A stretch of DNA of 33,163 bases, from assembly GCA_028873845.1 (NCBI GenBank), contig JAPPNO010000002.1:1-33163 (forward strand), read 5' to 3'. The notes under the pieces are model-generated. The model was given only the letters and a program-made list of their open reading frames with translations. It made no database searches and was not told the DNA's origin. A program made the translations under genes and the position numbers. Of the stretch, positions 1-33,163 are shown in pieces. Source of the stretch: Gemmatimonadota bacterium (GTDB lineage: Bacteria > Gemmatimonadota > Gemmatimonadetes > Longimicrobiales > Gaopeijiaceae). Position 1 is the first letter of the stretch. The number at the start of each line of letters is the position of its first letter.

Positions 1-16
1 GCCTTCGACTCCCCTA

Positions 17-22
17 AAGATA
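17..22 (-). promoter_or_regulatory. -10-like element TATCTT after pdxJ
   Basis: Read on the minus strand this is CGC-TATCTT-TAG. It lies just past the pdxJ stop and points out of the left edge. It has the same form as elements upstream of recA (TATCTT), alaS and glmM (both TAGCTT). No convincing -35 is visible. It may drive the next gene to the left, outside the window. Confidence 0.25.
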
Positions 23-51
23 GCGGTCGCGGTTTTCTGCGGCGCAGACTC

Positions 52-822
52 CTAGAAGCCGATCGGGGGAACCCAGCTGCCGGGTTCGGGGACCCGCGTG
101 GGCGCGGCCAGAACGATCTCCTTCATCTCGCGCACGGCCCGCTCCAGCCCCACCAGCACCGCGCGCGAAACCACGCTGTGCCCGATGTTGAGCTCCTCTA
201 TGTGCGGCAGGGCGGCGACCGGGACCACGTTCTCGTAGGTGAGGCCGTGGCCGGCGTGGACCGCCAGGCCCAGGGCGTGGCCGCGGGCCGCCGCGCCGGC
301 CAGCCGGGTGAGCTCGGCGGCCTTCTCGCCGTCGCCGGACGCGTTGGCGTATTCGCCCGTGTGGAGCTCCACGGCGTTGGCGCCGAGGGCGGCGGAACGG
401 TCGAGGGCATCGGGGTCGGGGTCGATGAAGAGCGAGGTCCGGGTCCCGGCCGCCTCGAGACGGCGGAGCGACGCGCCCACGGCGTCCCGCACCGAAGCGG
501 AGGCCAGGTTGAGGCCGCCCTCGGTGGTGACCTCTTCGCGCTTCTCGGGCACCAGCGTGGCCTGCATGGGCGCGAGCGCCACGGCGATGTCGACCACGGG
601 GTCGGCGGCGGCGAGCTCGAAGTTGATCCCGGTGCGTACCGTCTCGGCGAGGAGGCGCACGTCGCGGTCGTTGATGTGGCGACGGTCTTCGCGCAGGTGG
701 ATGGTGATGCCGTCGGCGCCGCCCAGCTCGGCCAGCACGGCCGCGCGGACCGGGTCGGGCTCGTCGGTGCGGCGCGCCTGCCGTACGGTGGCGACATGGT
801 CGATGTTGATGTACAGCCTCAT
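52..822 (-). CDS. pdxJ: Pyridoxine 5'-phosphate synthase PdxJ
   Basis: Cytosolic TIM-barrel enzyme that condenses 1-deoxy-D-xylulose 5-phosphate with 3-amino-2-oxopropyl phosphate to pyridoxine 5'-phosphate, the last step of the DXP-dependent vitamin B6 pathway. The N-terminus [17 protein letters not shown] is the family signature; [14 protein letters not shown], the NFELA strand, the [15 protein letters not shown] loop and the C-terminal [16 protein letters not shown] phosphate loop follow in order. The 256-residue length is normal. The start at 822 is chosen because the signature begins there and AAAGGAG lies 9 nt upstream; the frame is open 30 codons further but that part shows no conservation. 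It is the last gene of the long minus-strand run, 82 nt after hflX. PdxJ is usually beside acpS, which may lie outside the window. Confidence 0.97.
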
Positions 823-904
823 GCCGTGGACTCCTTTGTGGGGATCAGCCTCGAAATGTACCAGCGCGGCCGCCGGGCGAGACCCGTTGGGGGTTCCCGG
901 GCGG

Positions 905-2185
905 CTACCCACACTCGGTGACGCGCACGCCGCCCCGCGACCGGAGCCGTCCGATCAGCGCGGGCGGCGCCTTCGCGACCACCGTGAGCGTATGCCCGTC
1001 CTGGGAGCGCGAAAGCACCTCCCCTTCCTCGTAGAGCGCAGCCAGCGCCTTCCCCTCCCCCGCGGGCATCTCCACGCTCACCCTGCGCAGCCGGGACCGG
1101 ACGCGGTCGCGCAGCTCCGACCGAAGCGGCTTCAGCGTCGAGGGCCTGAGCGCCGAGGTGAAGACCGTGGCGCGCGAACCGGGGGCGGCGGCCCGCCTTC
1201 GAAGCGCCAGCAGCTCGTCGCCGGGAAGAAGGTCGATCTTGTTGAACACCACGATGCGGGGACGTTTTCGGATGCCGAGATCCTCCAGCACCGAACGCAC
1301 CACCGCCCTCTGGGCGTCCCGGTCCGGGTGCGAGGCGTCGATTACGTGCAGCAGCACGTCCGCCTCGCGGGCCTCCTCCAGCGTGGACCGGAAGGAGGCG
1401 ACGAGGTGGTGGGGGAGCTTGCGGATGAAGCCGACGGTGTCGGTGACCAGCGCTTCGTGCCCGTTGTCGAGGGGGACGACGCGGGTCGAGGCGTCCAGCG
1501 TGGCGAACAGGCGGTCCTCGATGAACTGTTCGGTGCCCGAGAGCGCCTGCAGGACGGACGACTTTCCTGCGTTCGTGTACCCCACCAGCGCCGTGCGAAA
1601 CCGCCCCTCCCTGCGCTTGCGGCGGGTGGCCTCGGCCCGCGCGACGGCCTTGAGCTTGCGCCGCAACTCGGCGATGCGGGTGCCGATGAGCCTCCGGTCG
1701 GTCTCGAGCTGCGTCTCGCCGGGACCCCGCAGTCCGATCCCCCCGCGAATGCGCGAGAGGTGGATCCACATGCGCCTGAGCCGGGGAAGCAGGTACTGGA
1801 GCTGCGCCAGTTCGACCTGCAGACGGGCCTCGTAGGTGCGCGCCCGGGTGGCGAAGATGTCCAGGATCAGCTCGGCGCGGTCCATGACCCGCACACCGCA
1901 CAGCGTCTCCAGGTTCTTGCCCTGCGCGGGGGTCAGCTCGTCGTCGAAGATGACCAGGTCGGCCTCGCGTTCCCGCACCAGCTCGGCCAGTTCGCCGGCC
2001 TTGCCCCTGCCGAGGTAGTACCGTGGCCTGGGCGAATCCAGGCGCTGCGCCAGCCGGCCCACGACCAGTCCGCCGGCCGTGTCGGTCAGCCGGGTTAGCT
2101 CGGCCAGGTGTTCCGTGCCGTCGCCGGCTCCGCCGCCGCTCCGTGGTGTAGCGACGAGAATCGCCCGCTCGACGGGCGTCTGCAT
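905..2185 (-). CDS. hflX: GTPase HflX
   Basis: Ribosome-associated GTPase that splits stalled or heat-damaged 70S ribosomes. The protein has 426 residues, as usual. The N-terminal HflX domain carries GRGKAGEL (about 59-66) and the glycine-rich segment around 147-165 ([17 protein letters not shown]), followed by a long basic helix. The G domain shows G1 GYTNAGKS (202-209), G3 DTVGF (249-253) and G4 NKID (315-318). It lies 27 nt downstream of rarA and 82 nt upstream of pdxJ, so it is probably cotranscribed. No clear Shine-Dalgarno precedes the ATG, so the exact start is less certain than the identity. Confidence 0.97.
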
Positions 2186-2212
2186 GTCCAGGAGCTGGGT
2201 CGGAATGGCGGG

Positions 2213-3604
2213 CTACCTCCTCTTGCGGGCCCACTCGGCCAGGCGCCGCCGCAGCTCGGCCTCCCAGCCGGCGTCGCCGGGATCGTAGAAGCTCTCGCCG
2301 GTCATGCCATCGGGCAGGTAGTGCTGGCGCGACACGCCGCCGGGCTGGTCGGGGTCGTAGAGGTAGTCCTCGCCATGCCCGAGATCCTTCATGAGGCGCG
2401 TCGGGGCGTTGCGAAGGTGGAGGGGGACGGCTTCGCCGGGGGTCTCGCGGGCCCGGTTCAGCGCCCTGCCCCACCCCTTGTACAGGCGGTTCGACTTGGG
2501 GGCACCGGCCAGGTACACGGCGGCCTGGGCGAGCGCCAGCTCCCCTTCGGGCGACCCCAGGAAGCGGTAGGCGTCCCGGCAGGCCATGGCAACGCCCACG
2601 GCGTGGGGATCCGCAAGGCCGATGTCTTCCGACGCCATGCGCACCAAGCGGCGCGCTATGTACAATGGGTCTTCACCCGCGTCGAGCATGCGGCCCAGCC
2701 AGTAGAGCGCGGCGTCGGGGTCGCCGCCGCGCACGGACTTGTGCAACGCCGAGATGTGGTCGTAGTGCTGGTCGCCGGACTTGTCGTAGACGGCGAAGCG
2801 GCGCTGGACGGCGGTCTCGACGGTTTCCAGGGTGAGGGTGCCGTCTTCGCCCGCCAGTCCGGCGGCTCGTTCCAGAATCCCGAGTGCGCGCCGCGCGTCG
2901 CCGTCCGCGGCTTCGGCGATTCGGTCGATGATGCCGGCGGCGGCGGAGATGCCGGTGCCGCCCAGGCCGCGGCCGCCGTCGGCGAGGGCGTCCGCGACAA
3001 TGCGGGCGAGGTCCCGGGGGGACAGGGAATCGAGGACGACGACGGGGGCGCGGGAAAGCAGCGGACGCACGACCTCGAAGCTGGGGTTTTCCGTAGTGGC
3101 GCCGATGAGGACGATGTCGCCGGTCTCGACAACGGGCAGGAAGGCGTCCTGCTGCGCCTTGTTGAACCGGTGGATCTCGTCGCAGAAGAGGATGGTTCCG
3201 CGTCCGGTCGCCTGGCGGCGGGTGCGCGCCTCGGCGATGATCTCGCGTACCCGCGCGACCCCCTCGGTGACCGCGCTGAATGCCACGAAGGATGCGTCGG
3301 CCGAGCCGGCCACGAGGCGGGCCAGGGTGGTCTTCCCCGAGCCGGGCGGTCCCCACATGATGAAGCTCGACACCTGCCCGCTCTCGATCATGGCGCGTAG
3401 TGGGCCTCCCGGGCCGACGACCTTTTGCTGGCCGCGGAACTCGTCCAGGGTGAGGGGGCGCATGCGGGCGGCGAGGGGGGCGGGGTGGGCGGGGTCGGAG
3501 GGAGAGCGGGTGGCGTGGGAAGGTCCCCGGGCGGGATCGGTGGTGTGCGGGCGTCCGCCCGCCGCAGGGTCGCCGCCGGGGAAGAGTTCGAGGGTGTCGG
3601 TCAT
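2213..3604 (-). CDS. rarA: Replication-associated recombination protein A (AAA+ ATPase)
   Basis: MgsA/RarA clamp-loader-like AAA+ ATPase acting at stalled replication forks. Of 463 residues, the first ~42 are a low-complexity Pro/Ala/Asp-rich extension before the conserved PLAARMRP (about 43-50). Walker A is GPPGSGKT (85-92), Walker B ILFCDE followed by IHRFNKAQQD (138-152), sensor 1 GATTENP (168-174). The C-terminal part has the family's ALYWLGRMLDAGEDPLYIARR and MASEDIGLADP motifs. The start ATG (3602-3604) overlaps the cca stop as ATGA; the frame stays open upstream inside cca, but the motif MTDTLELFPG and the coupling favour this start. Confidence 0.96.
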   Translation of the reverse strand: MTDTLELFPGGDPAAGGRPHTTDPARGPSHATRSPSDPAHPAPLAARMRPLTLDEFRGQQKVVGPGGPLRAMIESGQVSSFIMWGPPGSGKTTLARLVAGSADASFVAFSAVTEGVARVREIIAEARTRRQATGRGTILFCDEIHRFNKAQQDAFLPVVETGDIVLIGATTENPSFEVVRPLLSRAPVVVLDSLSPRDLARIVADALADGGRGLGGTGISAAAGIIDRIAEAADGDARRALGILERAAGLAGEDGTLTLETVETAVQRRFAVYDKSGDQHYDHISALHKSVRGGDPDAALYWLGRMLDAGEDPLYIARRLVRMASEDIGLADPHAVGVAMACRDAYRFLGSPEGELALAQAAVYLAGAPKSNRLYKGWGRALNRARETPGEAVPLHLRNAPTRLMKDLGHGEDYLYDPDQPGGVSRQHYLPDGMTGESFYDPGDAGWEAELRRRLAEWARKRR

Positions 3605-4959
3605 CGTGGCGGCCGCGCCGGTTTCATGGCCGCGACCTTCTGCAGCAGGGTGGCGCGGTCGTTCAGCGCCGGGTCTTCCCATACGGCCTCCAAGAGGGAG
3701 CGCAGGGCAGCGCCGATACCGGGGCCGGGAAGCCAACCCTGCGCGACCAGGTCGCGTCCCGCGACGGGGAGGTCGCCGACACTCGTGGGGATGCCGGCGG
3801 CGCGGTCGCCCCGGATGCCGGCGGCGACCCGATCGACCTTGTCCGTGTCGGTGCACGTCGGAGCGGCCCGGGCGACCGCCCGCCAGATGCGGAGCATGTC
3901 CTCCACGCCCGACGGTCCCGATCGAGCGATGTCGGCCACCCACCGGCGCCTCGCAAACGGATCGGCCGCAATCCCCGCCGCCGGCGCCAGACCTCCGCGG
4001 GCCGCCGCTCCGATTCTCTCCGCGTCCGCGTTGGAGAAGCGCAGGCGGGTGAGGAGGCCGGCGACCCGGCCAGGGGTCGCATCCCCCGGCTTCATGCCGA
4101 ACAGGAGGAGGGCCGCCATGCGGAGCAGCCAGTCACCCCGATCGAGGACGTCCACGGTTGCCAACGCCTCCGGCGACACGCCTTCCCGAAGCTCGGGGAG
4201 GATTCGCGCCAGCGCTCCCGACCGCTGGTACAACACCAGCGACCGGGATGGATGCGGCCCGGCGAGCACCTTCTGCAGTTCTTCGCGGACCCGTTCCATC
4301 GACAGCCTCGACAGTCCCGGCACGGCCTCCACCAGGCCGTCCCAGGTGGCCGGGTCGATCCTCATGTCGAGCGCACCGGCGAAGCGAAGTCCGCGCAGGA
4401 CGCGCAGATAGTCTTCGCGGAAGCGTTCCCGGGGCGATCCGACCGCACGCAGGACGCGGTCCTGCAGGTCTTCGCGGCCACCGTGAAGGTCGCGCAGTTC
4501 CCGGTGGCGCGGATGCCACGCCATGGCGTTCACCGTGAAATCACGCCGCGCCAGGTCCTCGTCCAGGGTCTGGGCGAAGGCCACCCTCGCCTTGCGTCCG
4601 TACGTGATCACATCGTGGCGGAAGGTGGTGACCTCGTAGAGGACTTCGTCGGAGCCGAAGACCCCGATCGTTCCGTATTCCTCGCCGAGACGTACGGTCC
4701 GCCGCCCAAAGAGCCGCCGCACCTGGCCCGGCGTGGCACGCGTGGCAAGATCCCAGTCCCCCGCGCCGGCACGAATTCCCTGGAGCGCATCCCGTACCGC
4801 TCCCCCGACGGCCCAGGTCTCGAATCCCTCGTCCTCGAGCTTCCTGATCAGTGCGCGTACGGCATCCGGGACTCGGATCCGCGGTTCGGGCGCCCCGCCG
4901 CTGTCGGACAGGCCTCGCCGTCCCTTCTCCGTTCCTTCATATGTCACTTTAGATTTCAC
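3601..4959 (-). CDS. cca: CCA tRNA nucleotidyltransferase / poly(A) polymerase family
   Basis: Class II nucleotidyltransferase that adds or repairs the 3' CCA end of tRNA; poly(A) polymerase is the alternative for this family. In 452 residues one sees the nucleotide-binding GGAVRD (52-57), the metal-binding DWD (68-70), RRDFTVNAMAW, the REDYLRVLRGLRFA helix and a helical C-terminal body. The start is inferred: a GTG (4957-4959) overlaps the stop of the preceding SDR gene as GTGA, the same arrangement as several neighbours, and no later start precedes the conserved core. It overlaps rarA by 4 nt. No HD domain is evident. With alaS at the head of the operon this adds a second tRNA-maturation function. 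Confidence 0.93.
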   Translation of the reverse strand: MKSKVTYEGTEKGRRGLSDSGGAPEPRIRVPDAVRALIRKLEDEGFETWAVGGAVRDALQGIRAGAGDWDLATRATPGQVRRLFGRRTVRLGEEYGTIGVFGSDEVLYEVTTFRHDVITYGRKARVAFAQTLDEDLARRDFTVNAMAWHPRHRELRDLHGGREDLQDRVLRAVGSPRERFREDYLRVLRGLRFAGALDMRIDPATWDGLVEAVPGLSRLSMERVREELQKVLAGPHPSRSLVLYQRSGALARILPELREGVSPEALATVDVLDRGDWLLRMAALLLFGMKPGDATPGRVAGLLTRLRFSNADAERIGAAARGGLAPAAGIAADPFARRRWVADIARSGPSGVEDMLRIWRAVARAAPTCTDTDKVDRVAAGIRGDRAAGIPTSVGDLPVAGRDLVAQGWLPGPGIGAALRSLLEAVWEDPALNDRATLLQKVAAMKPARPPR

Positions 4960-5723
4960 CCTGCAAGCACCGATCCCCCATTGACATTGAGTATCTCGCC
5001 CGTGATGTGACGGGCCAGTGGCGAGCAGAGCATGACGATCGGACCGGCCACGTCCTCGGCGGTCGCGACCCTGCCGATCGGGATGGCCGCCTCGATCGCC
5101 GCCCGGTCTTCGCCCCGGAGCGCATCCTCGGACATCTCGGTATCGATCCACCCGGGGGCCACCGCGTTGACGGTGATGCCCCGCCCTCCCACCTCGCTGC
5201 AGAGCCCCTTCACCAGTGAAATGATCGCGCCCTTGCTCGCGGCGTAGTCCGAGTGGCAGGCCTCGCCCCGCTGTCCCGCCGTCGAGCTGACCAGCACCAC
5301 GCGGCCGCCGTCGGCCATGCGGCGAATCGCCCCGCGGGTCGTGAAGAAGATCGAGTCCAGGTTCACGGCGATGGTGCGATGCCAACGCTCGTCGTCCATT
5401 TCGGACAGGGGAATGTCGGCCACCGGCCAGATTCCCGCGTTGCCGACGAAGATGTCGAGTCCCCCGAATTCCTCGTCGACGCGGCGGAAGAGACGGTCCG
5501 CGGCGGCCCGGTCGGAGAGATCGCCGGCTTCGGCCCAGCCGCGCACCCCCAGGGCACAGGCCTCGTCGACCACGCGGCGTGCCTCGTCCGCACGGCTCCG
5601 GTATGAAATCCCCACATCGGCGCCGGCCCGCGCAAGAAGTCGCACGGTCGCGGCTCCCACACCGCGCGACCCCCCCGTCACCAGCGCACGTTTTCCGGCC
5701 AGATCCAGGTTCACACCCGTCAC
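4956..5723 (-). CDS. SDR-family oxidoreductase (FabG-like)
   Basis: Classical short-chain dehydrogenase, 255 residues, Rossmann fold. Cofactor motif TGGSRGVG (17-24), NAG (95-97), structural Asn in NLDS (111), catalytic triad Ser137, Tyr150 and Lys154 (YAASK), then the PGWIDTEM segment. The end LNVNGGSVLAG is FabG-like. The substrate cannot be read from sequence; 3-oxoacyl-ACP reductase is a default label, and a sugar substrate is possible because it sits between gmhA and cca, not with fatty-acid genes. The GTG start (5721-5723) overlaps the gmhA stop as GTGA and has GGAGG 7 nt upstream. The gene ends in another GTGA overlap with cca. Confidence 0.9.
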   Translation of the reverse strand: MTGVNLDLAGKRALVTGGSRGVGAATVRLLARAGADVGISYRSRADEARRVVDEACALGVRGWAEAGDLSDRAAADRLFRRVDEEFGGLDIFVGNAGIWPVADIPLSEMDDERWHRTIAVNLDSIFFTTRGAIRRMADGGRVVLVSSTAGQRGEACHSDYAASKGAIISLVKGLCSEVGGRGITVNAVAPGWIDTEMSEDALRGEDRAAIEAAIPIGRVATAEDVAGPIVMLCSPLARHITGEILNVNGGSVLAG

Positions 5724-6307
5724 TCTTGTTCCTCCATGGCGGATTTTTCGACGTAGTCGCACACAATATGGCCGATCGCGAGGTGGATTTCCTGTGCGCG
5801 CGAGATTCGGCCGGTGGGCACGACTACGGAAACGTCAACCAGGGAGCGCAGACGTCCGCCTCCCCGGGCCAGGAGCGCGACGGTGGAGAGCCCCGCCCGC
5901 GACGCGGCCCCGGCGGCCCGGATCAGGTTCTCCGACTCCCCGGATGTCGAGAGCAGGACGAGCAGGTCTCCGGGTCTTCCCAGTGCCTCCACCTGTCGGG
6001 CGAAGACCTGGTCATAGCCGAGGTCGTTGGCGCACGCCGTAAGTACCGAGGTGTCGGTGGTGAGGGCGATGGCCGGAAGCGCCCGGCGGTCCCTGACGAG
6101 CCGGACCACGTACTCGGCGGCCAGGTGCTGGGCGTCGGCCGCGGATCCCCCGTTGCCACAGAAAAGGAGCTTGCCGCCCGCCTCGACGGTGGCACGGGCG
6201 AGTTCGGCGCAGGCCGCGATCTCGGCGCCGTGAAAGTCGGCCGTCATCCGGACCAGCTCCGACAGCTGATACAGTTCGTCCCTGGCGAATCCCGCGATGT
6301 CAGACAT
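5720..6307 (-). CDS. gmhA: SIS-domain sugar isomerase, GmhA-type (phosphoheptose isomerase)
   Basis: SIS-fold isomerase, 195 residues, matching the GmhA family, which converts sedoheptulose 7-phosphate to D-glycero-D-manno-heptose 7-phosphate for ADP-heptose/LPS core synthesis. Visible motifs: CGNGGSAADAQHLAAEYVVR (50-69), the TTDTSVLTACANDLGYDQVF segment (83-102), STSGESENL (120-128), and a C-terminal helix with HLAIGHIVCDYVE. ATG 6305-6307 has GGAAGGTGG just upstream and overlaps the PHP gene by 8 nt. DiaA, a related DnaA-binding SIS protein, is the main alternative; nothing else of the heptose pathway (hldE, gmhB) is in the window, so the role is inferred from family. Confidence 0.87.
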   Translation of the reverse strand: MSDIAGFARDELYQLSELVRMTADFHGAEIAACAELARATVEAGGKLLFCGNGGSAADAQHLAAEYVVRLVRDRRALPAIALTTDTSVLTACANDLGYDQVFARQVEALGRPGDLLVLLSTSGESENLIRAAGAASRAGLSTVALLARGGGRLRSLVDVSVVVPTGRISRAQEIHLAIGHIVCDYVEKSAMEEQE

Positions 6308-7103
6308 CGGACCACCTTCCGGCCGAGTGGGAGAGGGGTTCGCGGATCGCCAGCGGGGGCACCGGCAACGGACGCTTTCCCTCGAAGAGACGGGCGGGGT
6401 TGACACGCGCGAGCAGGTCGAGCTGGGGATTGCCGCCGAGGCGTCGCAGTTCGTCCGTGCCCGGTTCGAGGTAGAGTGTATAGCCGCGCCGACCATGGAA
6501 ATCGGACGAGAGATAGTCGACAAGACCCTGCTGGAGGAAGCGGCGCACCAGCGCCCTGGGTTTTGGACCGTACTGGCCCGTCAGCGAGCCGTAGTTCGAC
6601 TGCAGATAGGCACCTGCATCCTTCCACGCGTGCACGATACGCAGTTCCCGGTCGATCCCGTGGTAGCGCTCGGGGTGGGCAAGAACCGGGATGTAGCCCG
6701 AATCGACCAGCCGCGAGAGCATGTCGGGCGAACCCAGCCGGGCCATGAACGCCGGCCATTCGACGAGGACGAAGTCCGTGCCGCCGAGGCGCATGCGGGG
6801 GTGCGAGAGATCCGGTGCGGGCGCATCGAGCCTGACCTCGAAGCCCCGCCTGAAATCGAGCCCTGGCCAGGTCGCCCGCACCGCGTCCCGGACGCGCCGC
6901 CACCTGCGGTCCATGTAGTCCATGGCGGGGTCGAACCGGGAGCTGGTGAGGAGGGAAGCGCGGAAGTGGGGGGTGGTGATGATCCTGTCGACGCCCGCCG
7001 CGGTCATGAGGCCGATCGCGTGCAGGGAGTCGTCCAGGTTGCGAGAGCCGTCGTCCACGGTCGGGACGAGGTGGCTGTGGAAGTCGGCGTAGCCGCCGGT
7101 CAC
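6300..7103 (-). CDS. PHP-domain phosphoesterase, CpsB/CapC (YwqE)-type tyrosine phosphatase
   Basis: Metal-dependent PHP hydrolase of about 267 residues. The metal-site motifs are in family order: DFHSHLVPTVDDGS near the N-terminus, TPHF, the acidic GFEVRLD, LAHPERY, and SDFHGR near the C-terminus. The YwqE/CpsB group removes phosphate from bacterial tyrosine kinases controlling capsule export, but no BY-kinase or Wzx/Wzy gene is seen here, so the partner is unknown. The GTG start (7101-7103) is preferred because it overlaps the previous stop as GTGA and has GGA 8 nt upstream; an ATG at 7122-7124 is the alternative. It overlaps gmhA by 8 nt. Confidence 0.87.
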   Translation of the reverse strand: MTGGYADFHSHLVPTVDDGSRNLDDSLHAIGLMTAAGVDRIITTPHFRASLLTSSRFDPAMDYMDRRWRRVRDAVRATWPGLDFRRGFEVRLDAPAPDLSHPRMRLGGTDFVLVEWPAFMARLGSPDMLSRLVDSGYIPVLAHPERYHGIDRELRIVHAWKDAGAYLQSNYGSLTGQYGPKPRALVRRFLQQGLVDYLSSDFHGRRGYTLYLEPGTDELRRLGGNPQLDLLARVNPARLFEGKRPLPVPPLAIREPLSHSAGRWSDV

Positions 7104-7396
7104 CCCGGCTTTCCGGGGGTCCATTCCCTTGCGATCCGTCTGGTGATGTCGTCCAGCGAGGCCCCACCGCTCCCGCGTACCGCCCGGAGGCACGCGTAGG
7201 TGAGGTAGGCGTCGGCGGTCAGAAGGGCGAATCCGGCGTCACGGCTCCGGGTATCGCCGGCGTTGTACGCCTCGATCTGCGCCTCGGCGGCGGCGAGCAG
7301 GTTGGCGAGCGACACCGGGCCCTTCAAGTCGAGGAACGATCGAAAGGCAGCCGGGACCGGGCGGCCCTGGCGATCGATCCACTCGGCGACAGTCAC
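7100..7396 (-). CDS. Conserved-looking small protein of unknown function (98 aa)
   Basis: I do not recognise the family. The protein is soluble, predicted mainly helical, with a GPVSLANLLAAAEAQIEAYNAG helix and a DAGFALLTADAYLTYACLRAVRG segment; no signal peptide, membrane span or metal motif is seen. The GTG start (7394-7396) overlaps the alaS stop as GTGA, with GGGAG 8 nt upstream, and its stop overlaps the PHP gene's GTG in the same way. This double coupling between alaS and a PHP phosphoesterase supports it being a real gene. An open frame continues upstream inside alaS but has no sense there. Confidence 0.75.
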   Translation of the reverse strand: MTVAEWIDRQGRPVPAAFRSFLDLKGPVSLANLLAAAEAQIEAYNAGDTRSRDAGFALLTADAYLTYACLRAVRGSGGASLDDITRRIAREWTPGKPG

Positions 7397-10056
7397 GTCC
7401 GGGCTCCCTGTGCGAGTTCCCGTATCACTTCCGCCCCGCACCGCACCGCCTCATCCAGTCCGTCCGCGTCGCCCACCCCGGCCTGCGCCATGTGCGGACG
7501 CCCCCCTCCCCGCCCCCCCACCTTCGCGGCCACCTCCCTGACGATCTCGTCCGCCCTCAGCCCGGCGGCGATCGCGCCATCCGTGGCGAACGCGAAGAGC
7601 GAATGCTTTCCCCCGGGCATCTCCGCCGCCACCACCGCCACACCCGCGTCCCGCGAGTTCCTGAACGTGTCGCCCCATTTTCGCACATCGCCCGCGTTGC
7701 GCACCCTCATGCGCACCCCCCGGTATCTCACGGGACGGCCCCCCGCCTCGATCTCGGCCTCGGCCAGCACATCGGCGCCCCCCGAACCGTGCCGGCGCAG
7801 GTCGTCGACCAGCGTCTCGAGGACGGCCTTCTCGGCCAGGAGTTCGCCGACGCGGCGCTCCACATTCTCCGGCTGTGCCTTTACGGCGACCGCCAGCTCC
7901 TCGACGCGATCCTTGTATCGGGCCAGGTACTCGAAGGCCTTGCGGCCGGTCAGCGCCTCGATTCGCCGCACGCCGCCGCCCACTCCGGTCTCGGAGGTGA
8001 TCTTGAACAGCCCGACCTCACCCGTGCGGCGGACGTGGGTGCCGCCGCAGAGTTCCATGCTGACGCCGGGAATCTCCACGACGCGCACCTCGTCGCCGTA
8101 CTTCTCGCCGAAGAGCGCCATCGCGCCGGCTTCGACGGCCTCGGCGAAGGCGCGGGTTTCGGTGAGGACCGGGTGGTTGACCCAGATCCCCTCGGCAACC
8201 ATGCGCTCAACCGCGCGGATCTCGGCGGGCGTCATCGGCGCGGTGTGGGAGAAGTCGAAGCGGAGCCGGTCCGGGGCGACGAGGGAGCCGCGCTGGACCA
8301 CGTGGTCGCCGAGGACGGAACGCAGGGCCGCGTGGAGGAGGTGGGTGGCGGTGTGGTTGCGTTCGGTGTCGCGGCGGGTGGGGACGTCGACCCGGGCGGT
8401 GACGGTGGTGCCGAGGACGGATTCGCCGGGGAAGTCGCCGGTGGGTGCGCCGCGGAGGATGACGTGGTCGCCGTCGCGCAGGACCTGAGCGACGTCCATG
8501 GACCAGGTGTCGGTGAAGACGCGGCCCCGGTCGGAGACCTGGCCGCCGGACTCGAGGTAGAAGGGGCGGTGTTGGAGGATCAGGTCGGTTTGGTCGCTTT
8601 GGGTGCGGAGGCCGACGACGGTGGTTTGGGCGTCGAGGGTATCGTAGCCAACGAAACTGCTCTTCGGATGGATGACATCGAGGGAGGCCTTGGCTCTCAC
8701 CCCGGAGACGACAGCGCGCCCACTGGTTTCCACCCCTCTCGACCTCTCCCTCTGCCCCTCCAACGCCTCCTCGAACCCCGCCATGTCCACCCCATACCCC
8801 CGCTCCTCCGCCACGATCCGCGTCAGATCCGGCGGAAACCCGAAGGTATCATACAACTTGAACACCTCGGCCCCCGGAATCACCGGCCGCCCCGCCGTGG
8901 CCCCGCCCACCCTCGGCGCAACCCCCGCCAACCTCTCCATCCCCCCGTCAATCGTCCCCAGGAACCGCTCCTCCTCCCCCCGCACCGCCGCAAGCACATT
9001 CTCCCGGCGACCCCCCAGCCCCGGATACGCCCCCTCCATCAAGTCGATCACCCGATCCACCACCTCGACCAGCGTCGGCTCCCGCCTCCCCAGCAGCCAC
9101 GCATGCCGCACCCCCCGCCGCAGAATCCTCCTCAGCACATACCCACGCCCCTCGTTCGACGGAAACACGCCGTCACCCAGCAGAAACGCCACCGCCCGCG
9201 CATGATCCGCCAGCACCCTGTACGACACCCCCTCCTCCGAGTCCGCCTCATACGCCCGCCCCACCACCTCCGCCACCCTCTCCACCAGCGGCACGAACAG
9301 ATCCGTGTGATAGTTGCTCCCCACTCCCTGCATCACCACCGCGAGCCGCTCCAGCCCCAGCCCCGTATCTATACTCGGCGCCGGCAGCGGCGTCTGCTCG
9401 CCCGACGCATCCCGGTCGAACTGCATGAAGACCAGGTTCCAGAGCTCCAGAAACTCGCCCGCCTCGCCCCTGCGCTCGAACTCATCCTTCCCCGGAATCG
9501 TCCCCCACTCCTCCCGCGGCCGCAGATCGTAGTGGATCTCCGAGCAGGGACCGCATGGCCCGGTGTCGGCCATCTGCCAGAAGTTGTCCTTGTCGCCGAG
9601 CCGGTAGATCCGCTCGGGCCCCACCCCGGCCACGTCGGTCCACAATCCCGCCGCCTCATCGTCGGTGTGGTGCACGGTCACGAACAGCCGGTTCGGATCC
9701 AGCCCCATCTCGACGGTCAGAAACTCCCACGCATAATCGATCGCGTCGCGCTTGAAGTAGTCGCCGAAGGAGAAATTGCCCAGCATCTCGAAGAAGGTGT
9801 GGTGCCGCGCCGTGCGTCCCACCTCCTCCAGGTCGTTGTGCTTGCCGCCCGCGCGCACGCACTTCTGCGAGGTCGCCGCGCGAACGAACGGCAGTTTCTC
9901 CTCACCCAGAAAGGCCCCCTTGAACTGGACCATCCCGGCGTTGGTGAAGAGCAGCGTCGGGTCGTTCGCGGGCACCAGGGGTGAACTCGGGCGCACGGAG
10001 TGGCCGCGGGCCTCGAAGTACTCGAGGAACCTCCGGCGGATTTCAGCGGATTTCAT
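7393..10056 (-). CDS. alaS: Alanyl-tRNA synthetase
   Basis: Charges tRNA-Ala and hydrolyses mischarged Ser/Gly-tRNA-Ala. It is full length (887 residues): N-terminal catalytic domain with FTNAGMVQFK and the RHHTFFEMLGNFSFGDYFK motif 2 region, tRNA-recognition domain, editing domain with zinc-site HTATHLLH (about 565) and CGGTHV (about 667), then a C-Ala domain with a coiled-coil and GGGRPHMAQAG. It heads the nine-gene minus-strand run. Its codon use changes abruptly near 8700-8740 (about residue 440-450): upstream, wobble positions are mostly G (GGG, GTG, AGG, TTG); downstream they are mostly C or A (GTC, CTC, ACC, CAA). The protein motifs are intact across the switch. Confidence 0.98.
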   Translation of the reverse strand: MKSAEIRRRFLEYFEARGHSVRPSSPLVPANDPTLLFTNAGMVQFKGAFLGEEKLPFVRAATSQKCVRAGGKHNDLEEVGRTARHHTFFEMLGNFSFGDYFKRDAIDYAWEFLTVEMGLDPNRLFVTVHHTDDEAAGLWTDVAGVGPERIYRLGDKDNFWQMADTGPCGPCSEIHYDLRPREEWGTIPGKDEFERRGEAGEFLELWNLVFMQFDRDASGEQTPLPAPSIDTGLGLERLAVVMQGVGSNYHTDLFVPLVERVAEVVGRAYEADSEEGVSYRVLADHARAVAFLLGDGVFPSNEGRGYVLRRILRRGVRHAWLLGRREPTLVEVVDRVIDLMEGAYPGLGGRRENVLAAVRGEEERFLGTIDGGMERLAGVAPRVGGATAGRPVIPGAEVFKLYDTFGFPPDLTRIVAEERGYGVDMAGFEEALEGQRERSRGVETSGRAVVSGVRAKASLDVIHPKSSFVGYDTLDAQTTVVGLRTQSDQTDLILQHRPFYLESGGQVSDRGRVFTDTWSMDVAQVLRDGDHVILRGAPTGDFPGESVLGTTVTARVDVPTRRDTERNHTATHLLHAALRSVLGDHVVQRGSLVAPDRLRFDFSHTAPMTPAEIRAVERMVAEGIWVNHPVLTETRAFAEAVEAGAMALFGEKYGDEVRVVEIPGVSMELCGGTHVRRTGEVGLFKITSETGVGGGVRRIEALTGRKAFEYLARYKDRVEELAVAVKAQPENVERRVGELLAEKAVLETLVDDLRRHGSGGADVLAEAEIEAGGRPVRYRGVRMRVRNAGDVRKWGDTFRNSRDAGVAVVAAEMPGGKHSLFAFATDGAIAAGLRADEIVREVAAKVGGRGGGRPHMAQAGVGDADGLDEAVRCGAEVIRELAQGART

Positions 10057-10145
10057 GGGACGACGAGAATCGGAGCCACTCCGGTATCGATCGGGTCAGC
10101 GGCGGGTCGGTGAGAGCGCCGGACACGGGCCCGGCAAGACGCCTA

Positions 10146-10151
10146 AAGCTA
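10146..10151 (-). promoter_or_regulatory. Possible alaS operon -10 element (TAGCTT)
   Basis: On the minus strand GGGC-TAGCTT-TAGG, about 90 nt before the alaS ATG. Same form as the glmM element at 32592. No good -35 is visible, so it is a weak call supported mainly by recurrence. The 10057-10326 gap otherwise holds repeat copy 1 and a GC stem. Confidence 0.35.
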
Positions 10152-10217
10152 GCCCAACGGGCGCGGCCACTTCCAGATGACCCGGGACCGCATACCTGTC
10201 AGCGATGTCGCCGCCCA

Positions 10218-10241
10218 CCCGCCGCCGCGGCAAAAGGCGGG
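10218..10241. terminator. GC stem-loop between recA and alaS
   Basis: CCCGCC (10218-10223) pairs with GGCGGG (10236-10241) around a 12-nt loop. It lies about 85 nt past the recA stop on the minus strand. There is no U-tract, so it may be only a weak or factor-dependent terminator, or an mRNA 3' end protector. Confidence 0.25.
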
Positions 10242-10288
10242 ACGCGAGCATGTCAGATTGGGACACCGGCTGGATCAGCCCCGGCACG
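10239..10288 (+). repeat. Intergenic repeat copy 1
   Basis: This stretch matches 32700-32762 on the opposite strand: both share CGGGAC(G/C)CGAGCATGTC, then TGGGACAC, then CCGGCTG and TCAG. Read from the ATG in GCATGTC, both encode M-S-x-W-D-T-x3-S-P-G. This copy lies between recA and alaS, antisense to both. It also holds a small hairpin GGCTG-GAT-CAGCC. Confidence 0.5.
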
Positions 10289-10326
10289 GAAAGACCCGCG
10301 GCATGGCCGGCTGGGTCGCCTATACC

Positions 10327-11421
<1,095 letters not shown>

Positions 11422-11468
11422 CGATGGAACCTCTTCCTCGCGGCGGGGGGTTGTCTGTGCTAATACCG

Positions 11469-11496
11469 AAGATAACACGAAACCTCTCCGGGTCAA
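11469..11496 (-). promoter_or_regulatory. recA promoter, sigma70-like
   Basis: On the minus strand TTGACC (11496-11491), a 16-nt spacer and TATCTT (11474-11469), giving a predicted start near 11462 and a ~40-nt leader with an SD. This is the best hexamer pair in the window. I see no SOS box I can name with confidence. Confidence 0.6.
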
Positions 11497-11644
11497 GGTC
11501 GACGGAGGCGTGATCCGCGCCCGCTTCGCGGCACCCGCCCGGCCCACCCCTGGAACCCCGGAACCGTTTCCAATACGGGCAAGCTACCTTCTATTGACGG
11601 GCGCATACATGTCACAATCGGCCAACTTTCACAAAGACGCTCGA

Positions 11645-11650
11645 TAGAAT
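11645..11650 (+). promoter_or_regulatory. -10 element TAGAAT abutting the oxidoreductase start codon
   Basis: TAGAAT ends 5 nt before the ATG at 11656, so transcription would begin at or within a base or two of the start codon. There is no Shine-Dalgarno before the ATG. The likely result is a leaderless mRNA. TTGACG at 11594 is too far upstream to be the matching -35; a GCCAAC 18 nt upstream is a poor one. Confidence 0.45.
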
Positions 11651-11655
11651 CCCAA

Positions 11656-13077
11656 ATGGGCAAGTCACAGATCCACGAATACGACCTCGTGGCCATCGGC
11701 GGCGGCACCGGCGGCCTGGTCACGGCCGCGGGCGCGGCCTACCTCGGCATGAAACCCGCCATCGTCGAGAAACACGCGCTCGGCGGCGACTGCCTCTGGA
11801 CCGGCTGCGTCCCCTCCAAGGCCCTCATCGCCTCGGCCCGTCTTGCCCGGCAGATGGACCGCGCCGCCGCCCTCGGCCTCACCCCCAACGGCGCCCGCCA
11901 CGACTTCCGCGCCGTCATGGAACGGATGCGGGCCGCGCGCGCCACCGTCGCGCACCACGACGACCCCGAACGCTTCCGCGCGATGGGCGTCGCCGTCCAC
12001 TTCGGGGCCGCGCGCTTCCTCGACCCCAACACGGTCGAAGTCGACGGCGGGGCCACCCTGCGCTCCAGGCGTTTCGTCATCGCCACGGGCGCGGTCCCCG
12101 CCATCCCCCCCATCCCCGGCCTCGCGGATGTCGGCTACTGGACCTACGAGACCGTCTTCGACGAGAACGAGCTCCCCGATTCGATCGCGATCATGGGCGG
12201 CGGGCCCATCGGGGTCGAGTTCGCGCAGGTCTTCGCGCGGCTGGGCTCGAAGGTCACCATCCTCGAGATGATGCCGCGCATCCTGATCAAGGAGGACCGG
12301 GACGTGGCGGCGTTCATGCAGAACCTCCTCGAAGCGGAGGGGATCGGGGTCCGCACCGGCGCCGGGGTGAGCCGCGTGAGCTCGCAGAACGGGCGCGCGG
12401 TGCTCGAGACGGACGACGGTGGCCGCATCGAGGTGGACCGGGTATTCGTCGCGACCGGGCGCCGCCCCTGCATCGACGGCCTGAACCTCGACGCCGCCGG
12501 GATTCGGACCGGCATGGGCGCGGTCATCGTCGACAAGCACCTGCGCACCAGCTCCAAATCCGCGTGGGGGGTGGGCGACGTGGCCGGAGGACTCCACTTC
12601 ACTCATGTCGCGGAGCACATGGCCAAGGTCGCGCTCCGCAACTCGGTCCTCCCCGCGAAGACGAAGATCCGCTACGACAGCGTCCCCTGGGTCACCTACA
12701 CCGACCCCGAGGTCGCCCACATCGGCATGTCGGAAGACGAGGCGGCGGACGCCGGGGGCACGACGTACCGCTACGAGATGGACGACCTGGACCGCGCCAT
12801 CGTGGACGGCTCGGCGGTCGGGTTCGTCAAGATCTCGGCGGACCGCAAGGGCAAGGTGATCGGCGCGACGATCGTGGCCCACGGCGCCGGGGACCTACTC
12901 ATGCCCCTCGTCCTCGCCAAACAGCACGGCCTGAGCCTGAGCAAGGTCAACGGCACCATCTACCCCTACCCCACCATGGTCGAGGGCGTGAAGCGCGCCT
13001 CGGGAGAGTACATGCGCTCGCGCCTCGACACGGCCGGGGGGAGGACACTCAAGAAGGTGATTCAATGGCTGAAATAG
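11656..13077 (+). CDS. FAD/NAD(P)-dependent disulfide oxidoreductase, MerA/Lpd-like
   Basis: Class I pyridine nucleotide-disulfide oxidoreductase, 473 residues. FAD motif AIGGGTGG (14-21), redox-active disulfide in GGDCLWTGCVPSK (Cys-x4-Cys), NAD(P) motif GGGPIGVEF, second FAD segment AWGVGDVAGG, and a dimerisation domain. The usual catalytic HPT of lipoamide dehydrogenase is replaced by YPTMVEG, as in mercuric reductase-like proteins, but the C-terminal vicinal Cys pair needed for Hg(II) is missing, so mercury reduction is unlikely. The GDCLWTGC form is typical of oxidoreductases found beside TVP38/TMEM64 genes. It overlaps the next gene by 13 nt and starts the plus-strand operon. Substrate unknown. 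Confidence 0.9.
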   Translation: MGKSQIHEYDLVAIGGGTGGLVTAAGAAYLGMKPAIVEKHALGGDCLWTGCVPSKALIASARLARQMDRAAALGLTPNGARHDFRAVMERMRAARATVAHHDDPERFRAMGVAVHFGAARFLDPNTVEVDGGATLRSRRFVIATGAVPAIPPIPGLADVGYWTYETVFDENELPDSIAIMGGGPIGVEFAQVFARLGSKVTILEMMPRILIKEDRDVAAFMQNLLEAEGIGVRTGAGVSRVSSQNGRAVLETDDGGRIEVDRVFVATGRRPCIDGLNLDAAGIRTGMGAVIVDKHLRTSSKSAWGVGDVAGGLHFTHVAEHMAKVALRNSVLPAKTKIRYDSVPWVTYTDPEVAHIGMSEDEAADAGGTTYRYEMDDLDRAIVDGSAVGFVKISADRKGKVIGATIVAHGAGDLLMPLVLAKQHGLSLSKVNGTIYPYPTMVEGVKRASGEYMRSRLDTAGGRTLKKVIQWLK

Positions 13078-14687
13078 ACGCGACGCAGGGGGCGGAAAGC
13101 ACGGACCGAAGGGTGCTTGACGCCGACGGAGAGGCGCGCGAGCCGGCCACCCGGCCGCAGGACGCCCGGGGCCGCACCGGAGCCCTTTTGAAACTGGGCG
13201 CCCTGGTCGTCCTGATCCTCGGCGGCTACCTGATCCTCAGGGCGACGCCGGCGGGTGCCTACCTGTCCCGCGAAGGGATCGGCGACGGGATCGACTGGTT
13301 GCGGGGGAACCCCTGGGCCCCACCGATCTTCGTCGGCATCTACGCCACCGCGACGGCGCTGGCCATCCCCGGCACCATCCTGACGCTGGCCGGTGGCGCC
13401 GTCTTCGGCTTCTATTGGGGGACCCTCTACAACTTCATCGCGGCCAACATCGGTGCCAACGCGGCCTTCCTCATCGCCCGCTCGCTGGGCGGAGACGCGG
13501 TCCGGCGCCTCATCGGAAAGGATTCGAAAGTGCTGAGCAAACTCGACGCCATCGTCGAACGACACGGATTCCAGGGACTGCTCACCCTCCGTCTGATCCC
13601 GCTGGTCCCCTTCAACGCCCTCAACTTCGGCTCCGGGCTCATGTCGCTGCGGTGGCGCCACTATGCGGTCGCCACGCTGATCGGCATCCTGCCGGGCACG
13701 GCCATCTACACCTTCTTCGCCGACGCGCTGCTGCAGGGCTCGCAGGAGGCTTCGCGGGATGCTCTGGTACGGCTGTTCGTGGCCGGGGGGCTCCTGGTCC
13801 TGCTGAGCTTCCTGCCCGCGATTCTGAAGAAGATGAACGTGCGTCTCCCCGGCATGTCAACCATGGTTGTCTTTTTGTCAACTGCAGTTGTCTCCATGGG
13901 GGGATTCGGGCTGGTTGGAGGCGCCAGAGCCGCTTCCGCGCAACAGCTTCCGGACCACAACGGGTTCACCGATGTGCTGGCCCCGGTCGTCGTCGGCTCC
14001 CAGGTCGACTACGCGAAGCTGGCCGCGGACGACGCGCGGCTCAGGGCCTACCTGGACCGGCTCGCGGCGACCGACATCGCCGCGGTCACCGGCGCCTCGC
14101 AGGACGAGCAGTTGGCCTTCTGGATCAATTCCTACAACGCCTGCATGCTCAAGCGCGTGATCGAGCACTACCCGATCAAGAAGGCCGGCGGCTTTCACGG
14201 GCTGAAGAACCGGGCCGCGGGAAGGCCCGCCAACTCCGTCTGGCAGATCCAGGACGTCTTCACCGGCGACCACTGCGTCGTGGCCGGGGAGGAGCGTTCG
14301 CAGGACGAGATCGAGCACGAGATCATCCGGCCCATGGGCGACCCCCGCATCCACCTGGCCGTCAACTGCGCCGCGTGGAGCTGTCCCCCGCTGATCGACC
14401 GTGCCTACCTGGCGGAGACGCTGCAGGAGCAGTTGGACGAACGGGTGAGGTCCTTCATGGCAGACGCCGAGCACTTCGACGTGACGACCGAGGGGGACAG
14501 GGCTACCGTGCGCGTCAACAAGGTGCTCGACTGGTTCAAGGAGGATTTCGGGGGGAACAACGAGGGGGTCAAGGCGTTCTTCGCGGAGTTTGCCGACGGG
14601 CACCAACGGGAGGCGCTGCTCGATCCCGAGACGAAGGTGGAGTTCTTCGACTACGACTGGACGCTGAACGACATCTCCGCGCGGTAG
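13065..14687 (+). CDS. TVP38/TMEM64 (VTT) membrane protein fused to DUF547
   Basis: A 540-residue two-domain protein. Residues ~40-265 are a VTT/TVP38 integral membrane domain: a first span LGALVVLILGGYLIL, then the family core with IPGTILTLAGGAVFGFYWGT, RLIPLVPFNALNFGSG and GILPGTAIY, and a last span before KKMNVRLPG. A second hydrophobic stretch with a signal-peptide shape, VVFLSTAVVSMGGFGLVGG then ARAASA-QQ, leads to a DUF547 domain with AFWINSYNACMLKRVIEHYP, HLAVNCAAWSCPPL and VLDWFKEDF. The DUF547 part is therefore probably periplasmic. ATG 13065 has AAGGTGA 5 nt upstream inside the oxidoreductase gene. VTT proteins act in lipid or small-molecule transport; the joint function is unknown. 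Confidence 0.88.
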   Translation: MAEIDATQGAESTDRRVLDADGEAREPATRPQDARGRTGALLKLGALVVLILGGYLILRATPAGAYLSREGIGDGIDWLRGNPWAPPIFVGIYATATALAIPGTILTLAGGAVFGFYWGTLYNFIAANIGANAAFLIARSLGGDAVRRLIGKDSKVLSKLDAIVERHGFQGLLTLRLIPLVPFNALNFGSGLMSLRWRHYAVATLIGILPGTAIYTFFADALLQGSQEASRDALVRLFVAGGLLVLLSFLPAILKKMNVRLPGMSTMVVFLSTAVVSMGGFGLVGGARAASAQQLPDHNGFTDVLAPVVVGSQVDYAKLAADDARLRAYLDRLAATDIAAVTGASQDEQLAFWINSYNACMLKRVIEHYPIKKAGGFHGLKNRAAGRPANSVWQIQDVFTGDHCVVAGEERSQDEIEHEIIRPMGDPRIHLAVNCAAWSCPPLIDRAYLAETLQEQLDERVRSFMADAEHFDVTTEGDRATVRVNKVLDWFKEDFGGNNEGVKAFFAEFADGHQREALLDPETKVEFFDYDWTLNDISAR

Positions 14688-14709
14688 GTAGTGGGGGACC
14701 TGCGCGGGG

Positions 14710-16122
14710 ATGGGCGTTGACGGCCGCCTGGTGACCTTCGCGGGCGAGCCGGTCCACTCGCGGTCCGCCGAGATCGGGGTGGTGATTCCGGCGGTGGACG
14801 AGGAGGAGCATCTTCCCGGGTTGCTGGGGGACCTGTCGGGGCTGGGGCTCGAAAGCGTGGTCGTGGTAGTGGACGGGGGGTCGGGGGACGGGACGGTGGC
14901 GGCGGCGAGAGCCGGCGGGGCGCTGGTGGTGAGGAGCCGGCAGGGACGTGGGACGCAACTGAATGCGGGGGCCGCGCTGCTGGCGACGCCGTGGCTGCTC
15001 TTTCTGCATGCGGATTCGCGGGTGGGGGACGAGGCTCTCCGGGCGATCGAGGAGCATGTGCGGAGCGATCGGCGGGAGGCGGCCTATTTCGGACTGCTGA
15101 TCTCGCACCCGGATTTCTACTACCGCCTCATCGAGGGGGGACAGAGGGTGCGGGAGCGGCTGTCGGGGCTTGTGTACGGCGACCAGGGGCTGTTGATCCG
15201 GCGCGACCACTTTTTCGCCGCCGGCCCCTACCCCGACGAGCCGATCATGGAGGACGTGACGCTGGTTCGGCGGCTGCGGGGGGAGGGGGAGCTGGTGAAG
15301 CTGCCGGCGTCGATTTCCACCAGTGCGCGCCGGTATGAGGAGGAGGGCAAGGTGAGGGGGTGGCTGCGCAATGTGGGATTGATGGGCCGGTTTCTGGCGG
15401 GGGGGAAACCGAGGGAGCTTGCGGCGCGGTATCCGGCGCGGCGGCCGGGGGGTGGCAGGCGGAGGGGCACATCCGGCCGCGCCACCCTGCTGGTCTTCGC
15501 GAAGGCACCGCGGCCGGGTGAGGTCAAGACCCGGCTGGCGCGGAGCCTGACGCCCAAGGGGACACCCGACTACGACCAGGCGGCGGCAATCTACCGGCGG
15601 ATGGGGCGGATGATCATTGAAGCGGTGGCGGACGCGCCCGCAACCGTGATGGTGTGCTACGACCCCCCCGGCGGGGAGTCGGAAGTACGGGACTGGCTCG
15701 GGCCGGCCGCCGCGGGGTACTGGTCCCAGGGGGAGGGTGACCTGGGCGCGCGCATGTCACGAATGTTCGCGCGCGCATTCGAGCAGGCCGGTCGGGCTGT
15801 GGTGATCGGTACGGACACCCCCGCGGTCGGCGCGGAGACGGTCGCCCGGGCGCTGGCCGCGCTCGATGCCGCCGATGTCGTGCTGGGGCCGTCCCGCGAC
15901 GGGGGATACTACCTGATGGCCCTGCGCGAGGATCGTCCCGAGCTGTTTGCGGGGATCGAGTGGAGCACGGACTGCGTGCTCGCGGAGACGGTGGCGCGGG
16001 CAGGGGTCTCGGGATTGCGGGTCACGTTCCTCGAAGTGGAGTCCGACATCGACACCGCTGCGGATCTGGCAGTCCGTCCGGAGGTGGCGGGGCGCGGCCG
16101 AGACCGGCGTCCGGAATCCTGA
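14710..16122 (+). CDS. Fusion of TIGR04283-type glycosyltransferase 2 and TIGR04282/DUF2064 transferase
   Basis: A 470-residue fusion. Residues ~21-240 are a GT-A glycosyltransferase with VVIPAVDEE, the nucleotide motif DGGSGDGT (55-62) and HADS (100-103), as in 'rSAM/selenodomain-associated transferase 2'. Residues ~260-460 match 'transferase 1' (DUF2064): LLVFAKAPRPGEVKTRLA, GTDTPAV and LGPSRDGGYYLMAL. These two are usually separate neighbours in arsenosugar-type or rSAM/selenodomain clusters. No ArsS-like radical SAM or ArsM gene is visible, so the product is unknown. The gene follows the VTT-DUF547 gene by 22 nt and ends 15 nt from the convergent coiled-coil gene. The 5' half uses mostly G-ending codons. 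Confidence 0.88.
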   Translation: MGVDGRLVTFAGEPVHSRSAEIGVVIPAVDEEEHLPGLLGDLSGLGLESVVVVVDGGSGDGTVAAARAGGALVVRSRQGRGTQLNAGAALLATPWLLFLHADSRVGDEALRAIEEHVRSDRREAAYFGLLISHPDFYYRLIEGGQRVRERLSGLVYGDQGLLIRRDHFFAAGPYPDEPIMEDVTLVRRLRGEGELVKLPASISTSARRYEEEGKVRGWLRNVGLMGRFLAGGKPRELAARYPARRPGGGRRRGTSGRATLLVFAKAPRPGEVKTRLARSLTPKGTPDYDQAAAIYRRMGRMIIEAVADAPATVMVCYDPPGGESEVRDWLGPAAAGYWSQGEGDLGARMSRMFARAFEQAGRAVVIGTDTPAVGAETVARALAALDAADVVLGPSRDGGYYLMALREDRPELFAGIEWSTDCVLAETVARAGVSGLRVTFLEVESDIDTAADLAVRPEVAGRGRDRRPES

Positions 16123-16137
16123 TCGGGCGGTTGGACG

Positions 16138-16809
16138 CTACGCCTCCACCACCTGTTCCGGACCACCCAACTCCCGGATCGCCGCCAGCAGGCGTGCTTC
16201 CATCTCCTGCCGATCGGTGCGGGCACGGTCGAGTCCTTCCCTGAGGCGCTTGTCCGCTCGATCCAGCCTCCCACTCAAGCGCTCGTCCACTTCCTGCAGC
16301 CGCTCGCCGAAGCGCTTGTCCACCTCCTCCAGCCGCTCGCCAAAGCGCTTGTCCACCTCATCCAGCCGGCCGCCGACCTCCAACCGCATTCGGTCGAACT
16401 CGTCCCCAAAGCGCTTGTCCACGTCCTCCAGCTGGCCGCCGACCTCCAACCGCATTCGGTCGAACCCGCCCTCAAGGCGTTTGTCCCAGCGATCCAGCCG
16501 CTCGCCAATGTCCTCACCCATTCGGTCGATCCGGTCCCCAAGGCGCTTGTCCCTGCGATCCAGCCGCCTACCAATGTCCTCACCCACTCGGTCGATCCGG
16601 TCCCCAAGAGCCTTCAAACCATCCTCGACGTGCCTGAAATCGTTCGCCTTAAGCCGCTCGTACAAGCTGTCCACCGCGTCTCGAGCAGCCCTTTCGGCAA
16701 CAGGCTGGAACATTCGCAGCAGTGCCCAGAACGCGCCCACGACCGATCCCGCCATGCCGATGAGCAACGCCAGAGTGGGCAACACGTCTCCCCAATCCGG
16801 CCAATTCAT
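16138..16809 (-). CDS. Membrane-anchored protein of 11-residue coiled-coil repeats
   Basis: Not assigned to a named family. A 223-residue protein: one N-terminal span (LPTLALLIGMAGSVVGAFWALL), then about 12 degenerate 11-residue repeats (DKRFGERLEEV, DKRLGDRIDRM and similar), then a short Arg/Glu-rich tail. The 11-mers predict a long right-handed coiled coil or amphipathic helix. Start M14 of the open frame is chosen: GGAAGG lies 8 nt upstream, whereas the first ATG (16846-16848) overlaps a TAGAAT -10 element and has no SD. Borrelia Bdr-type and LEA-like proteins have similar 11-mers, but with a different architecture. Monocistronic, convergent with the transferase gene. Confidence 0.8.
   Translation of the reverse strand: MNWPDWGDVLPTLALLIGMAGSVVGAFWALLRMFQPVAERAARDAVDSLYERLKANDFRHVEDGLKALGDRIDRVGEDIGRRLDRRDKRLGDRIDRMGEDIGERLDRWDKRLEGGFDRMRLEVGGQLEDVDKRFGDEFDRMRLEVGGRLDEVDKRFGERLEEVDKRFGERLQEVDERLSGRLDRADKRLREGLDRARTDRQEMEARLLAAIRELGGPEQVVEA
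16270..16600 (-). repeat. 66-nt tandem repeats (22 aa = two 11-mers)
   Basis: Within the coiled-coil gene a 28-nt core at 16372-16399 recurs identically at 16438-16465, and a second segment at 16511 recurs at 16577; both pairs are spaced 66 nt. The DNA identity exceeds what protein periodicity alone requires and points to recent duplication of 22-residue units. Confidence 0.75.
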
Positions 16810-16846
16810 CTGGACACCCTTCCTCCCCGTGGACTCTGCCTGCTTC

Positions 16847-16852
16847 ATTCTA
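16847..16852 (-). promoter_or_regulatory. -10 element TAGAAT of the coiled-coil gene
   Basis: On the minus strand GTGT-TAGAAT-G, about 37 nt before the chosen ATG. No convincing -35 is visible. The hexamer is the same as that before the oxidoreductase gene at 11645. Confidence 0.35.
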
Positions 16853-16965
16853 ACACGAACGCGGCACCGACGCCGCTCGTGGGCTCAGTGCCAAGATCGG
16901 TCCGGGGAGCGGGCGCACACATGGTCGGATGGGACGGTAGCGACTATGGTCCTGCGATCAGGGTA

Positions 16966-17313
16966 TCAGCAGCACGAGGCCGGAATGATGAACACCCAGA
17001 CCTCGCCCGAGCCCACCGTCCACGGCTGCGACAGCACTTCTCCCCCTGCCAGGAACCTGATCCGCAGCTGGATCTCGGGAAGGTACCACGTCAACCGGAA
17101 GGTGGCCTCGCCCTTGCCACGCACGATACCGAGACGTCTCGCGCCGTATTCCTGGGAGAGGTAGACCGTCGCCTGGTTGAAGTTGTCGTTCCGCACCTTG
17201 ATGACCACCTCGCTGCCTTCCTCCCCGGGGGCACCGCCGGTCGTGATGCATCCGGCGGCGAAAAGGAGGACCGCGAGGGGGAGCCTGCGGAAAGCGGGAC
17301 TGCCGGCGAACAT
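16966..17313 (-). CDS. Small lipoprotein of unknown function
   Basis: A 115-residue predicted lipoprotein: MFAGSPAFRRLPLAVLLFAAGC gives a basic n-region, hydrophobic core and lipobox AAGC. The mature part reads like a beta-sandwich (VVIKVRNDNFNQATVYLSQ, RRLGIVRGKGEATFRL) and ends in CC. Similar lipoproteins occur in Gemmatimonadota genomes, from memory, but I cannot name a function. ATG 17311-17313 has AGGAGG 5 nt upstream. It follows the outer-membrane-type gene by 44 nt and may be the last gene of the ccm transcript. Confidence 0.8.
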   Translation of the reverse strand: MFAGSPAFRRLPLAVLLFAAGCITTGGAPGEEGSEVVIKVRNDNFNQATVYLSQEYGARRLGIVRGKGEATFRLTWYLPEIQLRIRFLAGGEVLSQPWTVGSGEVWVFIIPASCC

Positions 17314-17357
17314 TGTGGCCTCCTCCTGGTGCTGGCACAGAGTGCTGTCAGACTCCC

Positions 17358-18728
17358 TCACCGCCGGTACGGCTGCCAGGCACCGGGCCTGACAGGCACG
17401 TGCAGCACCGAGAACGGAGGCTCGGCACCGCGGACTGCAAACAGTGGCACGCCACCGTGTTCCCCTACTCGCACGATTTCGCGGCAATTGAGCGGAGAGG
17501 GGTCGCCCGTTTGTATGTAGTCACCGTTGTCAAACCGAATCGGCTGACCCGCCTCGAACCATTCGTGCCCCTCCGCGTAACGCCCCGCAAACACCAGGCC
17601 GGGCGGCAGTTCCCGAACCGGGACCCACGGGGGGCCGACCAGGGTGTCCCCCGCCGCCGTCACCCGAATGCCGACGCTCTCGCCGGTCGAGAGACAGAGT
17701 GCTCCGGCCGTCCCCTCCGGCACCTCCGGCTCCGTCTCCCGTGCCACCACCACCGTATCCGGCGGCGGCGCGGGCAGGGTCACCGTATCCGGCGCGGGTG
17801 CCCGCCGTCCGCGGCACAGAGCCCTCATCCCCCCACAGAACGCCACCGACCCCAGCACCCCGAACTTCCGGGAGCGGAAGGTGGTCTCCCCATCGTACTG
17901 AAGACCCAGCGCGAAGGCGCCCACCCGGATCCCGCCCAGGTCGATCTGTACGCCCGCGTTGGCGTCGAAGCCGTTGAACTCCGCCATCAGGTTGACAAGC
18001 CGGTGGTCGCCCAGGCCGAAGTGGACCGCGGCCCCCGCGAAGACCCCGCGCGAATCCGTCTCCCGGTAGAACTCCAGGTGGCGGCCGGCCTGAAACAGTC
18101 CGCCTCCCCATCCCCCGTGCAGCGTCACGTCGTAAGGGGCCGAGCCGGCGAAACCAGGGAAGACGAGCGTCCCCACCACGTAAGGGCTGAAGTTCCCGCC
18201 GAAGTCCTCCGCGCCGGGCGTGCCGCGGGTCACCCGCCAGTCCGGATAGCCGAGCCGATTGGGCTGCAGATCGCCGGAGTCCCCGTCGCCGAACGAGGGC
18301 GAAGTCACATAGCGGAATCCAGCGGCCAGCCCGAGACCCCGCGTGGCCGGACGCAGCGCCCACCGCCCGAACGCCCCGTAGATCCTGCCGCCGCGGTCAC
18401 GGTCCGCCCAGTGCTGAAGCGTGGCCCCCACCTCTACACGATCGAAGAGTCCGAGCGCCAGCGATCCGTCCGAGAACCACCTCTCGAACCTCCCGTCCGT
18501 CCCGACCGTCTCGCCCCGGCTGTCGGGAACGACGGTCTCCGCGGCCGATACCCCGAAGCCGGAATAGGTCGCGGTGAATGCCAGGTGGGGAAGAACCAGC
18601 GCCACGGGGATGTCGATGAGGCCCGAGCCGTACCGGAGGGTGGCGGGCATCGTGCCCACCCTTTGCGCCGCCCCCGGCGAGACCACGAACGCGAGGGCCA
18701 GGAGTATGAAGGCAGGCGTGCGCGTCAC
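17358..18728 (-). CDS. Secreted, outer-membrane-type beta-rich protein
   Basis: About 456 residues. A signal peptide (TRTPAFILLALAFVVSPGAA-QR) is followed by ~270 residues of alternating beta strands with many Gly/aromatic turns (FRYVTSPSFGDGD, VTLHGGWGGGLF, VHFGLGDHRL), resembling an outer-membrane barrel, then a Pro-rich linker with repeated P-DTV motifs and a ~110-residue C-terminal domain. No family was recognised. The GTG at 18726-18728 keeps the signal peptide intact; a GTG three codons earlier is possible; no ATG lies before the signal peptide's core. It begins 32 nt after the ccmD-like gene, so it is likely cotranscribed with ccm genes. Whether it serves cytochrome c export is unknown. 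Confidence 0.75.
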   Translation of the reverse strand: MTRTPAFILLALAFVVSPGAAQRVGTMPATLRYGSGLIDIPVALVLPHLAFTATYSGFGVSAAETVVPDSRGETVGTDGRFERWFSDGSLALGLFDRVEVGATLQHWADRDRGGRIYGAFGRWALRPATRGLGLAAGFRYVTSPSFGDGDSGDLQPNRLGYPDWRVTRGTPGAEDFGGNFSPYVVGTLVFPGFAGSAPYDVTLHGGWGGGLFQAGRHLEFYRETDSRGVFAGAAVHFGLGDHRLVNLMAEFNGFDANAGVQIDLGGIRVGAFALGLQYDGETTFRSRKFGVLGSVAFCGGMRALCRGRRAPAPDTVTLPAPPPDTVVVARETEPEVPEGTAGALCLSTGESVGIRVTAAGDTLVGPPWVPVRELPPGLVFAGRYAEGHEWFEAGQPIRFDNGDYIQTGDPSPLNCREIVRVGEHGGVPLFAVRGAEPPFSVLHVPVRPGAWQPYRR

Positions 18729-18760
18729 CTCGGACACCGGGGGAAGTCTTCCACGGACAG

Positions 18761-18970
18761 CTACCCCCCGTCCGGGCTCGCGGAATCTCCCAGCCGCTTG
18801 AGTTGCCGCGCGATCATCCAGACCCAGACCAGGATCAGGAGCCAAACGGCCGCGTAGGCCAGGAGGACGTGGACATAGGGGCGCAGCGCACCCCGGCCGG
18901 CCTCCTGGGCGAGGAGCGAGGCGGGCGTGGTGAGCAATAGCAGACCGATGGCGAGGCTTCGAGAGATCAT
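18761..18970 (-). CDS. ccmD: CcmD-like small membrane protein
   Basis: A 69-residue protein with two hydrophobic segments. The second (PYVHVLLAYAAVWLLILVWV, then a basic RQLKRL) has the CcmD layout: a short periplasmic lead with Tyr, one span, basic cytoplasmic tail. CcmD helps CcmABC release holo-CcmE. The first segment (AIGLLLLTTPASLLAQ) looks like a cleavable signal peptide, which classical CcmD lacks. The ATG overlaps the ccmC stop as ATGA. The assignment rests on position and topology because the family is short and poorly conserved. Confidence 0.68.
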   Translation of the reverse strand: MISRSLAIGLLLLTTPASLLAQEAGRGALRPYVHVLLAYAAVWLLILVWVWMIARQLKRLGDSASPDGG

Positions 18971-19668
18971 GTGAGTGCTTCGTCCGTTTCGCCGGATACG
19001 ACCGCCGGCCGGCGTCTGCGCAGCCGTTCGACCGCATAGCGGAAGGTGAAGAGACCGAGGAACAACAGGGTGAAGCCGGCCAGCGACGTCAGCAGCGTGG
19101 CCAGCATGTCGGAGGGCAGCGTGGGACCATCGGGCTTCAGGACGGTGGGTTCCGGGTGGATTGAACGGAACCATTCCACGCTGACATGGATGAGGGGGAT
19201 GTTGAGCGAGCCGACCACGGCCACGACCGCGGCGAAACGCTTTCCGCGCCTGGGATCCACCACCGAGCCGCGGACCAGGAAGTAGCCCAGGTAGGTGAAC
19301 CAGAGGATGAGCGTGAGTGTCAGGCGGGGATCCCACTGCCAGTAGGTGTTCCACGCGACCCGTGCCCACAGCGGACCCGTGATGAGCATGATCGCGCCGA
19401 AGACAAGGGCGCCTTCGGCCGCGGCGACGGCCGCCGCGTCCGCGCGCTCGTCCTCGAGCCACAGGTAGACCGCGCTCGCGACCGCCACGATGCCGACGGC
19501 GAGGAAGGTGGTCCATGCCGCGGGCACATGTATGTAGAAGATTCTCTGGACTACGCCCTGCGAGGCCTCGTTGGGCACCCAGAAAGCCACCATCCAGTGT
19601 ACGAGCAGGATCGTGGCCACTCCGGTCGTCACGAGAGCGAGTCCCGTGATCCTGCCTCTGGTCGACAT
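18967..19668 (-). CDS. ccmC: Haem-handling protein CcmC
   Basis: Six-span inner-membrane protein, 233 residues, that loads haem onto CcmE. The tryptophan-rich WWD region appears as WNTYWQWDPRLTLTLILWFTYLGY, and conserved periplasmic-loop histidines occur before it (FYIHVPAAW) and after it (PLIHVSVEWFRSIHP). Length and topology match CcmC rather than the longer CcsA. It starts 22 nt after ccmB and ends in an ATGA overlap with the ccmD-like gene. Confidence 0.95.
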   Translation of the reverse strand: MSTRGRITGLALVTTGVATILLVHWMVAFWVPNEASQGVVQRIFYIHVPAAWTTFLAVGIVAVASAVYLWLEDERADAAAVAAAEGALVFGAIMLITGPLWARVAWNTYWQWDPRLTLTLILWFTYLGYFLVRGSVVDPRRGKRFAAVVAVVGSLNIPLIHVSVEWFRSIHPEPTVLKPDGPTLPSDMLATLLTSLAGFTLLFLGLFTFRYAVERLRRRRPAVVSGETDEALT

Positions 19669-19690
19669 TGGTTTTCGTTCCGTTCCGGTC

Positions 19691-20368
19691 CTATTCGTCG
19701 CTTACATGGCGGAAAAGGGCGGCACCGATGAAGACCGACCCCACCGCGAAGGCCCATAGCAGGCGCACCGAACCCGAAATCTCGGGCCAGGGGCGCTCCA
19801 GGAAAACCCGTGCCGTCGACGTCGCCCCGAAAAAAATGACGGGGACGAGGAGCGGGAAGGTCAGCACGGGGAGCAATGTGTCACCGAGCGAGCTGTGCCG
19901 CGACATCCGCCCGAAGAAGGTGCCCGTGGCCGCCAAGCCGATCGTGCCGGGCAGGAGGACGGCCGCGTGGGCGGCCGGCGAGCCCTGGTCGCGCACGTCG
20001 AGGAAGGCGGTGAGCGAGAGGAAGGTGAGGGCGGTGACGAGCCAGATGACGGCCAGGTTCGCGGCCGTCTTGCCCAAAAAGATTGCGGGGCGGGAGACGG
20101 GGGTGAGAAGGAGATGACGGAAGGCGCCCTCCTCCTCCTCCGGGTCGAAGATGCGGCCCGCGCCGGCGGTCGAGGCGAAGAGGATGACGAGCCAGGTGAG
20201 AGCCGCGGCCACGTCACGGCCCGCGACGGCGGTCTGGTCCAGGGCGAAGGCGAAGAGGAAGCCGGCGAGGACCACAAAGGCGATCATGGAGAGGAGGCGG
20301 CCGCCGGTGCGGAACTCGAGGCGCAGGTCCTTGAGGGTGATCAGCCAGGCGCGGCGGAGCTCGTTCAC
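19691..20368 (-). CDS. ccmB: CcmB, membrane subunit of the haem ABC transporter
   Basis: A 225-residue, six-span permease subunit that works with CcmA and CcmC to release haem-loaded CcmE. Family features: LKDLRLEFRTGGRL at the N-terminus, the DPEEEEGAFRHLLLTPVSR loop that contacts CcmA, and the PLLVPVIFFGA span. The GTG start (20366-20368) overlaps the ccmA stop as GTGA. Confidence 0.94.
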   Translation of the reverse strand: MNELRRAWLITLKDLRLEFRTGGRLLSMIAFVVLAGFLFAFALDQTAVAGRDVAAALTWLVILFASTAGAGRIFDPEEEEGAFRHLLLTPVSRPAIFLGKTAANLAVIWLVTALTFLSLTAFLDVRDQGSPAAHAAVLLPGTIGLAATGTFFGRMSRHSSLGDTLLPVLTFPLLVPVIFFGATSTARVFLERPWPEISGSVRLLWAFAVGSVFIGAALFRHVSDE

Positions 20369-21072
20369 GACGGGTCTGCCGGGGTGGGCGAGAAGAACCG
20401 GAGGAGGTCGACGGCGTCGGCCGCGCCGGTCTCGCCGTCGTGGACCTTGTGGCCGCGCTGAAGCACGACCACGCGGTCGGCGAGGCCCTGGCAGCGGCGC
20501 AGGTCGTGGGTGACCAGGACGATGATGCTGCCCGCCGCGCGGCGCGCTCGCAGGGTGGACTCGAGGGCGGCCGCGGCTGACGGGTCCAGTCCGGTGAAGG
20601 GTTCGTCGAGGAAGAGGATGTCGGGGTCGTGGAGCAGCGTTCGGGCGAGGGCCACGCGCTGGGACTGTCCCCGTGAAAGGGCTTCTACGCGGGTGTCGGC
20701 CAAGGCGGCCGCGCCGATGGTGTCGAGGGCCCGGGCCACGGCGCTGCGGGGCTCGGGGACCGCGTGCACCGACGCGAAGAAGGTCAGGTTCTCGGCGACG
20801 GTGAGCTTCCGGTAGAGCCCCGTCCGGTGCGATACCAGCCCCACCCTTCCCCGCCACCCCGGATCCGCGCCCGAGACCGGCGATCCGTCCAGGAGCACTT
20901 CGCCCCGATCGGGTCGTCTCTCTCCACTCAGCGCGCGCAGCAACGTGGTCTTCCCGGCGCCGTTCGGCCCCACTACGGCCACGATCTCCCCACCACCGGC
21001 TACAAGGTCCACCCCGTCAAGGGCCCGCGTGGGTCCGTAGGTGCAGACCAGCCGTTGTCCTTCCAGCGTCAA
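20365..21072 (-). CDS. ccmA: CcmA, ATP-binding subunit of the haem ABC transporter
   Basis: A 235-residue ABC ATPase. Walker A GPNGAGKTT (~35-43), Q-loop region VGLVSHRTGLY, signature LSRGQSQRVALA, Walker B ILFLDEP, H-loop VTHD. CcmA drives holo-CcmE release. Start is a TTG (21070-21072) with GAGGGGG 5 nt upstream; no ATG or GTG precedes the conserved core in frame. A 132-nt gap with a hairpin separates it from the CcmI-like gene, so it could be regulated separately from ccmE-ccmF. Confidence 0.93.
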   Translation of the reverse strand: MTLEGQRLVCTYGPTRALDGVDLVAGGGEIVAVVGPNGAGKTTLLRALSGERRPDRGEVLLDGSPVSGADPGWRGRVGLVSHRTGLYRKLTVAENLTFFASVHAVPEPRSAVARALDTIGAAALADTRVEALSRGQSQRVALARTLLHDPDILFLDEPFTGLDPSAAAALESTLRARRAAGSIIVLVTHDLRRCQGLADRVVVLQRGHKVHDGETGAADAVDLLRFFSPTPADPS

Positions 21073-21178
21073 GCGAGCCCCCTCATGCGCCCTTCCGGCC
21101 GGCCGGGATGGTCGCGATCAGGGTTACGGGCGGGGCCATGGTCAATTGCGCCCCCGCGGGCGGGCCGAGCCAGCCGGC

Positions 21179-21200
21179 CGGTCGCTTGCTCCAGCGACCG
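21179..21200 (-). terminator. 8-bp stem-loop after the CcmI-like gene
   Basis: Perfect inverted repeat CGGTCGCT (21179-21186) / AGCGACCG (21193-21200) with a 6-nt loop, 4 nt past the stop of the CcmI-like gene and inside the ccm operon. There is no U-tract, so it is more likely a processing or stability element, or a leaky terminator that lowers expression of ccmABC, than a strong terminator. Confidence 0.45.
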
Positions 21201-21204
21201 CCAA

Positions 21205-21636
21205 CTACTCTCCACCCCCCAACCCCTCCCCACACCGCGCACAGAACCGCGCCCCCAACCGATTAAGGTATTCGCACCCCGAACACTGCATCCCCTCCCG
21301 AATCGCCCTGCGCAACTCCGCGATCTCCTCCTCCAGCTCCCTCGACGCCCGGTCCGGTCCACGCCCACCGCCCTCCCCCTGGTCCCCCAGATGCTCCAAC
21401 GCCTCCCGCGACAGCTCCGTCCTCAGCTGCCCGTAGTCGTTCTCATCCAGCTTCCCGGTCGCGCGGTCGTACTCCAGATCGCGCAGCGCCGTCAGCGCCA
21501 CCCGGCGCCGCGCCGCCCCCTCGTCGAACACGTCGTCCCCGTCGTACATCGGCGCGCTCTTCCCCGAGAACACCGGCTCCAGCACGAACAGCAACACTCC
21601 CGCCCCCAGCAGCACCCCGCCGATCAGCACGCTCAT
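21205..21636 (-). CDS. CcmI-like N-terminal module with C-terminal zinc ribbon
   Basis: A 143-residue protein. The N-terminus is a single span (VLIGGVLLGAGVLLFVLEPVF). Then VALTALRDLEYDRATGKLDENDYGQLRTEL matches the start of CcmI/CycH, the apocytochrome-handling factor, where REIEFDYATGKL-type segments occur. Instead of TPR repeats it has a charged helix and a zinc ribbon CSGC-x11-CARC. It lies between ccmF and ccmA, supporting a role in cytochrome c maturation. Its ATG has no SD and overlaps, as ATGA, the end of a 9-codon frame that itself overlaps the ccmF stop. Confidence 0.78.
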   Translation of the reverse strand: MSVLIGGVLLGAGVLLFVLEPVFSGKSAPMYDGDDVFDEGAARRRVALTALRDLEYDRATGKLDENDYGQLRTELSREALEHLGDQGEGGGRGPDRASRELEEEIAELRRAIREGMQCSGCEYLNRLGARFCARCGEGLGGGE

Positions 21637-21658
21637 GCCCGGCCCAACCGGCCCGCGT

Positions 21659-23707
21659 TCACCCCGCCGCCCCCGCCGGAACCGGCTTGCGCACCGCCCT
21701 CTCCCTTTCCCGCGCCGCCGACGGCACGGGCACCCCCCGCGGCGGCCACAGCCCCACGAGCGTCCCGATCGCCACGATCAGGCCCCCGGTCCAGATCCAC
21801 GGGACCAGCGGCAGCACTTTCACCTCGAAGGTCGCGCGGTCGGTGCCGGTCTCCAGGTCCTTGGGGATGACGTACAGGTCCTCCAGCACGGAGCTCGAGA
21901 TCCCCACCTCGGTGGACGTCTGTTCCATGACCGGGTAGAACCGCTTCTCCGGCCGCAGGACGCCGATCCGCTCGCCGTCGCGGTACGCCGTCAGGAGCGC
22001 CGTCCAGCGCCAGTCGTTCTCCTGCACGTCCTCGGCCGCCCGGGGGCGCGTGTGCGACAGGCTCTCGTAGACCAGGCGGTACTCGCTCCCCAGCGCCGAG
22101 CGCACGGTCATCGCTTCGCCCGGCACCATCTCCTGCTCGACGCGCGCGTCGAAGGCCGCCCCCGCCAGCCCCGTGAATACCAGCGCGACCCCCGCGTGCA
22201 CGATGTACCCGCCCCACCGCCGCCGGTTGCGCTTCACGAGACTGCGAAACGCGCTCACGACCCCCTCGCCGGCGATCCGCGCCCGCGCCTTCGTCCCCTT
22301 CCAGAACTCCGTCACCACGATCGTCATCACGAATGCGGCGAGCGCAAAGGTGGCCAGCGCCATGCCGTGGCGGACGCCCGTGGCCAGCAGAACCGCCAGC
22401 GTCACCACCCCCATCGCCACCGGAAGGGTGAAGTTCTTGCGCAGGTTCCGCTTCGACGCGCGCCGCCACGCGATCACCGGCCCGATCCCCATCAGCGCCA
22501 GCAGCATCAGCCCCAGCGGGATGTTGACGCGGTTGAAGTACGGCGGCCCCACGTTGCGCGTCTCGCCGAAGAAGCCCTCGGTGATGAGCGGGAAGAGCGT
22601 CCCCCAGATGACCGCGAAGGTGACGCCGATGAAGAGCAGGTTGTTGAAGAGGAAGGCCGACTCGCGCGACAGGAACGACTGGATCCGGTTCTCGGGCCTG
22701 AGCGACGGCAGCCGGTGGATGATCAGGATCGCGGCGAAGATCGCCATCCCGCCCATGAAGCCCAGGAAGATGTACGCAATGGTCAGGTTCTCGGCGAAGC
22801 TGTGCACCGACTCGATCAGCCCCGAGCGGGTCAGGAAGGTGGCGAAGATGGTGAGCAGGAAGGTGAGGACCACCAGCACCATGTTCCACACCTTGAGCAT
22901 CCCCCGGTTCTCCTGGATCTGGATCGAGTGGAGGAAGGCGGTGGCGGTCAGCCAGGGGAGCAGCGACGCGTTCTCGACGGGGTCCCAGAACCAGTAGCCG
23001 CCCCACCCCAGCTCCTCGTACGCCCACCGCATGCCGAAGATGATCCCGAGGGTGAGGAAGAACCAGCTGAGCAGGATCCACCGCCGGGTGACCGCGATCC
23101 AGCGCGAGTCCAGGCGGCCGGTGAGGAGCGCGGCGACCGCGAAGGCGAAGGGGACGGCGAAGGCCGTGAACCCCAGGTAGAGCGTGGGGGGATGGATCGT
23201 CATCCAGTAGTTCTGCAGCTGGGGATTGAGGCCCAGGCCGTTGAAGCGCGTGAACCCCAGCCGCTCGAAGGGGTTGACCTCGGCGAAGAGGAGGACGATG
23301 AGGAGGAAGGAGAGGATGCCGAGAAGCGTGCCGCTCACATACGGCATGAACTCCCGGTTGCGCCGCCGGTTCAGGAAGACCGCGAGCGACGAGAAGACCG
23401 AGAGGAGGAGCGTCCAGAAGACCAGCGACCCGCGCTGTCCGGCCCAGAGTCCCGCAACCTTGAAGTAGGTGTCGAGTTCGCGGTTCGAGTAGTTGACGAC
23501 GTAGTAGTACTCGTACCGGTCGCCAAGGAAGGCCGCGATGATCCCCGCCGAGACGAGGACCAGCAGAATGGTGACGACGTGGACGGTGCGTTCGCCGCTC
23601 AGCACCAGGTCGCCGCGGCCGATCCTGCCCCCGGCGAACGAGACGGCGGTTCCCCAAAGGGCGACGGGGAGGGCGATCCAGAGGGCGATCTCGCCCAGGA
23701 TCGTCAC
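21659..23707 (-). CDS. ccmF: Cytochrome c haem lyase subunit CcmF
   Basis: A large polytopic membrane protein of 682 residues that takes haem from CcmE and joins it to apocytochrome c. The WWD domain is WGGYWFWDPVENASLLPWL; nearby histidines lie in MTIHPPTLYLGF and TAFLHSIQ; ~15 spans and a late periplasmic domain (VESLSHTRP region) are as expected. The GTG start (23705-23707) lies 9 nt after the ccmE stop, with no clear SD, which suggests translational coupling. It is the longest gene of the operon. Confidence 0.96.
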   Translation of the reverse strand: MTILGEIALWIALPVALWGTAVSFAGGRIGRGDLVLSGERTVHVVTILLVLVSAGIIAAFLGDRYEYYYVVNYSNRELDTYFKVAGLWAGQRGSLVFWTLLLSVFSSLAVFLNRRRNREFMPYVSGTLLGILSFLLIVLLFAEVNPFERLGFTRFNGLGLNPQLQNYWMTIHPPTLYLGFTAFAVPFAFAVAALLTGRLDSRWIAVTRRWILLSWFFLTLGIIFGMRWAYEELGWGGYWFWDPVENASLLPWLTATAFLHSIQIQENRGMLKVWNMVLVVLTFLLTIFATFLTRSGLIESVHSFAENLTIAYIFLGFMGGMAIFAAILIIHRLPSLRPENRIQSFLSRESAFLFNNLLFIGVTFAVIWGTLFPLITEGFFGETRNVGPPYFNRVNIPLGLMLLALMGIGPVIAWRRASKRNLRKNFTLPVAMGVVTLAVLLATGVRHGMALATFALAAFVMTIVVTEFWKGTKARARIAGEGVVSAFRSLVKRNRRRWGGYIVHAGVALVFTGLAGAAFDARVEQEMVPGEAMTVRSALGSEYRLVYESLSHTRPRAAEDVQENDWRWTALLTAYRDGERIGVLRPEKRFYPVMEQTSTEVGISSSVLEDLYVIPKDLETGTDRATFEVKVLPLVPWIWTGGLIVAIGTLVGLWPPRGVPVPSAARERERAVRKPVPAGAAG

Positions 23708-23716
23708 GGGAGGGCT

Positions 23717-24145
23717 TTATCCACCGGCTGCCAGATCCTCCTTGGCGGCCTCGAAGCGGCTGCCGCACTTGGTGAGGACCGTGTGGGCGTGGAAGACGCC
23801 ATCGGGCCCGTACCTGCCTTCCACCACGACTTCGGCCTCGTCGTTGAAGGTGTCGGGCACGACGTCGTCGTAGTACACGGCGAAGGTCACCCCGGTGTCC
23901 TCCAGGTCCGCAACCACGAACTCATGCGCGCCGCTGGTGCCGTCCTCGCGCGTCCAGGACCCCTCCACCACCCGCCCGCTCACCTTCACCCCGACCTCGT
24001 GGAAGGTCGGATCGCCCTCGACCTTGGCGATCAGTTCGACCGGGGTCAGGTAGTACACCATGCTGTCGCTGATCCCGGTCCACATCAGGTAGGCCACGAC
24101 GGCGGCGACGCCGACCAGCCCGACGAAAAAGCGTCCGTTCTTCAT
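23717..24145 (-). CDS. ccmE: Haem chaperone CcmE, Cys variant
   Basis: A 142-residue periplasmic OB-fold protein held by one N-terminal span (FVGLVGVAAVVAYLMWTG). The family motifs YYLTPVEL, VKVSGRVVEGS and VEGRYGPDGVFHA are present. At the haem-attachment site E. coli CcmE has KHDENY (HxxxY); here it is KCGSRF, so Cys replaces His and Phe the Tyr. Cys-type CcmE (CxxxY) is known from Desulfovibrio and archaea, in systems that lack CcmG and CcmH ('System I*'), and neither gene is seen here. The ATG at 24143-24145 is taken as start; GGAG is 12 nt upstream. Confidence 0.93.
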   Translation of the reverse strand: MKNGRFFVGLVGVAAVVAYLMWTGISDSMVYYLTPVELIAKVEGDPTFHEVGVKVSGRVVEGSWTREDGTSGAHEFVVADLEDTGVTFAVYYDDVVPDTFNDEAEVVVEGRYGPDGVFHAHTVLTKCGSRFEAAKEDLAAGG

Positions 24146-24163
24146 GTTCGATTGTCGCTCCGG

Positions 24164-24177
24164 CCCCCAAGTGGGGG
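24164..24177 (-). promoter_or_regulatory. Hairpin in the ccmE leader
   Basis: CCCCC-ACTT-GGGGG on the minus strand, about 20 nt before the ccmE ATG. TTGT and ACAA flank it (24178-24181 and 24152-24155) and could enclose the only SD-like GGAG. This could lower ccmE translation, but the structure is inferred. Confidence 0.35.
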
Positions 24178-24223
24178 ACAAGGGTTCGGAAGAGCTGTGG
24201 TTCGGCCGCTTGGGGCCAGAATG

Positions 24224-24231
24224 AATCTAGC
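24224..24231 (-). promoter_or_regulatory. ccm operon promoter, extended -10 (TGC-TAGATT)
   Basis: TGC-TAGATT on the minus strand gives a start near 24216 and a ~70-nt leader for ccmE. The TGn extension would make up for the lack of a recognisable -35. Confidence 0.4.
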
Positions 24232-24290
24232 AGAGCGGGGAAGCGCCCGCACGAGGGGCGAGAGGGCGCGAGGCACCGGGCCCTATGCGG

Positions 24291-24878
24291 TCACACGCAG
24301 CAGGCGTACGTTGCCTGTCCCACCTTCCAGGCGCCGTCCTCCAACTGTTCCACCACTACGGTGTACATGATCAGGTCCAAAGCTATCTGCTCCTGACCGC
24401 CACTCTCCAGCCACTCCGGGTCGAAGCTGTCCGGGATCAGCAGCTCGCCGGTGTCCCGGCGGTAGAACACATTCTGGATGGCGGTGACCGCGTTGGGAGG
24501 ATCCCGCGGCGTCCGCCAGAATTCCAGTAGTCCCTCACGTGGCAGCGCCGTCGGCGAGTATGGGCGGCAGTGGTCCGGCGGCGGGCATTCGATGAGGGTT
24601 CCGGGGAACTGCCCCTCCGCGTAGTTGGCGACGGCCTCCGCGAGGCGCGGATCGCCGATGGTGTTCCAGCTGCCGGCCACCATGGCGATCTCCGAAAGGT
24701 CGAGGGGACCGCGGGCCCGACCGGGTTGTGGGAACCCGCGGGGAGGCGGCTGGGCCGGGATCTGCGCCAAGGCCTCGACGATCTCCCGGCCGAGATCGTC
24801 CGGTTTCGCAGCCTCCATGGATCGGCCCGCGCAACCCGCGATGGCGATGGTCAGGAAGATGGCCGGTTTCGTTCTCAT
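24291..24878 (-). CDS. Lipoprotein of unknown function
   Basis: A 195-residue predicted lipoprotein: MRTKPAIFLTIAIAGC gives a basic start, hydrophobic core and lipobox IAGC. No known domain was recognised. The mature protein has a Pro-rich linker (AQPPPRGFPQPGRARGP), an ECPPPDHC pair, and a C-terminal half with strands such as LIMYTVVVEQLEDGAWKVGQ, ending CCV. ATG 24876-24878 follows a GGGAAG at short spacing. It starts 46 nt after the restored end of the propeller gene, so the two may be cotranscribed. Confidence 0.75.
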   Translation of the reverse strand: MRTKPAIFLTIAIAGCAGRSMEAAKPDDLGREIVEALAQIPAQPPPRGFPQPGRARGPLDLSEIAMVAGSWNTIGDPRLAEAVANYAEGQFPGTLIECPPPDHCRPYSPTALPREGLLEFWRTPRDPPNAVTAIQNVFYRRDTGELLIPDSFDPEWLESGGQEQIALDLIMYTVVVEQLEDGAWKVGQATYACCV

Positions 24879-24924
24879 CTTCTTCCCAAGAGTGGCCGCG
24901 GGAGTTCTACCGGTCTCACCCGAG

Positions 24925-25993
24925 TCAGCGCCGAGACAGCTGCGGCTCGATGATGTGGAGGTACGGCACTCCGGCTTCCGTTTCCTCATGATCGACCAGA
25001 TAGCTGGAGCCCGCCACGAAGTGTCCGAGTGCGTTGTCCTGGTGGTATCGGGCGAGTGTCTGCCCTGTGGCGGGATCCACAAGATCCAGCCAACCGTCAC
25101 GCAATTGGTCGATTTGGCGTTGGCACCCTGCTGTCGAGGGAAGGCGGTGGTCCCGTCCAATCCGGGTCGGCTGTGTGCCAACTAAGCCAGAGTCCCCGGT
25201 CGTCCAACATGGCCGAACCTAATCTGGCGGGTGCAAATGCGTCCCCACCTTCGTCGAACTCCGCAACACGACGATCGAAAATCCTGCCCACGTTCGGCTC
25301 CGGCGCCAGGTCCCAGCGAACGAGTCGGTTGACCTCGAGCGGCACTGCCCACACGGTGTTGTCCTCCCCGGCCACGGCCGTTCTCGTTGTTGCCCAAGGC
25401 GTCAGATCGGATGAATACACCTCACCATCGTGGCCATACGAGGCCATTTCCCCCGAGGGCCGGAGTATGTGGAGCTGGTGACCTACGGACGCGGGGGTCG
25501 GGACATCGGCCACGAACACCACCACGTCATCGCTCACGACGGCGGCGGACAGGATCTGTCCCGGAAACCGGTCGATGCGGACCACCTGGAAGTCGTGGTC
25601 GAGCATCGTCCGACCCTCGTGATACTCGAATACGTGGATGTACCGGGGGCCCACGCCAATGTGCGAGATGGATCTGTACTCCCCGGGGCCCTCTCCCCGT
25701 CTCCCAGCGGTCCGCAGGTATCTGCCGGTCGAATCGAATACCGAGATTTCCGCCTCCCCACCCTCCCAGACCAGGATGCGCCCCTTGCGGTCCACGGCAA
25801 CACTCGAAAACATCGATACGACATTCAGACCAGGTCCGTCGAGTCCGCCAATGGTGACCACGGTGTCGAGCGTGATGACGCATTCGGCGCAAGTCACCTC
25901 GCCGGGCACCTGCTCCGGTTCCTGCGCGCCAATGCGCATCGCGGTGGCGTGATCCACAACGAGGGCGAGGAGAAGGAGACAGACGGTTCGCAT
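24925..25993 (-). pseudogene. 6-bladed beta-propeller secreted protein, frameshifted
   Basis: The first frame (25993 to a stop at 25097) gives a signal peptide, CAEC near the N-terminus, and propeller blades with VAVDRKGRILVWE, FDSTGRYLRTAGRRGEGPGEYRSI and later strands. It ends abruptly in a Pro-rich, unlike-family tail. The next frame carries the missing end (LRDGWLDLVDPATGQTLARY through VPYLHIIEPQL, stop 24925-24927). Removing one C from CCC at 25152-25154 joins both smoothly; another site before 25097 is possible. This is either a real inactivation or a sequence error. It starts 6 nt after the upstream secreted gene. These propellers are common in Gemmatimonadota; ligand unknown. Confidence 0.72.
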
Positions 25994-25999
25994 TGGGGG

Positions 26000-26451
26000 C
26001 TACCCGTCGGAGTCGAGTTGGGACGCTGCCACCTCGATTGCGGCAAGCAACTCCGGATTCACCGGGATGTGTCCAGCGATCGTTTCGCCGTCGCAACCCC
26101 GCACTTGAATCGCCGAGCGCTTGGAGTACAGGCTTACCGACGGCATCTTGGCGTAGCCCGCGAGAGCCGGGACATCCTGCGCGGCCACCGCATCGGAGAT
26201 TTCTCGCGTGAGCTCTTGTGCGGTGAGCGCCTGCGCCCCGCCTGAGGGCCAGTTAATGCAAAACCCATGGATGTAAAAGCAGGGGCCAGCCAGCCACCGT
26301 CAGGTGCGAGGGGCCGATGTCGGTCTCATCGGTCGCCTGCCCGGCGAGTGCCGACAAGCCCAACAGTGGCAGGGCGACGATCGCGGCCACGCACGACCGG
26401 ACCACCAGCCGGGTAGCTAGCTCATTCAGCGGGGGGGGGGACGTTTCGCAT
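26000..26451 (-). pseudogene. Small secreted protein gene with two homopolymer frameshifts
   Basis: The best start is ATG 26449-26451, with AGGAG 7 nt upstream. It enters a run of ten C (26431-26440) after four codons and then stops. With nine C, the frame continues into a clear signal peptide (RLVVRSCVAAIVALPLLGLSALAGQA) and GPSHLTVAGWP. A second extra base in GGGG at 26282-26285 (plus strand) stops that frame; removing it continues into FYIHGFCINWPSGGAQALTAQELTREI and on to the stop at 26000. An upstream ATG (26466-26468) reads through C10 in frame but has no SD. Family not recognised. It precedes the propeller gene by 6 nt. Confidence 0.62.
26431..26440. repeat. Homopolymer G10/C10
   Basis: Ten consecutive G on the plus strand, the longest homopolymer noticed, four codons into the small secreted protein gene. 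Nine would put its SD-preceded ATG in frame with the signal peptide. Confidence 0.9.
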
Positions 26452-26483
26452 TGGTTTGCTCCTCGCATCGTGGAGGTCGCAGG

Positions 26484-26501
26484 AGTGCCACGAGTGGCAC
26501 T
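26484..26501. promoter_or_regulatory. Perfect 8-2-8 palindrome AGTGCCAC-GA-GTGGCACT
   Basis: It lies 33 nt upstream of the SD-preceded ATG of the small secreted gene, between it and a TAGTAT -10-like element at about 26562. It may be a dimeric regulator's operator or an RNA hairpin (7-bp stem, CGAG loop). Confidence 0.4.
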
Positions 26502-26642
26502 GCGAGATGGCCACCGTGGTGTTGGCGCAGGGAAGGCTAGGCCCATTAGCCGGAAGGCGCAATACTATCTGAATTTAGAGGTGGGGAACGTCGTACGGAC
26601 GTCGAGATGCGCCGCCCATTGGCGGAACTCCACGAAAGTCCT

Positions 26643-28133
26643 TCAGCTCCCACCCACCACGGCGAGCGTCCCCCGCACCGCCGCCTCCCATCCACCCACC
26701 AGCGCCTCACGCTCCACGGAGGCCATCTCACACTCGAACGTCCGGCCCGAACCGAACGCCGCCGCGAAGTCCTCCGGTCCCCCCCACACCCCCGTTCGCA
26801 ATCCCGCCAACCCCGCCGCCCCCAGCGCCGTCGTCTCCACCATCTCCGGCCGCCTCACCGGCACACCGAGAATCCCCGCCGTGAACGCCATCAGCCAGTC
26901 GTTCTTCGCCGCGCCCCCGTCCACCCTCAGCCCCCTCGCCCGCCACCCCGCATCCCGCTCCATCGCGTCCACGACCTCGCGCGTTCCGTAGGCCATCGCC
27001 TCAAGCGCCGCCCTGACCAGATGCGCCCGCGTGGTCCCGCGCGTCAGTCCGGTGATCGTGCCCCGCGCATCCGGCCGCCAGTGCGGCGCCCCCAGCCCGA
27101 CGAAAGCCGGCACCAGGTACACGCCGTCGTTGCCGTCCAGCGAACGCGCCATATCCTCACTGTCGGCCGCGTGCTCGAGGATGCCCAACCCATCGCGCAG
27201 CCACTGGATCGCCGCGCCCGCCACGAAGATCGACCCCTCGAGGGCGAAAGCCGGGCCCCCGTGGGCATCGCAGGCGGCCGTCGTGAGCAGGCCGTGGCGG
27301 GACGCGACCCGTTCCGGGCCTGTGTTGAAGAGCAGGAACGCGCCCGTCCCGTAGGTACACTTCCCCGTACCAGCCTCCCAGCAGCCCTGGCCGTAGAGCG
27401 CGGCCTGCTGGTCCCCGGCGACACCGCCTATGGGGACCTCGATGCCAAGCGTGTCACCGCCGGTCACCCCGAAGTCCCCGGAGCTGGGGCGGATTTCGGG
27501 CAGGATCCGGCGGGGGACCCCCATGAGATCCAGCAGCTCGTCGTTCCAGTCGCCCTCGTCCAGGTCGTAGAGAAGCGTGCGAGACGCGTTGGTGGGATCC
27601 GTCGCATGGACCGCACCGCCGGTCAGCCGTGCGACGAGCCAGCTGTCGATGGTTCCGACGGCCAGCGTCCCCGACCGGGCGCGCGCAGCCAGATCCGGGT
27701 CGTCCTCGAAGATCCAGCGGAGCTTGGTGCCCGAGAAGTACGGGTCCAGGAGCAGCCCGGTGCGACGGCGGACCATCTCCTCGTACCCCGCCTCCTCGAG
27801 CACACGGCAGAGCGCCGCGGTCCGCCGGTCCTGCCAGACGATCGCCCGCCGGAGCGGTTCCAGCGTCTCCGGATCCCACACGACCACCGTCTCACGCTGG
27901 TTCGTGACCCCCACCCCCGCCACCTCCACCCCCGCGGCCGCGATCGCCTCCCGGGCCACCCTCGCCGTCACCGTCCAGATCTCCTCCGCGTCGTGCTCCA
28001 CCCACCCGGGCCGCGGAAAGTGCTGCGCGAACTCGGAGTAGGCCCGGCCCAGCACCTCACCCTCCGCCGACACCACAAGCGCGGCCGACCCGGTGGTCCC
28101 CTGGTCCAGAGCCAGCACCGCGCCGCCGCTCAT
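26643..28133 (-). CDS. glpK: Glycerol kinase
   Basis: FGGY-family kinase, 496 residues, phosphorylating glycerol to sn-glycerol 3-phosphate. N-terminal ATPase motif LALDQGTTGSAA, the glycerol-binding TNQRETVVVWDPET region, YFSGTKLRWIFEDDP, GDQQAALYGQGC, GTGAFLLFNTG and the late RVDGGAAKNDWLMAF signature are all present. The ATG (28131-28133) overlaps the maf stop as ATGA. No glpF or glpD is seen nearby; the kinase ends the glm-dtd-maf operon. The 3' ~350 nt is rich in G on the coding strand compared with the middle of the gene. Confidence 0.96.
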   Translation of the reverse strand: MSGGAVLALDQGTTGSAALVVSAEGEVLGRAYSEFAQHFPRPGWVEHDAEEIWTVTARVAREAIAAAGVEVAGVGVTNQRETVVVWDPETLEPLRRAIVWQDRRTAALCRVLEEAGYEEMVRRRTGLLLDPYFSGTKLRWIFEDDPDLAARARSGTLAVGTIDSWLVARLTGGAVHATDPTNASRTLLYDLDEGDWNDELLDLMGVPRRILPEIRPSSGDFGVTGGDTLGIEVPIGGVAGDQQAALYGQGCWEAGTGKCTYGTGAFLLFNTGPERVASRHGLLTTAACDAHGGPAFALEGSIFVAGAAIQWLRDGLGILEHAADSEDMARSLDGNDGVYLVPAFVGLGAPHWRPDARGTITGLTRGTTRAHLVRAALEAMAYGTREVVDAMERDAGWRARGLRVDGGAAKNDWLMAFTAGILGVPVRRPEMVETTALGAAGLAGLRTGVWGGPEDFAAAFGSGRTFECEMASVEREALVGGWEAAVRGTLAVVGGS

Positions 28134-28867
28134 GAGTCATCCTTCCCTGATGGGACCACCCGCTCCGATGCGGCCCCCTCCTCAAACAGGGCCTCCTCCT
28201 CCGACAGGCTCGCCTCCTCCGAGGAGCCCCCGTCCTCCACCGTCCCCCCAACTTCCACCTCCGACACCGGCACAATCGCACCCGGCCGATACTCCAGCCC
28301 CACGCGCGGCAGCAATCCCACGAACGCCGCCACCGACATCCCGACCACCGTGAAATAGTCCCCCTCCACCCGGTCGACCAGCGCGGCCCCGTACCCCTGA
28401 ATCCCATACGAGCCCGCCTTGTCCAGCGGCTCCCCCGTATCCACATACCGCTCGACAAACTCCCGCGTCACGGGGCGGAACGTCACCCCCGCCCGTGCCA
28501 CGCGCGACTCCATCCTCCCGTTCGCGGCCACCGCCAACCCGCTATACACACGGTGTGTACGACCCGAGAGCGAAGTCAGCATCTCCCTGGCGTGGGCGGG
28601 CCCCTCCGGCTTCTCGAGCACGCGCCCGTCCAGCACCACGACCGTGTCGCCCCCGACCACCAGCGCACGGGGGTAATCGGCCGCGACCTGCAACACCTTC
28701 TCGCGCGCCAGCCGCTCCACGTATCCGTGCGGGGACTCGACGGCGCCCAGGCGCTCCTCCACTCCGGCAGGCACCGTCCGAAACGACAGCCCCAGCATGC
28801 GCAACACGTCGGCGCGGCGCGGGGAGGCCGACGCGAGCACCACCTGTACACTCTGCGAACCCGTCAT
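28130..28867 (-). CDS. maf: Maf-family nucleotide pyrophosphatase with acidic tail
   Basis: Maf/YhdE-type house-cleaning pyrophosphatase that hydrolyses dTTP/UTP or modified nucleotides. Family signature [16 protein letters not shown] near the N-terminus, [21 protein letters not shown]-type [12 protein letters not shown], and [28 protein letters not shown] are present. Maf proteins are usually ~190-200 residues; here 245, the extra ~45 being an acidic, low-complexity tail ([15 protein letters not shown] region). The ATG at 28865-28867 overlaps dtd as ATGA; the end overlaps glpK as ATGA. Confidence 0.95.
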
Positions 28868-29304
28868 CGCTCGATGACCAGGGTGACGGGGCCGTCGTTG
28901 ACCAGCGCCACGTCCATCATCGCGCCGAATTCCCCCGTCTGCACCGGGTCCGGCAGGATTCGCCCCAGCGCCTCGACGAACGCCTCGTAGAGCGGCACCG
29001 CGATCTCGGGCCGCGCCGCCTTGATGAACGAAGGCCGGCGCCCCTTGCGCGCGTCCCCGTAGAGCGTGAACTGGCTCACCACGAGCGCCTCGCCGCCCAC
29101 GTCCAGCAACGAGCGGTTCATGCGCCCCCGGTCGTCGCCGAAGATGCGCAGATTCGCCACCTTCTCGGCCATCCACGCCACGGTGTCGCCGTCGTCCCCG
29201 TTGTGGAACCCCGCCAGCACCACGAGCCCCGGCCCGATCGCGCCCACTGTCTCGCCCCCGATGCGCACCGACGCCTCCGAGACCCGCTGCAGCACGACCC
29301 TCAC
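28864..29304 (-). CDS. dtd: D-aminoacyl-tRNA deacylase
   Basis: Homodimeric proofreading enzyme, 146 residues, that removes D-amino acids (and glycine from tRNA-Ala) from t[33 protein letters not shown] and the C-terminal NDGPVT motif (usual form NxGPVT) are intact. The GTG start (29302-29304) overlaps the glmS stop as GTGA. Its glycine-clearing role complements AlaRS editing, although alaS is 19 kb away. Confidence 0.97.
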
Positions 29305-31139
29305 TCGACGGTCACCGACTTGGCCAGGTTGCGCGGCTGGTCGACGTCGCAGCCGCGCAGCACCGCCACGTGATAGGCGAGCAGCTGCAGCGGCACGGTG
29401 GCCAGGACGGGCATGAGCGCGGGGACGGTCGAGGGAATCACGATGCGCTCGTCGGCGTGGGCGGTCACCTCGTCGTTCCGGTCGTTGACCACCGCGATGA
29501 CGCGCCCGTGCCGCGCCCGCACCTCCTCGATGTTGGACAGGGTCTTGGCGTACACCGTGTCCCGGGGCGCCAGCACCACGACGGGCATGTTCTCGTCGAT
29601 CAGCGCGATGGGTCCATGCTTCATCTCTGCAGCTGGATAACCCTCTGCGTGAATGTAGCTTACCTCCTTCATCTTGAGAGCGCCCTCGAGGGCCACCGGG
29701 AACTGGTAGCCGCGGCCCAGGTAGAGGAAGTTGGGCGCGTCCCGGTACATGCGGGCCAGCTTCCGGATCTGCTCGTCGATCTTGAGCGTCTCTTCAACCT
29801 GGCCGGGCAACTCCTTGAGCGCCCGCACCATCTCGCGTCCCTCCAGGATCGACATGGTGCGGCGCCGCGCCAGGTAGAGGGTGAAGAGCGCCAGGGCGAC
29901 GATCTGGCTGGAGAAGGCCTTGGTGGAGGCGACCCCGATCTCGGGTCCGGCGTGAAGGTAGACGCCGAAGTCGGTCTCGGCGGCGATGCTGGAGCCGACC
30001 ACGTTGACGATCCCCATCGTGCGACAGCCCCGCCGGCGCGCTTCGCGGAGCGCGGCCAGGGTGTCGGCGGTCTCGCCGGACTGGCTGATCCCCAGGACCA
30101 GCGTCCCCGGGCTCAGGACCGCGTTCCGGTACCGGAATTCGGACGCGTATTCCACCCTGACCGGGATTCGGGCCAGCTCCTCGAGCATGTAGGCGCCGAT
30201 CAGGCCGGCGTGCCAGCTGGTGCCGCAGGCGGTGATGACGATCCTGTCCGCGGCGAGCAGGTGCTTTTCCGCCTTGCCCAGACCGCCCAGCCGCGATCCC
30301 CCCTCCTCTTCCAGGAGACGGCCGCGCATGACGTCGCGCAGCGAGGACGGCTGCTCGCGGATCTCCTTGTACATGTAGTGGTCGTAGCCGCCCTTCCCGA
30401 TCTCCTCCGCGCTCCAGGTGACGATCTGCGCGCCCCGCCTCACCGCGCGCCGGGCCGGATCGAAGGTGCGGTATCCGTCCCGGCTCAGGACGGCCGAGTC
30501 GCCGTCGCGAAGCCGCACCACGCGCTGGGTGTGGGCGACGACGGCGGCCGCATCGGAGGTGACGAAGTACTCGTCCTTGCTGCCGATGCCCAGCAGGACC
30601 GGGCTTCCGTTGCGCGCGACCACGATCTTGCCGGGGTCGCGTGAGCTGACGACGGCGATTCCGTAGGTGCCCTCGATGCGGGCCAGCGCCGCGGCGACCG
30701 CGTCCTCGAGGAGGTCCGTGTCGCGGAACGCAAGGTCGATGAGGTGGACGAGCACTTCCGTGTCGGTCTGGCTGCGGAACGCGTAGCCCATGTCCCGCAG
30801 CCACGGCCGCTGGTGCACCGCGCTCTCGATGATGCCGTTGTGGACCAGCGCGATGTCCCGCGCGGGCGACAGGTGGGGGTGGGCGTTGGCCCGGGTGGGG
30901 GGGCCGTGCGTGGCCCAGCGGGTGTGCGCGATCCCGCAGTGGCCGGATGGCAGCCGTCCGTTGAGGGAATCTTCCAGTTCGACGATCTTGCCGGGCTGTT
31001 TTTCGACCTGGAGGGCGTCCTCGGGAGACAGGACCGCGAGGCCGGCCGAATCGTAGCCGCGGTATTCGAGCCGCTTGAGTCCCTCCATGAGGATGGGCCC
31101 GGCCGGGCGGGGGCCCACGTAGCCGATGATGCCGCACAT
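29301..31139 (-). CDS. glmS: Glutamine-fructose-6-phosphate aminotransferase GlmS
   Basis: Makes glucosamine 6-phosphate from fructose 6-phosphate and glutamine, the first step to UDP-GlcNAc. Full length at 612 residues: N-terminal Ntn glutaminase domain with the nucleophile Cys2 (MCGIIGYVG), [17 protein letters not shown]; linker; two SIS domains with [45 protein letters not shown]; and the C-terminal [13 protein letters not shown]. It starts 1 nt after glmM, leaving no room for a glmS ribozyme leader. Confidence 0.98.
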
Positions 31140-31140
31140 G

Positions 31141-32535
31141 TCAGGTACCCGCCACGGTCCGGAGGGAGTGACGGGCGGTGTCCACCAGCGTCCGGGCGGA
31201 AGCCGGCTCGCGGGCCTCGGCGATCAGCCGCACGACAGGCTCGGTGCCGGAGGGGCGGACATGGAGCCAGCTGGCTTCGGTCGGCCATTCGAGGCGCAGG
31301 CCGTCGCTCCGGTCGGAGTCACCCGCCGGGAGGTGGCGGATGAGGGCCGCGTAGGCGTCGTCGAGGCGGTCGCGCGGGAAGCTCACCTTCTCCTTGACGA
31401 TCCGGTACGAGGGAAGGCGGGCGATCCGCTCGGAGAGGGGGACATCGGGCTGGGCGGCCAGGTATTGGAGCAGGAGGGCGGCGCCGGCAGCCGCGTCGCG
31501 GGTGTTGTGGAGCGCGGGCACGATCACGCCGCCATTGCCCTCGCCCCCCACCACCGCCCCCTCCGCGATCATCCGCACGACCACGTTGATTTCGCCGACG
31601 GGCGCGCGGATCACCCGGCAACCGTGGTGTGCGGCCACGTCATCGAGCACCCGGCTGGTCGACAGGTTCGTGACGACGGTGCCCGGCCGCCGCGCGAGCA
31701 CGACGTCCGCCGCCAGCGCCAGGGTCAGGTCCTCGCCCAGGGGACGGCCCCGTTCGTCCACCAGCGACAAGCGGTCGGCGTCCGGGTCCACCGCGAGGCC
31801 GACCCGCGCCCCGCCGGCCGTGACGAGATCGCAGAGTCCGCGCAGGTTCGCCGCCGTCGGTTCCGGATCGCGCGGGAAACGGCCGTTCGGTTCGAGGCCC
31901 ATGCCGTGCACCTCGCAGCCCAGCCGCGTGAGCAGTTCCGGCATGATCACGCCCCCCGCCCCGTTCACACAGTCCAGCGCGACCCGGATGCGCTGGGCCT
32001 GGATCCGGTCGAGGTCGAGAAAGGGGAGGTCGAGGATGCGTTCGAGGTGGCGTTCAGGCCAGGAATCGTCCCGTATGGGGGTGGTGATGCCGTCCCAGGG
32101 GGCACGGGTGGGGTCCTCGCCGCGCACCAGGGCCTGGAAACGCGCCATGCGGTCGGGGGGCAGAAACGTCCCGCCCTTCACGGCGAACTTGAGCGCGTTC
32201 CACTCGGCGGGATTGTGGCTGGCGGTCACCCCGAGGCCCCCGGCCGCACCGGTGTCGCGCACGGCGAGCATCAGCGTGGGGGTGGGGACGATCCCGAGCT
32301 CGGTCACCCTGCATCCTGCGGAGAGCAAACCGGCGACGGCGGCCCGCACCAGCATCGGCCCCGACGTCCGCGAATCCCGCCCGACGACGACGTGGTCGCC
32401 ATCGCCCTCGGCCTGCAGGAACGAGCCGTATGCCGCCGCGAGGCCCGCAAACAGCTCCGGGGTCACGCTCTGCCCGACTCGGCCCCTGAACCCGGAAACA
32501 CTGACCATGAGGTCGGGTGGGAGACGGATCGGCAT
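31141..32535 (-). CDS. glmM: Phosphoglucosamine mutase-type phosphohexomutase
   Basis: Alpha-D-phosphohexomutase, 464 residues. Phosphoserine loop TASHNPAEWNALK (Ser106), metal loop DPDADR, sugar-binding loop GEGNGGVI, and phosphate-binding RPSGTEPVVRL. The gene order before glmS implies glucosamine 6-phosphate to glucosamine 1-phosphate conversion. Bacterial GlmM usually has GGEQSGH at the sugar loop; GEGNGG is seen in archaeal-type phosphoglucosamine mutases and some phosphomannomutase-like enzymes, so dual specificity is possible. ATG 32533-32535 has no clear SD; the frame is open upstream but without conservation. Confidence 0.9.
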   Translation of the reverse strand: MPIRLPPDLMVSVSGFRGRVGQSVTPELFAGLAAAYGSFLQAEGDGDHVVVGRDSRTSGPMLVRAAVAGLLSAGCRVTELGIVPTPTLMLAVRDTGAAGGLGVTASHNPAEWNALKFAVKGGTFLPPDRMARFQALVRGEDPTRAPWDGITTPIRDDSWPERHLERILDLPFLDLDRIQAQRIRVALDCVNGAGGVIMPELLTRLGCEVHGMGLEPNGRFPRDPEPTAANLRGLCDLVTAGGARVGLAVDPDADRLSLVDERGRPLGEDLTLALAADVVLARRPGTVVTNLSTSRVLDDVAAHHGCRVIRAPVGEINVVVRMIAEGAVVGGEGNGGVIVPALHNTRDAAAGAALLLQYLAAQPDVPLSERIARLPSYRIVKEKVSFPRDRLDDAYAALIRHLPAGDSDRSDGLRLEWPTEASWLHVRPSGTEPVVRLIAEAREPASARTLVDTARHSLRTVAGT

Positions 32536-32591
32536 GGTGGCGGTGTAGGTGCGGGGGGGACTGGGTGGGGCGGATCGAGCGGACCTTCGCA

Positions 32592-32619
32592 AAGCTAGCG
32601 CCGACGGTGGGCGGGACAA
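32592..32619 (-). promoter_or_regulatory. Possible glmM operon promoter
   Basis: On the minus strand TTGTCC (32619-32614), a 16-nt spacer and TAGCTT (32597-32592), about 57 nt before the glmM ATG. The -35 matches consensus 4/6, the -10 3/6. Confidence 0.4.
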
Positions 32620-32699
32620 AGAAAGCGGGCCTGCGTGCCCGTCCGCGTGCTTCCCGCATACCACTTGCGCGCCGCTCCGGGTGCTCGAACGGCCCCATT

Positions 32700-32762
32700 C
32701 CCGGACTGACAGCCGGTGTGTCCCATACCGACATGCTCGGGTCCCGGGTTTTGCCGCGGCGA
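32700..32762 (-). repeat. Intergenic repeat copy 2
   Basis: Minus-strand counterpart of the element at 10239-10288, sharing CGGGAC(G/C)CGAGCATGTC, TGGGACAC and CCGGCTG. It lies just past the stop of the HNH gene and upstream of the glmM promoter. Confidence 0.5.
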
Positions 32763-32777
32763 CGGACGGGCGCCCGA

Positions 32778-33163
32778 TCACACCACCGCCTCCAGCGCTT
32801 CGAGCTCCAGCGGCAGCGGGACCGCCGAGTCGACGAAGCGGGGGGCGCCGTTGGAGAGGCGGTTGGGGGGTGGGGACGGGGGCTCCGGCAGCTGCCGGGT
32901 GACCTCCGGCAACGGCGGCGCCCCTCCGACCACCTGACCCGCCCGCGTGAAGAACGCGGCCCTGCCGTCACGGTCCAGCGCCATGCGGGTCCCCCCCTCG
33001 TGGACGAGGCGGTGGTGCCGGCGGCAGAGCAGGATCGTGTTGGCCAGACTCGTCTCGCCCCCATCGGCCCAGTGCTTCACATGGTGGGCTTCGGTGAAGC
33101 GGCTCGCACATCCCGGATAGCGACACCCGCGGTCCCGTTCCTCCAGCGCGCGGCGGATGTGCG
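32778..33163 (-). CDS. HNH endonuclease domain protein, C-terminal fragment
   Basis: Partial: the 5' end lies beyond the right edge. The visible 128 codons begin in RRALEERDRGCRYPGC, followed by EAHHVKHWADGG and TILLCRRHHRLVHEGG, which together form an HNH zinc-finger nuclease core (Cys-x4-Cys, HH, Cys-x2-HH). A short variable tail with a PPEP-like Pro-rich linker follows. This is the form found at the C-terminus of DUF222-HNH proteins, common multicopy genes of unclear role, often near or inside selfish elements. The GTG at 33078-33080 is internal, not the start. Confidence 0.88.
   Translation of the reverse strand, partial: HIRRALEERDRGCRYPGCASRFTEAHHVKHWADGGETSLANTILLCRRHHRLVHEGGTRMALDRDGRAAFFTRAGQVVGGAPPLPEVTRQLPEPPSPPPNRLSNGAPRFVDSAVPLPLELEALEAVV

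Follow-up and report, generated by a model that had tools for sequence, protein, structure and literature searches.

Canonical System I cytochrome c maturation, as in E. coli, combines a His-type CcmE, a CcmH with an LRCxxC motif, and CcmG. A variant named System I* was reportedly described by Allen in 2006, in the definition that a sequence-only reading of the present DNA followed, and Goddard is said to have added a further study in 2010. As reviewed by Stevens in 2011, Cys-type CcmE occurs in Desulfovibrio, archaea, Chloroflexi and Firmicutes; CcmH is found in about one third of the bacteria with Cys-type CcmE, and its absence is not characteristic of them (PMC3601427). Phe in place of the attachment-motif Tyr was recorded in four Cys-type examples in that survey, and E. 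coli CcmE can do without the Tyr (PMC3601427). The cysteine is required for haem binding by archaeal CcmE (PMC9084895), and covalent holo-CcmE has been obtained with the Cys-type proteins of D. desulfuricans (PMC3601427) and M. acetivorans (PMC9084895); D. vulgaris CcmE was reported to bind ferric haem non-covalently through its Cys127 (PMC3884852). The Desulfovibrio (PMC3601427) and archaeal (PMC9084895) systems work without CcmH, and in canonical CcmH the exposed, attacking cysteine is the second of the CxxC pair (PMC3884852).

The window analysed here is a stretch of 33,163 nucleotides from a marine Gemmatimonadota bacterium; its nearest named relatives are MAGs that carry the label Gemmatimonadota or Longimicrobiales. 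A compact operon, with intergenic gaps of -7 to 132 bases, runs along its minus strand from 24145 to 18761 in the order ccmE, ccmF, a CcmI-like zinc-ribbon gene, ccmA, ccmB, ccmC and a CcmD-like gene, and Pfam and TIGR profiles matched the whole System I core set of CcmA, CcmB, CcmC, CcmE and CcmF. The haem lyase gene ccmF (21659..23707, minus strand; PF16327 187.1 bits, PF01578 132.7 bits) is present once in the genome; its product retains the WWD motif WGGYWFWDPVEN and carries His 172, 260, 302 and 504, a placement that matches what we take to be that of E. coli CcmF. Downstream lie, all on the minus strand, the ABC ATPase gene ccmA (20365..21072; TIGR01189 152.7 bits against a cut-off of 131.6), the ABC permease gene ccmB (19691..20371; PF03379 96 bits) and ccmC, for haem delivery to CcmE (18967..19668; PF01578 90.5 bits). 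CcmC scores 147.9 bits with TIGR01191, under the cut-off of 186, and keeps both His 47 and His 171, presumably the two conserved histidines of the E. coli protein. The CcmD-like gene (18761..18970, minus strand) encodes a small membrane protein of 69 amino acids that falls slightly under the cut-off of TIGR04391 CcmD_alt_fam (22.8 bits against 24). These matches, the CcmD-like one just short of its cut-off, agree with the sequence-only reading that the operon keeps CcmA, B, C and F and a CcmD-like protein, and neither ccmG nor ccmH, which it had also reported missing, was found within the window's ccm operon. An NrfEFG-type duplicate was ruled out by the single CcmF and by an NrfF model score far under its cut-off. 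Likely clients exist, since nine Cytochrome_CBB3 matches above cut-off show that the genome encodes c-type cytochromes. Elsewhere in the window, two long open reading frames (10177-11463, plus strand; 24291-25181, minus strand) have no Pfam match and sit among alaS, lipoamide-dehydrogenase-like, hflX-like and glycerol-kinase-like housekeeping genes.

The operon's first gene, ccmE (23717..24145, minus strand), encodes a haem chaperone of 142 amino acids in an intact, full-length reading frame with an N-terminal transmembrane helix and an OB-fold (PF03100, E 3.9e-22, 78.9 bits, cut-off 24.6). Its AlphaFold2 model has a pLDDT of 80.5, the best PDB matches of this model by Foldseek include the CcmE structures 8ce8_E, 1lm0, 1sr3 and 2kct, and 2kct (D. 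vulgaris CcmE) is also the top PDB match by sequence. The haem-attachment motif reads KCGSRF, within LTKCGSRFEA (23753..23770, minus strand), and confirms both replacements proposed from the letters: Cys127 (23765-23767), invariant in 30 aligned homologues from separate assemblies, stands for the haem-binding His, and Phe131 (23753-23755) for the Tyr, so that the usual CxxxY is CxxxF here and CxxxY in most relatives. A base-calling error at the Cys codon, or a decaying ccmE, has a negligible probability, because all close relatives, many of them independently assembled, share the Cys and the frame is intact. In a single relative (L221, genome G109) the motif reads KXGSRY, since one base of the Cys codon is ambiguous in that assembly.

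Alignment of CcmE homologues across the phylum, which the sequence-only reading had proposed, placed this protein among the majority. Typed from alignment columns, and with some genomes entered twice under a handle and a named record, the sample held 150 rows with Cys and Tyr, 14 with Cys and Phe, 49 with His and Tyr, and one ambiguous at the Cys; Cys is thus the majority CcmE type in this phylum sample, and it is nearly universal in the window genome's own family (f1). The CcmE tree shows at least four changes between Tyr and Phe at this position, and Phe131, judged from this distribution, is a scattered and presumably tolerated substitution. That the Cys-type protein lies outside its best-known hosts also held up, as the phylum is unnamed in the 2011 list of delta-proteobacteria, chloroflexi and firmicutes (PMC3601427). 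The common Cys-type motif is CPSKY; the window differs from it in reading CGSRF.

Other parts of a maturation pathway were sought in the whole genome. No protein exceeded the TIGR00385 cut-off for CcmG (best 65.5 bits against 123.15), among 15 thioredoxin-like proteins present. Three DsbD/CcdA-type proteins are encoded, and on contig C87 a CcdA gene and a ResA/TlpA-like gene lie close together. On contig C133 (G000 C133:43909-64446) one strand carries eight thioredoxin-like matches in a stretch of about 20 kb that also includes a DsbD_TM gene. A search for System II (ccsBA), which had been suggested as a check, returned no ResB/CcsB in any of the 21 genomes of the genus.

The claim that did not survive is that of a System I* variant without CcmH. 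One CcmH homologue is encoded on a contig other than that of the ccm operon (G000 C81:105759-106121, minus strand; PF03918 54.5 bits against a cut-off of 25), beside genes that by eye, from their translations, are M24-peptidase-like and histone-deacetylase-like. The match covers most of the profile and the membrane region is present; in a PDB search by sequence, the sole match to this protein was a weak one, CcmH 2hl7 (E 0.77). Of the pairing that the sequence-only reading had set against itself, ccmG or ccmH elsewhere together with a second, His-type CcmE, only the first half was found, as ccmH; the genome has one CcmE and no His-type copy. A ccmH missing from the operon is therefore not a ccmH missing from the genome. 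Across the phylum, CcmH was matched in 234 of 249 genomes and CcmE in 238; in six of six genomes of family f10, from another class, neither was matched. In families f3, f4, f5 and f6 a CcmH gene immediately follows ccmF in the operon; in f1, every CcmH gene but one that accompanies a Cys-type CcmE is unlinked to it.

The CcmH protein of the window genome departs from the family at its active site. In the alignment, the canonical motif region reads LRCPVCQGLSIQDSPSELA and its counterpart in the window genome LRSPFCKGFMLEVCTSSDAEELR: here Ser replaces the first Cys of the CxxC and the second is retained, giving LRSPFC instead of the LRCxxC redox motif, and an extra Cys occupies the Ser position of DSP. 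Given that the second Cys is the attacking one in canonical CcmH (PMC3884852), the likely nucleophile is retained. A third form, LRCTCGCNLDVYTCRTTDFTC, is found in f4-f6 and in part of f1. Counted as distinct rows, CcmH proteins accompanied by a Cys-type CcmE have, in 74 of 76 rows (40/42 operon-linked, 34/34 unlinked), a Cys at the DSP position, together with a CxCxC or SPxC motif, and those accompanied by a His-type CcmE have LRCxxC followed by the Ser of DSP in 22 of 22 (18/18 linked, 4/4 unlinked). Three f3 proteins (L177:2838-3323, L178:3799-4308 and L179:4255-4761) have lost both Cys of the CxxC (LKSPFG, LRSPVT), leaving the DSP-position Cys as their only one.

These data would accommodate a coupling of CcmE and CcmH chemistry, in which a CcmH that serves Cys-type CcmE drops the two thiols of its CxxC and depends instead on the DSP-position Cys, perhaps for keeping the CcmE Cys reduced or for helping to break the Cys-haem bond; we regard this as improbable. 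For linked operons the association gives a Fisher test value of 7e-14 with rows that are related by descent, and the His/Cys switch occurred once on the CcmE tree, so the pattern amounts to one deep contrast and is no proof of coupling. Both exceptions come from f8 (L271, L272), where a Cys-type CcmE (KCPSKY) accompanies a canonical-type CxxC CcmH (LKCPVC) encoded just upstream of ccmE. Their CcmE groups with an acidobacterial Cys-type CcmE, outside the main Cys group, and so represents another lineage, possibly acquired laterally; these loci indicate that Cys-type CcmE does not require a DSP-position Cys in CcmH. Four genomes carry two Ccm loci each, one with either type of CcmE: L106/L107 (G010), L279/L280 (G263), L281/L282 (G288) and L200/L283 (G283). 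G010 and G263 showed both types of CcmH, each adjoining the matching CcmE type; in G283 and G288 only the canonical CcmH was read, beside the His-type CcmE, though another, unlinked gene also matched the CcmH of the window genome.

Whether the distant CcmH belongs to the pathway bears on a reading closer to the original one, a true System I* in which CcmABCDEF(I) suffices for maturation and the CcmH-like protein is uninvolved. The protein may indeed act outside the ccm pathway, because its gene stands apart from the operon and its CxxC is missing the first Cys, and its counterparts in f1 likewise lie outside the operon with a broken CxxC; the CcmH-free systems of Desulfovibrio and archaea moreover function (PMC3601427; PMC9084895). 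Against this, CcmH is retained in nearly all relatives, follows ccmF within the operons of f3-f6, and keeps a conserved Cys and its membrane region, and we consider such a system unlikely here. Equally doubtful is that Cys127 serves as a thiolate ligand of the haem iron, with no thioether, so that non-covalently bound haem is handed over: the D. vulgaris protein, whose structure is the best PDB sequence match, was reported to bind ferric haem in this manner (PMC3884852), but covalent holo-CcmE was formed by the Cys-type proteins of D. desulfuricans and M. acetivorans (PMC3601427; PMC9084895). We infer covalent haem binding at Cys127.

The zinc-ribbon protein that the sequence-only reading had listed as an addition to the operon does carry a ribbon; it is not extra, for its N-terminal part matches CcmI. 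Encoded at 21205..21636 (minus strand), it has 143 amino acids and barely passes the curated cut-off of TIGR03142 (29.9 bits against 29.3) over residues 8-91. With CcmI it shares a membrane helix and a helical region at the N-terminus (LRDLEYDRATGKLDENDY); unlike CcmI, this short protein ends in a C2-C2 zinc ribbon and has no Pfam match and no periplasmic TPR domain. The ribbon's Cys pairs, Cys118/121 and Cys132/135 (21232..21285, minus strand), are invariant in 22 homologues, and among the regions retrieved, the operons with Cys-type CcmE in f1 and f3-f6 contain the protein, with one ambiguous case in f4. A low-confidence model contains one apparent membrane helix (6-23), for which reason the ribbon may lie on the cytoplasmic side.

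Compared with System I*, then, the window shares the Cys for the CcmE His, CcmABCDEF and a CcmI-like protein, and differs in having a CcmH homologue in its genome, in its CcmE motif and in a zinc ribbon in place of TPR repeats. With canonical System I it shares CcmABCDEF, the WWD motif and the CcmF and CcmC His ligands, and differs in the CcmE Cys, in an unlinked CcmH with SPxC and an added Cys, and in having no clear CcmG. We are confident, from sequence comparison, in predicting a functional System I operon of the Cys-type CcmE kind. CcmA, CcmB, CcmC and CcmD would move or release haem, loading it at the periplasmic face onto CcmE Cys127, and the WWD domain of CcmF would pass it from CcmE to the CXXCH motifs of apocytochromes. 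The CcmI-like protein would aid lyase assembly, the CcmH with its rearranged active site would partner CcmF as a scaffold or via its remaining Cys, and the CcdA/TlpA-like pair is a possible source of reductant.

The window adds another example to a known class of Ccm systems, as the co-occurrence of Cys-type CcmE with CcmH and the replacement of Tyr by Phe were both reported in 2011 (PMC3601427). No paper on Ccm in Gemmatimonadota, or on these CcmH variants, was found in the open-access literature, and by that search the rearranged CcmH and the CcmI-zinc-ribbon protein are apparently new. The 2011 review named two questions to which they relate: how haem is released from a Cys-type CcmE, given the expected stability of a thioether, and what role CcmH has in such systems (PMC3601427). 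One phylum with both CcmE types, some genomes with both, and a CcmH site that changed alongside provides a natural comparison; if the coupling were true, Gemmatimonadota would show intermediate states toward a CcmH-free System I*.
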